Notes: generated by a model not told the origin, from the sequence alone. A DNA stretch of 64,000 nt from Planctomyces sp. (GCA_016795105.1 JAEUIH010000007.1:124001-188000), one strand, 5' to 3'. Shown: positions 1 to 64,000, counted from the first letter of the stretch. Numbers and translations are program-made.

Positions 1-149
1 CACTACCCAGACCCGTAATCTGCAGTGGTTATCACGACACGTCCGGACTCATTGAGTCAGCGACCACGTCAGAAATCAGGGGGTGACGATTCAGTTTCTC
101 GGGATGGGAAGCTGAATTGTGCAGTGAGAAACGATTGGAGAGCCCGCCC

Positions 150-722
150 ATGAAGACGATCTTCACTACTGGACAGGTAGCAAAGATCTGTAAAGTTGCC
201 CCGCGTACCGTTTCCAAGTGGTTTGACTCAGGAAGACTTCGAGGTTATCGAATTCCTGGGTCACAGGACCGACGCATTCCACGCGAACATCTGATTCGCT
301 TCCTTAAGGAACATGGAATGCCTCTCGGCGAGCTTGAAGATGAGGCGATGGGCAAGATCCTCCTCGTTGGTTCTGATCTTATGACTCGTTCAAACCTGAA
401 CGAGATGATCTCCAACGATGACTTTAAGATCGAAGTTGCCGCTAGTGGTTTCGAAGCTGGTATCCAGGCAGAATCAATTCACCCGGATTGCGTGGTGATT
501 GACTTTGTTATGGGGCGTGAAGAAGCTTTGATGATTGCTCAGAACCTCCGTAAAAACACCGAATATACGGATACAGTTCTGATCGGTCTTCTTAGCGACG
601 AAGATAACGCCTCTGGCTTCGACCGTTCTGTGTTCAATGAGACGTTCCGAAAGCCGTTTGACGCAGCTCTGCTCGCTGAACGAATTCGAACGTTGGTCAA
701 CCGACGCAAACAGCTGGCCTAA
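150..722 (+). CDS. HTH DNA-binding protein with receiver-like domain
   Basis: This 190-residue protein is probably a cytoplasmic transcription regulator. Residues 1-50 form a MerR/excisionase-type helix-turn-helix (TTGQVAKICKVAPRTVSKWF, followed by RLRGYRIPGS and RIPREHLIRF). Residues 65-185 look like a CheY-type receiver domain with the phospho-acceptor Asp in VVIDFVMG and the conserved Lys in FRKPF. The usual acidic pair after the first strand is replaced by GSD in ILLVGSD, so metal binding and phosphorylation may be altered. The start at 150 is preferred over 117 because GGAG lies 9 bases upstream and the HTH begins right after it. It is monocistronic, followed by a strong terminator. The target genes are unknown. 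Confidence 0.85.
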   Translation: MKTIFTTGQVAKICKVAPRTVSKWFDSGRLRGYRIPGSQDRRIPREHLIRFLKEHGMPLGELEDEAMGKILLVGSDLMTRSNLNEMISNDDFKIEVAASGFEAGIQAESIHPDCVVIDFVMGREEALMIAQNLRKNTEYTDTVLIGLLSDEDNASGFDRSVFNETFRKPFDAALLAERIRTLVNRRKQLA

Positions 723-764
723 TCAGCCACTTCAGTCTTCGGACTGGATGCGTCGAGCATTAAC

Positions 765-817
765 GCCACTTGAACAGCTGTGTGCTTAACACACATCGGC
801 TGTTCAGTGGCTTTTTT
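765..817 (+). terminator. Rho-independent terminator
   Basis: GCCACT(T)GAACAGC pairs with GCTGTTCAGTGGC, with one bulged T, and an inner TGTGTG/CACACA stem. Six T residues (812-817) follow at once. It ends the HTH/receiver gene, and the minus-strand operon also ends nearby at 862. Confidence 0.9.
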
Positions 818-861
818 GCATTGCTCGTTTTATCCCGGCGTTGTTGCGATCGCAGGCGTTC

Positions 862-2343
862 CTACACCGTGCTCGTAATGATTTCGGGGACAACCTTGCC
901 ACCTCGACTGTTAGTTATGATTTGCGGCTGACCATTGTGATGGAAGATCAGCTTCTCATGGTCCAGTCCAAACAATCTCATCAGCGTTGCCTGATAGTCG
1001 TTTGGTGTGACGACGTTCTCGACGGCCTTATGACCGAATTCATCCGTCTGCCCAAACGTCATTCCACCACGAATTCCGCCGCCAGCCATCCAGATGCTGA
1101 ATCCCTGGCCATTGTGGTCCCGTCCCGCAGCGTCTGAATTGCCCTGTTCCTGGGTTACCGGCAACCGTCCGATCTCTCCACCCCAGTGAACAATTGTCGA
1201 ATCCAGCATGCCGCGCTGTTTGAGGTCCTTAACAAGAGCTGCGGATGGCTGATCTGTCTTGCGACAGATTCCCGGCAAAGATGTCTTAATGTGACTATGG
1301 TTGTCCCATGGCTGCCCTGAATGAAACAGCTGAACAAACCGAACCCCTCGTTCTACGAGGCGTCGAGCAATCAGGCAGCGTGTTCCGTACTCTTTGGTTT
1401 CATCCCGATCAATACCATACATCTTCTGAGTTGCTTCCGTTTCCCCGCTGATATCCAGAGCTTCTCGAGCCGCTGTCTGCATTCGAGCTGCCAGTTCATA
1501 GCTCGCAATACGGGCTTCCAGATCGGACTCGCCTGGATGAGTCGCGAGGTGTCGACGATTGATCTGGTCCAGAAATGCGAGGCTGCGATCCTGTAGGCTG
1601 CCTCGCAGATGTGATGGAGGATCCAGATTGAGAATTCGAGGTTCTTTCGGCCTGAGCACAGTGCCCTGAAACAGCGAAGGCATGAAGCCGTTTGACCAGT
1701 TCAAAACACCATCAACCGGATGCCCACCCGGATCCGTCAGGACCATATATGCCGGAAGGTTCTGGCTCTCTGTGCCAAGCCCATAGACGAGCCACGACGC
1801 AAGATGAGGCCTCCCGGTGACGCCCGGTACCCCACCATGGAAATACCGAATCGAAACCTCATGTCCGTTTGCCCCGGTGTGCATGCTGCGAATCAGACAC
1901 ACATCGTCAACGATCTCACCAAGGTGCGGCAATAACTCTGACAGCTCCGTCCCACACTGACCGTACGGTCGAAATTTAAACGGGGTACCCAGCAACTTCT
2001 TGCTGGCCTGATTCACAAAGCTGAAGTGAATCTCGCCGGGATAGTCCGTCCCGGATCGCTTCGAAAGTTCGGGTTTCGGATCGGTGAGGTCCATATGCGA
2101 TGGACCTCCATGCTGAAACAGCGAAATCATTGCACGAGCCGTCGCAGGATACGGACCACTTTTGGGCTTCAGGTCAATGACCGGCTTGTCCTTTGGCAGT
2201 GCAGGCGGCACGGCCCGACCTTCTTCCTGGGCCAGCAGCCATGCCAGGGCGACCGATCCGATACCCATCGCATTTTGCTCGAGGAAGCTCCGTCGACTCT
2301 GAAGACACTGAACCGGGGCGGAATATGTATTCTCTGATGTCAT
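862..2343 (-). CDS. DUF1501 family Tat-exported protein
   Basis: This 493-residue protein belongs to DUF1501, a family in the alkaline phosphatase/sulfatase fold superfamily that is abundant in planctomycetes; its substrate is not established. The N-terminus has a twin-arginine signal (SRRSFLEQNAMG). Family landmarks are FQHGGPSHMDLTDPKP, IRSMHTG, RCLIARRLVERGVRFVQL, HWGGEIGRLP and GRDHNGQGFSIWMAGGG. The start at 2343 is chosen because GGAGG sits 9 bases upstream, just past the stop of the preceding PSD1 gene (2363-2365), so the two are translationally close. It is the last gene of a three-gene operon. HWGGEIGR differs slightly from the WGGEFGR form more common in the family. Confidence 0.9.
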   Translation of the reverse strand: MTSENTYSAPVQCLQSRRSFLEQNAMGIGSVALAWLLAQEEGRAVPPALPKDKPVIDLKPKSGPYPATARAMISLFQHGGPSHMDLTDPKPELSKRSGTDYPGEIHFSFVNQASKKLLGTPFKFRPYGQCGTELSELLPHLGEIVDDVCLIRSMHTGANGHEVSIRYFHGGVPGVTGRPHLASWLVYGLGTESQNLPAYMVLTDPGGHPVDGVLNWSNGFMPSLFQGTVLRPKEPRILNLDPPSHLRGSLQDRSLAFLDQINRRHLATHPGESDLEARIASYELAARMQTAAREALDISGETEATQKMYGIDRDETKEYGTRCLIARRLVERGVRFVQLFHSGQPWDNHSHIKTSLPGICRKTDQPSAALVKDLKQRGMLDSTIVHWGGEIGRLPVTQEQGNSDAAGRDHNGQGFSIWMAGGGIRGGMTFGQTDEFGHKAVENVVTPNDYQATLMRLFGLDHEKLIFHHNGQPQIITNSRGGKVVPEIITSTV

Positions 2344-2362
2344 GCTTTTAGTCCTCCGACGG

Positions 2363-5300
2363 TCAGTCCACGTAAAGAAATTCATTCGAAGTCAGCAATG
2401 TATGACACAGGTTGATCATCGCTTCCTGATAAACGTCTCGACCATCGGGAAGCCTGATACCATGGAGTCCGATTAACTCCACCTGATCGCGAAGGAAGTC
2501 GACCGACAGCCTGACTTCTTCCGGTAGAGGCTGTCTCCCGTAAGCCAGCTGCCATGCCCTGACAATCTGTCCCGGCAGCGAAGACGGCGATGTGACAGGA
2601 CCGCCAAATCCTGTTGCTGATGAAAAGACACGATCCGACTCTTCAGGGACTCGGAAGGTGAGCGAAACAGTCCACGTAAACGAGTCAGACGTGATGTTTT
2701 CTCGGCAGTCAACCACCATATCAATCGTATCACCGGCCGTCACTTCAACCTGGCTGACTCCGGTTGAAACGCTCCCATTGAATGCATCCCACGAACCTGT
2801 CAGCCCTTTGGAAGAACTGACTATGCGTCCGCGAACTCCATCTCCATTCGGACTGCTGTGCATCAGACTGCCTGTGATTGTCAATATTCCGTCTTTTGGG
2901 GCAGTCCACCGCCGAATAACACTTCGCTCTGCCGAATCCGGATGACCTCCGTCCGCACGAAGAAACGCATAACCTATCCCCGGATCAGGGACCTGCTCTC
3001 CGCCCTGCCACGTACTTCCAGTCCATTTCGGGAACGGCGTAAACTGATCAACACGTTGACTCTCTTCGTTGATTCGACCATATCCGTAGGACCATGTCGC
3101 TGACACGGGCTGCGGCAGAACAGAAATGGCAGTCGCCTGTTCCGGAGAAAGCGTCGCAGGCTCGGACGCACATCGGTCCATCAACGTCCTCGCTTTTTCG
3201 AACATCGTTTCTGAATTCATCAGCATGAGAGACTGAGTTGCCACGGTCGAAACCGGACGCATTTCACAGTTCGTTTCCATCACCGGAGCATCAAATGCCT
3301 GCAGCATGGCAACGGGACGACTTCTGCGAGACTGAATATAAAGGCTTCTGCGTGTCTGACCAGGATCCACAATCACCTGTCCGGTTTCATCTTCCTGCAC
3401 CGCAATCGGCGGGCCAAACATGGTGGTGTCGAGCTTTCCGTTAACTGTCAACAGTCGATCCCGAAGAATCTCTGCATCAAGTCGCACCATACTGCGTCTC
3501 GAATACCAGCGATTGTCCGGATCCAGCTGTTCATGGACAGGCGTTCGCTTTGTGCTCTGCTTCCATGCGGATGAGGTAAGAATTACGCGATGCAGATGCT
3601 TTAGACTCCAGCCATTCGACATGAATTCGTCGGCCAGCCAGTCCAGAAGCAGCGGATGCGTGGGCTTTGCACCAAGCACGCCAAATTCACCTGGGGTCGC
3701 AACAATGCCCCGACCGAAATGGTGAAGCCAGAATCGATTGACCAGCACTCGTGACACCAGGGGATTGTCTCTGCCAGTCAGCCAGCCGGCAAACGCGAGC
3801 CTGCGCCCTGAAGTCGGTACCGATTCATCATCCACAGGAAAGAACACAGGCCGGTCTTCCGGCGTGGCCACTGTGAGTGCCGCAGGCATCACAACCTGTT
3901 TGGGCTGAAGAAAATCGCCACGATGAAACAGGCGTGTCTCGGGAGGTGCAGCCGCTGGCTCAGTGAGAATACTGAGAAATTCTTCCTTCGGCCGCTGTGC
4001 CTGCACTTCCGCAATTTTCGCGTCGATCTTTTTGAGTTCTTCCGCGGCCTGTGGCAAATACTGATACAGAACACCAGGAGAAATATTCACACTGGGGTAG
4101 CTTTCCAGCAGCATCTTTTGGGCTTCATCCCGCTTGTCTGCTGCCGTCTCATACGCATTTCGCAGCTGTTCACGCAGGCCGGGCTCATATTTCATGAGTT
4201 CAATATCAAGGGCCTGCTTCATATATTCTGACTGCTTAACCGATCTGTCAGCTGCAATCTTTTCCACCTCAGCAGCAACTTCCTGAGCTCGCGCCCGATC
4301 GGCTGCTGTGTAGAGGGAAATCAAACGCTCAGGTGGTGTCTTCCACTGCTGATAGTTGAACGCCGGAGCAAACACTGCCCGCATCGCAAAATAGTCGGTT
4401 TGCGGAATCGGATCATATCGATGGTCATGGCACTGAGCACACGCCATACTCATTCCCAGCATCGATGTGCTGACAATCTTGATCGTATCGGCAATCACCT
4501 GGTTTCGGCCTGTATCGTCGTTTGCTCCACTCCCGGTTCCATCGGCTGCATTGCGGAGAAAGCCGGTCGCGGTCAGCAGTTCAATCTGCTCGGCAGTCAT
4601 GTCGCCCTGAATCGGGCCTGCAAGTTCATCGCCGGCAAGCTGTTCGGTAATAAAGCGATTGATCGGTTTGTCGGCATTCAGCGATCGAATCACATAGTCG
4701 CGATACTTCCATGCCCAGGGACGTTCTGCATCAGCTACCGTAAACCCATCGGAGTCCGCGTAGCCAGCAACGTCCAGCCAGTGACGTGCCCATCGCTCAC
4801 CATAATGAGGTGATTGCAACAGTTCTTCGACCAGGCGTTCATACCAGTCCTGTGATGGTTCTGAGATCCAGCGATCCATCTGCTCCACAGTTGGCGGTAG
4901 TCCCGTTAGATCAAAATAGAGTCTGCGAATCAGTGTTGGGCGGTCCGCCTCTTCAGCGAAACTTAGTTCAGCAGGCATCTCCGCAAGCAGAAACGCGTCA
5001 ATCGGGTTTGCGACGCGCGGCTGTTTGTCGACAGCAACAACCGGTGGCTCTGGACGAATAATGGGCTGAAAGAACCAATACGAACGTTCTTCCGGAGTGA
5101 GACCGATCCCGGGAGGAATCTGATCCGGCTCAGGTCGAAGAGTGGGAGCTTTTTGCTCCAGCCATGTACGTATGGTCCGGAGCTCTTCCGGCTTTAAGTC
5201 CGTGTTGCCGGGGGGCATTTCGCCTGATTCAATCTTCTGCAGCAGAACGCTCTCGAGTGGTTTTTCCAGATCAATTGCAGGCCCTGAGTCCCCCCCCTTA

Positions 5301-5518
5301 TGCATCAGGCGAACCTGCCGCAAGTCAAGGTTTCCGCTCAGTTCGTCATGTGCTCCATGACAATCAAGGCAATGTGCCCGCAGAATTGGGCGAATGTCTT
5401 TCTCAAACGAAAGCACTTGCCCCAACGATGAGTTCTCCGGCTGCTGAGCAGGAACCGTGGCTGAGAAGATTGCAAAACAATACAACGCGGAAAATGCGCG
5501 TGAGAGAGTCATACTCAT
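2363..5518 (-). CDS. PSCyt1/PSCyt2/PSD1 (DUF1549-DUF1553) secreted cytochrome-domain protein
   Basis: This large exported protein has 1051 residues. A Sec signal peptide covers residues 1-25 (hydrophobic core to VPAQQ). A planctomycete cytochrome C domain follows, with the haem motif CLDCH at 50-54 and MPPG near 101. DUF1549 spans roughly 172-375 and carries a second CxxCH (CAQCH, 360-364). DUF1553 covers the C-terminal half (DNPLVSRVLVNRFW near 600, GRQPLPEEV near the end). Residues of about 810-965 are not typical of DUF1553 and look like an inserted beta-sandwich (YAFLRADGGHPDS, GILTITGSLMHS). The start at 5518 has GAGGTG 5 bases upstream. It lies between two DUF1501 genes and is probably co-translated with them. 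Haem attachment and extracytoplasmic location are inferred; the reaction is unknown. Confidence 0.92.
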   Translation of the reverse strand: MSMTLSRAFSALYCFAIFSATVPAQQPENSSLGQVLSFEKDIRPILRAHCLDCHGAHDELSGNLDLRQVRLMHKGGDSGPAIDLEKPLESVLLQKIESGEMPPGNTDLKPEELRTIRTWLEQKAPTLRPEPDQIPPGIGLTPEERSYWFFQPIIRPEPPVVAVDKQPRVANPIDAFLLAEMPAELSFAEEADRPTLIRRLYFDLTGLPPTVEQMDRWISEPSQDWYERLVEELLQSPHYGERWARHWLDVAGYADSDGFTVADAERPWAWKYRDYVIRSLNADKPINRFITEQLAGDELAGPIQGDMTAEQIELLTATGFLRNAADGTGSGANDDTGRNQVIADTIKIVSTSMLGMSMACAQCHDHRYDPIPQTDYFAMRAVFAPAFNYQQWKTPPERLISLYTAADRARAQEVAAEVEKIAADRSVKQSEYMKQALDIELMKYEPGLREQLRNAYETAADKRDEAQKMLLESYPSVNISPGVLYQYLPQAAEELKKIDAKIAEVQAQRPKEEFLSILTEPAAAPPETRLFHRGDFLQPKQVVMPAALTVATPEDRPVFFPVDDESVPTSGRRLAFAGWLTGRDNPLVSRVLVNRFWLHHFGRGIVATPGEFGVLGAKPTHPLLLDWLADEFMSNGWSLKHLHRVILTSSAWKQSTKRTPVHEQLDPDNRWYSRRSMVRLDAEILRDRLLTVNGKLDTTMFGPPIAVQEDETGQVIVDPGQTRRSLYIQSRRSRPVAMLQAFDAPVMETNCEMRPVSTVATQSLMLMNSETMFEKARTLMDRCASEPATLSPEQATAISVLPQPVSATWSYGYGRINEESQRVDQFTPFPKWTGSTWQGGEQVPDPGIGYAFLRADGGHPDSAERSVIRRWTAPKDGILTITGSLMHSSPNGDGVRGRIVSSSKGLTGSWDAFNGSVSTGVSQVEVTAGDTIDMVVDCRENITSDSFTWTVSLTFRVPEESDRVFSSATGFGGPVTSPSSLPGQIVRAWQLAYGRQPLPEEVRLSVDFLRDQVELIGLHGIRLPDGRDVYQEAMINLCHTLLTSNEFLYVD

Positions 5519-5534
5519 AGGTGCACCTCGCAGT

Positions 5535-6908
5535 TCAGGCCGAAGCACTGATCAGTTCTCTGACAGGACGAGCATCTTCAGGAAGTATGCGGACCGGCCT
5601 GTCGGTCTGATCCCGAATGTAGTTTTCTGTATCGATGCCCAGATTGTGGTAAACGGTTGCCAGCACGTCCCGATAATGGATCGGGCGATCAGCAGCATAG
5701 GCCGCCGTCTTATCTGTTGACCCTATCACCTGTCCGGTTGGCATCCCGCCGCCCGCCAGCAGCGCCGACTGAACTGGAGCCCAGTGATCCCGACCGGCGT
5801 TGGCATTGATCTTCGGTGTACGACCGAATTCTCCCCAGACGACGACCGTGACATCCTGATCGAGACCTCGATTGTAGATATCTTCTACGAGAGCAGAGAT
5901 GCCGGTATCCAGTGTCGGAAGATGCTGTTTGAGATGTCCGAAGTTATTTCCATGTGTATCCCAGAACCCATACGCAACAGTAACCACTCTGACGCCGGAT
6001 TCCACAAGACGGCGAGCGATCAGCAGTTGATCGTTCCACATCGGGGCTCCGTCACCGAGATGTTTTGACGAACCACGTCCGTAGCGTTCTCTGACCCTGG
6101 AGTCTTCCCGCTCGACATCCATCGCATCCACCAGCTTGCTTGAAGTCAGTACTTCGAATGCACGCCGATAGCTTTCTTCCATATTGTCAAGGCTCTGATT
6201 GTCCGCCTGACGACGGTACCCATCGAGCTGACCCAGTAAGTCGCGACGGCTCGCAAACTGAGGAGCATCTACAAATCGCAATTTCATGCTTGCCAGATCT
6301 TCACCATCCGCACGCACCTGGTTGTAAGCGCTTCCCAGGTAACCGGCGCCAGTACTGTTGTACGGCTTGTGCTGCATCGTTGGAAACAGGTCGACAAATG
6401 GCGGAGTTACAGAATCTGTTCCGCCCTGGACTCGAGATACAACCGAGCCAAAGTGGGGCAGCTTGTCGCGCTGCACTTCTCCCATCGTAAACCCGGTCAT
6501 GTTCTGAAAACTTGAATGCTCATCTCGCTGCCCAACGATCGATCGAATTACCGACAGCCGATCGGCGACACCAGCAAGCTTCGGCAGCATCTCACTGAAT
6601 TCAATACCCGGGACAGACGTTGAAACCGGTCGGAATTCGCCGCGAACCTCGGCGGGGGCATTGGGCTTCAGATCAAAAGTATCCTGATGAGGAAGCCCAC
6701 CGGACAGATACACCATAATCACCGACTTCTGAAGTCGCCGACCTGTCCCTTCAGCCGCCAGCAAATCAGGCAGACACAGACCACCGACGCCAAGAGCGCC
6801 GATGCGAAGCATCGTGCGACGCGGGATCCCATCGCAAAATTGTTTCGAATCTGAGCGAGCAGAATTCCGGAGCGCAGGACTTAAATGGGCAGGACGTTTC
6901 CACATCAC
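5535..6908 (-). CDS. DUF1501 family Tat-exported protein (operon-leading)
   Basis: This 457-residue DUF1501 protein has a twin-arginine signal (RRTMLRIGALGVGGLCLPDL). Core motifs are VYLSGGLPHQDTFDLKPNAP, VIRSIVGQRDEHSS, LIARRLVESGVRVVTVAYG, WDTHGNNF, VVWGEFGRTP and AGRDHWAPVQSALLAGGG. It is the first gene of the operon; its stop at 5535 lies 17 bases before the PSD1 start. It is clearly not a recent duplicate of the DUF1501 at 862-2343: the two differ in spacing throughout and represent two DUF1501 subtypes in one transcription unit. Enzymatic activity is unproven. Confidence 0.92.
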   Translation of the reverse strand: MMWKRPAHLSPALRNSARSDSKQFCDGIPRRTMLRIGALGVGGLCLPDLLAAEGTGRRLQKSVIMVYLSGGLPHQDTFDLKPNAPAEVRGEFRPVSTSVPGIEFSEMLPKLAGVADRLSVIRSIVGQRDEHSSFQNMTGFTMGEVQRDKLPHFGSVVSRVQGGTDSVTPPFVDLFPTMQHKPYNSTGAGYLGSAYNQVRADGEDLASMKLRFVDAPQFASRRDLLGQLDGYRRQADNQSLDNMEESYRRAFEVLTSSKLVDAMDVEREDSRVRERYGRGSSKHLGDGAPMWNDQLLIARRLVESGVRVVTVAYGFWDTHGNNFGHLKQHLPTLDTGISALVEDIYNRGLDQDVTVVVWGEFGRTPKINANAGRDHWAPVQSALLAGGGMPTGQVIGSTDKTAAYAADRPIHYRDVLATVYHNLGIDTENYIRDQTDRPVRILPEDARPVRELISASA

Positions 6909-7250
6909 AGGGTTTCCTGAGATCGCGGTTAAATTTCAGGTAGGCTCGGCGGGACCGAGTTCATTCAGGTGGGGGAAGGCTGCTTATCGAATTAGACGAA
7001 CTTCAGCCCGAACAAATAGGATAGTGTTGCAGAACTCAGGTTGTCATCCGAAAAACAGGTCGGATGGCGACACCTCAGAAAATTTCACGAATTCCCCAAA
7101 ACCAGTCGTTCACCCAAACAGGGTGAACCAAATGGCGACCAGGCAACGTCTCTGACCTGGGAAGGTCATGCGCCTTCTGCCAGTTCTACGGCCTCTTTGG
7201 AATCCTTCGTACTGGTCAAATTGCCACCAAATACGGGGCCTAACAGCTTA
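6909..7250. other. Intergenic region with a small hairpin
   Basis: This 342-base gap separates the DUF1501 operon promoter side (6908) from the end of the orphan gene at 7251. I see no supported gene. It must hold the operon promoter, but no clear -35/-10 could be assigned. One perfect hairpin is present: GTTCACCC (7108-7115), loop AAACA, GGGTGAAC (7121-7128), without a T-run. Confidence 0.5.
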
Positions 7251-7997
7251 TCAGCTTGACAATCCCGGAATCGTTCCAGTCCCCACAAACGTCGATACCA
7301 GAGTCGTCACCTCGTCGGACGTGCAATTCAGTTTCGATGTGTTCACCGTGATTCGGTAGTGGTCTTTTTTGATCGGCTTGATCAGGATGATGTCACCGTT
7401 GCAGTTTGCAACCCTGGCAAAACCCTTTGTGACACCATTCAGAGCAGAGAGGTTCGTCATGCACGCCTCAATCGAGGTTCGTCCCATCGGACTGCCACCG
7501 CCGCTACGAGGGTTTTCAAACTCCATTGCCACAAAAGGACTCGGCTGCCGCTTCCAGCGTTCGACGCCAACGCGAGTCTGCCATTGTCGATATTCTTCCG
7601 CCGTTTCGGTGCCGATGAATTCGCAGCTGTGGATTGGAACACAAAGCACAAGCGTCGCGTGCTTATCATTCAAAACACCCTTGAGATGCCCATGGTAGGC
7701 ACTTGGAAGCGCAAGGGCCGCATCGAATCCAAATGAGTTGAACTCAGACAGAACAATCTTCAGTGGAGCATTAAAACTCGCATCGATTCGTGAGGCTGCG
7801 GCTTCAAGCAACGAAACGGCAAACTCGGAGTCTTCTGCATCACTGCACGTTGTCACCAAATCGGGCAGCACTCCCCGCACGGAGCGAAAGTAGTAGTGCA
7901 CAACACCCTTACCAAGCTCGAGGCATGAGTAAAACGTCGAAGGAGTAAGACGTTTAGCAACGCCAAATTCCTCGCGGATCGCTGACATTGGTATCAT
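7251..7997 (-). CDS. Hypothetical protein
   Basis: I do not recognise this 248-residue protein. It has no signal peptide, no membrane segment and no obvious catalytic motif. It looks cytoplasmic and globular, with an aromatic-rich N-terminal part (TFYSCLELGKGVVHYYFRS), a SEFNSFGFDAAL stretch, and an MEFENPRSGGGSPMGRTS loop near residue 160. Coding is supported by open-frame length and protein-like composition. It sits in a sparsely coding region beside two other orphans, which fits accessory or horizontally acquired DNA. Start is either codon 1 or the Met at codon 4 (7988); a GGAGT lies about 11 bases before codon 1. Confidence 0.65.
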   Translation of the reverse strand: MIPMSAIREEFGVAKRLTPSTFYSCLELGKGVVHYYFRSVRGVLPDLVTTCSDAEDSEFAVSLLEAAASRIDASFNAPLKIVLSEFNSFGFDAALALPSAYHGHLKGVLNDKHATLVLCVPIHSCEFIGTETAEEYRQWQTRVGVERWKRQPSPFVAMEFENPRSGGGSPMGRTSIEACMTNLSALNGVTKGFARVANCNGDIILIKPIKKDHYRITVNTSKLNCTSDEVTTLVSTFVGTGTIPGLSS

Positions 7998-8169
7998 CAG
8001 ACCGTGACTCCACTCCAGATAGACGAATGTTCAGGGTAACATGGTTACTGCCTTGTTGACTTTCCGTACATTAGCCGGTCGAGTCAATAACGTCGGCGTG
8101 CTTTGTTTGAGCCAAATGTACTGGGCAAAGTTTGCGTCTGGCAATGGAGTGTGGTCACTCTGTCTGAGA

Positions 8170-8190
8170 AGAGCGTTCCCCGAACGCTCT
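8170..8190. repeat. Perfect 9-bp hairpin, CCC loop
   Basis: AGAGCGTTC (8170-8178), loop CCC, GAACGCTCT (8182-8190). No T-run follows, so a plain terminator is unlikely. It is built like the larger hairpin 40 bases downstream. Confidence 0.8.
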
Positions 8191-8230
8191 GGTTCGTCCA
8201 TCGACGCACCGTCGAGCTGACTATCCCTCA

Positions 8231-8256
8231 GCAAGTTCTGTCCCCACAGAACTTGC
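8231..8256. repeat. Perfect 11-bp hairpin, CCCC loop
   Basis: GCAAGTTCTGT (8231-8241), loop CCCC, ACAGAACTTGC (8246-8256). It shares the GTTC...GAAC core and the all-C loop with the hairpin at 8170-8190. Confidence 0.85.
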
Positions 8257-8456
8257 CTCCGTCTGGCTAGCCGGGAATCATCCTCACCAGACAATCAGCG
8301 CAATTCAATCGAACACCCGAGTCATGCCTAAAAAGTCCAACAACTTCGGAACGCAAATCTCTGCTCGCAACTCGTGTCCGTAAACGAAAAACATAAAGGA
8401 ATTCAAACGTAGTTTTGAATCAGTTGTTGACCAAATTAAAGACCGTCGCTTATTGC

Positions 8457-8885
8457 TTAAGTGCCCGACTTCCACGGCACAATGGTAGGTGGCTCGAACG
8501 CGACGACATCGATCACCTCATTTGCCGTCACTACTCGGTAGAGTTGTGCCAAGCCGACCGTCTCGCGGAACCACCCATGATTCTCGTGGACGTAATCCAG
8601 GTACTTCGACCGTGTGATAATCTGTATGGTGCTCTCGTCATCACACTCCTCATTATCGTTCCACGAGGTGAATGATTCGTCAACCACTTGCCAACTGACC
8701 GTTCGTGAAAAACGCACGACCATTAGGCGACTATCATCCCGCACCTCTATCGGACGGGTTTCGCGGAGTATCATTTGAAGCACCGGGTTGGGATCGACAA
8801 TGTTGTCGTCTGGTTCTCCGACGAACATCTCAGCGAGGATAAGCTGAAGATCGTTGCGATAGACGATCGCATGAACCTGCCACAT
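8457..8885 (-). CDS. Hypothetical protein
   Basis: This 142-residue acidic soluble protein is not recognised. Sequence such as MWQVHAIVYRNDLQLILAEM, DDSRLMVVRFSRTVSWQVVD and KYLDYVHENHGWFRETVG has strand/helix patterning and aromatic content typical of a folded protein. The start at 8885 is preferred over 8912 because the protein-like sequence begins there; no strong ribosome site is visible. Size and isolation resemble orphan or immunity-type accessory proteins, but no partner toxin is present, so this is only a possibility. Confidence 0.55.
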   Translation of the reverse strand: MWQVHAIVYRNDLQLILAEMFVGEPDDNIVDPNPVLQMILRETRPIEVRDDSRLMVVRFSRTVSWQVVDESFTSWNDNEECDDESTIQIITRSKYLDYVHENHGWFRETVGLAQLYRVVTANEVIDVVAFEPPTIVPWKSGT

Positions 8886-9263
8886 TCTCGCTTCATCGAG
8901 TACGGTACGCAAAGGGCACCTAACGAATTACGATCTATGCGTCAGGGGATTAGCCGACGTGTAGATCGTGCGTTGAACTTTTCCGCTTTGTGGATTGGAT
9001 GCATGGGGATCAAGGGAAACCCCGGACGGAATCAATCACGGGCACTCGGCGGCTGGGAAGAGTCTACCAGTGGTGGCGAATGTTGTCATCCGGAATATAG
9101 GAGCAGGCGATGAGGGCCGCGCATGATGAATCGCCAACTGGGCCGTGACCGAAAATCAATCCACTTCATAAGAGCCTGACACTTAGGTCAGCACGAACGT
9201 CGTTCAGCCGCCCTTCTTCAACGGAAAATGGGATGCTGCAGGTTCCAGGGACAGTCGTGCTCG
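8886..9263. other. Non-coding gap
   Basis: About 380 bases between two minus-strand orphan genes. I see no supported gene, no T-run terminator and no repeat. Confidence 0.45.
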
Positions 9264-10127
9264 TCAGGAATCGCACTTGCCCTTCGCCGATGCAGCAATC
9301 GAAAATACTGCCTGCGACACGGTAGCCAGGCAATTCAGAGATTTTGATCGAACCGAAAACATCGAACTCTCAGAGTCGAATTCTAACTGTTCAAGTGTGC
9401 TTTGTTCGGTTTTACGAAGGAGTTGCTGGACGGCCTTCTGTAAACCCAATCCGGAATTCGCGGGACGCTGCAGACCGCCAAATGAAGTGACGATCAATGA
9501 ATGTACACCGTCGTCGAATGTGATAAAGCGAACGGCGATACTGCCAGGACGATCCGCAGGCAGCGTTTCTTTAACCTTCACCACAAGCGGCCGTTCGATA
9601 TCATCTTCATCCAGGAGGCGTTGCACACAGGCCGCAAGATACTTATCCAGCGCAATACCCAGATTGACAGGGTACTTTGCCTTCGCTCGATCGCACGCGA
9701 GGTCGAACTTCTCCCGGCTTTGAAACCGGATGGGGCGCTCGTAACGATCTCGGAGTTGTTCCCATGGCGTGTCTGACCGAATGTCTGCCGCTTCACGAAT
9801 CACGGCGAAATCCGCTTCTGCCTTTTTTTTGAACTCATCCCGCAGAGGTTCTGGAAAATAACGCTTAACGGATTCAAACCACTTAAAGAACACCTCTTTC
9901 CAATAGTCAACCTCGCTCTCTGACACTGGCAGACTACGACGTGATGCCTCCCTGGCAAGGAGTGCCAAACCATGAATTGCGCCGGACGCTGCCATATCAG
10001 GTTTTCGACTGCCGTTGAGTTCAGCAATGAACTGTCGTGCACACTGAGTAGCCGCTTGAAGCTGCCACCGAAATCCATTGCTGCCACCTGGAGTTCGATG
10101 CAACTCGGAACTTTCAATCTTAGCCAT
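9264..10127 (-). CDS. Hypothetical protein
   Basis: I do not recognise this 287-residue soluble protein. The N-terminal half is helical and charged (VDYWKEVFFKWFESVKRYFPE, then DEFKKKAEADFAVIREAADI). The middle has REKFDLACDRAKAKYPVN and a QRLLDEDDIERPLVVKVKETLP strand-like segment. The C-terminal part reads as beta strands (SIAVRFITFDDGVHSLIVTSF) ending in an Ala/Ser-rich tail. There is no signal peptide or transmembrane segment. It lies at the edge of a sparse region directly before the palindromic repeat array. The start codon at 10127 lacks a clear ribosome site. Confidence 0.65.
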   Translation of the reverse strand: MAKIESSELHRTPGGSNGFRWQLQAATQCARQFIAELNGSRKPDMAASGAIHGLALLAREASRRSLPVSESEVDYWKEVFFKWFESVKRYFPEPLRDEFKKKAEADFAVIREAADIRSDTPWEQLRDRYERPIRFQSREKFDLACDRAKAKYPVNLGIALDKYLAACVQRLLDEDDIERPLVVKVKETLPADRPGSIAVRFITFDDGVHSLIVTSFGGLQRPANSGLGLQKAVQQLLRKTEQSTLEQLEFDSESSMFSVRSKSLNCLATVSQAVFSIAASAKGKCDS

Positions 10128-10278
10128 GTCGTCATTTCAATCGTGTTACAGGATCGTTAAATGGTTTCACGAAAAACGCATGAAGTCTTACTCAGTAGAT
10201 TTACGAAGTGCAGGAACTCAGGCAATTCTAAAAAGCCCGTGTTCCGGAATTCCTTCGTACTCGACCATGATCCGCATT

Positions 10279-11093
10279 TGACCTTCTCTGCGCCCTTGCG
10301 CCTCTGCGCCTCTGCGTTACCTTTCCGAACACGCCCATTCGTCACCCAGCATCGCATGCAGGCACCGCATCGTAAAAATGAAACGCAAAGACGCGAAGGT
10401 GCAGAGACGCAAAGAATCACACAACCTGCTTTTGGTCTTCTCTGCGTCCTTGCGCCTCTGCGACTCTGCGATACCTTTCCCAGCACACCCGTTCGTCACC
10501 CAGCATCGCATGCAGGCACCGCATCGTAAAAATGAAACGCACAGACACGGAGGCGCTGAGACGCAAAGAATCACACAACCTGATTTCGGTCTTCTCTGCG
10601 CCGTTGCGCCTCTGCGACTCTGCGTTCCCTTTCCCAGCGCACCCGTTCGTCACTCAGCACCTGATGCAGGCACCGCATCGTAAAAATGAAACGCAAAGAC
10701 GCAAAGAATTACACAATCTGATTTCGACTTTCTCTGCGCCGTTGCGCCTCTGCGACTCTGCGTTCCCTTTCCCAGCACACCCATTCGTCACTCAGCACCT
10801 CATGCAGGCACCGCATCGTAAAAATGAAACGCAAAGACGCAAAGAATTACACAATCTGATTTCGACCTTCTCTGCGCCCTTGCGCATCTGCGCCTCTGCG
10901 TTACCTTTCCGAACACACCCATTCGTCACCCAGCACCTCATGCAGACACGGCATCGTAAGAATGAAACGCAGAGACGCGAAGGCGCAGAGACGCAAAGAA
11001 TCACACAACCTGATTTCGGCCTTCTCTGCGTCCTTGAGCCTCTGCGACTCTGCGTTCCCTTTCCCAGCACACCCGTTCGTCACCCAGCATCGC
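10279..11093. repeat. Tandem array of 154/138-bp palindromic repeat units
   Basis: The marker GTCAC(C/T)CAGCA recurs at 10341, 10495, 10649, 10787, 10925 and 11079, giving spacings of 154, 154, 138, 138 and 154. Each unit has a CTCTGCG/CTTGCGCCTCTGCG block, a CCTTTCC...CACCC(A/G)TTCGTCAC block, a CATGCAGGCACCGCATCGTAA block and then AAACGCAAAGACGC...GACGCAAAG, an inverted relative of the first block. Each unit can therefore fold into a large hairpin. The 138-bp units lack 16 bases inside the second arm. Several long frames run across the array, but 154 is not a multiple of three and they are low-complexity artefacts. The array fills the gap between the orphan region and the LEPR lipase gene. 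Confidence 0.95.
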
Positions 11094-11344
11094 AGAGAGA
11101 TGGCTGGCAAGTCCGGCGATCCAGTCGAGAAACAGCAATACTCGGGAGAGTTCTTTCGGAATTCACTGAATTTTCGTGTTTGAAGCAAATCACACAATTC
11201 TTGAAAATCCATCAGATTGGATGTCTTCCGCAGACTCTTGTTGTTGATCTGACATCAGCAGGCAGGGACTGATTCCGGATTCGGTGCGCCAGGCACTGCT
11301 GCGGAATCGCTGAGCACAAAATCTAAGCATGCAGGGGACGTTCG

Positions 11345-14300
11345 ATGGCATCGAGAAAGACTGTAGTATCTTTGTTTCTTGATTCAATCAGACGTCTCAG
11401 AGCTCCACGGCGGCGGCGGCGCCTGTCGCTGGAGAGTAGTATGCAGAGTCTTGAGCCTCGCATTGTCCTGGCAGCGCCAGATCCATTTGAGAGCGACAAT
11501 ACAGCCGCCACTGCTCGCGTCATCGGATTGAATGAGACTCCGCAAAATCGAACACTGCACGCAGGAACTGACGTTGACTGGGCTTCATTCAAGATCACTG
11601 CGTTGTCCAACGTGGTTATCCAGACGGCTGGTTCGGCCGGGGACACGTATTTGCGTCTGTATGGACCGAATTCAACGACCAAACTTCTGGCATCTGATGA
11701 CGACAGCGGCGACGGTAGTTTCTCTCGTCTGACTCGGACGCTTGAACCAGGAGTGTACTATGCAGAGATCTCTGAATACGGGCAAAATAGCCCGATCGAA
11801 AGTTACAAGCTTCAGGTCGTCGCGACACCCGCTCTTCCGGATGCATTCGAGTCCGACAATACTCGTGAAACGGCTCGCGAAATTCGAGTGAATTCAGCAG
11901 TGCAGTCGCGAAGTCTGCACACCACGCGAGATGAAGACTGGGCTCGAATCAGTATTTCCGAGCCGACTCTGTTGACTGTAGAGACGGCGGGAACTGCTGG
12001 CGATACGTTTCTTGAACTCTTCGCAGAAGGGAGTTCTACACGGCTTGCCTACGACTACGACAGCGGGGTTGGGGAGTTTGCACGTCTGGAGTACCCTGTA
12101 GAAGCAGGGACATACTTCGTTCGGGTGACTGAATCGGGCCAGGATGCAGCTGTTCCCGGATACACGCTCAACGTGACCGGGGCTTCTCTTGCTCAGTATC
12201 GAGATGGATTCGAAACGGACGATACACGTACACAAGCGGCAGTCATCATGTCGTATGGTGAGGCGCAGACAAGAACACTGCACCGTCCAAACGATGTTGA
12301 CTGGATTCGATTTCAGGTAGAGAAGACGTCAGAGGTGTACTTTGACCTTCGCAATATCGAAAATCGGTGGGGCTACGCAAAGCTCGATCTGTACTCAGCG
12401 GGTGGTGCCACACCGATTGCATCGTCAAGTTACTCATTTCGCCGTGTGCTCCAGCCGGGAACCTGGTATATCGTCGTCAGTGAAACAGGAAAAGACGGTA
12501 TCGTCAATAAGTATTCGCTTGCTGTTACAGCGACGCCAGTTCCCGATCTGCGGGTCAAAGGCCTGACACTAACGACTCCAAATCAGGTGCCCATTGGACA
12601 ACCGGTCGGTCTGAGCTGGATGGTAAACAATATTGCAGGCGCTGACCTGACAGGGAGACAATGGACGGACCGAATCTACCTGTCCTCAGATAATCTTCCG
12701 GGAGGAGACACTCAGATCTGGACAGAAAATCTGTCACGAAGTGTTTCTTCAGAGACTGCTTATAGTCAGTCCGCATCAATTACCATTACGAATGACCTCG
12801 CATGGGCTGGAAGGTCCGCATGGCTGATCGTCCAGACAGATTCCAGTGACACAATTGTTGAGTCGAGTGAAACAAACAATTCACTGGCGTTCCCCATCCA
12901 GTTTGCGCCACATCTGGGAATCGAAGCTCCCTTCACCAATCAATATCTCTCCGCAAATACAACAACTGAAGCGGCTTTCCGGGCGATTGACGGGACAGGA
13001 AAGAGTTCCATTCGCCTGGCAATAGATTCAGATTCGGACCCGGGCAATAATGCCGGTCATACATGGCTGACTACTGCCGGAACATTGAAAGCAACAGCAG
13101 GAAATCAGCTCCAAAAGGTAAACATAAAGATCCCAAACCTCACACCGCGGGTGGCTCCGTACTACGTCTGGGCTGAAATCTCGACAGCTTCAGGGACGCG
13201 TAAGAGTTCTCCTGTGCCTGTCTATGTGCTGGACAGGGCCAGCACATCGCAGGATGTTCTGGGGGATATGGTTGGTGGGTCAGGCTATGAGGTTTTTGGC
13301 ATTGACGCAGGGCAAATGGGAGGTGCTCTGAGGTTCCGAGTAAGGACCAACTATAACCCATCGAAGCCATTCACAGGCACCGGCACTGGCGGTGGTGATC
13401 TACGTTTGCAATTCGGGGGACAAACGTACGGACTTGCGATCAACAGTCACCAGACTCTTGCTGGACAGGTGGCTGCCGGAGATCTCTATACTGGCGTAAC
13501 GTTTTATTCGGGAACAACCGTCCGCACGGTTCCTACTTTTATTTCCGGATACTCACAGCGGATCACCGGTAAGTCGTCCGTGCAGTTTGAAGAGGTCAGC
13601 GGGCGGCCATGGAAGTATGAGATCAGTGTGTCGATCGATACATCGGCGTTGCCAGCGGCGGCAGCTGCGGGTATTACCGCCAGCTGGGCAATGTACTGCG
13701 GCAACGATACGGATGATGTCAGTATCATCCCGGATCTGAAACCCAAACCAGTCACGGACCTTGTCGTTGGGGAGGTCAAGGCGAGTACATCCGGATTGAT
13801 CACTTATTCGTATGAAATTCAAGGGGCTCCCCTTCCAGCGGCTGCCGGAATCGCAGCATATTGGGTGGATCAAACGGATCGCCTGCTTGGTAGTCCGATT
13901 TGGACATCCACAACCTCAACCGCCATCGGAAAGTACGGGCCACTCATCGCTCTGACAACCCAGTCGGAGGATCGACCTCGGGATGCTGTTCGGATTGCTC
14001 TGATCCTCGATCCATCAAATGCCGTCCGGGAACAGAATGAATTTAACAACCGCGCTGACGTTGAACCCAATGATCCTGATGACCAGATCTCCGAAGCAAC
14101 CGTCGTGACAATGCTGCCTGCGTCTGCAGCTGAGAAAACTGGGCGACTCACCAACCGGGATGTGGATATGTATTCCGTCCGAGTCGAAGCCGGGCGAAAG
14201 ATGGCGTTTGATCTTGACGCGATCGGGATTCGTGGGGCGCTTCGAATCTTCGACGCAGCGGGCCGTGAACTCCGCCAGGGGAGCGGAGTGTGGATCAAGA

Positions 14301-15490
14301 ACGGACTCGGTGAACTGATTTACTCTGCCAACAGTGTCGCGGGCACAACAGAGACGATGAGAGAACCGGAGGCGCATGATCTCGCGGAACAAGCCTATCT
14401 GGAAGTCCTGTTCCCCGTGGCCGGTACCTATTATGTAGGTGTGTCGCAGGCATCCAACAGCAAATATGACGCAGTCACCGGTCAGGGAGATGCAGCGTCG
14501 GATCCAGTTCAGGGGAGCAACGACTATCGTCTCATCATCACGCCGATTACTGTGCTGCCCGCGACGGGGACAACCGTTGGTGTTGTGCACATGCCGAACC
14601 CAAATGGTCACCTTTCGGTTATCGAAACGACTCTCACTCCCGTGGGAGGCGGGCCAATTCGTTCAGGACAGCCCACGTGGGTTGTCATCCACGGGAGAGT
14701 CGACAGTTCGAGGTCATTTGAACAGTTGGCGACCGACCTTCAGACATCCACTGGCCAGCAGGTACTTCTGCTCGACTGGGAACACGGTGCAGCAGACAAC
14801 AACGGAGACCATCTGTTCGTGAAAGCACTCGGCGGCGCGGAGTGGATCCCTTACGTTGCTGACTGGGCTGCTGCGGTTCTGAGGTCCCATGGACTCACCG
14901 GCGGACTTGTAAATTTGGCAGGACACAGCTGGGGCAGCTACGTTGCGGCCAGGATCGCGGCACCGGAACGACTGGGACGCATTAACGCACTTGTGGCGAT
15001 GGACCCTGCTCAGGATGGTGCCGGCTTCGACGGTGCGGGGACTCAGGCGAACCAAATTCACTTTGGCAACGTTTCAAACTTCAGCTGGGCCTTCTACGGG
15101 AATGGGTCTTTCGGTTCATCTGCGATTGCTGCAACAGCTTCGGAATCATTCTCTGTGATCTCATCGGACTTCAGCAATATCCCGATAACCAATTCACTTC
15201 AGCGACATACCGCACCGATTCATGTCTTTCATTCCATCGTTCGGCTTCCGGGCAGTTTCTCTGCAAACATGACACTGCAGCGACTACTCGCCGCGAGGAG
15301 GAACCCACTCTTTCGACAGAATTCCTATATGGGCGAGGGATCATTTATTGAATCGCCTCGCGGCCGTTTCCACGAAGGTGTGATCCGCGTCCGAAGTGTG
15401 ACCGATGCTGAGGGCACAATATTCTGGACTCCGGTCCGACTGGGTTTTGTACATAGTACAACCGGACGAGAAATCTTCGTGAACTACTAG
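11345..15490 (+). CDS. LEPR-signal giant secreted protein: PPC repeats, CARDB, C-terminal lipase-like domain
   Basis: This 1381-residue surface or secreted protein starts with a basic leader and a planctomycete LEPR motif (MQSLEPRIVLAA, near residues 33-44). Pre-peptidase C-terminal (PPC)-like beta domains follow (DPFESDNTAATA, DAFESDNTRETA, DGFETDDTRTQA, each with a DxDWxxF-type core). A CARDB domain begins near 399 (PDLRVKGLTLTTPNQVPIGQ), a second CARDB-like unit lies near 790-900, and a fourth PPC begins near 905. Residues of about 1090-1381 are an alpha/beta-hydrolase: VVIHG oxyanion strand, nucleophile Ser1195 in AGHSWGS, Asp1220 in AMDPAQDG as in pancreatic-type lipases, and a late His in IHVFHS. 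Substrate is unknown; a lipid or wall-linked ester is possible. Confidence 0.88.
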   Translation: MASRKTVVSLFLDSIRRLRAPRRRRRLSLESSMQSLEPRIVLAAPDPFESDNTAATARVIGLNETPQNRTLHAGTDVDWASFKITALSNVVIQTAGSAGDTYLRLYGPNSTTKLLASDDDSGDGSFSRLTRTLEPGVYYAEISEYGQNSPIESYKLQVVATPALPDAFESDNTRETAREIRVNSAVQSRSLHTTRDEDWARISISEPTLLTVETAGTAGDTFLELFAEGSSTRLAYDYDSGVGEFARLEYPVEAGTYFVRVTESGQDAAVPGYTLNVTGASLAQYRDGFETDDTRTQAAVIMSYGEAQTRTLHRPNDVDWIRFQVEKTSEVYFDLRNIENRWGYAKLDLYSAGGATPIASSSYSFRRVLQPGTWYIVVSETGKDGIVNKYSLAVTATPVPDLRVKGLTLTTPNQVPIGQPVGLSWMVNNIAGADLTGRQWTDRIYLSSDNLPGGDTQIWTENLSRSVSSETAYSQSASITITNDLAWAGRSAWLIVQTDSSDTIVESSETNNSLAFPIQFAPHLGIEAPFTNQYLSANTTTEAAFRAIDGTGKSSIRLAIDSDSDPGNNAGHTWLTTAGTLKATAGNQLQKVNIKIPNLTPRVAPYYVWAEISTASGTRKSSPVPVYVLDRASTSQDVLGDMVGGSGYEVFGIDAGQMGGALRFRVRTNYNPSKPFTGTGTGGGDLRLQFGGQTYGLAINSHQTLAGQVAAGDLYTGVTFYSGTTVRTVPTFISGYSQRITGKSSVQFEEVSGRPWKYEISVSIDTSALPAAAAAGITASWAMYCGNDTDDVSIIPDLKPKPVTDLVVGEVKASTSGLITYSYEIQGAPLPAAAGIAAYWVDQTDRLLGSPIWTSTTSTAIGKYGPLIALTTQSEDRPRDAVRIALILDPSNAVREQNEFNNRADVEPNDPDDQISEATVVTMLPASAAEKTGRLTNRDVDMYSVRVEAGRKMAFDLDAIGIRGALRIFDAAGRELRQGSGVWIKNGLGELIYSANSVAGTTETMREPEAHDLAEQAYLEVLFPVAGTYYVGVSQASNSKYDAVTGQGDAASDPVQGSNDYRLIITPITVLPATGTTVGVVHMPNPNGHLSVIETTLTPVGGGPIRSGQPTWVVIHGRVDSSRSFEQLATDLQTSTGQQVLLLDWEHGAADNNGDHLFVKALGGAEWIPYVADWAAAVLRSHGLTGGLVNLAGHSWGSYVAARIAAPERLGRINALVAMDPAQDGAGFDGAGTQANQIHFGNVSNFSWAFYGNGSFGSSAIAATASESFSVISSDFSNIPITNSLQRHTAPIHVFHSIVRLPGSFSANMTLQRLLAARRNPLFRQNSYMGEGSFIESPRGRFHEGVIRVRSVTDAEGTIFWTPVRLGFVHSTTGREIFVNY

Positions 15491-15509
15491 GTCCAGGTGC
15501 GGGCGAAAA

Positions 15510-16838
15510 TCAGGAAAGATTCAACGTACCGGTACTGTCACCCAGTTGTTTCAATGAACTCCCCATCCGCTCAGCCATTGAAATGAACAGGTTGTTGAGC
15601 GGTGTTTCGTTGGAATAGACAATATGGCGACCACTATTGATTGTCCCACCACCTCCGCCTGCAAGCAGGATCGGAAGGTCATCGTGGTTGTGGCGGTTGC
15701 CGTCGGCGATGGCACTTCCATAGAGAATCATACTGTTATCCAGCAATGAACGATCACCATCCTGGGTCGACTTCAGCTTCTCCAGAAAGTAAGCAAACTG
15801 TTCGACGAGATACTTATCAATCCGAGCAATCTGTTCCATCTTGTGAGCGTCATTCTGATGGTGTGACAGCTCATGGTGCCCGTCTTTCACTTCCACCTCA
15901 GGATAGGTGCGGTTACTGCCCGCATCGGCAACCATCAGCGTTGCGATTCGAGTTGAGTTTGTCTGAAAGGCGATGGCGAGGATATCGTACATCAGACGCA
16001 TATGTTCCTTAAGGTCCGAAGGCACGCCATCCGGCAATGCAAGTTCAGGAATCTCTTTGGGAGTCTGAGATGCCCGGACAACTCGCTGTTCAATTTCCCG
16101 AATGCTTGTGAAATATTCATCCAGCTTCTGTCGATCGGAACCACCCAGCGATGATTCGAGCCGTTTAGAATCCGATGCGACGAAATCCAGAATGCTCTTT
16201 CGATTGCGATTTCGGCGTTCCATATCTGCTGCAGTTTGCGGATTGCCGAACAACCGTTCAAAAGCAGAACGAGGATTTACTTCTTTCGAACAGGGTGTCG
16301 TCGCTGACTTCCACGAGATATTTGAAGAATATGCACAACTATAACCGGAGTCACAGCTGCCCGCGTTTCGGCCTCGATCAATGCCGAGCTCGATTGATGG
16401 CAATCGCGTTTGAGTTCCCAGTTCACTGGCAACGGCCTGGTCAATCGACTGGCCAACGGTGATATCGGCGCCTGACGTTTTTCTCGGCTGAGCACCTGTC
16501 AGATAGGCGCTCGCGTTTCTTGCATGGTCACCGGCACCGTCACCATTCGCTCGCGCATGGTGCTGAGTCAATCCACTGAATGCAATGATCTGATCCTTGA
16601 CATTCTGCAGGGGAGCCAACGACTTTGACAGCTGGAAATCCCGACCTTCTCCGGTGGGCTTCCAGTCAGGCATGATCGCACCGTTCGCGAAGAAAATGCA
16701 GGCCATGCGTACCGGCGTTGCAGCGGCAGCGATGGCAGCTTCAGCGGTTGCAGGTCGCATGATGTCGAGGAATGGAAGTGCAAGACCGGTACCGATCCCA
16801 CGGAGGACTGTTCTGCGCGAGAGAGTTGTTCGTTTCAT
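15510..16838 (-). CDS. DUF1552 family Tat-exported protein
   Basis: This 442-residue DUF1552 protein, a planctomycete family distantly like DUF1501, has a twin-arginine signal (LSRRTVLRGIGTGLALPF). Typical features are RMACIFFANGAIMPDWKP, AFSGLTQHHARANGDGAGDH, PSIELGIDRGRNAGSCDSGYS, FERLFGNP, LDEYFTSIREIEQRV, DGHHELSHHQ and a glycine-rich ILLAGGGGGTI. The start at 16838 has GAGG 9 bases upstream; the longer frame to 16865 is not needed. It lies 74 bases after the DUF1592 gene in the same direction and is probably its operon partner. Its convergent neighbour ends at 15490. Function is unknown. Confidence 0.92.
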   Translation of the reverse strand: MKRTTLSRRTVLRGIGTGLALPFLDIMRPATAEAAIAAAATPVRMACIFFANGAIMPDWKPTGEGRDFQLSKSLAPLQNVKDQIIAFSGLTQHHARANGDGAGDHARNASAYLTGAQPRKTSGADITVGQSIDQAVASELGTQTRLPSIELGIDRGRNAGSCDSGYSCAYSSNISWKSATTPCSKEVNPRSAFERLFGNPQTAADMERRNRNRKSILDFVASDSKRLESSLGGSDRQKLDEYFTSIREIEQRVVRASQTPKEIPELALPDGVPSDLKEHMRLMYDILAIAFQTNSTRIATLMVADAGSNRTYPEVEVKDGHHELSHHQNDAHKMEQIARIDKYLVEQFAYFLEKLKSTQDGDRSLLDNSMILYGSAIADGNRHNHDDLPILLAGGGGGTINSGRHIVYSNETPLNNLFISMAERMGSSLKQLGDSTGTLNLS

Positions 16839-16912
16839 CGCTGGATACCTCTTTGTCTGAATCAATCCGTGGAGTTGCAGTCAATCCCTGGAAGTCGCGT
16901 CTGTACCTGAAT

Positions 16913-19726
16913 TTACCGACCGGCAGTCACCGGAATTTCCCGAGTTCTGCCCTTCTTCAGGAAGGGATCGGATGTGACGATCCCTTCGATCAGTGCCGAA
17001 AAACGAAAGCCATGCTGTTTTTGAAGTTCAAGGCTCTTGTCCACCGCACATTTGTCATAGTACTCAAGTCCTCGCCCAAGTGCATAGACCATCATACGCT
17101 CGGTCAGGGCTCTATGGAACTGTTCTCTGCGATCACGCACAATCCCGATGAGTTCGATAGCTCCATTGAATTTCTGTCCAGACGGAAGTTCTCCAGATGC
17201 ATCAATCGGTTTTTCCCCGTCTTTTTCTCTCCATCGACCCGTCGCGTCGAAATTTTCAAAGCCAAGTCCAAGTGGATCCATTGACTTATGGCATGATGCA
17301 CACCCGGGGTCCTTTCGATGCAGTTCAAGCTGTTCCCGAAGGCTGAGGTTAGGCATAGCCTTCGCCGTCTCTTCGAGCTGTGGGACGGCAGGAGGCGCCG
17401 GTGGAGGTGCTTCGCCGAGGATATTCTCCATGATCCACTTACCACGTTTTACAGGGCTCGTCCTTCCTGGATTTGAGGTCAGCGTCAGGATGCTGGCATG
17501 AGTCAGCACGCCAGCTCGATTAGTACCCCCCAGGGACACACGAACATATTCCTCTCCGGTGATCCCCTGCAGTCCATAATGCCGAGCCAGCCGTTCATTG
17601 ACAAACGTGTAATCTGCACTCAGGAATTCGTCGAGACTTCGATCTTCTTTAACAATCGTATTGAAGAAGATTTCTGTTTCCCGCGCCATCGAAACGCGCA
17701 GTGCATCGTCAAAGTCAGGGAATACATCCGGGTTTGGTCGTACATCCTTGAGGTTTCTCAGATTCAGCCACTGCGATGCAAAGTTTTCGCCGAGTGTCTT
17801 TGACTTTTCATCCTTGAGCATTCTGCGAATCTGCTGGCCCAGAATTTCGCGATCGAGAAGTCGACGGTTTTCAGCCACCTGAAATAATTCTTCGTCAGGC
17901 ATGGAACTCCAGAGAAAGTACGAGAGCCTTGATGCAACTTCGTACTCATTCAATGGCCGTTCCTCGTTCATGTTGTCGGGATCCTTTTCCATCAGGAACA
18001 GGAAGTCCGGAGAAACAAGGATTGCCTGCAAAGCGACGAAGAGTCCATAGTCGTACGTTTCGTGGTATTCGGAAACCTGCTGATTCACAAGTGACGCATA
18101 TCGCGAAACTTCTTCATCCGACACAGGCCGACGAAATGCGCGGTAGAGGACAGGCTTCAGAACCTGTGAAGCTGCTTCTGTCACAGAAATCGTTTCGCCT
18201 GGTCGCACAGTGACGAATCGCCGATGTGTCTCATGCCATACGGGTGCTGAACCTTCAAAGGGCCCCTGAAGCTCAATGGCTCGAATTCCGAGGTTTCGGT
18301 CTCTGTTGCCTTCCTCTGCCTCAGGGTTGTAATAGTCATTCAGAAACCGTCCGCCGATCACGTATTTTCCGGCCGTGAGTTTTGTCTTGAATTCATACCA
18401 ACCGGGTCGCCGGCGCCCTCGAATCTCGAATTCCTGCACCTGTTCCGTGTCGACCATCAGTCCCATTCGAGCTTTTTCGTCACCAGCCTGATCGGCGGCC
18501 GCTTCAATCCGGATCAGCCATGTACCATCTGCCGGAATATCCACGCTGGCAGACACCATCCCGGAACTCGGCAACAAATAAAATCCGGCTGCTGGTTCAT
18601 TTCCCGCCGTCGAAGTCAGTTGCTTTTCGGTGAACGACAATGACTGTGGTTTCGAGAAATCTCGAATGTCAATAACAGCTGAAGCCACTTCTTCGGCCGC
18701 ATCCAGATACTTTTCCATCAGCAGTGGAGGAAGCGACAGCACATCGCCAATATTGTCAAACCCTTCGCCCACATCATCGGACGGAAACTTGTCAGCGGGC
18801 GTCAAAGACACTCCAAACAAGTCTCGGATCGTGTTGTTGTACTCCGCTCGATTCAGCCGCTGGATCGTTGTTCGCCCTGGATGCCGAATCTCTGTGCAGT
18901 CAAAGCTGAAGAGTTCGTCGTACAGCGATTTTGATAATGCCAGCTGTTCGTCCACGGTCGGCTTTGGATCATGATCTGTTGGCGGCATTGCACCAGCGTT
19001 GATCATTCGATAGACCCGTTCCCACTTTTTTCTGTCACTCAGTAACTGATCAATGCTGTGAAGATCGTGCACAGCGACCCCACCCATTTGCTCAGTCGAA
19101 CCATGACAATCCACACAGTACTTTGCGAGATAAGGGATGGCGTCGGTTTCGAGCCACTTCTGACGGCGTGCTTTATCCGCTTCAGCTTCTTCAGACTCGA
19201 GCGACGCAAATTGAGGAGTTCCAGCCTGATTGGACGTGGCTGCTGCCTGAGGCCGCCGTTGAGCACTTCCGGTCAATGCCGACAGTCGTAATTCAGCACC
19301 CGATCCGTTCGAACTGGTGATGGCATACTGTGCCTGAAGATTTCCCGACGCAGTTGCCGTGCCCTCCGAACGAAACCAGATCATCAATCCAACTCCTGCC
19401 GTAAACACGACGGAGAATGCAATCAATGCGGGTTTCCATGATGCAGTTCGAGGGGCTCTGTATTCTCGAAGTCCGGTTGATGGAGGTCGGCCTGCGGATG
19501 ACCGCCCCCGCGGGCGTTGAGAAACGATTGGCCTGTTTGACACGGCCGGATCGTGGGACGGTTCAGCCGCTCTGTGATCGGTCCTGGAAGCGTCATTGGT
19601 GTTCGAAACTTCCAACACAATTTTTTGACGACATTCCACCTTCGGACACAAAATAGTTCTGCCAGCGAACCGAGCTTCGGTTCGGAAGCGAAACCCACAG
19701 GATGGACATTGAAATGAAATGGTCAT
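16913..19726 (-). CDS. DUF1592-type cytochrome-domain protein with N-terminal zinc ribbon
   Basis: The predicted product has 937 residues. Residues 1-35 form a zinc ribbon (Cys7, Cys10, Cys27, Cys32 in CPSCGFRFR...ILCPKVECRQK). A disordered linker leads to one membrane segment (98-118, ALIAFSVVFTAGVGLMIWF), then an extracytoplasmic part with CVDCH (204-208) and the DUF1587, DUF1595, DUF1592, DUF1588 and DUF1585 series (RLNRAEYNNTIRDLFGV, RPVSDEEVSRYA, FLMEKDP, CASCHKSMDPLGLGFENFDA). The zinc ribbon is expected inside the cell and the haem domain outside, giving a membrane-spanning link. The start is set at 19726 because the ribbon begins there; no strong ribosome site is visible. Partner DUF1552 follows. 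Confidence 0.9.
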   Translation of the reverse strand: MTISFQCPSCGFRFRTEARFAGRTILCPKVECRQKIVLEVSNTNDASRTDHRAAEPSHDPAVSNRPIVSQRPRGRSSAGRPPSTGLREYRAPRTASWKPALIAFSVVFTAGVGLMIWFRSEGTATASGNLQAQYAITSSNGSGAELRLSALTGSAQRRPQAAATSNQAGTPQFASLESEEAEADKARRQKWLETDAIPYLAKYCVDCHGSTEQMGGVAVHDLHSIDQLLSDRKKWERVYRMINAGAMPPTDHDPKPTVDEQLALSKSLYDELFSFDCTEIRHPGRTTIQRLNRAEYNNTIRDLFGVSLTPADKFPSDDVGEGFDNIGDVLSLPPLLMEKYLDAAEEVASAVIDIRDFSKPQSLSFTEKQLTSTAGNEPAAGFYLLPSSGMVSASVDIPADGTWLIRIEAAADQAGDEKARMGLMVDTEQVQEFEIRGRRRPGWYEFKTKLTAGKYVIGGRFLNDYYNPEAEEGNRDRNLGIRAIELQGPFEGSAPVWHETHRRFVTVRPGETISVTEAASQVLKPVLYRAFRRPVSDEEVSRYASLVNQQVSEYHETYDYGLFVALQAILVSPDFLFLMEKDPDNMNEERPLNEYEVASRLSYFLWSSMPDEELFQVAENRRLLDREILGQQIRRMLKDEKSKTLGENFASQWLNLRNLKDVRPNPDVFPDFDDALRVSMARETEIFFNTIVKEDRSLDEFLSADYTFVNERLARHYGLQGITGEEYVRVSLGGTNRAGVLTHASILTLTSNPGRTSPVKRGKWIMENILGEAPPPAPPAVPQLEETAKAMPNLSLREQLELHRKDPGCASCHKSMDPLGLGFENFDATGRWREKDGEKPIDASGELPSGQKFNGAIELIGIVRDRREQFHRALTERMMVYALGRGLEYYDKCAVDKSLELQKQHGFRFSALIEGIVTSDPFLKKGRTREIPVTAGR

Positions 19727-20310
19727 CGGTGCATCGATCAAGGCGGAAAGGCAGGACAAATCAGGAGGGATGCGTTCGGTGATCCGAACCACATTTTGAT
19801 TGTATCGCGCATCTGATCGAAATGCCACAAATTCACCAAAACGCCGGCGTTCACATGTTCACCTTGTGAGGGCGTGTTGCAGGTGGGAAACGCTTTTCGG
19901 CAAAACATGTTTTGGTTCTCGAAGAGTAAGCTGCGGGCGCTCATGAAATCTTCGAATTCGCTGAGGTTGTAACGGTTGGGACGACGAGGCAGCCTGGGGA
20001 CGTTTCAACGACCTCAAATGCCCCGTCAAAGTTAGCGCAAACAGCGCCATTTACACCTCGACAGAGGTCTGGAAAGCCCGCTGAAGCGCCTCGAAAAATG
20101 CAGACGTTGACACCATTTTCAGCCACAGGTAGAGTCGTTTGCCGCAACTTTGTTTGCACGGTTCGAGGGATGTCAATCAGCTCCCCCGAGCGTTCTGAGG
20201 AACCGGAAGAGTTACTGCGATTTGAACATGTGGGGTAATCGTTGAAACTGGACTTCAGTCACAAATTGGTAATCGCCGGGCGGGCTCCGCAGAGTCAGAG
20301 GTCTTCTGCC
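19727..20310. other. Divergent intergenic region
   Basis: This 584-base gap lies between the divergent DUF1592 and amidase genes. I see no supported gene; minus-strand frames at 19859-20159 lack recognisable features. It must contain two promoters. The 13-mer GTTGTAACGGTTG at 19966-19978 recurs exactly at 57135-57147 and with one change at 50143-50155, all intergenic. Confidence 0.45.
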
Positions 20311-20901
20311 ATGAGACGCCTTGTGGTTGCGGCTATTGCGGCTGGAACGTTGAGTTATCACAACGGAACTCTGACGGCCGCTGTCATCGGTGCTGGTAAC
20401 GGTGGTCGTGAACAGGCTGAACGCTGGAAAGCAGATGTGGCGGAGTCCGACTGGCAGTATGTGGTCCTGCACCATTCTGCTGCTGAATCCGGAAGTGTGG
20501 AATCAATCCATGCTGAACACAGTCGACGGAAAGACAGTTTCGGCAATCCATGGCTCGGGATTGGGTACCACTTTGTGATCGGTAACGGCAAAGGCATGCC
20601 GGATGGAGAGGTTGTCGCGACTTTTCGCTGGAAGGAGCAACTGCACGGAGCACACTCCGGGCAGGAGCAGTTTAATGCTCGAGGGATTGGTGTTTGTCTG
20701 ATTGGAAATTTTGAATTGGCTGCTCCCACGGCAAAGCAGATGCAGTCGCTGCGTCGGCTGCTCATCGAATTATGCAGGAGGCATGAGGTCGAAATGAGCC
20801 GTGTGATTGGCCACAGCTCCGTACGAGCAACTGCCTGCCCGGGAAAACTCTTCCCGCTCCAGCAGTTGCGAAAGTCTGTTCAGGACTCGCTGCAAGGCTG
20901 A
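20311..20901 (+). CDS. Exported N-acetylmuramoyl-L-alanine amidase (Amidase_2/PGRP fold)
   Basis: The protein has 196 residues. An N-terminal hydrophobic signal (RRLVVAAIAAGTL) precedes a zinc amidase domain. Zinc ligands are likely His54 (VVLHHSA), His168 and Cys176 (GHSSVRATACPGKLFP), matching the H/H/C set of T7 lysozyme and peptidoglycan recognition proteins. Tyr86 in GIGYHFVIGNG is the usual catalytic tyrosine. The family cleaves the amide between N-acetylmuramate and L-alanine, so this is a peptidoglycan-recycling or remodelling enzyme in the periplasm. The start at 20311 has GAGG 9 bases upstream and is preferred over 20242. Confidence 0.85.
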   Translation: MRRLVVAAIAAGTLSYHNGTLTAAVIGAGNGGREQAERWKADVAESDWQYVVLHHSAAESGSVESIHAEHSRRKDSFGNPWLGIGYHFVIGNGKGMPDGEVVATFRWKEQLHGAHSGQEQFNARGIGVCLIGNFELAAPTAKQMQSLRRLLIELCRRHEVEMSRVIGHSSVRATACPGKLFPLQQLRKSVQDSLQG

Positions 20902-20981
20902 AGGTAGTTGCAAAGTTTTGAAGCTTTTAGGTCTGGAATGCTGGGTGACCAGCTCACAGTTTTTCATGGAAGTACTCCCCA

Positions 20982-21791
20982 ATGTTTAATCGCGTCCGCC
21001 ACCTTACTCAGATTGGTTCAGAGTTTTACCTGCAGGAAACGGAGTTCGATTCCAGCCTGCTGCCGGTCGAACTGCGCGAACTTTATGACAGCTGGTCCCA
21101 GTCGGGAGAAGCTGATAGTCTGTCAAGTTCAGCAGTCGCTGAGTCTGACTGGCCCGTCGCGATTTATGTCCCGGAACGTTACGAAGAACACTACGCATAT
21201 CCACTGGTGATTTGGTTCCACAGCAACGACACCGATGAAGACCAGCTGGAAGACTTCATGAACGCGATGAGTTCTCAGAACTACATCGGGCTGTCCTTGC
21301 GAGCAAATTCCTATTGTCATTCCACGGGCGGCTACCGATGGGCCACCAATGGTCTTCAGTTCGGAGACGTCGCACTTCGTGATCTTCTGCATATCACGAC
21401 ATGCCGCCTGCGAAGAGCATTCCATATCCACAGCGAACGAATTTTTGTAGCGGGCAGCGGTGGCGGTGCGGATGCGGCAATGCAGGTGCTGATCCAGCGT
21501 CCTTCGTGGTTCGCCGGTGGAATCTTCCTCGATTCAGCCGGTCAGCCAGACCTGCTTCAAAGTGAACGTCTCATGGATCTCCGCGGCAAGCCTATGCTCC
21601 AGACGATCTCTCGCGATATCAGCAACGATCAACTCGCCCGACATGTCGAGGCCGTTCGCCTTCTGAGGGCGGCAGGCGCCAACGTACAGGTGGAGTTGAA
21701 GGATCGTCCAATCGATCCATGCAGCGGAGAAGTCCGGTTTATCGATCACTGGATCATGTCCCAGCTCTCCAAACCAGCCTTCGCCACCTAA
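20982..21791 (+). CDS. Alpha/beta-hydrolase, esterase/phospholipase-like
   Basis: This 269-residue serine hydrolase has the fold landmarks of carboxylesterase or depolymerase-type enzymes: VIWFHSNDTDEDQ oxyanion region, GGYRWATNG, nucleophile elbow AGSGGGAD with Ser159 (A-x-S-x-G rather than G-x-S-x-G), an IFLDSAGQ strand and a late FIDHW offering the catalytic His. There is no signal peptide, so it is likely cytoplasmic. It follows the amidase by 80 bases on the same strand and may be co-transcribed. The AxSxG elbow is known in some lipases. Substrate is unknown. Confidence 0.75.
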   Translation: MFNRVRHLTQIGSEFYLQETEFDSSLLPVELRELYDSWSQSGEADSLSSSAVAESDWPVAIYVPERYEEHYAYPLVIWFHSNDTDEDQLEDFMNAMSSQNYIGLSLRANSYCHSTGGYRWATNGLQFGDVALRDLLHITTCRLRRAFHIHSERIFVAGSGGGADAAMQVLIQRPSWFAGGIFLDSAGQPDLLQSERLMDLRGKPMLQTISRDISNDQLARHVEAVRLLRAAGANVQVELKDRPIDPCSGEVRFIDHWIMSQLSKPAFAT

Positions 21792-21795
21792 AACC

Positions 21796-21894
21796 AAATG
21801 TAGGATGGGCATTCCTGCCCGTCACCACAAATGCAGGATGGGCATTCCTGCCCGTCACCGCAAATGTAGGATGGGCATTCCTGCCCGTCGCCAC
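21796..21894. repeat. Three tandem 33-bp hairpin repeats
   Basis: Units start at 21796, 21829 and 21862, each beginning AAATG(T/C)AGGATGGGCA and containing GGGCA TTCC TGCCC, a 5-bp stem with 4-base loop. The units differ at only a few positions. They lie just after the esterase stop. Translation in one frame gives an artefactual GWAFLPV heptad. Confidence 0.95.
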
Positions 21895-21920
21895 AACTGC
21901 TTCCGCACTGTAACCGCATC

Positions 21921-21959
21921 AAAGTACTCGTCATCACGGCGGAGCGTGATGAGTACTTT
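21921..21959. terminator. Bidirectional terminator
   Basis: AAAGTACTC(GTC)ATCACG pairs with CGTGATGAGTACTTT across a GCGGAG loop, with a 3-base bulge. The stem is A-rich on one side and T-rich on the other, so it works in both directions, and it sits between convergent genes ending at 21791 and 21966. Confidence 0.8.
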
Positions 21960-21965
21960 GGCAGA

Positions 21966-23471
21966 TTAGTCCTGGTGATCGACTTTGCCGGGTTCCGGAA
22001 GGAAGTTTGTCAGCAGCACGCCGACAACTGCGTAGGCACCTGCCACACATGCTCCGACGAGAGCCATGCGACCGGGGTTTGGCGGCGAGGCAGTTGCCAG
22101 TGTGATGGTGATGAATGCCGCTGCGGTACCGAGAATTCGGCCGCCGATGTTGGCAGCAAAGCTCTCCCCTGTTCCACGAAGATGGACAGGGAACACCAGA
22201 GGAATATAGTTGCCCCAGAAGCTGAACTGGGCAACAACAAGGACCCCGGCAACGAAGATTCCGACCTTGATCATGAACAGTGAATCCGACTGCAGAGCGC
22301 CCGAAATCCAATAGAACAGGACCGGGATGAAGATCATGGCAGGTATCTGGAACACACGCAGCAGACTCCTGCGGCTGACAATCTTCAAAGCAAGAAAGGC
22401 CAGCAACGCTCGTCCAACAAGGCCACCGAGTTCCTGCGAAAGCGTAACTTTGGCAACAACTGCATCGCTTTCATTTCCGGCTGCTCGTTTTTGGTCGGGT
22501 GTGTATTCCGGCTTTCCGGTCTTTGCATTGGTTCCCTGAGGATCGCCAACCTTCGCTTTGGCAGCAGCAATCACTTCCTGATGACCGGCCTCAGCGGGAG
22601 TTCCCAGAGCCTGGGCTCCCAGAATCTGGGGCAGTTGCTGAATGGCACCAAACGCAAGACCATAACTAGCGGCGAACACCAGAGTTGTGACGATGGTGGT
22701 CGTTCGCAGCTCCGGGCTGAAGAGTTCACTGATTCTGGGCCGTTTGAGAGTTCCAGCCTCTTTCTTCTTTTGCCATTCCGGCGACTCGGGAAGGAACGGA
22801 CGAATCAACAGCAAAGGTAGTGCGGGAATGACTCCGGAGATCAATGTATATCGCCATGCTTCGTGGCCACCCGCAATTTCTGGAAGTGAATTGGCGTACA
22901 TACCGGCCAGAATATTCATACCAGCGACTAACAAGCCGCCCAACGATGAAAATGCCTGAGTCCAGCCGAGTACTTTTTCTCGCTGATCATGAACCGGGAA
23001 CAACTCCGCGAGCCATGCAACTGCTGCGACGAACTCAACACACACGCCCACGAAAACACAGCAGCGGCAGAACAGAAGGTAAGGCAAAGTTGTTGCAAAC
23101 CCGGCTGCAAATGCACCAAATGCATACAGCAGAATGCTGAACGTCAGAACGCGTCGGCGGCCCATTCGGTCTGTCAGCCAGCCACCTAACAGGCCAAATG
23201 CCCCACCAGCAACGGCAGGTGCAAAGAACAACATACGTGCCCACCAGCCATAGTTGGTACCGCCAGGCAGCCACAACTGAACAGCCTCTGGCCGGCTCAA
23301 TCCACCTGCGACGGCCTGCTCAATCAATGGTGCACTCAAAGAAGCAATTGCAGGCTTGATGATCAGCGGCAACATCAACAGTTCGTAGATATCAAACGCA
23401 AATCCAATCGCTGCGATTGTACAGACCAGCCACTGAACACCGGTCAATCGAAAGGGGGCAGGAGAAGACAT
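21966..23471 (-). CDS. MFS transporter
   Basis: This 501-residue inner-membrane protein belongs to the major facilitator superfamily. It has about 12 hydrophobic segments and the signature loop GGWLTDRMGRRRVL between segments 2 and 3; FLPESPEWQKKKEAG ends the first half. A hydrophilic insertion of about 35 residues (DPQGTNAKTGKPEYTPDQK) lies in the second half. The subgroup resembles sialate or metabolite:H+ symporters, but the substrate cannot be assigned. GAGG lies 5 bases before the start. It is divergent from the APC-type permease and has no operon partner. Confidence 0.88.
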   Translation of the reverse strand: MSSPAPFRLTGVQWLVCTIAAIGFAFDIYELLMLPLIIKPAIASLSAPLIEQAVAGGLSRPEAVQLWLPGGTNYGWWARMLFFAPAVAGGAFGLLGGWLTDRMGRRRVLTFSILLYAFGAFAAGFATTLPYLLFCRCCVFVGVCVEFVAAVAWLAELFPVHDQREKVLGWTQAFSSLGGLLVAGMNILAGMYANSLPEIAGGHEAWRYTLISGVIPALPLLLIRPFLPESPEWQKKKEAGTLKRPRISELFSPELRTTTIVTTLVFAASYGLAFGAIQQLPQILGAQALGTPAEAGHQEVIAAAKAKVGDPQGTNAKTGKPEYTPDQKRAAGNESDAVVAKVTLSQELGGLVGRALLAFLALKIVSRRSLLRVFQIPAMIFIPVLFYWISGALQSDSLFMIKVGIFVAGVLVVAQFSFWGNYIPLVFPVHLRGTGESFAANIGGRILGTAAAFITITLATASPPNPGRMALVGACVAGAYAVVGVLLTNFLPEPGKVDHQD

Positions 23472-23790
23472 GTAAGCCTCAGGGCTGAGTCCAAATAAGG
23501 TGGGAAAGTCAACAGAAAAATCTGTCGAATCGAACGAATCGTATCTCCCGGGTCGAACGTCTGCAATCTATCGGGACACGCCGATACTCCTCATTCGCCT
23601 GCATTCGACTTTCCTGGTGCAGGTCGGTGTATCCGGATTGAACTTACGGAGATTCATTGCCAAGATCCGCGGAACCCTGTCGAAGTCGATGTCGCGTCTG
23701 AGTGATTGGACGCCTTCACCCCTCAGCCTGACGAAATTCACGCCGCGACTCATGGCAGAACAACCACAGGTTCTAAGTTGATAAGTTGAA
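23472..23790. other. Divergent intergenic region
   Basis: This 319-base region between the divergent MFS and APC genes holds no supported gene. It should contain both promoters, but none could be assigned with confidence. Confidence 0.4.
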
Positions 23791-25767
23791 ATGAATACAT
23801 CTCCATCTGCAAGTTCGGAGCCTCCTCCCTCCGGGGCGACCCCCTCTGCTTCTCACGGACATCATCCTCAGGCATTTTGGTTGTGGGTGTTGTGTCTGAC
23901 CGGTGTCGACTATTTCAGCACTCTCGCCTACCAGCCCTCCATCGCAATCGAAAATGCAGGCAGGCTGGCTCCGTTTGCCACGTTCCTGCTGGTACTCGTG
24001 ACGTTGTTTGGAGCTGTTCCTGTCTATCGCCGAGTCGCACGATCGTCGCCGCATGGTCAGGGCTCTATTGCGATGCTCCAGAAACTGGTGCATGGCTGGG
24101 CCGGAAAATTTCTCGTTCTGGTGCTCCTTGGATTTGCAGCAACCGACTTTGTGATCACCATCACATTATCTGCTGCAGACGCGAGTGAACATCTGCTGCA
24201 CAACCCCCTGTTCCGGGATACTCCCGGCTGGATGCATAGCCAGGTCGGAATCACACTGTTGCTGACCCTGTTTCTCGGCGCTCTGTTCCTGAAAGGATTC
24301 CGGGAAGTCATCGGAATCGCCGTGGTGATCGTCGCCTTCTATCTGATGATGAATGCGATTGTGCTGATTGGGGGCCTGAAAACTCTGATTGCAGAACCGC
24401 ACTTTATCTCAGAGTGGGCAACCAGTCTTTCACGTGGCGACCTTGGCATTGAGAGTGAGCTTTCGGGAAAACCGCTCGTCTGGTACTCCGCCCTGTTTCT
24501 CAGTGCTCTCCTGTTTCCGAAACTCGCCCTTGGCTTGAGTGGCTTTGAAACGGGGGTCGCCGTCATGCCACTGATCAAAGGAAATCCGACAGATACCGAG
24601 GACAACCCGGCTGGCCGAATTCTGGGTACTCAACGTTTGCTGCTGACTTCCGCACTCATCATGTCTGTGATGCTGATTGGATCTTCATTTATTGTGGCGA
24701 CCCTGATTCCGCTTGAACAACTTCAGCAGGGAGGCCATGCTCAGAATCGGGCATTAGCATGGATTGCACATGGAAGCGATGGGCAACCTCTGTTACCGTT
24801 CTTTGGTCCGTCTTTCGGTACACTTTACGACATTAGTACAATTACGATTCTCTGGTTCGCGGGTGCCAGCGCACTTTCCGGACTGTTGAATCTGATCCCG
24901 AGGTATCTTCCCAGATTTGGAATGGCGCCGGACTGGGTTTCTGCAACTCGCCCTCTGGTCTGCGTCATCGTTGGCGTCTGCCTCGTGGTAACACTACTGT
25001 TTCAGGCCAGCGTCAGTGCTCAGGGCGCAGCGTACGCCACAGGTGTTATGGTCCTCATCCTCAGCGCCTGCGTAGCTGTGATCATTGAACGGTTTCAGGT
25101 CAGCCAGCGATCGGGATTCAGGCGAATCCCATGGAGCACTGTTCTGATTACTTTGGTATTTCTGTTTACAACCGTGGACATCCTGATCGAGAAACCGGAT
25201 GGACTGATCATCGCCTGCTTCTTCATCGGTGCAATTATCGTCGTGTCGCTTGTATCCCGGTTCGTTAGAAGTGATGAGCTGCGGGTGGTGCGATTTCAGT
25301 TCGCCAATGCTGAATCGCGATTCCGATGGAACACTCTTCAGCATATAGAGATCCCCGTCCTGGCGCCTCATCGGCCCGGAGGGAGAACTCTGGATGAAAA
25401 AGAACGAGAACTCAGAGAATGGCATCATCTGGAAGATGATATTCCTGTGGTGTTTGTGGAAGTCAGTCTTGGTGACCCCAGCGATTTCTTTCAGGAACCC
25501 ATGCTGGACGTTCAACATCAGGGCGGCCGCTACGTCATTGTTGTCAGCCATTGCACTTCGATTGCACCAGCGCTCGCAGCGATGGCACTTTCACTGTCTG
25601 TCACGCGTCCCGTTGAACTTCATTTTGGCTGGTCTGATGAGAGCCCCCTGAAGATGAATCTGGGATTTTTGTTGTTCGGTGAAGGCAACGTTCCGTTTCT
25701 CGTCCGCGAACTTCTCAGAGATGCTCAGCCGGATGAAAAACTGCGACCACGAGTTGTCATTGGATGA
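23791..25767 (+). CDS. APC-superfamily permease with C-terminal soluble domain
   Basis: The protein has 658 residues. The membrane part (about 25-480) has around 12 segments and the hallmark VDYFSTLAYQPSIAIENAG, GQGSIAMLQKLV, ATDFVITITLSAADAS and LGLSGFETGVAVMPL of the APC-type permeases common in cyanobacteria and planctomycetes. A cytosolic domain of about 170 residues follows (RFRWNTLQHIEIPVLAPHRP, DIPVVFVEVSLGDPSDF, RYVIVVSHCTSIAPALAAM), perhaps regulatory. The N-terminus is Ser/Pro/His-rich. The family is usually annotated as amino acid transporter; potassium or another solute cannot be excluded. Confidence 0.85.
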   Translation: MNTSPSASSEPPPSGATPSASHGHHPQAFWLWVLCLTGVDYFSTLAYQPSIAIENAGRLAPFATFLLVLVTLFGAVPVYRRVARSSPHGQGSIAMLQKLVHGWAGKFLVLVLLGFAATDFVITITLSAADASEHLLHNPLFRDTPGWMHSQVGITLLLTLFLGALFLKGFREVIGIAVVIVAFYLMMNAIVLIGGLKTLIAEPHFISEWATSLSRGDLGIESELSGKPLVWYSALFLSALLFPKLALGLSGFETGVAVMPLIKGNPTDTEDNPAGRILGTQRLLLTSALIMSVMLIGSSFIVATLIPLEQLQQGGHAQNRALAWIAHGSDGQPLLPFFGPSFGTLYDISTITILWFAGASALSGLLNLIPRYLPRFGMAPDWVSATRPLVCVIVGVCLVVTLLFQASVSAQGAAYATGVMVLILSACVAVIIERFQVSQRSGFRRIPWSTVLITLVFLFTTVDILIEKPDGLIIACFFIGAIIVVSLVSRFVRSDELRVVRFQFANAESRFRWNTLQHIEIPVLAPHRPGGRTLDEKERELREWHHLEDDIPVVFVEVSLGDPSDFFQEPMLDVQHQGGRYVIVVSHCTSIAPALAAMALSLSVTRPVELHFGWSDESPLKMNLGFLLFGEGNVPFLVRELLRDAQPDEKLRPRVVIG

Positions 25768-25778
25768 CGTCTATTGTT

Positions 25779-25814
25779 GTAACATTGGTCCACAGATGTA
25801 GCATTGGTCCATAG
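25779..25814. repeat. Short direct repeat before the lipoprotein gene
   Basis: GT(A)ACATTGGTCCACAG (25779-25795) and GTAGCATTGGTCCATAG (25798-25814) are near-identical 17-mers 19 bases apart, between the permease stop and the lipoprotein start. They may be a regulatory element or a local duplication. Confidence 0.6.
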
Positions 25815-25837
25815 ACTTGCTGCGAAGGAGCCTTGCA

Positions 25838-26404
25838 ATGAATGCACCCGTTCAAACTCCGTTTCGATCGATGTTATTGATCATGTTCGCCGTTTCGGGA
25901 TTGCTGTTCTGCGGCTGTACCGAAGCTCCCCGGGAACTGCCTTTACGTCCACAGGATGATAAAGTAGCTGCCGATGCTGTCGCCATTCTGAGAACGACCA
26001 TTGAAAACCTTCCGGAATCCGATCCACTTATTCAGCGATACGGAAAGCTGAAGACGATCGAGATTAAGGAGGTCGTCCAGCACCGGAACGTGAATTCGTC
26101 CCAGCCAGGAAGAGCCAGCCCCCCGATGCTGAGGATCAAATGCAGGTCTCAGTTTGAAAAGTATCCAACACTCATTGAAGTCACCGTGATCGAGTTTCCT
26201 GACGGCACGACGCCCGCTTTTGAAACACCCGAAGTCCCGATCACCATTGAGCCGTCGCTCGAAAAGACCACAGAGCTCGAAGCTTCCGGTTACAAGCCCA
26301 TCGTCCTCGCTGACGAACTCTGGTTCGGGCAAAATATTGGCGACAGCATTCACGTCCACTGCTCAGTCGGCACAATAATCCGGCACCCGGACTTCAAGCC
26401 GTGA
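25838..26404 (+). CDS. Putative lipoprotein
   Basis: The predicted product has 188 residues. The N-terminus has a hydrophobic stretch ending in LLFCGC, close to a lipobox, with Cys at +1 followed by TEAPRELP. The mature part has no recognised domain. It contains RIKCRSQFEKYPTLIEVTV and VLADELWFGQNIGDSIHVHC, suggesting a small beta-rich envelope protein. The start at 25838 has AAGGAG 7 bases upstream. The gene follows the permease by 70 bases and may share its transcript; a role in the same process is only inferred from position. Confidence 0.7.
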   Translation: MNAPVQTPFRSMLLIMFAVSGLLFCGCTEAPRELPLRPQDDKVAADAVAILRTTIENLPESDPLIQRYGKLKTIEIKEVVQHRNVNSSQPGRASPPMLRIKCRSQFEKYPTLIEVTVIEFPDGTTPAFETPEVPITIEPSLEKTTELEASGYKPIVLADELWFGQNIGDSIHVHCSVGTIIRHPDFKP

Positions 26405-26435
26405 ACCCGACGTGAGGCGACGAAACAGTGAGACG

Positions 26436-27386
26436 TTAAATTCCGGAACCCGCCGTATAGTCGTCGGCTCTAAGTTTAGCCTGCGAGACGTTACTTTCCG
26501 GAGGAACGCTCTTTGTCAGCCATACGTTGCCACCAATGACCGTGCCTCGACCGATCGTAATTCTGCCGAGGATGGTTGCTCCGGCATAGATCACAACATC
26601 GTCCTCGACGATCGGATGTCGAGCATTCCCTTTGATCAGAGCCCCGTTTTCATCGACCGGGAATCGTTTCGCTCCGAGAGTGACGGCCTGATAAAGTCGG
26701 ACTCGCTCTCCAATTACAGCGGTCTCACCGATCACCACGCCGGTACCATGATCGATGAAAAAGCTCCGTCCGATCGTGGCACCTGGGTGAATGTCTATCC
26801 CGGTGACCGAATGCGAGATCTCTGCAATGATGCGAGCAACAAGTGGTACGCCCAGTAGATACAGTTCATGCGCCAGACGATGATGAATCATGGCCGTAAT
26901 CCCTGGATAGCAGGCCAACACTTCATCCGGGCTGCGGGCTGCCGGATCACCTTCATAGGCTGCCTGAATGTCGCTCTCCAGAAACTGTCGAATCTGTGGA
27001 AGCCTCTTTCCAAACTCCTGAGCAATCAGTACTGCTTTACTTCTGAGTTCTTCGTTGCCGCTGTCCTGGGAAAGGAAGAACAGTTCCCGATGAATCTGAT
27101 CGACAAGCTCCCGCAGTGCAGAATCCAGCGTGTGTCCAACAAAGTAGTCAACGTTTTCGTAGGCGAGGTCACGCCATCCCAGTCGATTTGGAAACAACGC
27201 AGCACTGAGTCCGTCCACGACACTGGTGAGTGATCGCCGCGATGGAAGTCGGGCAGGTCGCTGAACCCTGTTTCTGGCGGCCAGCGATGCATCGCGCAAC
27301 TGGCGCAGCTCTGCTACGATGGGCTGAATCTCCAAAGCCGGATTTGAGCACAACCCGGGATCTGCCTTATGAACCTGATCTGTCAT
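26436..27386 (-). CDS. cysE: Serine O-acetyltransferase
   Basis: This 316-residue enzyme transfers acetyl from acetyl-CoA to L-serine, the first step of cysteine synthesis. The N-terminal helical region includes DPAARSPDEVLACYPGITAMIHHRLAHELY, with the family core DPA...PG..A...HR.AH. The C-terminal left-handed beta-helix has hexapeptide repeats (IHPGATIGRSFFIDHGTGVV, IGETAVIGERVRLYQ, PIVEDDVVIYAGATILG) with the catalytic His in the DHGTG loop. It resembles the longer EpsC-type form. The stop is 32 bases from the convergent lipoprotein gene. Confidence 0.95.
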   Translation of the reverse strand: MTDQVHKADPGLCSNPALEIQPIVAELRQLRDASLAARNRVQRPARLPSRRSLTSVVDGLSAALFPNRLGWRDLAYENVDYFVGHTLDSALRELVDQIHRELFFLSQDSGNEELRSKAVLIAQEFGKRLPQIRQFLESDIQAAYEGDPAARSPDEVLACYPGITAMIHHRLAHELYLLGVPLVARIIAEISHSVTGIDIHPGATIGRSFFIDHGTGVVIGETAVIGERVRLYQAVTLGAKRFPVDENGALIKGNARHPIVEDDVVIYAGATILGRITIGRGTVIGGNVWLTKSVPPESNVSQAKLRADDYTAGSGI

Positions 27387-27443
27387 GAATTATCGACTTT
27401 CCTGAGTCTGGCTTTCGAGATGTCGCATGGTTTCATCCAGCGT

Positions 27444-27620
27444 CTATTTCACATATTGGTCGACGTCGTGGTTGAGATCTTCCTGCCTGACTCGCGGATG
27501 CTCATCATTAATTCGCTCTCGAACAAGAGTCAGAGAATCAGAAATTCGATCTTTCCAGGCAGACGGGACACGACGAAACTGCAGGATCGAACATTTGCGG
27601 CGGAAACGCAACCGAGGCAC
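27444..27620 (-). CDS. Possible small basic protein
   Basis: This 58-codon frame starting with GTG (27620) ends at TAG (27444-27446). It reads as a plausible protein: a basic N-terminus with FRRKCSILQFRRVPSAWKDR, then SDSLTLVRERINDEHPRVRQ and EDLNHDVDQYVK. The helix-like charged pattern is more protein-like than the competing frames here. It lies 57 bases before cysE on the same strand. No strong ribosome site is visible and the start is uncertain. No family is recognised. Confidence 0.4.
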   Translation of the reverse strand: MPRLRFRRKCSILQFRRVPSAWKDRISDSLTLVRERINDEHPRVRQEDLNHDVDQYVK

Positions 27621-27722
27621 CCAGTCTGTTGATTCTCATGGCCGGCCGGATGTTGATAAAGCACTGACAGACGTTGAGAATGCACCGTCGCTTAGAGAAT
27701 CGTTTCAGGTTCTCGACAAGCG

Positions 27723-27785
27723 TGTGTAAAATGAGTGTTTCCGTAAATGACACGATTGTGTAAACGACAAGCATGTGTGTACACA
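27723..27785. promoter_or_regulatory. TGTGTA half-site cluster before the M42 peptidase gene
   Basis: TGTGTAAA occurs at 27723-27730 and 27757-27764, and the perfect palindrome TGTGTACACA at 27776-27785, all within 100 bases upstream of the peptidase start. This spacing suggests a regulator-binding region, but the regulator is unknown. Confidence 0.35.
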
Positions 27786-27821
27786 ACACGCATGCGTGCA
27801 TAAATACAGGCTCACAAAAGA

Positions 27822-28883
27822 ATGGATAAAAAGATGTCGGACGCCTTCCTGAAAGATCTGCTGTTGACCCCAGGGACATCGGGGGGAGAAGAAAATGTCC
27901 AGGATGTTGTTCGGCAGTTTGTCCGAGAGTTTGCTGACGAAGTCAAAACGGATGTTCACGGAAATGTGATTGTCACAGTGAATCCAGCGGGCAGCCCAAC
28001 GATCCTCCTCGATGCGCATGTGGACCAAATCGGACTGATTGTGCGCCATATTGACTCCAGCGGGTTTATCCGTGTCACACCAGTCGGTGGATGGGATATC
28101 CAGATCCTGCTGGGACAGAAGATGATCGTACACTCCTCCACAGGGATGATCCCTGGAGTGATCGCCCGCAAACCGATTCATCTGCTGGATGTTGACGAAC
28201 GAAAAACGGTACCAAAACTCAAGGACCTCTGGATCGACATCGGATCGGCATCCGAATCGGAAACTCGATCAGTCATCAACATCGGCGACTATGTTACTGC
28301 CGAACCCGGATATCGCGAGCTTCGAAATGGCCGCATTGCAGGCGTGGCAATGGACGACCGCACGGGAATCTGGGTGATTATGAAGGCACTTCAGCAAATT
28401 GCAGCCAAAAAGCCGACCGCGAAAATCGTCGCGGTCTCTGCGGTCCAGGAAGAAATCGGTCTTCGTGGTGCAATGACCAGTGCCTATCAAATCTGCCCGG
28501 ACGTCGCTATCGCTGTGGATGTGACTCATGCCACAGATTGTCCGGGCATCGATCAAAATGAGTTTGGACGGATCGAAATCGGAAAAGGGGCCGTAGTGGT
28601 TCGAGGCCCCAATGTGAACCCACGAGTCTTCCAGTTGCTGATGAAGAAATCGTCGGAACACGGAATTCCCGTACAGATCAATGCACTTGGCCAGCCTGCC
28701 AGCAACGATGCAGCGGCCATTCAGGTGACTCGCGGCGGATGTGCCATGGGACTTGTAACGATTCCCAATCGCTACATGCACAGTCCGGTTGAACTGGTGA
28801 GCAAATCTGATCTCACCGCGGCAGCCGATCTGATCACAGAATTTTGTCTTTCCATTGAACAGGAAACGCCATTTATCCCGTAA
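27822..28883 (+). CDS. M42-family metallo-aminopeptidase
   Basis: This 353-residue cytoplasmic peptidase of the M42 (glutamyl aminopeptidase/tetrahedral aminopeptidase, often labelled cellulase M) family binds two metal ions. Visible elements are TPGTSGGEENVQDVVR, DVHGNVIV, the metal-binding LLDAHVDQIGL, GVAMDDRTG with the bridging Asp, SAVQEEIGLRG with the catalytic Glu pair, DVTHATDCPG and TIPNRYMHSPVE with the last ligand His. The family removes N-terminal residues from short peptides. Start is either 27822 or the Met at 27834; no clear ribosome site decides it. Confidence 0.92.
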   Translation: MDKKMSDAFLKDLLLTPGTSGGEENVQDVVRQFVREFADEVKTDVHGNVIVTVNPAGSPTILLDAHVDQIGLIVRHIDSSGFIRVTPVGGWDIQILLGQKMIVHSSTGMIPGVIARKPIHLLDVDERKTVPKLKDLWIDIGSASESETRSVINIGDYVTAEPGYRELRNGRIAGVAMDDRTGIWVIMKALQQIAAKKPTAKIVAVSAVQEEIGLRGAMTSAYQICPDVAIAVDVTHATDCPGIDQNEFGRIEIGKGAVVVRGPNVNPRVFQLLMKKSSEHGIPVQINALGQPASNDAAAIQVTRGGCAMGLVTIPNRYMHSPVELVSKSDLTAAADLITEFCLSIEQETPFIP

Positions 28884-29015
28884 AATCTCAGTGGAATGCC
28901 CCTGAACACTGGCGTTGGGGGGGGTCGACTTCAGACTTTTGATGGATCCTGCTATCATTTTGCGTGAGATGTCGGTGGACCGGCACTGAAGTGATTCAAG
29001 AGGAATATTGGCTTA

Positions 29016-31496
29016 ATGGTGTTTCGAATTCTGGGTGAGCTGGCCGCCAGACGCGCACCGCTGATTGTGGTTGCCTGGGTGATTGCACTGCTTTGTGCAA
29101 TCCCTCTCGCCCCCCGCTGGACTGATGTTGTTCAGAACGGAGAATTCGCTTTTCTTCCAGATGATGCTCCCAGCCGCATCGCGGCAGCCGATTTTCGAAA
29201 AGCATTCCCCGATGATATGCTCACCAGCAGCCTCGTTCTTGTCGTTCGGCGAGAAAGTGGTGATTCGGGTTTGCTTCAGGAAGATCGAGACTTCATCTCG
29301 CAGGTCATCGTACCGCGACTCCATGATATCGTCGGTATCCCAATGCCCAAACAGGCAGCTGAGGATGATGCTGCAGCAACCGAAACAACAGAATCTCCGG
29401 CGACACCAACTGGTCGATACTCAGCGATTGTCCATAAGATCGAGTGGTTTGAAGATCGGAAACTTGGCGATCTGCTGGTGAGTGAAGATGGCCAGGCATC
29501 GCTGATCGTTGTGAGCCTGAAAAGCGAATTCCTCGACCAGGCAAACGAGCCGTTCATCGATGAAGTCGAAGCGTATATTGATGAGCTTTACCATACGCCG
29601 GTCGATGCAACCAACCGCAGCCTTCCTGCTGGTCTGGATATTGCAGTCAGTGGCTCCGCAACATTTGGCAGAGACATGATGCGGGAATCGCTTCAGAGTG
29701 CCAAAGCAACAGAGAACCTCACAATCATTCTGGTGATTGTTCTACTCATAGTAATCTACCGAGCACCTCTGCTTGCACTGATTCCTCTGATCACAGTTGC
29801 AGTGTCGACTCACCTGACCATGGCTTTACTTGCGATTGCGGCCAAATATGGAATCGTAAGCCTGTTCAACGGCATCGAAACCTACGTCACTGTGCTCGTT
29901 TATGGAGCCGGGATTGACTATGGGCTTTTCCTCATGGCCCGCTATCGCGAAGAACTCGATGACGGCGCCACGATCGAAGAAGCCGTGATGAAAACGCTGG
30001 CCAATATTGGTCCTGCACTCTGCACAAGTGCCGGCACGTCAATCTTCGGAATTGGCATGATGGTATTTGCAGAGTTTGGCAAGTTCAGACAGGCCGGCCT
30101 TGCGATCACTTTCGGCCTTTCGATCTGTCTCATCGCGTCAATGACTCTGACTCCAGCCATTATCCGAATCCTCGGTTTGTGGGCGTTCTGGCCAAACATG
30201 CCGACTCGGAAGTCAAGAATGGAAAGTAACATTCTTGTCCCGCAAAACTGGATGACGCGGCTGCAGAAAGCAAATCTGCTTCAGGCCGCTTCGCATCGAA
30301 TCGCTGGTCTTCTGGAAACGCGTCCCTGGACAATGTGGATTGCCAGTATCCTGCTGATGTTTCCGTTTTCAGTGATCGGTTTCATCTTTGTCAGCGTGCT
30401 TAGCTACGGGCTCCTTTCCGAATTGCCGGCCGAATCGACGAGCGTTCGTGGGACCACGGCCGTTCAGAAGCATTTTCCTGCGGGTGAAGTTGGACCTGTT
30501 TACGTACTGATTGAAGCGGATCAGGTTGACTTCCGATCCAGATCGCTGTCCCCGGAAAAGCTGATCACGGAACTCACCGATCGTTTGGTTGAAAAACGCG
30601 ACGAACTCGGCCTGCATTCCATTCGGTCACTGTCCTCCCCCAAAGGCCAGCGTGATCAGCGGCGACTGACAATGAGCGAACGAACCGGTCAGCGAAAACT
30701 TGCCCGCGACTACTACGTCAGCAAAGTGAATACCTCTGTTACAAAACTGGACCTGATCTTTAAGAATGACCCGTTTGATATTCACAGTATTCAGGAGTTT
30801 CGACAACTTCGCGCTGAGCTGCCAAATCTGCTGCCGGATGACCTCAAGGACGCAGCGATTTCGTACGTTGGCCCCACTCCTGACATCAGCGATCTTAAAG
30901 ACGTTACCGATCGCGACCAGATCCGGATTGATGTTCTAGTCCTTGTCAGCGTCTATCTGGTGATGATGACCCTCCTCCGGCGCCCCGGAATTTGCGCCTA
31001 TCTCATCATCAGTGTGTTCTACAGCTATATGGCAACCCTCGGCATTACACACTTTGTGTTCTGGTTCATGAATCCTGAAGGCGTCACTGGAATCGACTGG
31101 AAAGTTCCTCTGTTCCTGTTCACGATCCTGATTGCCGTCGGGGTCGACTACAATATCTTCCTGATGGCTCGCATAGACGAAGAGCAAAAAGTGCATGGGC
31201 GTGTCCGTGGGATCATTGTTGCTCTGGACCGCACCGGCAGCATCATTTCCAGCTGCGGGATCATCATGGCAGGTACTTTTTCATCACTGATGGCCGGCAG
31301 TCTGCTCGGTATGGACCAACTGGGGCTGGCACTTTCTGTCGGCACACTTCTCGACACTTTTGTCGTTCGCCCAATCATGGTTCCGTCGTTTATGATTTTG
31401 CTTGTTCAGGGAAGGCTTGGGTGGATCAGCCGGATTGCCGGCTATCGCCATGCTCAGGACACAACGCCAGCAGCCGAAGGACAGGATTCCCGCTGA
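29016..31496 (+). CDS. MMPL/RND-family exporter
   Basis: This 826-residue inner-membrane protein has the RND/MMPL layout: one N-terminal membrane segment, a large periplasmic loop, a block of six segments (LTIILVIVLLIVIYRAPLLA, YGAGIDYGLFLMARYREE), then the same pattern repeated (LVSVYLVMMTLLRRP, AVGVDYNIFLMARIDEEQ). The paired GxDYxxFLxxR motifs are those of MMPL lipid or hydrophobic-molecule exporters driven by proton flow. GAGG lies about 12 bases upstream of the start. The cargo is unknown; lipids or hopanoids are typical for the family. Confidence 0.9.
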   Translation: MVFRILGELAARRAPLIVVAWVIALLCAIPLAPRWTDVVQNGEFAFLPDDAPSRIAAADFRKAFPDDMLTSSLVLVVRRESGDSGLLQEDRDFISQVIVPRLHDIVGIPMPKQAAEDDAAATETTESPATPTGRYSAIVHKIEWFEDRKLGDLLVSEDGQASLIVVSLKSEFLDQANEPFIDEVEAYIDELYHTPVDATNRSLPAGLDIAVSGSATFGRDMMRESLQSAKATENLTIILVIVLLIVIYRAPLLALIPLITVAVSTHLTMALLAIAAKYGIVSLFNGIETYVTVLVYGAGIDYGLFLMARYREELDDGATIEEAVMKTLANIGPALCTSAGTSIFGIGMMVFAEFGKFRQAGLAITFGLSICLIASMTLTPAIIRILGLWAFWPNMPTRKSRMESNILVPQNWMTRLQKANLLQAASHRIAGLLETRPWTMWIASILLMFPFSVIGFIFVSVLSYGLLSELPAESTSVRGTTAVQKHFPAGEVGPVYVLIEADQVDFRSRSLSPEKLITELTDRLVEKRDELGLHSIRSLSSPKGQRDQRRLTMSERTGQRKLARDYYVSKVNTSVTKLDLIFKNDPFDIHSIQEFRQLRAELPNLLPDDLKDAAISYVGPTPDISDLKDVTDRDQIRIDVLVLVSVYLVMMTLLRRPGICAYLIISVFYSYMATLGITHFVFWFMNPEGVTGIDWKVPLFLFTILIAVGVDYNIFLMARIDEEQKVHGRVRGIIVALDRTGSIISSCGIIMAGTFSSLMAGSLLGMDQLGLALSVGTLLDTFVVRPIMVPSFMILLVQGRLGWISRIAGYRHAQDTTPAAEGQDSR

Positions 31497-31515
31497 CTTG
31501 TTCGGAGGTGTCATC

Positions 31516-32200
31516 ATGAGACCTGCCACACACGGGTGGATCGCTGTTTGCACATTGACTTTGATCTTTGGCCAGCAACTTTCGCACATCACGGGAGGAC
31601 TGTTGTGTTCCGACGAGCCACAAGAACGACAGATTTGTCAAGGTCACGATCCCGACGTTGAAATCACAGTACCTACCTCAGGTGGTCTGTCAGCAGACTG
31701 GACTGAACGGCGATACAAGCCTGCCGACATCTGGGGGGTATCAGCCGGTCAGAAAACCTGCAACTGACGTTGCTGGGTCTCCGGCAATCGATGAGTTGAT
31801 CAACGACAAAATACCTGCAGATTTGACAATTGCTCCGCGAGCAGATCGTCGAACCCTGATTCGCAGAGCAACCTTCGACCTCACCGGGCTTCCGCCTTCA
31901 ATGGCTGAGGTGTCAGAGTTCCTGCGGGATTCGCGTTCAGATCAGGAAGCGTTTTCTGCCATTGTGGATCGTCTATTGCAGTCACCCCACTACGGTGAGC
32001 GAATGGCTCAGCACTGGCTCGATATCGTTCGTTATGCTGACTCATCCGGATTTGCGAATGACTATGAGCGTGGAAACGCATGGCGTTATCGTGACTACGT
32101 GGTGCGTGCTTTCAACAGCGACAAGCCGTTCAATGATTTTGTGCGTGAGCAGATCGCTGGAGACGAAATTGATCCTGCCAACCCGGAGGTTCTTGCCAGT
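31516..32200 (+). pseudogene. Decayed PSCyt/PSD1 gene fragment
   Basis: A signal-peptide-like start (MRPATHGWIAVCTLTLIF at 31516) runs in one frame to a six-G run (31733-31738). The homologous protein continues in another frame as GGYQPVRKPATDVAGSPAID, then TLIRRATFDLTGLPPSMAEV, SPHYGERMAQHWLDIVRYAD and FVREQIAGDEIDPANPEVL, all DUF1549. The PSCyt1 haem domain is missing, the middle and DUF1553 are gone, and DUF1549 stops near 32200 where DUF1501 sequence is joined in frame. So there is a frameshift plus at least two deletions. Confidence 0.85.
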
Positions 32201-33459
32201 CGGGAAACTCAGGATGACGACCCACAAGCCGAACAAGCTGCTTCAGCCAATTCTCTGCAACCTCGCAGGGCTCACTTTGAGGCAAAGGCTGTGAGCTGTA
32301 TTTTCCTGATGATGGAAGGCGGCCCATCGCACATCGACACGTTTGATCCCAAGCCCGCTCTGGATCGACTGAACCTCAGCGAATTCGTCCGCGAAGGAAA
32401 GACAAAATCAGCGATGGAGAGTGGGCGACGTTACTACGTTCGCAGCCCGTTTCGATTCCGGAAGGTCGGCAAGTCAGGCGCCGACATGGCCGAAAACTGG
32501 CTCCACCTCGCTGAAGTCGCCGACAATCTCTGTTTCTTCAGAGGCTGTCAGGTCAGCAGTGTCAACCATCCAACAGCCATGTATCAAATGAACTGCGGAA
32601 ACCAGTTCGGCGGTGATCCGTCGATTGGTGCATGGGTCACATATGGGTTGGGATCAGTGAATCAAAATCTTCCGGGGTTTATTGTATTGCCCGAAGTGTC
32701 ATGGCCCCAGGGAAGTGCTCCAAACTGGGGTAATGGATTCCTGCCGGCATTCTTTCAGGGTACACCACTGCGGACTACCGGCAAGCCGATTCTCGATCTC
32801 AGTCCGCCTCGAGGAGTGACTTCTGTGCTCGTATGGCCGCCTATGAACTTGCCTGGAAGATGCAGACAGGGGTTCCCGGTCTTGTGCAGCTCGATCAGGA
32901 AACAGAAATGACTCAGAGAATGTACGGCATCGGAAATGCTGAAACCGACTCTTTTGGCCGGAAATGCCTGATGGCTCGAAGGCTTGTCGAGAAAGGTGTT
33001 CGTCTTGTTCAGTTGTACCACGGGTCCTGGGATAGTCATGACTATATCGAACGAGTACATGGCAATTTGATTCAGTCGGTTGATCAACCCATTGCCGCAC
33101 TCATTCGCGACCTCAGAGAACGTGGATTGCTGGATTCAACACTAATCGTCTGGTGTGGAGAATTTGGCAGGACACCAGACAATGGCATCCGGGGCGGTAC
33201 CGCCTATGGCCGAGACCACAACCCCAATGCGATGACAATCTGGATGGCGGGCGGTGGATGTCGAGCAGGCTCGACCATCGGAGCAACCGATGAGTTGGGG
33301 ATGACCGCCGTTGAAGGCGTTGCTCACGTCAGGGATTTTCACGTGACACTGCTGCGACTCCTCGGAATCGACGACAACCGACTCACGTACTATCACGCCG
33401 GTCGATTCAAGCAACTCAGTCAGTTCGGTGGACAGATCATTGACGAACTTCTGGCCTGA
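32201..33459 (+). pseudogene. Decayed DUF1501 gene fused to the PSD1 fragment
   Basis: DUF1501 sequence without its Tat signal begins after an Ala/Gln-rich junction (FLMMEGGPSHIDTFDPKPAL). It runs to LDLSPPRGVTS near 32820, is broken by a frameshift with loss of roughly 35 residues, and resumes as AAYELAWKMQTG, YGIGNAETDSFGRKCLMARR, IVWCGEFGRTPDN, YGRDHNPNAMTIWMAGGG to a normal end at 33459. The intact paralogue at 862-2343 has the missing helix between these points. Large open frames remain, so the decay looks fairly recent. Confidence 0.85.
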
Positions 33460-33463
33460 AGCA

Positions 33464-34327
33464 CTATTTTGACGATCCCGGTTTTAGTTCCGCTTCCAGA
33501 AATTCGTAGGCTTTGATCAGAGCATCTTTGTTCATCGCTGCCTGAAGGTGATCGGCACCTTCAATCTTGTGAATCTCACAGCGGACCCCGCAATTCTTCA
33601 GGGCATCATGACAGGGCATGCTCCAGGAGATTGGGACCAGCCGATCCGAAGTTCCGTTGTAAAAGAAGAACGGCGGATCGTATTTATCAGCAAACGCAGC
33701 CGATGAAGCAGCCTTGAATTTCTCCGGAACCGTCTGGAGATTTCCTCCCATCCAGTATTCAGCCCAGTTACCGCCGTCGGCCATCACACGAAAGTCCGTG
33801 GGTGCACCACCGGCAACGACTGCCTGGATTCGAGTATCCGTTTGTCCGTTTGATTCCGCTGGCGCTTCTCCTGTTGTCCCCAGAAGACTTACCAGGTGAC
33901 CTCCGGCTGAATAGCCGATGGCACCAATTCGAGCAGGGTCGACTTTATATTCAGACGCATTCGCACGGATCCACTTTACGGCTTCGCGACAATCATCGAT
34001 CTGAGCCGGAAACTTGTGGGCAGGTGCCAGACGATAGTCGATTGCGAAACACACAAAGCCACGTTCCGCGAGTGCCTGCGCATAGCCTCGCAACTGGAGT
34101 CGATTGCCTGATCGCCAGGCACCACCGTGAACCACCAGAACCGCCGGACATATGTCCGCACCCTGCGGAACGAATGCATCCAGAAGAAGCTCTCGATCTT
34201 CCGGACGAGAATAGACAACTTTCTCTCGCAGTTCGAATTCAGCGGGTTCCTCAGATACACGTTCGTCGGCGAACACACCAGCAGACAGTAGAATGACCGG
34301 GACGAGGGCCTTCACAAGATGTCGCAT
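33464..34327 (-). CDS. Exported alpha/beta-hydrolase (BD-FAE/carboxylesterase type)
   Basis: This 287-residue enzyme has a signal peptide (LVKALVPVILLSAGVFA) and a BD-FAE-type hydrolase domain. Visible elements are VVHGGAWRSGN oxyanion motif, IDYRLAPAHKFPAQIDDCREAVKWI, nucleophile GYSAGGHL, an FFYNGTSDRLVP strand with the catalytic Asp, and GADHLQA with the His. Family members hydrolyse short-chain esters, including acetyl or feruloyl groups on polysaccharides. It probably acts in the periplasm or outside. It converges with the decayed PSD1/DUF1501 locus, 5 bases away. Confidence 0.88.
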   Translation of the reverse strand: MRHLVKALVPVILLSAGVFADERVSEEPAEFELREKVVYSRPEDRELLLDAFVPQGADICPAVLVVHGGAWRSGNRLQLRGYAQALAERGFVCFAIDYRLAPAHKFPAQIDDCREAVKWIRANASEYKVDPARIGAIGYSAGGHLVSLLGTTGEAPAESNGQTDTRIQAVVAGGAPTDFRVMADGGNWAEYWMGGNLQTVPEKFKAASSAAFADKYDPPFFFYNGTSDRLVPISWSMPCHDALKNCGVRCEIHKIEGADHLQAAMNKDALIKAYEFLEAELKPGSSK

Positions 34328-34745
34328 CAGAAAATTTCCGGTATTGCAGGGGCAGTTGACAGCTCAGGCACTGACTTGTACGCCTCCGAAATCATAGTCA
34401 GCGATCCACGTTTCTCCAAACACGATAGCAACGGGAACGAACAAAACACTATCCGTCTCACTACCCAGTTTAACGGCGAGCCGCAGGCGTCGGCGCAGCG
34501 TTTAGCGGCGAGCCGCAGGCGTTAGTGCGACGTGTATCGGCCGACGGCAAGCGTCAGTGCAGCGGCGTTCCGACGCCTGCGGCTCGCCGTTAAACTTGAC
34601 CGATGACATCGACACTGCGTGAAATCCGGTGAGGCAACGAAGAGGTGACTGGAATGGGGATGCCTTTCGTAGGTACACTCTGTGGGGCATCGATGATCAG
34701 TTTTTCCTGTACTACACAGTTTTGTTCTCTGGAACGTACTCCACA
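34328..34745. other. Intergenic region with inverted-repeat element
   Basis: About 420 bases between the divergent esterase and DUF3467 genes. It is dominated by the inverted repeat at 34467-34596. No supported gene; a short frame read through it is repeat-derived. Confidence 0.5.
34467..34596. repeat. Palindromic repeat element with 27-bp perfect arms
   Basis: Arms 34467-34493 and 34570-34596 are perfect reverse complements, beginning AGTTTAACGGCGAGCCGC. The interior holds a second direct copy of the GTTTA(A/G)CGGCGAGCCGCAGG core at about 34499-34524 and a partial inverted copy near 34549-34558. The GGCGAGCCGCAGGCGT core is typical of a dispersed repeat rather than a unique operator. Confidence 0.9.
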
Positions 34746-35393
34746 ATGAACTCTCCCTCCCATCCGGAAGGTGTCCCTGGTGACGGACCTCACAGCCAGG
34801 AAATTCGCCATAGTCACATAGGAGCACTTGTTCCGCAGCATGTTGCTCGAGGAACCTTCAGTACAGGGGCAGTTGTACAGCAGGGCCAGTTTGAGTTTAT
34901 TGTGGATTTTCTGCTCCGCATGCAGCAACCACAGCAGGTCGCTGCTCGCATTGTGCTTCCCCCGGCGGTTGTCGCTCAGTTTATTCAGGCGCTGCAGGAC
35001 AATATTCAGAAGTACGAAGATCGATTTGGGCCAATCGTCCTTCCTCCAGCTCAACAGCCACCAGCGAACGCCCCCCGACCTTCGGCGGAAGAGCTTTACG
35101 ATCAACTCAAGATCGCGGAAGATGTGATGTCCGGCAACTACGCGAATGCTGTCATGATCGGCCACTCGGCATCTGAGTTCTCATTTGATTTTATCACTAC
35201 ATTCTTCCCGCGATCTGCAGTTTCACATCGTGTCTTCCTCGCCACACCAAACGCGAAACGGCTGCTCGATTCGCTGAAGCATTCGTTTCAGCAATTTCAG
35301 CAGAGGATCAAAAACCCCTCGCAGCCCCCGATGCCACCACAACCTCCGGCGCCCCCATGGGATCCGTCAGCAACCGACGGTCCTCCGACCTGA
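34746..35393 (+). CDS. Tandem DUF3467 protein
   Basis: This 215-residue cytoplasmic protein has two DUF3467-like units. Unit 1, about residues 22-102, contains QHVARGTFSTGAVVQQGQFE, FIVDFLLRM and QALQDNIQKYEDRFG. Unit 2, about 134-205, contains YANAVMIGHSASEFSFDFIT, RVFLATPNAKRLLDSLKHSF. DUF3467 proteins usually carry one such unit of about 90 residues; its function is unknown. A proline-rich tail (PMPPQPPAPP) ends the protein. The start at 34746 is chosen because the upstream 39 codons are not protein-like. The stop touches the convergent amidohydrolase stop. Confidence 0.75.
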   Translation: MNSPSHPEGVPGDGPHSQEIRHSHIGALVPQHVARGTFSTGAVVQQGQFEFIVDFLLRMQQPQQVAARIVLPPAVVAQFIQALQDNIQKYEDRFGPIVLPPAQQPPANAPRPSAEELYDQLKIAEDVMSGNYANAVMIGHSASEFSFDFITTFFPRSAVSHRVFLATPNAKRLLDSLKHSFQQFQQRIKNPSQPPMPPQPPAPPWDPSATDGPPT

Positions 35394-36659
35394 TCAATTT
35401 GCTGTTTGCCGAAAAACACCATCATGAACGACGGCAACGACTTTAGAGTCGGGGCTAAGTGCAGCAGGGCGAAAGTCTGAGTGATCTTCTGGGATCCTGA
35501 TAAGTGTTGCATTCCACGGTTCCCCGGCTACCTGTCGATACTTGATTGGATCAAGTCCAAGGACTTCAGCAGCACTCGATGTAATCATCTCAAGCAACTG
35601 ATTGTCCGTAACACCATCTGAGTCCTGAGCGGCAAGTTGCCAGTCTTTCCATAAATCCAGATCCGGATTGGACGCCCTGCTGTCCGTCCCGATCAAGACC
35701 ACACCTCCAGCACGCACGATCTCCTTCCATGGATGCTCTGCGTGGCCAAAATAGCGGTGAGTCCTTGGGCAGTAGACAACGCGAATCATCGGGTGCCCGC
35801 CAAGAAATTCGATCTCGACTTTGGTCAGATAGTTGCAGTGAACAGCAAGTGAGCGCTGAAGTCGAGCCATTGACCTGAAAAACGGCAGGATTCTTCGTCC
35901 GCCAGGAAACTGTGCAGGCCGCCATAAACCTCGATCCTGGAGGAATGACTGAAACGGACCTGTTCCGGAACTTAGTAGCTCAATCTCTTCTCGTGTTTCC
36001 GCAAGATGCATGGCGAGTGGAACGTGAACGGATCGAGCCAACTCCACCAATCCCTCGAATAGTTCTTCGCAGACACTGTAAGGTGCATGAGGACTCAATC
36101 CGGGCCTCAGATTTGGAATTCCAGCTGTCCTGACCGATGCAATGAACTCCTTCGCAACGCCAAGGCTCTCCTGAACTCGTTCGGTTGACAAACCAATGAA
36201 CTCACGAAACAGGATGAAATCAGTGGTCGTTTTCGAAAACGACTCGGCATCAAGTCGTTGTGTGGAGATCTCTCCAACCGCCTGAACTCCCGCGGATGCA
36301 ATTTCCTCGAGTCCATTCTGAATTGATACTTCAGCCTGAACGCCTGAAGATAATTGCTGACTGCGGAATGCAATGACGGCCTCGATCCACGAAGGAAACG
36401 GAGTCGGGGGGTGCAGTGGATTCCGCAACCCGGAAAACTCAAGATGAGTATGTGCATTCACCAAAGGAGGAATGCAGATCAGCGGCAATACGTTTGAACG
36501 ATCTTCAGGAGGAAGACAACCAATATCCATCAGGCGTTGATTCTGCAACGTTAGACGAACATTGGACAATGGCTGATCGCCTGGAGACCAGAACCATCGA
36601 ACATCGACGCATCCATCAGTTTGTGTAAGACTCTCCGGAAAACAAATGGTCTGATCCAT
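35394..36659 (-). CDS. Amidohydrolase, candidate aminofutalosine deaminase
   Basis: This 421-residue metal-dependent hydrolase belongs to the cytosine deaminase/SAH deaminase-like branch. Ligand motifs are NAHTHLEFS (two His), SPHAPYS, LAMHLAETREE with His and Glu, AVHCNYL and the zinc-binding Asp in GTDSRASNPDLDL. The block VVYCPRTHRYFGHAEHP is characteristic of hydrolases linked to the futalosine pathway, where aminodeoxyfutalosine is deaminated to futalosine before MqnB or a related step. It is the last gene of a run that starts with mqnA and mqnC, which supports that role. Substrate is inferred, not shown. Confidence 0.8.
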   Translation of the reverse strand: MDQTICFPESLTQTDGCVDVRWFWSPGDQPLSNVRLTLQNQRLMDIGCLPPEDRSNVLPLICIPPLVNAHTHLEFSGLRNPLHPPTPFPSWIEAVIAFRSQQLSSGVQAEVSIQNGLEEIASAGVQAVGEISTQRLDAESFSKTTTDFILFREFIGLSTERVQESLGVAKEFIASVRTAGIPNLRPGLSPHAPYSVCEELFEGLVELARSVHVPLAMHLAETREEIELLSSGTGPFQSFLQDRGLWRPAQFPGGRRILPFFRSMARLQRSLAVHCNYLTKVEIEFLGGHPMIRVVYCPRTHRYFGHAEHPWKEIVRAGGVVLIGTDSRASNPDLDLWKDWQLAAQDSDGVTDNQLLEMITSSAAEVLGLDPIKYRQVAGEPWNATLIRIPEDHSDFRPAALSPDSKVVAVVHDGVFRQTAN

Positions 36660-36685
36660 TTCCCTGCCTGTTCCCCCTGAGAACT

Positions 36686-39124
36686 TCAGTGAGCACTCGG
36701 CAGCGGCTGCTGACTGTACAGCAGATTGCTGTCTACCGGTTCTTCAGAATACGCTGCAATGATACCGCGACGCTTGAGATCCTGTTCCCGAATCACGGTG
36801 CGAATCATGTGCACAATCGAAAACAACAGGAAACAGCCTGCCGGAAGAAGGAACCAGCCATGAAATCGAATGGCGCCGCTTTCATCCTTCCAGCAAAACG
36901 GAACCATAAACCCTTCAATGCCGGATGCTCGTGTCTGCAGAGTCGCAATCGCATTGAAACACAGATGAAATGTGATTGTCGGAAACAGACTGCGACTGTA
37001 CACCGCCAGCAATCCCAGAAGCAGGCCCAGCAAAGCTGCGTTAAAGGCCTGTTGAGGAATCATGTGGATGATCCCAAACATCATGCTGCTGATCACAATT
37101 GCGATCGCGAGGCGGCCTCCCCGAGCCAGACCACTCAGAATGAATCCGCGAAATGCCAGTTCTTCACAGATTGCGGGTGTCAGAGCATAGACCACAACCA
37201 GCAGCCAAAGCGGTTCATGCCCGGACTGAATTCGAGACATCGCTTCACGAACATGCTGCGGAAGTTCCGGAAATACACGCTGGGCAACCAGAAAGTGACT
37301 GAACTCGTAGCTCAATGGAAACGCAAACACGGCCATGCCGACGGCCAATAACATAGATATCAGCTTTGGTTTACGCAGCCGAAACGTCGCTCGTGGACTG
37401 GTCGTCAGCAACAAACCCATAAAGACAGCCGGGCATGCCACCATCACCAGCTGCTGAACGACGATTGTTCGCAGAATCAGCCTGCCCGAGTTCGGGCCGC
37501 TGATATCCGGAGTCAGCCATGTCATGGCGGCGAAGTGCAGCATCAGAATCAGGACAAAACAGAAGACAGCCTCAGGAAATGCGGGCACTGCATCTTTCGT
37601 GCGAATCAACGAGGTGATCCAGGATCGCAGATCAAACTTCTCTGCTTCGCGGAACAAAACGTCTTCGCGACTGTAGAGATCGATTGCCCACCAAAGGGCC
37701 AGCATGGCGTAACCGAGACTCGAAACGAGAACCGGGATGGCGTAAACAACCAGTCCGACAGACTGGGGTGAATCCAGCAACAGTCCCCTGAGAAGCAATG
37801 CAACGTTGACGACCGGCAATACACTGTAAAGCGGCGTCATTTCCACAGAAGGCGACAGACAAAACATCGTGAGCCCCATGACCACCATTAACAATGGTGT
37901 CAGGTAATACTGCCCCTCCTTTGTAGATCGTGCAAATGTAGCAAGCGCAAGACATAGCGCACTGAAGAATGCCGCCAGTGGGATGAGCAGGATCACCATC
38001 CACAACAATGACTGCATGCCGGGCAATTCCAAACGTACTGTCTCGGTCAGCCCGGAACCAAATGACTTGACCATCTGTTGGCCCGTGATTCCCATACTGA
38101 GCAGATTGAGAATTGCCGTTCCAATGCTGAACAGAATGATCGTAAGGAACTTTCCCAGCACAATCTCAACTCGGCGTGCCGGAGAGATCAGCAGTGTTTC
38201 CATCGTACCGCGTTCTTTCTCGCCGGCACCAAGATCAATCGCAGTATAGAACGCGCCCGTCAGAGACATAATGACCAGCATTGCAGGGAAAAGCTTGCTC
38301 CAGACACTGGCAGAAACCTGTTCAGCACGAGCAATCTCAAGCCAGGCAAAGCGACCGGGACTCTGCAGTTCCACCGGAAGTGATGCAGCCGCAAATGTGT
38401 TCTCGCGAATGGCGTTTTCCCACCGCAAGAGAGCGCCTCTTACTCGAGCGAATGCCACTGCCGATTTATCGTCTGCTCCGTTGCTGACAACCAAAATTGG
38501 GGGAAAGCCTGCCGCTCCGTTGCCTGAACTCTGATTCCTGACCATTTCTTCAAGTTGATGGAGTGATTTCTGATAGCCCGGTGGAATCATCACCAAAACC
38601 TGAATACCGCTTTGAGCGAATCTCCGATTGAGTTCCTCCTGTGCATCCTTCAGCTTCAAGTCCTGAGCACGTATCCGCCCACTGGCTCGTTGTTGCACCA
38701 GATTTAGCTCCTCATGGGTATCCTGCCCATGCACTGAACGGAACATAGATGCCAGAGACCGTGCAGCTTCGATCAGTTGCTCCGGGCTCGCCTCGCCGGG
38801 ACGGAGTGGCGTCTTGTTCGATCCTTCTGCACCAGACTCTCGGACGACTCGCAGGCTGGGTGCATCGTCTGCCCCACCTTCAAACCACTGAATTGCAAAG
38901 CCCTGTTCATCCAGCAGAGAGGGTACCGCCGGGAGCTCCTGGTCGTTGAGTACAACGACAGTGTGCCGCTGCTCACCGAATGTCAGCATCATTTCAACAA
39001 TGCCAAGGCCGAGCAGCGGATACATCAGCACCGGAAGGATCGTGATGATGAACAGCGTTCGACGATCTCGCAGCTGATCGCGAACTTCACGCAGAAACAC
39101 GAGTCGGATGTTCTTCCAGTTCAT
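36686..39124 (-). CDS. ABC-2 permease fused to CPBP intramembrane protease
   Basis: This 812-residue membrane protein is a fusion. Residues 1-450 are a NatB/ABC-2 permease: [20 protein letters not shown] at the N-terminus, a periplasmic loop (about 45-260), then [29 protein letters not shown] and five or six membrane segments. Residues of about 500-790 are a CPBP/Abi protease with its three motifs: EELAFRG near 652, FGIIH near 686 and HLCFN near 721. It overlaps the ATPase gene by 4 bases (ATGA), so the two are translationally coupled. The exported substrate is unknown. Confidence 0.9.
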
Positions 39125-39873
39125 ACCGGAATCTCCTCGTCGCGTCTTTGTATCAGATCAAAAAACAGTTCTTCCACATCGGGCTGGCGATAACGTTCGG
39201 CCAGTTCCTCAAGTGTCCCTTCTGCCAATATTCGACCTCGATCAATGATCGCAATTCGATCACAGAGCTTCTCAACTTCACGCATGATGTGAGTTGAGAA
39301 AATGATGCACTTGCCCTGGTCACGAAGTTTCGCAACAGCCTCCAGAACCGCACGCGAGACCAGCACATCAAGCCCTGAGGTAGGCTCATCAAAGATGATG
39401 ACCGGCGGATCGTGGACAATGGTTCTGGCAATCGAGACCTTCTGCTTCATACCGGTCGACATTTTTCCGCCCAGCCGGTCACGGATCTCGTTCATCTTTA
39501 GTGTTTCGAAGATCTTCGCAAGTCGATCCTGGAGTCGATCTTCCGGAATCCCGTAAAGACGACCGTAGTACTCCACCATCTCCCAGGCCGTCATCCGGTC
39601 ATAAATGCCCGTATTGCAGGACATAAATCCGATGCGAGAACGAACTTTCTCGGGATCCCGGACGACATTCACGCCATCCACTTCGACGACTCCGCGCGTC
39701 GGGCGAAGAACGGTGCTGAGAATCCTCAGACATGTCGTCTTACCGGCCCCATTCAGTCCGAGCAGCCCGAAAATTTCACCGGGGCGCACTTCGAACGAAA
39801 CGTCGTCCACCGCACGAAAGACACCGTGCCGTGGACCGGCGAATTCCTTCGTCAATCCCTGAACTCGTATCAT
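39121..39873 (-). CDS. ABC transporter ATP-binding protein (NatA type)
   Basis: This 250-residue ATPase has Walker [10 protein letters not shown], a Q-loop, the signature [18 protein letters not shown] (the LSGGQ position reads MSTGM), Walker [13 protein letters not shown] and the H-loop in FSTHIMREV. The layout is that of NatA/ABC-2 exporters, and it is coupled to the permease-CPBP gene. It lies 108 bases after mqnC in the same direction, so it may be part of the mqn transcript or have its own promoter there. Confidence 0.93.
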
Positions 39874-39981
39874 GAACGCATCACCTGAGCGACTGCCGTT
39901 GGTTTTCTCCGGTCCCTCTTCCGTGCAACTCTAACACACAGACCGCAAGTCAACCGAATCCTCGGGTGATGACCAAAATGA

Positions 39982-41118
39982 TTATGGCTGCAGAATCGGC
40001 AAAGTCGGAACCGACGGCGCTGAGCGGTCGCCGGCCATCTCATCAATATATTCGTAAAACACGTTTCGCTGACGTGGAATGTACCCCACGTTCTGAATAC
40101 AGGCACGAATTCGGTCGACAGTTAGATGATGGACAGTCCCTGCCTGAGAAACGACGTTCTCTTCAATCATCAGGCTGCCCATGTCGTTGGCACCAAACAA
40201 GAGCGCCAACTGCCCGACTTTCTCACCCTGAGTCACCCAGGATGACTGAATGTTCGGAACGTTATCGAGATACAAGCGACTCACAGCCTGAGTCTTCAAA
40301 TACTCGAACGCTCCGGCAGGAGGTAAATGAGACATGTCTGTGTTCTCAGGCTGAAACGTCCAACATATGTAAGCCGTAAACCCGCCGGTCTCATCCTGCA
40401 GCTGCCGAATTCGCTCAAGGTGTTCAATCCTCTCAGCCAATGTCTCGATATGCCCAAACATCATGGTGGCGGACGACTTGCCACCGATCTGATGCCAGAC
40501 TCGCATCACATCCAGCCAGTCGTCCGAAAGAACCTTCCCGCGAGTAATCGACTTTCGGACTCGATCCACAAGAATCTCACCGCCTCCTCCAGGCAGACTT
40601 CCCAGACCGGCATCTCGAAGTCGTTCCAAAACAGTTCGCAGCGGAAGTTTGCTGATCTTTGTGAAGTGGTAAATCTCAGGCGGACTGAATCCATGAATGT
40701 TTACGCCCGGAAAATTCTGCTTCATCGTGCGCAGCGTGTCTTCATACCATTCCAGCGGAAGCTTTGGATGTAACCCGCCCTGCAGAAGAATCTGTTCGCC
40801 GCCCAGTGCTACAGTCTCTTCGATCTTCTTCAACAGCACGTCCATCGGAAGGACATAAACTTCCGGATGATTCGGCGGTCTGTAGAACGCACAGAAGTCA
40901 CACACCGCCGTACACGCGTTCGTGTAGTTGATGTTCCGATCAATGTTGTAGGTACGAAAGGGTTCGGGATGCAGTCGACGAGTCACAGCGTCCGCCGCGG
41001 CACCGATCGCTGCAAGGTCATGAGACCGCAGGAGTTGCAGTCCTTCGTCCGGAGTAAGTCTCTGACCGTCTGCTGCTTTTTCAAGCAGGAACGAGATCTC
41101 TGAAGATGATGTCAACAT
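39982..41118 (-). CDS. mqnC: Cyclic dehypoxanthinyl futalosine synthase (radical SAM)
   Basis: This 378-residue radical SAM enzyme closes the spiro ring of dehypoxanthine futalosine in the alternative menaquinone pathway. The [4Fe-4S] cluster motif is Cys69, Cys73 and Cys76 in NACTAVCDFCAFYR. Other marks are EQILLQGGLHPKLPLEWYED, GFSPPEIYHFTKIS, LPGGGGEILVDRVRK and a C-terminal MGSLMIEENVVSQAGTVH. Its start overlaps the 3' end of mqnA by 38 bases, so the two are co-transcribed. Confidence 0.94.
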   Translation of the reverse strand: MLTSSSEISFLLEKAADGQRLTPDEGLQLLRSHDLAAIGAAADAVTRRLHPEPFRTYNIDRNINYTNACTAVCDFCAFYRPPNHPEVYVLPMDVLLKKIEETVALGGEQILLQGGLHPKLPLEWYEDTLRTMKQNFPGVNIHGFSPPEIYHFTKISKLPLRTVLERLRDAGLGSLPGGGGEILVDRVRKSITRGKVLSDDWLDVMRVWHQIGGKSSATMMFGHIETLAERIEHLERIRQLQDETGGFTAYICWTFQPENTDMSHLPPAGAFEYLKTQAVSRLYLDNVPNIQSSWVTQGEKVGQLALLFGANDMGSLMIEENVVSQAGTVHHLTVDRIRACIQNVGYIPRQRNVFYEYIDEMAGDRSAPSVPTLPILQP

Positions 41119-41899
41119 CGGGATTTACCAAACCATGCCGAGCAGCCAAATCACAGAACAGCCGCAATCCACTCCGCTCAGCGCTTGTCAGGTGATAATG
41201 AAGATTCTTTGTCAGATAGTTGTGAGCCAGGTCTTCCGAGATTCCAAGCCGAGGAGCCTCAGTGCGAGCAATCTCCGACAGCCTCGAAATACCCAGGTCA
41301 CGAGCACGCGAAAGTGCTTCTTCAACGCCCTCGGTCTGAGCATCTCGCCGAGCAACCCACATTGCAAAGACGAAGGGCAGTCCTGTCCAGTCGTACCACA
41401 TCCGTCCGAGGTCGATTACCTCCTCAAACTTTTCGGATGGAGTATGCATGGCTCTGTCGCCAATCAACAAAATCCCATCCGCTGTGGAATCAGAAAACGA
41501 GGATTCCATCGGAAGTCGCTCGGTTGCCGGAAAGACCCCGTATCGCTCCGCCAGAACTACTCGAGTCAAAGCCGCACTAGTTCTGGACCCCTCGTCCAGG
41601 GCCAGCCGCTGGATTCGACCGGGATGAGTTCGACAGTAGAGCTTTACACTCAACACTTCCCCGCGGGCCGCCACACAGGCATCCGATACAATTTCATAGC
41701 CCGGTCGACGGAAATACTCAACAGACGGAATTAATGCCACATCCAACTGCTCAGCAGCAAGCGCATCCGCCAGACGACTCGGATAATCCAGAATCAAGTC
41801 TGCGGACGGCAACAACCCATCCAACCCCTCTACGAGTGGACGGGAGTTCAGGTAACTAACAGCTCCAATTTGCATCGTGGCGACGGAAACAGGGGACAT
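41081..41899 (-). CDS. mqnA: Chorismate dehydratase
   Basis: This 272-residue enzyme converts chorismate to 3-enolpyruvylbenzoate, the first step of the futalosine route to menaquinone. Family motifs are IGAVSYLNSRPLVEGL, LDYPSRLADALAAEQLDVAL, IPSVEYFRRPGYEIV, ALDEGSRTSAALTRVVLAE, LLIGDRAMH and WYDWTGLPFVFAMWVAR. The start is uncertain: 41899 (MSPVSV) or 41875 (MQIGAV), neither with a strong ribosome site; the frame open to 41965 is longer than the family needs. It leads the mqn/ABC/amidohydrolase run. Confidence 0.93.
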   Translation of the reverse strand: MSPVSVATMQIGAVSYLNSRPLVEGLDGLLPSADLILDYPSRLADALAAEQLDVALIPSVEYFRRPGYEIVSDACVAARGEVLSVKLYCRTHPGRIQRLALDEGSRTSAALTRVVLAERYGVFPATERLPMESSFSDSTADGILLIGDRAMHTPSEKFEEVIDLGRMWYDWTGLPFVFAMWVARRDAQTEGVEEALSRARDLGISRLSEIARTEAPRLGISEDLAHNYLTKNLHYHLTSAERSGLRLFCDLAARHGLVNPDVDIIFRDLVPA

Positions 41900-42138
41900 G
41901 GGAACAATCCGTTCGAGAATCCGGAGGGACAGTCGATCTCGTCGATGAGCTACCCCACCAAACACAGTATAAATAGAGGAGCCAGACGCTCAACTGCCGA
42001 TGAGTGAATCATTCAGGTTCTGAGGTAAGTCGTCTGGATTTGCTCGGATTCAGGAATCCGATGGCAACCCTTTGAACAAACCGATTGGACAAGTAACCGC
42101 CTCATGGCGAAGAAATTAACAGCGAACAGAAGCGTGAT

Positions 42139-43461
42139 ATGAATAGTGAATCGAGAGGAGACGGAAAACTGCGGATCGCACTGGTGGGTTGCGGAACGGT
42201 TGGTTCCGGTGTGATTCGGATTCTACGCGAGAGTACACGGTTACTTGAACTCCGAACCGGACGAACGTTTGAACTTCGATATGTTGTGGTGCGAGATCGT
42301 TCAAAACAGCGACCGGTCTCCCTTGAGGGTTGTCAGGTCATCACCGACGTGGATCCGATTCTGCGTGACTCTGAAATTGATGTCGTGATTCAGGTCATGG
42401 GCGGAATTGAACCCGCCCGAACACGGATGCTGCAGTTTCTGGCTGCTGGAAAAGATATCATCACCGCGAACAAAGCACTTCTGCATGCTCACGGGCAGGA
42501 GCTGTTTGAAGCAGCAAGTCGAGCCGACAAAACGATCTGCTTTGAAGCAGCGGTGGCCGGGGGAATTCCAATTATCGCAACGGTGACACAATCGCTTGCC
42601 GCGAACAGAATTCTCTCGATTGAGGCCATACTGAACGGGACGAGCAATTTCATACTGTCGCGTATGCTGGACTGCGGTCAAACCTACGAGGAGGTATTGC
42701 GTGAAGCGCAGGATCGAGGCTATGCCGAAGCCGATCCGGCGATGGACGTTGATGGGACGGATGCCGCCCAGAAGCTGGCCATCCTGACTCAACTCGCTTT
42801 TGGAACACGAGTCCAGCTGACGGATATCGTTCGCCAGGGAATCCAGAACCTGGAACTTCAGGACCTGGAGGTTGCCGCAGAACTTGGATATCGAATCAAA
42901 CTGCTGGCAACATCAAAACTTGCGAAAAAGAAGCTGGAAATCAGCGTCCAGCCGACTCTTGTGCGTTCGGACCGAGCCATTGCGCAAACGAATGGAGCCG
43001 ACAACATTGTGGCGATTGAAGGAGATGCTGCAGGACTATTGCGACTCTCCGGTGCTGGTGCAGGTCAAATGCCAACAGCCTCAGCCGTCGTGGCCGATCT
43101 GATCGACTACGCATCGGGACGTGCTGCGATTACGTTCAAATCACTCCTGAGAATGCAATCGCTTGAACAGGTCCCCCTGCTTCCTCAGGAAGAACTCAGT
43201 CGTCGCTACTATCTGCGAATGACAGTCGCCGACCGCCCTCATGTTCTGGCGGACATCGCTGATATTCTCGGTCGCCATGAAATCAGCATCAGCAGTGTCC
43301 GACAGGATGAAACCCCCGAGGATGAAGGCGAGGAAGCCGTTGCTCGACTCGTTATCATGACGCATCGAACAACAGAAGGAAGGCTGCGTGCAGCCGATCA
43401 GGAACTCTCGTCACTGTCGTCCCTGAAGGGGTCATGTATTCGCCTGCCGGTGTCAGATTGA
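42139..43461 (+). CDS. hom: Homoserine dehydrogenase
   Basis: This 440-residue NAD(P)-dependent enzyme reduces aspartate semialdehyde to homoserine, the branch to threonine and methionine. The Rossmann motif is ALVGCGTVGSGVI. Substrate-site motifs are TANKALLHAHG, FEAAVAGGIPII, ILNGTSNFILSRM and DVDGTDAAQKLAIL with catalytic Lys. The C-terminal part from about residue 355 is an ACT domain (YYLRMTVADRPHVLADIADI), usually giving threonine feedback. Upstream at 42045-42060 is a small palindrome CGGATTC AG GAATCCG. It is divergent from mqnA. Confidence 0.95.
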   Translation: MNSESRGDGKLRIALVGCGTVGSGVIRILRESTRLLELRTGRTFELRYVVVRDRSKQRPVSLEGCQVITDVDPILRDSEIDVVIQVMGGIEPARTRMLQFLAAGKDIITANKALLHAHGQELFEAASRADKTICFEAAVAGGIPIIATVTQSLAANRILSIEAILNGTSNFILSRMLDCGQTYEEVLREAQDRGYAEADPAMDVDGTDAAQKLAILTQLAFGTRVQLTDIVRQGIQNLELQDLEVAAELGYRIKLLATSKLAKKKLEISVQPTLVRSDRAIAQTNGADNIVAIEGDAAGLLRLSGAGAGQMPTASAVVADLIDYASGRAAITFKSLLRMQSLEQVPLLPQEELSRRYYLRMTVADRPHVLADIADILGRHEISISSVRQDETPEDEGEEAVARLVIMTHRTTEGRLRAADQELSSLSSLKGSCIRLPVSD

Positions 43462-43491
43462 CCTGGCACTCCTCGTCGAAAAAACTTCGTC

Positions 43492-44499
43492 CTATCGTCG
43501 AAAATCCTGGGGCGCATGATTCATCACGGCTGCGATCGTCTGATTATGGAGCAATCCATTGGTGACGATCATTCCCTGATTGGCCTTCAGAGACGCACCA
43601 TGATGGAACTCAACATCGTGACCATGGATGTCAGTGACCCTCCCCCCGGCCTCTTCGACAACCAGAACCCCGCCTGCATGGTCCCAGATTTTCTCGACAT
43701 ACCCTTTTTTTGTCGGCAGTCGAAGGTACAGGTCTGCATCGCCACGAGCGACAGCGAGGTACTTGCATTGACTGTCAATTCTGAACGGTTCACGACGGAT
43801 CCCAAGTTCTGCCGCAATCATTCCCGACCAGTCGTGGGCACTGTGTCCTGATTCGACAGACTCACAGAACCTTGCATCACCTGAATTGCCGGTGGACGTG
43901 ACTTTCAGCCGCGATGCTGCCGTCGTCGTTGGCCCCAATGGTTGAGACCAACTGCCCTGCGTCCGAACGGCCCAGGCAAGAACTCCGGCTCCCGGACCAG
44001 ATTCGCCCGCGTTCGGAGACATGTTCGGGCACCCCAGAATTCCGACTTCGATCCGGCCATTCACGATCAATGCAAGAGAAATTGCATACTGTTCTCGCCG
44101 AAGAAAGCCTTTTGTGCCGTCGATTGGGTCGAGTGTCCAAAAGCGATCACAGTGTTCCTGCTGACCACCTCGATCAATCCAGCGACAAACATCGTCTCCG
44201 CTCCCCATGATTCCGACACCCGCCAGATGCTGGACCACCTGTCCCAGGAATGCTGAACCAGATTCAGCTCGAAGTTCGGCAGCACCCTCTTCGCCGATGA
44301 CGGGGTCGTCCGGGAACATCATCTCCAGATGGCGACATACGATCGCCTGACTGGCAAAGTCAGCCACTGTGACCGGGCTTTGATCCTTTTTAGCCAGCAC
44401 TTCAGGCGTGATTTCCGCCTGAACGCGGCGACAAACGTCGGCAGCTTTGCGAACAGCCTCCAGCCCAGCCTGCAGTTCTCGATCAAAAAGCCCCGACAT
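43492..44499 (-). CDS. 3'(2'),5'-bisphosphate nucleotidase-like (inositol monophosphatase family)
   Basis: This 335-residue Mg-dependent phosphatase is of the CysQ/HAL2 type. Motifs are QSPVTVADFASQAIV, the metal site GEEGA, LDPIDGTKGFLRREQYAISL and WDHAGGVLVVEEAGGRVTDI. The family hydrolyses PAP/PAPS produced in sulfate assimilation, or inositol phosphates; the TKGF form favours the nucleotidase. It lies 44 bases after lpxB and probably shares its transcript, and converges with hom. A GGGGGAA precedes the start. Confidence 0.88.
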   Translation of the reverse strand: MSGLFDRELQAGLEAVRKAADVCRRVQAEITPEVLAKKDQSPVTVADFASQAIVCRHLEMMFPDDPVIGEEGAAELRAESGSAFLGQVVQHLAGVGIMGSGDDVCRWIDRGGQQEHCDRFWTLDPIDGTKGFLRREQYAISLALIVNGRIEVGILGCPNMSPNAGESGPGAGVLAWAVRTQGSWSQPLGPTTTAASRLKVTSTGNSGDARFCESVESGHSAHDWSGMIAAELGIRREPFRIDSQCKYLAVARGDADLYLRLPTKKGYVEKIWDHAGGVLVVEEAGGRVTDIHGHDVEFHHGASLKANQGMIVTNGLLHNQTIAAVMNHAPQDFRR

Positions 44500-44543
44500 C
44501 CGATTCCCCCGTTTGTACTCATTTCAAAAGTTCAGTTTCACCG

Positions 44544-45791
44544 TCACGCCGCATGGCGATCCGTTGCGGATCGCTGGCGATCCGTTGTGGTTCGCTGGCC
44601 GTCGTCAGCTTGTCGCTGGGAATCGTGAGAGATCCGCTCGCGTTGCAGGGCAGGAATCTCGCTCAACAAAAGCTCGGCTGTTCGTCGAATCGCGCCCGTT
44701 GCTGTCGCATGGCCGGAGAGCAGTGTCATCGACTTTCGCACAGATTCCAAGTGTTCAGGGGATGATACCCACTGAATGAGAATCTCGCTGATTTTCGAAA
44801 TCGCCCGTTCGGGATCGCCGCTTGAAACGAACTCCGGAGCGACTTCGTGGTCCGCCACCAGATTCGTCAAAGTGATAAACCGGCAATTCTGCAGGAATCG
44901 GGATGCAAAATGGCCCACCCGTCCAACCCGATATAACACAACACCCGGCTTCCCTCGTCCCAGCAATTCAAGACAGATCGAACCGCTCACCATCAGGCAA
45001 CACGATGAAGCTTCGATCACTTCGGAAGTTCGACCAACGAAGTATTCGGGCTCAACTTGAATTCCCAGAGACTGTCGGATGCTTTCGCACATCTGCGTGT
45101 GCTCTTCTCGATAGTTTCCGACTACCCACCTGATTCCGGGTATCGCCGCTGAAACTCGAGCCACTGCTTCAAGCATAACGGGCCAGTTCTTCTGCACTTC
45201 ATGGTTGCGAGACCCCGGAAGCAGGCCAATCACACGAGCCCCCGGCTCTCCCTGGAGCTTGCGAATCAGTTCATTGTCAATGGCCGTTGATGCCACCGCA
45301 TCAAAAAAGGGATGTCCAACCCACGTTGCTTTGACACCCCGTGATCGATACCACTCGTACTCAAATGGCAACGCACAAATCACATGGTCAACCCACTTCC
45401 GGACTCGTCGAATTCTCCACGGTGCCCATGCCCAAAGCTGGGGTGGTAAAAAGTAAAAGACCGGGATCCCTCGTTCGCTGGCCGCCTTTGCAATCCACCA
45501 GTTAAAACCCGGAAAGTCGATCACGACAACGGCATCGGGCCGGTCCTCATCCAGCCGAACCCTGGCCTCATGAACGAGTCGCCGAAACTTGAAGATCAGC
45601 GGCAGGACTCTCAGAAAACCCATCACTGCCAGCGTCGTCAGGTTGAAAATCAATCGGCAGCCGGCTTCTTCCATCGCAGGACCGCCAAACCCAACTGCTT
45701 CAAATGCAGTATCACGCGCCCGAAGCTCTCGGATCAGTCGCGCTCCATGTTGATCACCACTTGGCTCGCCAGCTGAGAAAAAGATCTTCAT
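44544..45791 (-). CDS. lpxB: Lipid-A-disaccharide synthase
   Basis: This 415-residue glycosyltransferase joins two glucosamine-lipid precursors in lipid A synthesis at the inner membrane. N-terminus KIFFSAGEPSGDQHGARLI is diagnostic; further motifs are AVGFGGPAMEEAGC, VVIDFPGFNW, YFLPPQLWAWAPWRIRRV, VGHPFFD, LLPGSRNHEVQKNWPVML and SGSICLELLGRGKPGVVLYR. The start at 45791 has GGAAG upstream. The last 30 residues are a family-foreign tail of imperfect heptads (QRQADDG, QRTTTDR, QRSATDR) encoded by 21-bp tandem repeats. The gene implies a lipid A outer membrane. Confidence 0.95.
   Translation of the reverse strand: MKIFFSAGEPSGDQHGARLIRELRARDTAFEAVGFGGPAMEEAGCRLIFNLTTLAVMGFLRVLPLIFKFRRLVHEARVRLDEDRPDAVVVIDFPGFNWWIAKAASERGIPVFYFLPPQLWAWAPWRIRRVRKWVDHVICALPFEYEWYRSRGVKATWVGHPFFDAVASTAIDNELIRKLQGEPGARVIGLLPGSRNHEVQKNWPVMLEAVARVSAAIPGIRWVVGNYREEHTQMCESIRQSLGIQVEPEYFVGRTSEVIEASSCCLMVSGSICLELLGRGKPGVVLYRVGRVGHFASRFLQNCRFITLTNLVADHEVAPEFVSSGDPERAISKISEILIQWVSSPEHLESVRKSMTLLSGHATATGAIRRTAELLLSEIPALQRERISHDSQRQADDGQRTTTDRQRSATDRHAA
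44555..44617. repeat. Three 21-bp tandem repeats inside the lpxB tail
   Basis: Units 44555-44575 and 44576-44596 match GGCGATCCGTTG(C/T)GG(A/T)TCGCT, and 44597-44617 is a diverged third copy. Since 21 is a multiple of three, they extend the protein by heptads without breaking the frame. Confidence 0.85.
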
Positions 45792-46012
45792 TGATATGCT
45801 TCCGTGCATCCGAGGCTGGAAAAGCGGCCATTCCGGCCACTGAACCGGCAGATTCTGCCGAACAGAATGGAACTTTAATGGATTCAAGGGGATTTGCCAA
45901 AGATCGATTTATTGTCCTCAAGATTCCGCCGCAAACCGGCCATTTCCGCCGAAAAACTGCCACCGATCGCCGCCTCCCAAATATTGACGAATCTCGATCA
46001 AGCCACTAAACT

Positions 46013-46038
46013 CTAAATGTAGCGCATGCTACATTTAG
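46013..46038. promoter_or_regulatory. Zur-like palindromic operator candidate
   Basis: CTAAATGTAGC (46013-46023) and GCTACATTTAG (46028-46038) are perfect inverted arms around GCAT. The outer AAATGT...ACATTT resembles the Zur box of gamma-proteobacteria (there with nine bases between, here ten). It lies 30 bases before the start of a metal-uptake gene, a fitting place for a Zur, Fur or MntR-type repressor. Confidence 0.55.
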
Positions 46039-46067
46039 CAACACCACGATCTTTGGAGACCATTCAG

Positions 46068-47129
46068 GTGAGATCTTCTGTCTCGCTGAAGTTCATAACT
46101 CGCTTTGGGCCCTTCATCGCCGTGATTCTGGTCGCTCTTATCTCCAGCTTCACCAGCGGTTGTAGTGACTCCCCCACTCAGGATTCTGCAAATCCTCAGG
46201 CCAACGACACTTCAAAAGGTTCGACTCGGATTCGCGTCGTTGCAACCACAGGGATGGTGGCTGACATTGTCCGAGCCGTTGGCGGCGATCGAGTCGATAT
46301 TCAGCAGTTGATGGGTCCGGGAGTTGACCCTCATCTTTACAAAGCAACCCGTGACGATGTGCTCGCACTTCGCAAAGCACATGTCGTCTTCTATTCCGGA
46401 CTCATGCTGGAAGGTCGGCTCACAGATACGCTGAACCGGATGTCGGGCGAGGTCAAAGCTGTAGCGGTTACCAGCGCGATCCCGGTTCAATCACTCTTGA
46501 ATCATGGGGGTGCGGATACGCACAGCGACCCGCATGTCTGGATGGATCCTTCCTTGTGGTCTCTATGCATCGATCCGGTATTGAAGGAACTGGTTCGACT
46601 CTCTCCTGGTGATTCATCGTTCTTTGAAAAGAACGCAAACAATTATCGGGAAGAGCTGCAGCAGTTGTTTGAATACGGAAAAAAGTCATCGGGCACGATT
46701 CCGTCAGCACGCCGTTTGCTGATTTCATCGCATGATGCCTTCAGCTATTTCGGGCGCGCTTTTGAAATTGAGGTCATGGCAATTCAGGGGTTGTCGACAG
46801 AATCAGAAGCCAGTCTCCAGCGTATCAATGAGCTTGTTGAGATCATTTCAAGTCGAAAGATCAGTGCGGTTTTCGTTGAGTCCTCAGTGCCGTCAAAGAA
46901 TATTCAGGCGCTCATCGACGGTGCTGCGTCCCGAGGACATACGGTTTCCATTGGCGGTGAGTTGTATTCAGATGCGATGGGGCCCTCAAACACTTACGAA
47001 GGAACGTATCCCGGCATGATGGACCACAACATCACCCTGATCACGCGAGGACTCGGTGGACAGGCCGACCCGAACGGAATGAACGGGAAACTCACCAACA
47101 GCGCAGAGCCGCAGAAATCCAGCGAATGA
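46068..47129 (+). CDS. Metal ABC transporter substrate-binding lipoprotein (ZnuA/TroA type)
   Basis: This 353-residue cluster A-I binding protein captures Zn2+ or Mn2+ outside the inner membrane. A hydrophobic leader ends in a lipobox (SFTSGC). Metal ligands are likely His in GVDPHLYKA, His in DPHVWMDP, His in [13 protein letters not shown] and Asp in [10 protein letters not shown]; family motifs [12 protein letters not shown] and [12 protein letters not shown] are present. The GTG start at 46068 has GGAG 9 bases upstream; the ATG at 46026 lies inside the upstream palindrome and is unlikely. Overlaps the ATPase gene by 4 bases. Confidence 0.9.
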
Positions 47130-47908
47130 TCAGCAAACAGAATTCAGACATTCCTCTGTCAGTGTACGATTTGACAGTTGCATACCAGAGAAAGCCGGTC
47201 ATCTGGGACATCGAATTCGAGATTCCTCGCGGAGCTATTGTTGGTGTGATCGGGCCAAATGGAGCGGGTAAAAGCACACTGCTGAAAGCGATTCTTGAAC
47301 TGCTTCCCCGAGTATCCGGGAGAACAGAGATTTTCGGAATGCCCTATTCACAGGTCCGTCACCGAGTGGGTTATGTCCCACAGCGAGAAAGCGTGGACTG
47401 GGACTTCCCGGTAAGTGCTCTCGATGTCGTCACAATGGGACTCTATCATCAAATCGGCTGGTGCCGTCCAGTCCGAAGCCGACACCGAGAAGCCGCCCTG
47501 AAGGCGCTGACCCGCGTCGGAATTGGTGAACTCGCGAAACGGCAGATCAGTCAGCTTTCCGGTGGTCAGCAGCAACGTACATTTCTTGCCAGGGCCCTTG
47601 TCCAGAATGCTGACCTGTATCTCATGGATGAGCCATTTGCGGCGGTCGACGCAGCGACAGAGAAGGCAATCGTCGATTTGCTCAGAGACATGCGGAATGA
47701 AGGTAAAACAACACTCGTCATCCACCACGATCTGCAGACCGTTCCGGAATACTTTGACTATGTCATTCTGCTCAACATGCGAATTGTTGCCTCGGGACCC
47801 ACACATGAGATCTTTACTCGTGAAAACCTCGAGAAAACCTATGGTGGCAGACTCACACTGCTGGATGAAGCAACCCATGCAATGCGACGGCGGGAAAGGA
47901 CTCAATAA
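47126..47908 (+). CDS. Metal ABC transporter ATP-binding protein
   Basis: This 260-residue ATPase is of the ZnuC/MntB/TroB type. Walker [10 protein letters not shown], the [20 protein letters not shown] block typical of Mn/Zn importers, signature [15 protein letters not shown], Walker [13 protein letters not shown] and H-loop VIHHDLQTV are all present. It is translationally coupled (ATGA overlap) to the binding-protein gene. The expected next gene, a TroC/ZnuB-type permease, is absent: an unrelated zinc-ribbon gene follows. Confidence 0.93.
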
Positions 47909-48046
47909 GTCTCTCTCCCCACCGCCAGCGACAGGTGTTATCATCAAAACCGATCGTTGTCTGGACACCGAATGTGTCACCCGTAAATGTCCGATCGACC
48001 ACTCGCGGTGACCGGTGCCCTCCCCTGTGATCTGAGGTCGCATGCT

Positions 48047-48637
48047 ATGTTGCCGCCAGCCTTCTTTTTGCTTTCCATCCCCAAAGACTTCTGGTCTGAA
48101 TACCTGGATGCTCCATTTGCGGAGTGCATTGATTGCGGAGGCAGTCTGCAGAATGCCTCAGTCTATGTCATACAGAAGAAACTGGTTGCAGGTGAAGCGG
48201 TCTTCGAAATGGCACTCTGTGAATCGTGTCGCGATGCACTCACAGTCACTTATTCCGAAGAAACGAAAGCAAATATCAATCGAAGAATGAAAGAGCAATT
48301 CGAGTCGAATGAAAGACGAGATGCAGCAGAAAACCCAATCAATGGCTCATCACAACTGCTCGACAAGTGCCTGAATTACTGTCTGTTCTGTGGTATTCAC
48401 CGCAAAGCCGTTTCACGATACTCAATCGCCGGCCTGTTTCATCAGGAAACAGTGGTCGTACAGCGGAACACCAACGGCCAGAGTCCGGTAATGGTGTGTG
48501 AACAGTGTGAACGACTGCTGATTCCGCTGATCTCAAAACAGACTCGCGATAGCTGGGACCGGTTCGTTGCAGAACATTTTGATGGGCCACCCGGCGTTGA
48601 ACATGATACTCCGCGGGATCAGCCAATGATGTTCTGA
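48047..48637 (+). CDS. Conserved-looking double zinc-ribbon protein
   Basis: This 196-residue protein has four CxxC knuckles arranged as two pairs: CIDCGG with CESCRD, and CLFCGI with CEQCER. Each pair could hold one zinc. Between them is a charged helical stretch (ETKANINRRMKEQFESNERR). I recognise no family. The start at 48047 has GAGG about 10 bases upstream. It is 138 bases after the metal-transporter ATPase on the same strand, so a role in metal handling is possible but unproven. A terminator follows. Confidence 0.7.
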   Translation: MLPPAFFLLSIPKDFWSEYLDAPFAECIDCGGSLQNASVYVIQKKLVAGEAVFEMALCESCRDALTVTYSEETKANINRRMKEQFESNERRDAAENPINGSSQLLDKCLNYCLFCGIHRKAVSRYSIAGLFHQETVVVQRNTNGQSPVMVCEQCERLLIPLISKQTRDSWDRFVAEHFDGPPGVEHDTPRDQPMMF

Positions 48638-48676
48638 ATCCGTCAACAGGTTGACAATCAGCAGTCGATTGAAAAG

Positions 48677-48714
48677 AAAAGACCTCTGAGGCAATTGCAC
48701 CTCTGAGGTCTTTT
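48677..48714. terminator. Bidirectional terminator
   Basis: AAAAGACCTC-T-GAGG pairs with CCTC-T-GAGGTCTTTT around loop CAATTGCA, a 14-bp stem with a single T-T mismatch. A-rich and T-rich flanks serve both convergent genes (ending 48637 and 48758). Confidence 0.9.
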
Positions 48715-48757
48715 GCTGGATATTGAATTGATGCCCGGTTCAACCGAGCTCAACGTC

Positions 48758-49063
48758 TTATCGCTTTGGAGCTGTGCAATTGCCGTGAGTATCGGCCATT
48801 GACGTTTTCTGCTCGGTAATGCCTGGACACTGAGGAGCCATCTCGGCATTCAGCTCTTTGTAGGCTGCCCATTGTTCCGGCAAAGCATCCTGGTGGAAAA
48901 TCGCAGCAACCGGACACTCGGGAACACATGCTTCGCAGTCAATGCATTCATCCGGATGAATAAACAGAATTGCTTCACCTTCGTAGAAGCATTCAACCGG
49001 ACACACGACAACGCAGTCTGTGTACTTGCAGTTGAAGCATGGTTCTGCCACTACGTGAGTCAT
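48758..49063 (-). CDS. fdxA: 7Fe ferredoxin
   Basis: This 101-residue electron carrier has the FdxA layout. Cys9, Cys17, Cys21 and Cys25 ([17 protein letters not shown]) and Cys40, Cys43, Cys46 and Cys50 ([13 protein letters not shown]) match the eight-cysteine set that binds one [3Fe-4S] and one [4Fe-4S] cluster in Azotobacter-type ferredoxin I. An extra Cys12 is present, as in related proteins. [12 protein letters not shown] is the usual C-terminal helix. The redox partner is unknown. Confidence 0.93.
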
Positions 49064-49452
49064 TTTTGAACCTTTCGAACCAGAAATAAGCTTAAGGGAA
49101 CATTAACCCCAGTAATTTTGGGAATTCAAACCATCGTGTTGTACGCATTCCTTTTCGGCAATTTCCAGAGAGCATCCGCCCGGAAAACGACCTGGTTCAA
49201 ATTGAGACAGAGTCTCGCATCAAACCAGGCCAAACACGCTGCCAGACTCTGCCGAACCAAACGTCCGGCAAACTTTCACAAAATACTCCATCCCCACCTA
49301 AATACTTACGCAAAAACACTTTATGCGTCTATTGAGAATTCGGCAGTTGCCTGAACGCTGACTTTTCGGCACAATCTCTGCAGTGTTGGTTCTGTGTTCC
49401 TCCCGCGTCCTGTTTCCTGGAATCGTTCATCTCCCAATTCCCGAGGCTTCCC
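49064..49452. other. Divergent intergenic region
   Basis: This 389-base region lies between fdxA and the sigma factor gene. A 78-codon plus frame (49118-49354) has no recognisable features and no ribosome site, so I call no gene. It is expected to hold promoters for both neighbours. Confidence 0.4.
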
Positions 49453-50088
49453 GTGCCACTCACTGATCTGGATCGAAAACTACTCAGTGAACTTCTTGCC
49501 GGTCAGGCGGGGTCATGGAAGATCTTTGTGGATCGCTTCACCGGCTTGATTGTTCAGGTCATCCAACAAACGGCCCATGCTCACAGTCTTCGGTTGAACT
49601 CTGATGATATCGAAGACCTTTGTGCCGACACTTACGCCGAACTGTTGTCTCGAGATATGGCAGCACTGCGCGCGTTTCGTGGTCGTTGCTCATTTGCGAC
49701 TTATCTCGCCGTGATTGTTCGCCGGATTGTTGTGAGACGCCTGACTGAACAGCGATTTCGCCAGGCACTCGGTCACGTAAGTGCTCATTCTTCGTCTCTT
49801 GAAATGGCAACGTCTGATCAGGTTGAAGTGACTCAGGTAGACGCGAGGGACCAGGTTCAATCCCTCATGGCAACCCTGCCCGAACGAACTCGGAATCTCC
49901 TGAAATACCTCTACCTCGAAGGTAAGTCCTATCAGGAGGCAGCTACATTACTCGGCCTGTCCCTCAACTCGATTGGCGCCGCCGTTTCACGATTGCGCGG
50001 CTTGCTGTCGAACAGTTCACCCGCAATGGCAACGTCCCCTGCCGGCCGGCCATTGAATTCTCGAAAGCGTCGACCACCCGTCGCCTGA
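49453..50088 (+). CDS. ECF-type RNA polymerase sigma factor
   Basis: This 211-residue sigma-70 family protein has region 2 (FVDRFTGLIVQVIQQTA, DDIEDLCADTYAELL, FRGRCSFATYLAVIVRR) and region 4 (LPERTRNLLKYLYLEGKSYQ, then EAATLLGLSLNSIGAAVSRL as the HTH). The start is GTG at 49453 with GAGG 6 bases upstream. The tail is basic and Ser/Pro-rich. There is no anti-sigma gene beside it; its regulon is unknown. Confidence 0.88.
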   Translation: MPLTDLDRKLLSELLAGQAGSWKIFVDRFTGLIVQVIQQTAHAHSLRLNSDDIEDLCADTYAELLSRDMAALRAFRGRCSFATYLAVIVRRIVVRRLTEQRFRQALGHVSAHSSSLEMATSDQVEVTQVDARDQVQSLMATLPERTRNLLKYLYLEGKSYQEAATLLGLSLNSIGAAVSRLRGLLSNSSPAMATSPAGRPLNSRKRRPPVA

Positions 50089-50573
50089 TTCAGGGCTGTG
50101 GATGACTCTCAACTGTCGCCACCATTTCGAGCATGTGTGCCGGTTGTAGCGGTTGCAGCTCTGGTACGGGATATGCACTCTGTATCAGGAATCCGACTTT
50201 CAGCGGAATGAGCTGTCGTTTCACCATTGTTGTTGTGAAACATGAACAGCAGCCTTCGACATTCTGTAAATCCCGTTGAACAGCGGGAAAACCCGCGTTG
50301 AAGCCGCGCAATGATCGATCGAAGAAACTTCAACTTTGTAACCGCTGATTTCTCTTGCACTTACGCGCAATGAGGACATTCCCGCCCTGCTGCCGCATGT
50401 AGCGCAGCGTGCTCTGGCGTGCCAATTGCTTTCCGGATTGTTGTCTTGATGAATCATCACGCCTTCAGTCTGTTCCGGACCCCGGACTGAAAACTGGCGA
50501 GGGGCATAGCCACTAAACAGCCTCAGTCTCTCATCTCTCTCTCTCAATAAACGTACACAGAAAGTTTTGCACC
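50089..50573. other. Intergenic region before pilin-like gene
   Basis: This 485-base gap has no supported gene. It holds a small hairpin GCGGG AAAA CCCGC (50283-50296) and GTTGTAGCGGTTG (50143-50155), a one-mismatch copy of a 13-mer found at 19966 and 57135. A long leader for the downstream peptide gene is possible. Confidence 0.4.
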
Positions 50574-50894
50574 ATGATGAAGTCTCTCTGGAATGATGAA
50601 GCAGGTGTTATCCTGTCCGCTGAGCTGGTCCTGATTGGTACCATTCTCGTCCTTGGCATGATCGTTGGACTTGTCGAACTGCAGTGCTCTGTCGTTGCTG
50701 AACTCAGCGACCTCTCGAGCGCGTTCGGCAACCTGAGTCAGAGCTACCAGATTTCTGGTTTCGCGAGCTCAAAGGGTAACAACCAGTTCAAGGCACGCAC
50801 TTTCGGAGCATCCTACACAGATCAGGCGGACACCTGTGACTGTGACGCAAACATGAGCATCGTTTGCACCGACCCAGGCGAAGTTCGAAAGTAA
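50574..50894 (+). CDS. Small single-pass pilin-like protein
   Basis: The predicted product has 106 residues. A short charged leader (MMKSLWNDEAG) is followed by a 22-residue hydrophobic helix (VILSAELVLIGTILVLGMIV) and a soluble part with three C-terminal cysteines (TCDCDANMSIVC). The leader-Gly-helix layout with a Glu at about +6 resembles Flp/Tad or TadE-like prepilins, where Glu is at +5. Processing by a prepilin peptidase is inferred. No tad genes are in the window. Confidence 0.65.
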   Translation: MMKSLWNDEAGVILSAELVLIGTILVLGMIVGLVELQCSVVAELSDLSSAFGNLSQSYQISGFASSKGNNQFKARTFGASYTDQADTCDCDANMSIVCTDPGEVRK

Positions 50895-50901
50895 GCAGTC
50901 T

Positions 50902-50963
50902 CTGACGAATTCGTCAGATTCTCGAATCCTCGACGGGGCGTCGGCAAATTGTCGACGTCCCGT
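50902..50963. terminator. Palindrome plus terminator-like hairpin
   Basis: TCTGACGAATTCGTCAGA (50902-50919) is a perfect 18-bp palindrome. Then ACGGGGCGTCG (50934-50944) pairs with CGACGTCCCGT (50953-50963) with one G-T pair. It lies between convergent genes. The T-run after it is poor, so termination is likely but not certain. Confidence 0.6.
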
Positions 50964-50997
50964 TTGCCATTTTCGGTTACGAAACCTGTCTACCAAA

Positions 50998-51996
50998 TCA
51001 GGCCGGTTTTGCTTCAAGCCGAGTGATTCTCACGTGCTTGTCGTGATGAGCGGTTGCGACCTGTATGCCGTCGCTGTGCAGGTCCATGTCACGTGCAAGA
51101 TTTGGCAGCTGAAATCGGTGATAGTCCTTCTCCATGTCCGGCTTCCAGAACAGGAGAAATCCACCGTTGCCGCCACCGGTTACCCCCATCACAGATCCAT
51201 CGCTCAGCCACCGCAAATTCCAGATCACACCCTGAGTGATGCCTTCCGCGATCAGACTTTTTTCGAGAGTCTGGTTCTCCCAGTTGAAAATCAGAACCAG
51301 TGGCTCATGGACTGCTCCCAGTGGATTACTGGCTTTGTGCAAACCGCCCGCCGCCAACTTCTTTCCGTCCGGGCTGACAGCCAATGCCCGAACTCCGCCA
51401 AAGTCTACCTGCTGACCACCATTATAAGAGTACAACGGAGCAGCATCGAACTTTCGTACTTCAGTCCCTGTTTCCACTTCACACTGCCGAATGACTCCAC
51501 CGAGGTCACCACTCAGCAGGAACTTTCCCGTTGGATCAAATGTCACGGAATAGACATGTTTCTGATGTCCTGGGAATTCGCGAATGAGACTTCCGTCGCT
51601 TCCATTCCACAGACGCACCATCAGATCATTGCCGGAACTCGCCAGCAGTTTTCCATCGGGACTGACGGCGAGTGATCGAACCCACTGTGTACCATGTGCC
51701 TGAATCGACCGAATCGGCGCAGGATTCTCGGCTGCCACTTCCCACCATGTCAGCTTTCCGTCACATCCACCGCTGACAACAAAGTTGCCTGCATCAGGAA
51801 ATGCAAAGGTATTCACCCACGTAGAATGTCCCCCGGCCAGAATCGTTTTTACACCGTCTGAGATTCTGAAGCGTTCAATGACAGCGTCTTCGGAACCACA
51901 AAACACATACTGACCTGTGGGATCAAATCGACACGAAATCAATGGTCTGTCATGAGCCCACTGAGCAGCAACATAAGCGGCTTTGGGATCCATCAT
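50998..51996 (-). CDS. WD40 repeat protein
   Basis: This 332-residue beta-propeller has about six or seven WD40 blades, for example PLISCRFDPTGQYVFCGSED, STWVNTFAFPDAGNFVVSGG, WVRSLAVSPDGKLLASSGND, HVYSVTFDPTGKFLLSGDLG and VRALAVSPDGKKLAAGGLHK. No signal peptide is visible, so it may stay in the cytoplasm or be moved with a partner. It overlaps the DUF1501 gene by 4 bases and is the last gene of the PSD1/DUF1501/WD40 unit. Confidence 0.9.
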   Translation of the reverse strand: MMDPKAAYVAAQWAHDRPLISCRFDPTGQYVFCGSEDAVIERFRISDGVKTILAGGHSTWVNTFAFPDAGNFVVSGGCDGKLTWWEVAAENPAPIRSIQAHGTQWVRSLAVSPDGKLLASSGNDLMVRLWNGSDGSLIREFPGHQKHVYSVTFDPTGKFLLSGDLGGVIRQCEVETGTEVRKFDAAPLYSYNGGQQVDFGGVRALAVSPDGKKLAAGGLHKASNPLGAVHEPLVLIFNWENQTLEKSLIAEGITQGVIWNLRWLSDGSVMGVTGGGNGGFLLFWKPDMEKDYHRFQLPNLARDMDLHSDGIQVATAHHDKHVRITRLEAKPA

Positions 51997-53282
51997 GTCA
52001 GCAATCCTTCAATTGGTTTCGATGAAGGATCTGCGATTGGCATTTCTCGTCCATCGATGTTGAAGTTCCCTGTGGAGTCAACTCCGACTGACTGAAGGTA
52101 CGTATGGAACAGGTTTCCGTGGTCAACCTGTCCTTCAACAACTTCCGTTCCACGTTCATTCGTGGCTCCAAAAACAGCGCCTCGCGGCATACGGCAGCCC
52201 GCCGTACAGACCGACCATGCCCGTGACCAGTGGTCACGTCCATAATAGAGGTTAACATTGGGGGTTCGTCCGAATTCGGAAAGCACAACGATCAGGGTTG
52301 AATCCAGCATTCCTCGGTTCGCAAGGTCCGCGACAAATGTTGAGAATGCGCGATCGAACTCACCCATTTGCTCAATATGGAAGTTGAAGTTCTCATTATG
52401 TGTGTCGTAGTTTGAGTGTGACACCTGAACAAACGAAATGCCGTTCTCAAGCAGTCGACGTGCAAGCAGGCAATGCCGCCCCAGATCATGCTGTCCGTAT
52501 CGTTCCGTTTCAGAAGCCGGTTCTTTCGTAACGTCAAACACATCTCGTTGACGCATGAGTTTGTCGGCCTGCTCGTACGAATAAGCAAAGGCCTCAGTGA
52601 CCGCGGTTCGGCGACGATTCAAAAACCTCTCAGTCACCCGACGGCGAAAATCCTGACGTGCGGCGTCCGACTGTTCGGAGAGATTTTCTGGTCGAACCGT
52701 ATTTGGCGGCGGATTGCCGTTTCCGAGCTGTACGCTTGAAAACTTGGGTCCAAGCCATGCGGAGTCATTTCCACGCCCGCCGCCTCCGCCCGGAGTAATC
52801 ACAATGTGGCCCGGCAGCCCGCTGTCTTCCGGCGACAACGTCTTCGCAGCAACCGCGCCCAGTTGAGGAAACTCTCCGGCTGGTGTCTGTCGCCGACCCG
52901 TCATCATCAGATAGGCGCCCTTCCCGTGATCGTCTTCACTGGTATTGACCCCGCGCAGCAGGCAGAGGTGGTGCATCTGCTGTGCAGTCAACGGCAGAAG
53001 CTCACTGATATGGATGCCCGGCACCGACGTGGGAATCGCAAGGAACGGTCCTCCAGTATCAACTCCCGGCTTGGGATCCCAGCTTTCAAGCTGGCTCAAT
53101 CCTCCATGCATATTGAAGACCACGATCCGCTTTTGTTGAGACCTGAGTGTCTCGCCGAAAGCAGCTGGATTACACAGTCCGTATCCGCCTGCAATCGCCG
53201 CGGCTCCAGCTGCGACACCGCGGAGGAATTGTCTTCGCGCAACTCCGTGCTCTGCAGTCCGGCAAGGGTAGTTCAGTTTCAT
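51993..53282 (-). CDS. DUF1501 family protein with probable Tat signal
   Basis: This 429-residue protein begins with an ARRQFLRGVAAGAAAIAGGY signal (twin Arg). Motifs are VFNMHGGLSQLESWDPKPGV, LLRGVNTSEDDHGKGAYLMM, ITPGGGGGRGND, LGRHCLLARRLLENGISFVQ, YDTHNENFNFH, VVLSEFGRTPNVN and YGRDHWSRAWSVCTAGC. The start at 53282 has GGAAGGA upstream. It is 18 bases after the PSD1 stop and coupled to the WD40 gene by a 4-base overlap. Confidence 0.92.
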   Translation of the reverse strand: MKLNYPCRTAEHGVARRQFLRGVAAGAAAIAGGYGLCNPAAFGETLRSQQKRIVVFNMHGGLSQLESWDPKPGVDTGGPFLAIPTSVPGIHISELLPLTAQQMHHLCLLRGVNTSEDDHGKGAYLMMTGRRQTPAGEFPQLGAVAAKTLSPEDSGLPGHIVITPGGGGGRGNDSAWLGPKFSSVQLGNGNPPPNTVRPENLSEQSDAARQDFRRRVTERFLNRRRTAVTEAFAYSYEQADKLMRQRDVFDVTKEPASETERYGQHDLGRHCLLARRLLENGISFVQVSHSNYDTHNENFNFHIEQMGEFDRAFSTFVADLANRGMLDSTLIVVLSEFGRTPNVNLYYGRDHWSRAWSVCTAGCRMPRGAVFGATNERGTEVVEGQVDHGNLFHTYLQSVGVDSTGNFNIDGREMPIADPSSKPIEGLLT

Positions 53283-53300
53283 CGTAGTACATCCTTCCAA

Positions 53301-56231
53301 TCAGTGATTGAATCGAAATTCAGCGCTGTTGAGCAATCCCCACATCAGCTCCTGAGCAACCTGAGCACGATCAGCGGCACCTTCAAGTGCCGCTGTAACT
53401 TCAGCAACTTCTTCTTCAGCCGGCATCCTTGACAGGATCCCCAGATACAACTCTTCAGCCGCCTTTCGCGGATCCGTCGCTTTCACCATTCGCTCACTGG
53501 CATTGTCGCCCGCAGGTACGACCCAGCTGTTGATCTGACCGGCATTCGAGGTGAACAGTGCCTGATCTGCACTTGCATAGAAGTCTCCCTGAGGCTGTCC
53601 TGCACCACCGCCATAAAACTGAACGTAGGTTGGAATGTACTGCTTCAGCTTGTCATAGACTCTCTGCTCAATTTCCTGTTCGCGAGTCGCCATGACGCCC
53701 GCATCATTTCTCTGTTCGTCCGTCAAGGGAGCTGCCTTATCCAGCTCGACTCTCTCACTCGCAACGTACCTGTCGTAAACGGTTGTCACTCGAAACACCG
53801 ACCAGCATAGCTGCTCCGGTGACAATGGCCGCAGTGTTGAGAGTTGAAAACGATTTGAGAAGGACGAAGCCAACACGTGTGACATAGAGTCCAACCGTCC
53901 CGAAGTCTCATCCATTTTTGTCTTCTCGACATTGATCGCCGCAACTGCAATTTCTATTGCCTGCTGTGACTGACTCAATGCAGTTTGAGCCGTCTGCATT
54001 TCTGACTTCACGGTTTCGAGTCGTGCAGACGCAACACGATGCATCTCGGTCATCGTATCACATTCCTGTCGACACTGATTGAGAAGGGTCTCCATCCGCG
54101 ACAACTGACCAACAGCCGCAAGCCGTGTTTGCGACAACCCTTCGTCGGCCGGAACAAACTGAGTTGCCGCATCCAGCGAACGGGCTGCATCCGCGACCAA
54201 CGCATAACGCTGTTCACTGACCGCCAGCCGCCCGGCAGCTGCTTCCATTGAACTGAGTACTGTCCCCAGCTCCTTTTCTGCGACCTGCATCCTGTCGGCG
54301 ATCGCTGTCATTGCCAGTGTACTATCATCAATGGATTTCTTCAGCTGCTGCTGTTCAGACTCGAGTCGCTGAAGAACAAGCTCGGCACCTTCGACTTCGC
54401 TTCGCACCGCAAGGTAGCTTCGGACTTCCTGATTGAGCTGCATCTGATTCTTCAGGTCTGCAACTCGCCAACTGGCTTTCTGCAATTGCCCGCGGGCCTC
54501 AACTCGTGCTACGTCAGTGCGACTGAGCTCCGACCGAAGTGGGGAGAGTTTCGCCTGGGCGGCTTCAACGGTCACTCTCTGTGTGGCGAGAAGATCTTCA
54601 ACCGGCTTCACTGCGGCCGCCTTTTCGTCTGCGGCCGCCTGAAGTGCTGGCAGCTCCGCGGTAACCTGTGCCGCTCGTTCACGGAGCTTCCCAGCAATCA
54701 CCGCCAATTCAGGATCAGCCGACAGGAGCCCTGCCGCTGTTTCAGCATGCGTTGCAGCTGCCAGAGCCTGGTCGGCTGTCGATCGTTTTGTCGTTACAAT
54801 GCCGGCTGCGTCGGCTGCTGCCTTCCGAGCTTCCGTCAGTTTCTTCCAGGTTTCAGCGTACTGTCCGCGGACCGTTTCGAACTCCGTCGAAACAGGAATC
54901 AACGCAGCTTCAGCAGCATCGAACGCTGTGCTGGCCGCAGAGTATTGATCGTTGGCAGCCCTCGCAGTCCGCTCCGCATCTTCGAGGCGAACCTGCATTT
55001 CTTCACCCGCCTGAGTCACGATCGCTGGTTGCGATACGCCAGACTCCTCAAAGTCGAAGGCACGCTGATAGGTCCTTGTAAGTACCAGTTCTTTCAGAAA
55101 CCAACGAATGTCGTAGCCAGACGCACAGAAGCGTGTTCCGAGTTCATCAAGAAACGTTTCGGCAGGCCCTGCATTGTCCGGATGAAGCATATCCAGGGGA
55201 TGCATCACTCCGCGACCAAAGACAACAGACCAGAGGCGATTCGCGGCGTTTCGATTAAATGCAGCATTCGAGCCATCCGTCAGCCGTTCGGCAAGAAGCT
55301 TGCGGCGGCTAAACCGAGGAACAGCCTTCACGCCGTCGGCAGGAGCCACATCGTACTCCTCGCCTGGCAGGTAGACCGGCTCATCGATCCAACCCGTCCC
55401 AGGCAATCGTGTTCCGGTTCGATGCGGTGTCCCGCGGGCAAACACAGATTCAAATGTCAGATCGGTTCCGGCTCGCTCAGACAACACCGTCACATCCTTG
55501 TCACCGTGTTTGCGAACGACCGTATACATTGGAGACGTAAAGGCGAGTAATCCCTGATAGTCGGCCTGGAGAAAATCTGAGACAAGTGGTGAATCGTGGC
55601 ATTGAGCACACTGGAGGTCCATCCCAAGAAACATCCTGCCAATGTCCCGAGCGACCACATTGGGTTCCGCTCCGCGATCAAGGATAAAGCGAGCTGGAGC
55701 GCGGTTGGCCGGATCATCTCCGTCAGCAAGAATCATCTCACGAACCAGCTGGTTCCAGGGTTTATTGGAACGGACGGAAGACATCAGCCAGGCAATCCAT
55801 TCATCCTGCGAGACCAGCGTGTTCGGTCTGCGTTCCATCAGCATCACATCCAGTGTAAGCGCCAGATGTCGTGTATGAACCGCCGATGCCATCAGTCGAT
55901 CAACCAGCAGTCGACGTTTGTCCGCAGTCGTATCCGCTGAGAACGATCTTGCATCATCCGCGGTCGGTGGCATCCCTGTCAGGTCCAGAGATACTCTTCG
56001 AATGAATTCCGTGTCATTACACAGCGGACCATTCTCGGAAGCCGAACCAGTGGCCAGCCGCCCGTCGATCCATTGAGCCAGCGAAACGGATTCATTGCCC
56101 CCTTCTGCAACCACAGCAGAGTCTGGATTGTCGTCCCCCAGAACACGTTGGGCTCCGAACTGGATTGCCGAAACCAGTGCGAGGAGTCGCACGAATCGGA
56201 ACAGAGACGGCTCGAGACTCAGGGTACGCAT
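53301..56231 (-). CDS. PSD1 (DUF1549/DUF1553) protein with long coiled-coil insertion
   Basis: This 976-residue exported protein has an N-terminal signal-like helix, then DUF1549 (FIRRVSLDLTGMPPTADDAR, MFLGMDLQCAQCHDSPL with CxxCH near 208) and the start of DUF1553 (NRNAANRLWSVVFGRGVMHP, WFLKELVLTRTYQRAF). Residues of about 405-780 are a heptad-rich coiled coil high in Ala, Glu, Gln and Lys. The DUF1553 end then returns (LRPLSPEQLCWSVF, ELYLGILSRMPAEEEV, LLNSAEFRFNH). No separate PSCyt1 domain is present. It is the first gene of a three-gene unit. A rod-like extracytoplasmic scaffold is inferred. Confidence 0.9.
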   Translation of the reverse strand: MRTLSLEPSLFRFVRLLALVSAIQFGAQRVLGDDNPDSAVVAEGGNESVSLAQWIDGRLATGSASENGPLCNDTEFIRRVSLDLTGMPPTADDARSFSADTTADKRRLLVDRLMASAVHTRHLALTLDVMLMERRPNTLVSQDEWIAWLMSSVRSNKPWNQLVREMILADGDDPANRAPARFILDRGAEPNVVARDIGRMFLGMDLQCAQCHDSPLVSDFLQADYQGLLAFTSPMYTVVRKHGDKDVTVLSERAGTDLTFESVFARGTPHRTGTRLPGTGWIDEPVYLPGEEYDVAPADGVKAVPRFSRRKLLAERLTDGSNAAFNRNAANRLWSVVFGRGVMHPLDMLHPDNAGPAETFLDELGTRFCASGYDIRWFLKELVLTRTYQRAFDFEESGVSQPAIVTQAGEEMQVRLEDAERTARAANDQYSAASTAFDAAEAALIPVSTEFETVRGQYAETWKKLTEARKAAADAAGIVTTKRSTADQALAAATHAETAAGLLSADPELAVIAGKLRERAAQVTAELPALQAAADEKAAAVKPVEDLLATQRVTVEAAQAKLSPLRSELSRTDVARVEARGQLQKASWRVADLKNQMQLNQEVRSYLAVRSEVEGAELVLQRLESEQQQLKKSIDDSTLAMTAIADRMQVAEKELGTVLSSMEAAAGRLAVSEQRYALVADAARSLDAATQFVPADEGLSQTRLAAVGQLSRMETLLNQCRQECDTMTEMHRVASARLETVKSEMQTAQTALSQSQQAIEIAVAAINVEKTKMDETSGRLDSMSHVLASSFSNRFQLSTLRPLSPEQLCWSVFRVTTVYDRYVASERVELDKAAPLTDEQRNDAGVMATREQEIEQRVYDKLKQYIPTYVQFYGGGAGQPQGDFYASADQALFTSNAGQINSWVVPAGDNASERMVKATDPRKAAEELYLGILSRMPAEEEVAEVTAALEGAADRAQVAQELMWGLLNSAEFRFNH

Positions 56232-56472
56232 AGGGTGGTACTCCTCGAGGATTCTTCTCAGTCGCAGACCGGTCTTTCGCTCGCGAATTCAGGCCTTTGT
56301 CCGGGAACAATGTTTCGGGGAAGAAGGTGGTGGGATGGTCAGGGCAGGTGTAGAAAACGAAGTCAAAACGCAGAGGTCAAATTCTTGAGATCGTTTGAAA
56401 CACTACCTGTACCGCCCTCTTCCTATGCCGGTCAAGTGGTGTTCCAGCTGTTTTCGGGCGTCTTCAAATAGT

Positions 56473-57012
56473 TCAGTTTTTCTGCAGGATCTGCGAATTC
56501 GGGCTTGCAGTTGCCTGGGTTGTGTGCCGTTGGCCGGTTGGGACACTGATCGAATTCACTCCGGACTCCAAACGATCCGGACAAGTCTCCGGGTAGAGGG
56601 CGTGCAACGCCTCGGTGAATTCATTGAACTTGTCCTGGAATTCCATCAGCAGGTCGTCATCACGAAGTTTCGCCTGATCGAGCTTTCCCGTGGCAATGAA
56701 CCGGTCAAGCAGGGTCTCAAAGCGATGGATCGGTCCTGCGACTCGATTTGTCAGCCGGATCAGGTCCCAGACCATAACGGGCGTCATAGCCAGCATGCAG
56801 AACAGTACTGGTATCGCATGATCCTGGAAGGTTGTCGGACCAGCTGGCTGAACGTGATCGGACAGCATTGCCCACGAGTTCCGTACTCCCCATGCGATGA
56901 CAAGCAGGCACAGCACCGCAGCATTGTATGCAAACAGATGAACGACAACCCGGACCACAATCGGTATCTGGATCTTGCGACTGATGAGCTGTTGCTTACG
57001 TGAACCGGACAT
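56473..57012 (-). CDS. Two-segment membrane protein with HAMP-like region
   Basis: The predicted product has 179 residues. Two membrane helices (about 20-44, VVRVVVHLFAYNAAVLCLLV; 68-90, AIPVLFCMLAMTPVMVWDLI) frame a short outer loop. A HAMP-like segment follows (RLTNRVAGPIHRFETLLDRF, then a short connector and FQDKFNEFTEALHALY). No kinase or methyl-acceptor domain is present. Start at 57012 has AAGGAA upstream. It may be a stand-alone sensory or scaffolding relay; partners are unknown. Confidence 0.75.
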   Translation of the reverse strand: MSGSRKQQLISRKIQIPIVVRVVVHLFAYNAAVLCLLVIAWGVRNSWAMLSDHVQPAGPTTFQDHAIPVLFCMLAMTPVMVWDLIRLTNRVAGPIHRFETLLDRFIATGKLDQAKLRDDDLLMEFQDKFNEFTEALHALYPETCPDRLESGVNSISVPTGQRHTTQATASPNSQILQKN

Positions 57013-57159
57013 TCTGACGTTCCTTGTGAGTGATGCCACCTGAGCCGGCTCAACACTACTTCAGGAAACGGGCAGACCTCATATTTCCGTTGACAGCTCC
57101 CGAAGCTCAGCAACGCGTCGGGGCAACAGATTGAGTTGTAACGGTTGCAGGAATCAAAC

Positions 57160-59046
57160 TTATTGGTTGTGAATTCGATACACTTCAAGCTTCTGAACAA
57201 GCAGCTCGGGATGATCCACAAGGTAACGAGGTGTAAACAAATCGAACTGAACTGCCGTGCCCGGTCGGAATTCCACATCTCCCAGATGCTCGAATCGCTG
57301 CGTTTCCCGCAGGAAGCTGTCCCAGAATCTGTCAGAAGTTTTTGCGTAGGGGCCAAACACCAGATAGGTTGGGACCTCGTCCGTCTTGTGGTAGACCGGC
57401 TGAACTGACAAATCAGCGACAGGAACCCCGATCTCTCCACCACGGTTCAGGTGATACAGAAACGCGGGTTCGCCAAACGCATATACGACAATCTCCTTAG
57501 CCCCCTCTCCTGCGTCGTTTCGACACAGCTCAGCAACCTGCATCGCTGCACCACGCAACGTGGACCGATCCTCGTAGATGTTCGTGTGGAATGGGACGTC
57601 CATCGCCTGCACCGAAATCACCACACAGAATGTCAACAAAGCTGCCACAATCTGCCCCAGACGGTCGGTCAGTGTGACCTTGACTCGTTGACTCATCTCC
57701 CTTCTGGCGACACTGAGATTCGACTCAATCCACCAGCCAACACCAGCTGACGCGCCTAGCCAAACGGAGCCCAGGAATGGGAACATGAGACGCGGGTATG
57801 GATGATAAAGCGGTGTGACAACGAGCATCGACAGGAACCAGACCGCGACAATACTCACCCCAATCTGTGGATCAATTGTGGCGCTCCAACGAAGATCCTC
57901 TTCTGTCAGTGGAATCCTCCAGCCTTCAACTGGACTGAGGTCCTCGCGGTGCCTTCGATCGTAAAGACGCTGAAGCACCTTCCAAAGCACAACTCCGGAC
58001 ACCCCTCCAAGACCTGCGCATGTGAGCAACAAGGGCGTCGGAATGGACAGTGCAATGACACTCATTGCAAGCCCAGCCAGGCCAAAGCGAAACAATAGCC
58101 GAACGGGCGGGAATGTGTCATTTTCTGCTTGTACAAAGTTCCACGTGAAACTGCGGAGTTTGAGCCATCTTGCGAAGCCAGCGACAATGAGGCCTAAGCC
58201 AACCGACAAACTTCCCGTCAGGCCGTCCAGCTGAAACTGAGCGGTGAGCTGCACAATGAAGTGTGGCATCCAGGATTTCCACCCCTGAAGAAATCCCGCA
58301 TGGTTGGCGGCAACTGCCGAATAGCCACCTTCCGACTGCAATGCGATCCACCACGGCAGCCAGACAACGAATGCAGTGCCTGCGAAGACCATACCCAACC
58401 GAATCAGTCCCAAAATCCGTCGCTGTCGTCTTCCTGCCCAGAGCCACCACAGTCCGACCCCAGCCCAAAGGATGGCAATCGGAAGCCACCCCGTGTATTT
58501 GAACCACCAGGCGATTCCACAACTCAACCCGCCAGCAAACACATGTTTCATCGAATCCCGTTCGATGCCTTTCAGCCCCTGCCAGATTGCCAGCAACATA
58601 AAAAACAGCACCGGCACATCGGTCATCGCCATCCGCGAATACTGAATATGGAAGTCACTCATGGCAATCAGCCCCGCTCCAAACAACCCGGCAACGCTGC
58701 CAAACATGTCGCGCGTCACACGCCAAAACAGTGGAACGGTCAGGCTCCCGAGAATCAGCGCTGGAAGGAATGGAGCGATTTCAGAGTTTCCGGTGACAGA
58801 GTCAGACAGGGAAATCAACGCACTAAGCAAAGGAGGAGCATAGAGGTGCCTTGATGGATACGGAGTCCCGACAAGTGAATCGTGCCAAAGCACCGAGGCA
58901 TAGACACCCTCGTCAAAGTGCTCAACTGCCATTCGATCGGGTTCGACCCAGCGCAAAACAAAGCCCATCAGCGAAATCAGAAGAACGATCAATACCTCAT
59001 GTCGCTGAGTCTTCACGTTTTTTTCTCGCTCCCATCGACTCGTCAT
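57160..59046 (-). CDS. GT-C glycosyltransferase, family 39-like
   Basis: This inner-membrane enzyme has about 628 residues and around 11 hydrophobic segments. The N-terminal outer-loop motif VEHFDEGVYASVLW contains the acidic pair expected for catalysis in GT39/ArnT-like enzymes using polyprenyl-phosphate sugars. The long soluble C-terminal part (FGEPAFLYHLNRGGEIGVPV, RFWDSFLRETQRFEHLGDVE) is extracytoplasmic. The start is uncertain; 59046 is chosen because the first hydrophobic segment follows and the upstream frame is not protein-like. The acceptor is unknown. Confidence 0.85.
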   Translation of the reverse strand: MTSRWEREKNVKTQRHEVLIVLLISLMGFVLRWVEPDRMAVEHFDEGVYASVLWHDSLVGTPYPSRHLYAPPLLSALISLSDSVTGNSEIAPFLPALILGSLTVPLFWRVTRDMFGSVAGLFGAGLIAMSDFHIQYSRMAMTDVPVLFFMLLAIWQGLKGIERDSMKHVFAGGLSCGIAWWFKYTGWLPIAILWAGVGLWWLWAGRRQRRILGLIRLGMVFAGTAFVVWLPWWIALQSEGGYSAVAANHAGFLQGWKSWMPHFIVQLTAQFQLDGLTGSLSVGLGLIVAGFARWLKLRSFTWNFVQAENDTFPPVRLLFRFGLAGLAMSVIALSIPTPLLLTCAGLGGVSGVVLWKVLQRLYDRRHREDLSPVEGWRIPLTEEDLRWSATIDPQIGVSIVAVWFLSMLVVTPLYHPYPRLMFPFLGSVWLGASAGVGWWIESNLSVARREMSQRVKVTLTDRLGQIVAALLTFCVVISVQAMDVPFHTNIYEDRSTLRGAAMQVAELCRNDAGEGAKEIVVYAFGEPAFLYHLNRGGEIGVPVADLSVQPVYHKTDEVPTYLVFGPYAKTSDRFWDSFLRETQRFEHLGDVEFRPGTAVQFDLFTPRYLVDHPELLVQKLEVYRIHNQ

Positions 59047-59288
59047 TGCTGCCGGACGTACTCTCAACATCGCCTGCCGATCTGCTCTCGGCGACCACAT
59101 GCAAAATGCAATCTGGTGCGGAAACCGGCGTTTCGCCGCCGAATCATGACCTGGGGATCCTCTGACTCCAGCGCAAAACCGCAGTGATTCAAGGTTTTTT
59201 TGAATTCGAGGCGGGCCCGGTTGAGTAACTGCAAACACAGTCTAGGATACCGTGCGTTAACCGTTTTCTGTGATTCCAGAGGTTCACT

Positions 59289-59636
59289 ATGTCGACAGCT
59301 CCAGAGAATAACGATTCAGCAAATCCTGACCGCATGTACGACGCTGCCCATAAGCTGAAGGCCAGTGGAGATCTCGCCGGTGCCGTGGATGCTCTCAAGA
59401 AGATTCTGGAGATCGCTCCGGAACACGTGCAGACCCATATGGCACTGGCCGTTTATCAACAGAAGCTGGGACAGCTGGATGATGCCATTTTCCACGCGAA
59501 ACGCGTCGCCGAATTGAACCCAACAGACGCTTTCTCATTTACACAGTTGTCTGTGATTTATCAGCGATGCGGAAAGATTCTGGAGGCCGAAGACGCGATG
59601 GCGCGAGCTCGCGAAATCCAGGGCCATCGTCACTAA
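59289..59636 (+). CDS. Small TPR protein
   Basis: This 115-residue soluble protein has about two and a half tetratricopeptide repeats: RMYDAAHKLKASGDLAGAVD, then HMALAVYQQKLGQLDDAIFH and FTQLSVIYQRCGKILEAEDA. GAGG lies 7 bases before the start. The binding partner is unknown. It is divergent from the GT-C gene and converges with mfnB. Confidence 0.88.
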   Translation: MSTAPENNDSANPDRMYDAAHKLKASGDLAGAVDALKKILEIAPEHVQTHMALAVYQQKLGQLDDAIFHAKRVAELNPTDAFSFTQLSVIYQRCGKILEAEDAMARAREIQGHRH

Positions 59637-59674
59637 CATCATCATCCCCGATGTCGCTGTCAGTGAGATTCCAA

Positions 59675-60574
59675 TCAACGCGTAGTGACTGCAAGTTGAA
59701 ATGTTTTGTAGAGCTGGTTGCGAAACGATCGCACCAGCTCGCCATCAAGGGAAGACTGCCTGCCCTCCCGGCAAACCGCTCCACGTACCCCAATGATCTC
59801 CGGATTGACGGCTGCAACTGCTCCAAGATCTCCCGCGGCGATTTGCCCCGCAAGCGCCAGGAAGACGCCGGTTGCCCGACATTCTCTCGCAATTCGACTT
59901 AACTCTGCGGTCGTCAGGCAGCCAAATACGCCAGTGCCATTCTTGATAAACGTATCAATCAGCATCCCGGCGCTTACCAGTTCCGGAAGTGCCGAAACGA
60001 CTTCACCCGGCGAGGGACTCGCTGCCTGTCTCCAGTCTGCATAGCATGCAGGAATCAGATACGGCTCAGCTGGCACTGAGTCGTGTTGCTGCGTCCCCGC
60101 TTGAGCCTCGTCGTCTTCAACGGGCTCCGCGAGATGTGTTCGCAGTCCTGAGAGCCGATCCAGCCAATTCGCCCTCAGGCTGAATTCATCGCACCCTGCC
60201 AATCCAAACTTCAGAAATCGAATGCGGTGCTTATGGGCACGAACGACATTCAGAAATGCAACCCGGGAAGGATCTAGCTGAGCGCCCCAGTCCAGCAATT
60301 CTCCCATCGCCAGACTGATTGTTATGTTTGCACTTTGAGCTTCCAGGACGGTCAAACATCTCGCCAACTGCTCAGTTGTGACCCGGCCAAGTGCTCCCTC
60401 AGATGGCTCTTTCAAATCCAGGATCTCTGCCCCGCCACGAATCGCCTCGAGACACTCAACGGCGGATCGCGCAGATACCAGCAACTGCGGAACGAGGCTC
60501 TGGCCCCGCCCCACAACACTTCCAGCCGGTAACGGGGCGGAACACAGGTCAAGAGTTGAGTCAACAGGTTTCAC
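59675..60574 (-). CDS. mfnB: (5-formylfuran-3-yl)methyl phosphate synthase family protein
   Basis: This 299-residue protein matches MfnB (DUF556), which makes the furan phosphate precursor of methanofuran from two triose phosphates in archaea and of its analogue in bacteria with tetrahydromethanopterin C1 pathways. Motifs are LLVSARSAVECLEAIRGGAE, LDLKEPSEGALGRV (active Lys), FLKFGLAGCDEF, IPACYADWR, DTFIKNGTGVFGCLT and GVRGAVCREGRQSSLDGELV. An acidic insertion (EPVEDDEAQAG) lies mid-protein. Planctomycetes are known to carry archaeal-like C1 genes, which fits. Confidence 0.88.
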   Translation of the reverse strand: MKPVDSTLDLCSAPLPAGSVVGRGQSLVPQLLVSARSAVECLEAIRGGAEILDLKEPSEGALGRVTTEQLARCLTVLEAQSANITISLAMGELLDWGAQLDPSRVAFLNVVRAHKHRIRFLKFGLAGCDEFSLRANWLDRLSGLRTHLAEPVEDDEAQAGTQQHDSVPAEPYLIPACYADWRQAASPSPGEVVSALPELVSAGMLIDTFIKNGTGVFGCLTTAELSRIARECRATGVFLALAGQIAAGDLGAVAAVNPEIIGVRGAVCREGRQSSLDGELVRSFRNQLYKTFQLAVTTR

Positions 60575-60668
60575 AAAACGAAGACCGCCAGAATACCGTG
60601 CACAAAGATGTCAGGAACCACGATCTTCTGGATAATAGCAGGTCTCAATGCCACGTCCCAGCCAGACA

Positions 60669-61016
60669 CTATCGGCGACGATGACGCCGCATGCGGGACA
60701 AAACCTGATTCGCAATTCGGGAAGCCATCGCTGCTGTCGCTACGATACAGGACTGCTGCTGCTCTGTTCGGGAACTCACTTCGGTTGTTGTCCGGATGAC
60801 CTCCGCCGCCGCTTCAATCCGCATCTCTACAGCCGTCTTTGGTTCGGCAATTTCCGGAGATTTTGACTTCCGCAAGATCCGGCGAACCACACGCTCTGCA
60901 TGCCGGACATCCGGAAGGTTCATTGTGCCGAGGTCTATACCGCTCTGACGAAACGAAAACGATGACTGAATCACAAACGTCGATGGCATCCCGCCCGCTC
61001 TCATAGCTTCTGACAT
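60669..61016 (-). CDS. Hypothetical small protein, uncertain
   Basis: This 115-codon frame shows a plausible folded middle (LPDVRHAERVVRRILRKSKS, then TAVEMRIEAAAEVIRTTTEV) but ends in a low-complexity basic tail (RMRRHRRR). Toward its 3' end a different frame (60611-60739) looks more protein-like, so the true C-terminus may lie there after a frameshift. No family is recognised. It precedes mfnB by 94 bases on the same strand. Confidence 0.4.
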   Translation of the reverse strand: MSEAMRAGGMPSTFVIQSSFSFRQSGIDLGTMNLPDVRHAERVVRRILRKSKSPEIAEPKTAVEMRIEAAAEVIRTTTEVSSRTEQQQSCIVATAAMASRIANQVLSRMRRHRRR

Positions 61017-61250
61017 CCGTATTTCCCTTTAGTACGAGTCACAGTCCGGCTGATGGAATTGCGTAGTTTCAAGACTCCATGCAAATCCACCCCGGATGTA
61101 AATCGCAGACCCCCCCGCGAACCGGACATCGATTCTGGCTTTTTTTGGATGAGTCGTCCTGGTCGACAGACCACGCCTAATCTGCCGTGCTGTCAATTCA
61201 TCTCCTGGCGCAGAGCAAACGGACGCTCTTCGTCTCACGGCACGAATTTG

Positions 61251-63509
61251 TCACCGCAAACGAGGCTGGATCTCTTCGTACACCTCGTCCGGCGAAATCA
61301 TATACATGGGTTCCGTTGACCTGTCAGTGTACTGATCGGATGTATATTTAAATTGATTCTCGGTGATTCTGTCGAGATAGCGGTAGAGTTCGCCCATGCT
61401 GATTTTGCTGCCAACAGCGTCGTCCAGAAACGCTCGAAGTTTCGACTCCAGCGCCGGACTATCAGATCCGTTACGGCGGACATGACGCCATCGATCGAGT
61501 TCGACACAAATGCGGTAGCGACATTCGCGTGAAGTCATCAAAGCAGCTGGGCGGTTTTCGAGGAGCTGATATGCGGCTGACTGAAAGCCTGAGTCTTCTG
61601 AAAGCTGCGGTTCGTTCACAATTGTACGAGCCGCATCGTAGTACACTCCAGCAAAGCGCACTCGCTGAACGTGGCTGACAAACACACTGGGTTCTGTCAG
61701 TCGACTCAGAATCTCCAGAGACTCATCGGTCCCACCGGTATCCTGAATTTTCACGAAGGCGGCATTGAGAATCGCGGCTTCTCGCCAGATTCCGTCAACC
61801 TTTAGTTCAAGCCAGTCGCGTGAAAAATCTTTGAGGAGTTCCGCTCTGGCGGTCCGTTGAACCTCAGGGTTTTGCGCAAGCGGCGACTCCGGAGCAGACT
61901 GTTCCTGAAATCGGACCATATCCAGGTACATACGGCAATACAGGTCCAGGTATCGGATTTCACTGGTGAAATCACTCGGCGAAATCTGCCTGAGCACTGT
62001 ACGTGCCTCGCTGTAATCAACGTCCCGAATATGGAGCATCGCCTGCGACACAATTTCGATCCGAGGATCTTTTCGCGTCACCCACCACCAGCTGCCAGCG
62101 AACACACTCCCGACCACTGCCCCAACGGCAATCCGTCGTGAGATCGCGATCGGTTTTTTTAAAGACGCGTCCAGCTCGGTTCGCAGAATTTGTGCGATTT
62201 CCCGAAATGCGTCCTCCAGGTCTTTCGCCGTTTCAAATCGACCTACTGGATCGTAATGAAGCCCCTTGATCAGAATCCGAACAATCCGCGAATCAACAAT
62301 ACGATCCGCCTGAAGAATTTGATCATCTGGGATCCCGTCTCGTTGTCGGCCCAACAGACACTCCGCGGCTTTCCGCCGGTCATCTTCATCGACTGATACT
62401 CCGAACGGCGGGTTTCCGGTAATCACATGCCAAAGAGTTGCACACAGCCCAAAGACATCCGTCGCTGGCAGGCTGACAGCTTCCTCGGTTGAATTTTTTC
62501 CGATGGAAACGACGCTGAGAAGTTGTTCGGAGGCCATGTAAGGCAAGGTCCCACCCACAATCTGGGAAGTCAGATGCTTTGACGTTGCGAGATTAAAGTC
62601 GAGCAGCTTCACAGAGAGATTAGGCAAGACGAGAACGTTGCCGGGTTTCACATCACAATGAAAGACGGAATGACTATGTGCATGAACGAGTGCATTTGCA
62701 AGGTCTGCCCCCCAGTCAGCCAGTAGCATTGAAAACGGCAGGGCGGAGGCATCGGGCTTGTTTCCGGGCAATTCGCGATCAGACTCTGCTGACAGTTTTG
62801 GATCATCGGAATTGACTTTATTTACTATGCGTGCAACATCTTCGGTGGTCATATCTGCGCGATCCCGCCGACCTGCCCACGCCATTTCTGCGAGATGATG
62901 CAAAGTTGCCCGGGTTTCATAGGGCATACAGATGACCGACAGACCGTAGTCACCGAATCGGGAGATGGAATGGACGCCGGCGATTGAAGAGTGATTCAGA
63001 CGCCCGATGAGGTTTGCTTCCTGTTCGCCACGCACGCAGATCTTTGCGACGACCCTTCGATCCCCAAGTGCTGGCTGACTGGCAACGAAGACGCGTGAAA
63101 GTACACCTCGTCCAATTCGTTCCATCAGAACAAACCCACAGACAAGGTCACCTGCCACTGGCCAATTGGTCTCGGGTACGTTTTCAACGAAAGACGGATG
63201 ATCATGAATGATCTGATCGAATTCGATCACGCGATGCAAAGACTGCTCGACATCCTGAAAACGTCGAGCAAACTCTGTGGGCCTTACCTTGGTTCCTTTC
63301 TCCCGCAGTCGGCAATACTCTTCGTAAGCAAGATCCATCACGCAAGAGTGATGTTCGGCGAGAAACGGATATTTCCGGAGCAGTTCAATTGCTGAAAAGT
63401 CCGCGTCGTCAGGGAACGTGCGAATCAGGTCCGAGGTAAACTTCTGAACATTTTTCGGGGAATCAGTTCCGAAATCGTCAGATTTTTTTCCCTCACGCCT
63501 CTCCGTCAT
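61251..63509 (-). CDS. Transmembrane Ser/Thr protein kinase
   Basis: This 752-residue bacterial Hanks-type kinase has a glycine loop IGRGVLSRVF (132-141), Lys156 in VVAKI, catalytic HCDVKPGNVL with Asp286, and metal-binding DFN (304-306) where DFG is usual; GTLPYMASEQLL follows. A membrane segment near 470-490 (AVGAVVGSVFAGSWWWV) leads to an outer helical domain with no recognised fold. Residues 1-120 are an extra helical region. Start 63509 overlaps the sigma factor gene by 17 bases, so the kinase is probably coupled to it and may control it. Confidence 0.9.
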   Translation of the reverse strand: MTERREGKKSDDFGTDSPKNVQKFTSDLIRTFPDDADFSAIELLRKYPFLAEHHSCVMDLAYEEYCRLREKGTKVRPTEFARRFQDVEQSLHRVIEFDQIIHDHPSFVENVPETNWPVAGDLVCGFVLMERIGRGVLSRVFVASQPALGDRRVVAKICVRGEQEANLIGRLNHSSIAGVHSISRFGDYGLSVICMPYETRATLHHLAEMAWAGRRDRADMTTEDVARIVNKVNSDDPKLSAESDRELPGNKPDASALPFSMLLADWGADLANALVHAHSHSVFHCDVKPGNVLVLPNLSVKLLDFNLATSKHLTSQIVGGTLPYMASEQLLSVVSIGKNSTEEAVSLPATDVFGLCATLWHVITGNPPFGVSVDEDDRRKAAECLLGRQRDGIPDDQILQADRIVDSRIVRILIKGLHYDPVGRFETAKDLEDAFREIAQILRTELDASLKKPIAISRRIAVGAVVGSVFAGSWWWVTRKDPRIEIVSQAMLHIRDVDYSEARTVLRQISPSDFTSEIRYLDLYCRMYLDMVRFQEQSAPESPLAQNPEVQRTARAELLKDFSRDWLELKVDGIWREAAILNAAFVKIQDTGGTDESLEILSRLTEPSVFVSHVQRVRFAGVYYDAARTIVNEPQLSEDSGFQSAAYQLLENRPAALMTSRECRYRICVELDRWRHVRRNGSDSPALESKLRAFLDDAVGSKISMGELYRYLDRITENQFKYTSDQYTDRSTEPMYMISPDEVYEEIQPRLR

Positions 63510-64000
63510 GGCTGGAAAACTTCTGAGACAGACTGGTGATGACTCGCCGAATTCGGCGATCCGAAATTCCAAGTTGACTTGCAATCTCACATTGTTTGAA
63601 ACCCTGTTTCAGGAGTCTCAAAACAGCCTGTGTCTCGGGTAGCTGATCTTCGTTCAGCATATCCCAGCGTTCCTGAGCAACTGCATATTGGCTGGGTGTT
63701 GGCTCAGACACGTGGCGTCTGTGATCTACCAACACCTGACTGGGTGCAACGGCCGCACCATTGGACTGATCCTTGCGAACCAATGCCCGACGGCCCGCAT
63801 CAATAACCTTATTGGAAGCAACCGTGGTGAGGAAGCGGACGAGTTCTTCGCGGTTTTCGAATCGATCAATCTGTGACAGGTGGCCGAAAAATGATGCCCA
63901 GACAGCCTGCGTGAAGTCCTGCGAATCGTAGCCGCCCCGGATGGAACGATTCATCTTTCGTCGAATTGTCCTCACCACGATCGGAGACAAACTTCGATGC
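63493..64000 (-). CDS. ECF-type sigma factor, 5' end beyond window
   Basis: At least 169 residues are visible. Region 2 is seen as YDSQDFTQAVWASFFGHLSQ, REELVRFLTTVASNKVIDAG and region 4 as LPETQAVLRLLKQGFKQCEI, ASQLGISDRRIRRVITSL. The frame is open to the window edge, where HRS precedes a TTG at 63990, so the gene continues outside. The layout matches planctomycete ECF sigma factors paired with Ser/Thr kinases. Its stop overlaps the kinase start. Confidence 0.88.
   Translation of the reverse strand, partial: HRSLSPIVVRTIRRKMNRSIRGGYDSQDFTQAVWASFFGHLSQIDRFENREELVRFLTTVASNKVIDAGRRALVRKDQSNGAAVAPSQVLVDHRRHVSEPTPSQYAVAQERWDMLNEDQLPETQAVLRLLKQGFKQCEIASQLGISDRRIRRVITSLSQKFSSHDGEA

Follow-up and report, generated by a model that had tools for sequence, protein, structure and literature searches.

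Three minus-strand genes at positions 50998-56231 of a 64,000-nucleotide stretch of Planctomyces sp. DNA (hereafter the window) encode a haem-motif PSCyt2-PSD1 protein, a DUF1501 protein and a WD40 propeller. Do these products belong together, and do they work on the same side of the membrane? A preliminary description had proposed a possible new surface system, with a coiled-coil rod reaching from the membrane or wall and the propeller as a binding platform.

The three genes form a conserved unit in planctomycetes

Open reading frames and Pfam searches confirmed the domains and the tight packing described previously. The first gene (53301-56231) encodes a 976-residue PSCyt2 (DUF1549)-PSD1 (DUF1553) protein with a helical insert, delimited by its frame, Pfam matches and full-length homologues. 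The DUF1501 gene occupies 51993-53282; its open frame extends to 53300, the likely ATG being at 53282, 18 bases past the stop codon of the first gene. The WD40 gene (50998-51996, 332 residues, no signal peptide) has an ATG overlapping the DUF1501 stop by 4 bases. These 18-base and 4-base spacings were not kept in other loci; the gene order was. The unit ends downstream at a pilin-like gene in convergent orientation (50574-50894, plus strand); on its upstream side come a gene on the same strand that matches nothing in Pfam and one for a PMT-type glycosyltransferase. The pilin-like product is small, has a hydrophobic N-terminal segment and resembles a type IVb (Flp-like) pilin. Also downstream is an ECF sigma factor gene (49453-50088, plus strand), which does not recur beside other units. 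Rfam searches of the locus returned no match, and promoter and terminator scans differed little from shuffled sequences.

Coil-bearing, full-length homologues of the first protein were found in about 18 of 40 related genomes. Each of the 17 loci with room for it had DUF1501 immediately downstream, and WD40 came next in 14. A wider scan of 84,980 species genomes yielded 80 loci, most of them with full-length homologues and some overlapping the 40-genome set. Nearly all are from planctomycetes; the few listed under other organism names are probably mislabelled MAGs. In this set, DUF1501 was directly downstream in 70/73 loci with room and WD40 was next in 51/65 testable loci, so that the recurrent order anticipated for other planctomycete genomes was borne out. 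An all-against-all comparison of flanking frames revealed no other gene family recurring in many loci. When 392 genomes were sampled evenly across the phylum, a match at E < 1e-140 was found in 29, and 28 of these belong to the window's class. Long-coil forms make up about half of the 29, shorter relatives the rest. Carrier genomes have about one coil-bearing unit each; cultured carriers include Singulisphaera acidiphila, Lacipirellula limnantheis and strain Pan216. DUF1501 and WD40 are likewise present in units that have no coil. The three genes are a conserved planctomycete unit, beyond chance neighbours.

The haem-motif protein is a predicted exported protein with a split PSD1 domain

PSCyt2 (PF07583) matched residues 68-233 (55533-56030, minus strand as are all features of the unit) with an E value of 1.4e-30 and 107.3 bits against a cut-off of 29.8. 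The domain contains a CAQCH haem c motif (CxxCH; residues 208-212, 55596-55610), in which C208, C211 and H212 were invariant across 18 aligned homologues. A Sec-type signal region covers approximately residues 1-32 (56136-56231), and a strong hydrophobic N-terminal segment precedes the conserved domain in 72/76 homologues. Both observations support the export of a haem-motif protein, as first proposed.

The PSD1/DUF1553 profile (PF07587) matched residues 309-435 by its N-terminal half only (E 3.7e-17; 63 bits, cut-off 28.5). Pfam and homologue alignments place this half at residues 309-396 (55044-55307), and the C-terminal half, which ends with EFRFNH, aligned with relatives at residues 800-976 (53304-53834) in the alignment of 18 homologues. 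No PSCyt1 match was found on the 976-residue protein. A match to S-adenosyl-homocysteine hydrolase (E 0.012) was discarded as it was below its cut-off and mostly within the coil, and a Foldseek search with the whole model returned nothing at E < 0.2.

The insert is predicted to consist of two tandem helical hairpins

The coil lies inside DUF1553, where it had been placed at a length of about 375 residues; the AlphaFold model gave a longer helical insert of about 390 residues (402-793), where coil-free relatives have a linker of about 25. In this model (18 sequences, mean pLDDT 84.8), helices 402-502, 507-539, 541-692 and 697-793 are interrupted by breaks at 503-506 and 693-696. Mutual information across 74 sequences indicated antiparallel pairing around two centres, 504 and 696, at roughly 5 sd above background, whereas a single long hairpin centred near 598 reached just 1 sd and was rejected. 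Charge covariation taken alone was weak. On the model and the covariation, the insert is best described not as one rod but as a tandem of two antiparallel hairpins, both about 14 nm long; what stands of the earlier proposal is a rod-like coil. Hairpin 1 would span residues 402-598 approximately (54438-55028, tip 503-506) and hairpin 2 residues 599-793 (53853-54437, tip 693-696), with arms of about 96-101 residues corresponding to about 14-15 nm. Helix 541-692 belongs to both hairpins and, judging from these helix boundaries, they should therefore point opposite ways from the core.

All four arms had a heptad period of 3.46-3.52 residues. This periodicity far exceeded that of shuffled sequences, which argues against the coiled coil being a chance reading. 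Matches of the insert to SMC, Rad50, myosin and tropomyosin were attributed to generic coiled coil and not to homology. Both tips carry the near-identical consensus LPDDxELAAAxxK, which suggests that the hairpin was duplicated. Among 74 long homologues, 53 have an insert of exactly 403 residues and 67 one of 401-404 residues. Despite this constancy the insert is the least conserved part of the protein (1.56 bits per column versus 2.79 in the core), suggesting that length itself matters. Residues 607-791, within the second hairpin, superposed on the helical hairpin of RipA with 2.6 Å over 185 residues. The predicted antiparallel hairpins are similar in size to those of the envelope proteins RipA (N-terminal domain), EnvC and PcsB; this likeness of modelled structure is a resemblance of common fold and no proof of kinship.

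Close relatives (for example those at L061, L166 and L168) have nearly contiguous PSD1 halves, about 25 residues apart, and retain DUF1501 and WD40; inserts of intermediate length (about 110 to 270 residues) occur in L050 and L151-L154. A quick tree was built from DUF1501, a protein free of the insert. It grouped the WD40-linked units in a single clade (SH-aLRT 97), inside which all coil-bearing units formed a clade of their own (SH-aLRT 97). Given this nesting, the unit is older than the coil, which was most likely gained once.

DUF1501 has a predicted alkaline-phosphatase fold with an altered metal site

DUF1501 (PF07394) was matched with an E value of 4.2e-91 (306 bits, cut-off 27). The RR motif at residues 16-17 was invariant in 27/27 homologues, supporting the earlier assignment as a Tat-type protein. 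In structure comparison, NPP phosphodiesterases scored best (Z 18.5) and sulfatases followed closely, Z being about 17-18.5 over the two groups with approximately 240-270 residues aligned, and Foldseek matched an alkaline-phosphatase-type fold with an E value of 9e-8. In line with this fold, a weak Pfam Phosphodiest match and weak sulfatase matches of the DUF1501 profile were found. The modelled DUF1501 protein thus belongs to the alkaline-phosphatase/sulfatase superfamily by fold. The Asp-His-Gly (DHG) metal-site motif of sulfatases reads Glu-Phe-Gly-Arg-Thr (EFGRT) in DUF1501, and the usual Asp-Asp ending of the first strand is absent; activity cannot be assumed because of these two changes. 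Invariant positions include D293, H295, E336, D350 and H351. A planctomycete NPP-like family (L203-L213) has Ser-Glu-Tyr-Gly at the sulfatase Asp-His-Gly position, near the Ser-Glu-Phe-Gly of DUF1501, and both may possibly have this altered site in common.

The WD40 propeller is probably cytoplasmic

Pfam identified five WD40 repeats in the 332-residue protein (E 7.5e-38). Its open frame in the window is 336 codons, which leaves about 4 to spare before the start. Of 54 WD40 homologues, 26 had under 20 open codons ahead of the conserved start, and just 1/47 had a hydrophobic N-terminal stretch. As there is no room for a signal peptide, the propeller is probably cytoplasmic, which goes against the proposal that it forms an external binding platform.

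The WD40 proteins of coil units formed one clade (98). A close relative (E <= 1e-68) was present in 18 of 19 coil-bearing genomes, the 19th having a weaker one, and most unit-less genomes had none; these are raw counts that ignore kinship. Free-standing WD40 paralogues exist in many genomes. According to the WD40 tree, several lineages lost the unit's own gene, and in one lineage it was moved elsewhere. Six coil-unit genomes have no adjacent WD40 gene: it was relocated in two (G125 and G143, the latter with a stop codon in the gene), only a free-standing paralogue was present in three, and the sixth (G008) was outside the tree placement. The idea that all six genes had been relocated was dropped, the tree showing only two such cases. 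In one lineage (L164, L165 and L041), the WD40 gene lies about 2 kb beyond DUF1501, and in L041 a 708-codon frame is found in between.

PSD1 is probably related to DUF1800, and parts of the unit have been described

Pfam DUF1800 (PF08811) reached its cut-off on two PSCyt2-PSD1 relatives; it was not among the matches of the window's 976-residue protein at E values up to 1. Using hhalign, the coil-free PSCyt2-PSD1 alignment could be matched to that of DUF1800 along 182 columns reaching the C-terminus (Prob 80%, E 1.4e-5). The coil-bearing alignment gave a weaker match (Prob 21%), and controls against DUF1501 gave 0.5% and 0.1%. By these profile comparisons, PSD1 and DUF1800 appear to have a C-terminal domain in common. 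DUF1800-DUF1501 pairs, some beside chitin synthase, are known in Proteobacteria (PMC5122149) and, together with the PSD1-DUF1800 match, suggest that the exported PSCyt2-PSD1/DUF1501 pair is the planctomycete form of such a pair. Common to the two arrangements are a Tat-type DUF1501 protein and, beside it, a partner with a C-terminal domain that can be aligned to PSD1. DUF1800 proteins are not known to come with PSCyt2, a haem motif, a coil or a WD40 partner.

PSCyt2-PSD1 (DUF1549-DUF1553) proteins are known from the work of Studholme et al. on Rhodopirellula baltica (cited in PMC2754498 and PMC5615132). The protein studied here resembles those of Planctomycetes in both domains, the CxxCH motif, the export signal and the DUF1501 neighbour; in contrast, it gives no PSCyt1 match, its PSD1 domain is split by two predicted hairpins and WD40 follows downstream. 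Genomic clusters containing DUF1501 were reported in PVC bacteria (Kamneva et al. 2012, as presented by the citing papers PMC4452313 and PMC4960237), and those citing accounts point to the same association of DUF1501 with exported neighbours. WD40 genes adjoining DUF1501 genes in Planctomycetes were reported as a trend (PMC5587647); the adjacency is the same, but that trend is not known to have been tied to PSCyt2-PSD1, a coil or a clade. To the extent that these sources describe them, DUF1501 clusters and WD40-DUF1501 adjacency were already on record (PMC4452313, PMC5587647), so that "possible new system" was too strong a term and the unit is better regarded as a variant of the PSCyt2-PSD1/DUF1501 kind.

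An exported pair with a cytoplasmic accessory is the preferred reading

We favour the view that the locus encodes a derived form of the planctomycete PSCyt2-PSD1/DUF1501 pair, made of an exported pair and a cytoplasmic WD40 accessory. We give this mechanism as a whole a probability of about 0.45, and hold the anatomy of the unit with much higher confidence. The PSCyt2-PSD1 and DUF1501 proteins would work together beyond the cytoplasmic membrane, their target being a polymer or ester that is either periplasmic or extracellular. DUF1501 would provide a hydrolase or transferase site, possibly an altered one, and the haem-motif protein may be its scaffold or redox partner. Joined by one continuous middle helix (541-692), the two 14 nm arms would make up a crossbar about 27 nm long and place the core roughly halfway along it, a geometry drawn from helix boundaries and covariation. 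Such a crossbar could act as a clamp or as a spacer of fixed length, set between, for instance, membrane, wall or polymer. Inside the cell, the propeller would be an accessory, either a regulator or a handler of the Tat substrate DUF1501 before its export.

The fixed gene architecture had been taken as a sign of one complex. The order is indeed conserved and two of the three proteins appear to be exported, in line with a cell-surface complex that has the propeller as external platform on a rod. This arrangement is nevertheless improbable, since the propeller has no possible signal peptide in the window or among its homologues and since WD40 was repeatedly lost or moved; coil-free units with DUF1501 and WD40 also weaken the step from fixed architecture to one complex. 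A somewhat doubtful, yet more credible alternative is that the genes are co-expressed without encoding one machine: PSCyt2-PSD1/DUF1501 would work outside and WD40 regulate independently inside, joined by shared regulation. The separate compartments, the solitary WD40 paralogues of many genomes and the incomplete retention of the unit's own WD40 would all fit, but the coil-unit WD40 clade parallels the DUF1501 clade, indicating long co-inheritance of one particular partner.

A different question is whether any catalysis takes place. The EFGRT residues at the metal site and the strongly fixed rod length would suit a DUF1501 pseudoenzyme in a purely structural unit (an envelope spacer or adhesin-like). 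We consider this unlikely, given that D293, H295, E336, D350 and H351 are invariant, as expected of a kept metal site, and that the haem motif is invariant too. The exported pair with a cytoplasmic accessory could be extended to a trans-envelope machine, in which a haem-bearing 27-nm crossbar would carry the alkaline-phosphatase-fold partner and a dedicated cytoplasmic propeller would prepare or gate this Tat-exported partner across the membrane, DUF1800-DUF1501 pairs representing the simple form; we put this forward as a long shot.

PSCyt, PSD1 and DUF1501 genes represent a large share of planctomycete coding capacity. For this unit, specific predictions can be made: a fixed-length double hairpin, an alkaline-phosphatase fold and a cytoplasmic propeller. 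Through the PSD1-DUF1800 link, findings in Proteobacteria would bear on Planctomycetes and vice versa.

Other PSD1 and DUF1501 genes in the genome

The genome containing the window (8.9 Mb) has about 94 PSD1 places and 126 DUF1501 places. A unit-type WD40 gene directly behind DUF1501 was found at only two of them, the window and a coil-free unit at C22:43331-47422. Elsewhere in the window, a minus-strand region at approximately 876-6728 contains DUF1501 at 877-2139 and 5550-6728 and PSD1 at 3140-3805, with no unit-type WD40 neighbour. At 31568-33459 on the plus strand, a broken gene has an N-terminal PSCyt2 part running directly into a DUF1501 protein, and the latter is split by a frame change (frames of 447 and 208 residues); this looks like a decayed PSCyt2-PSD1/DUF1501 pair.
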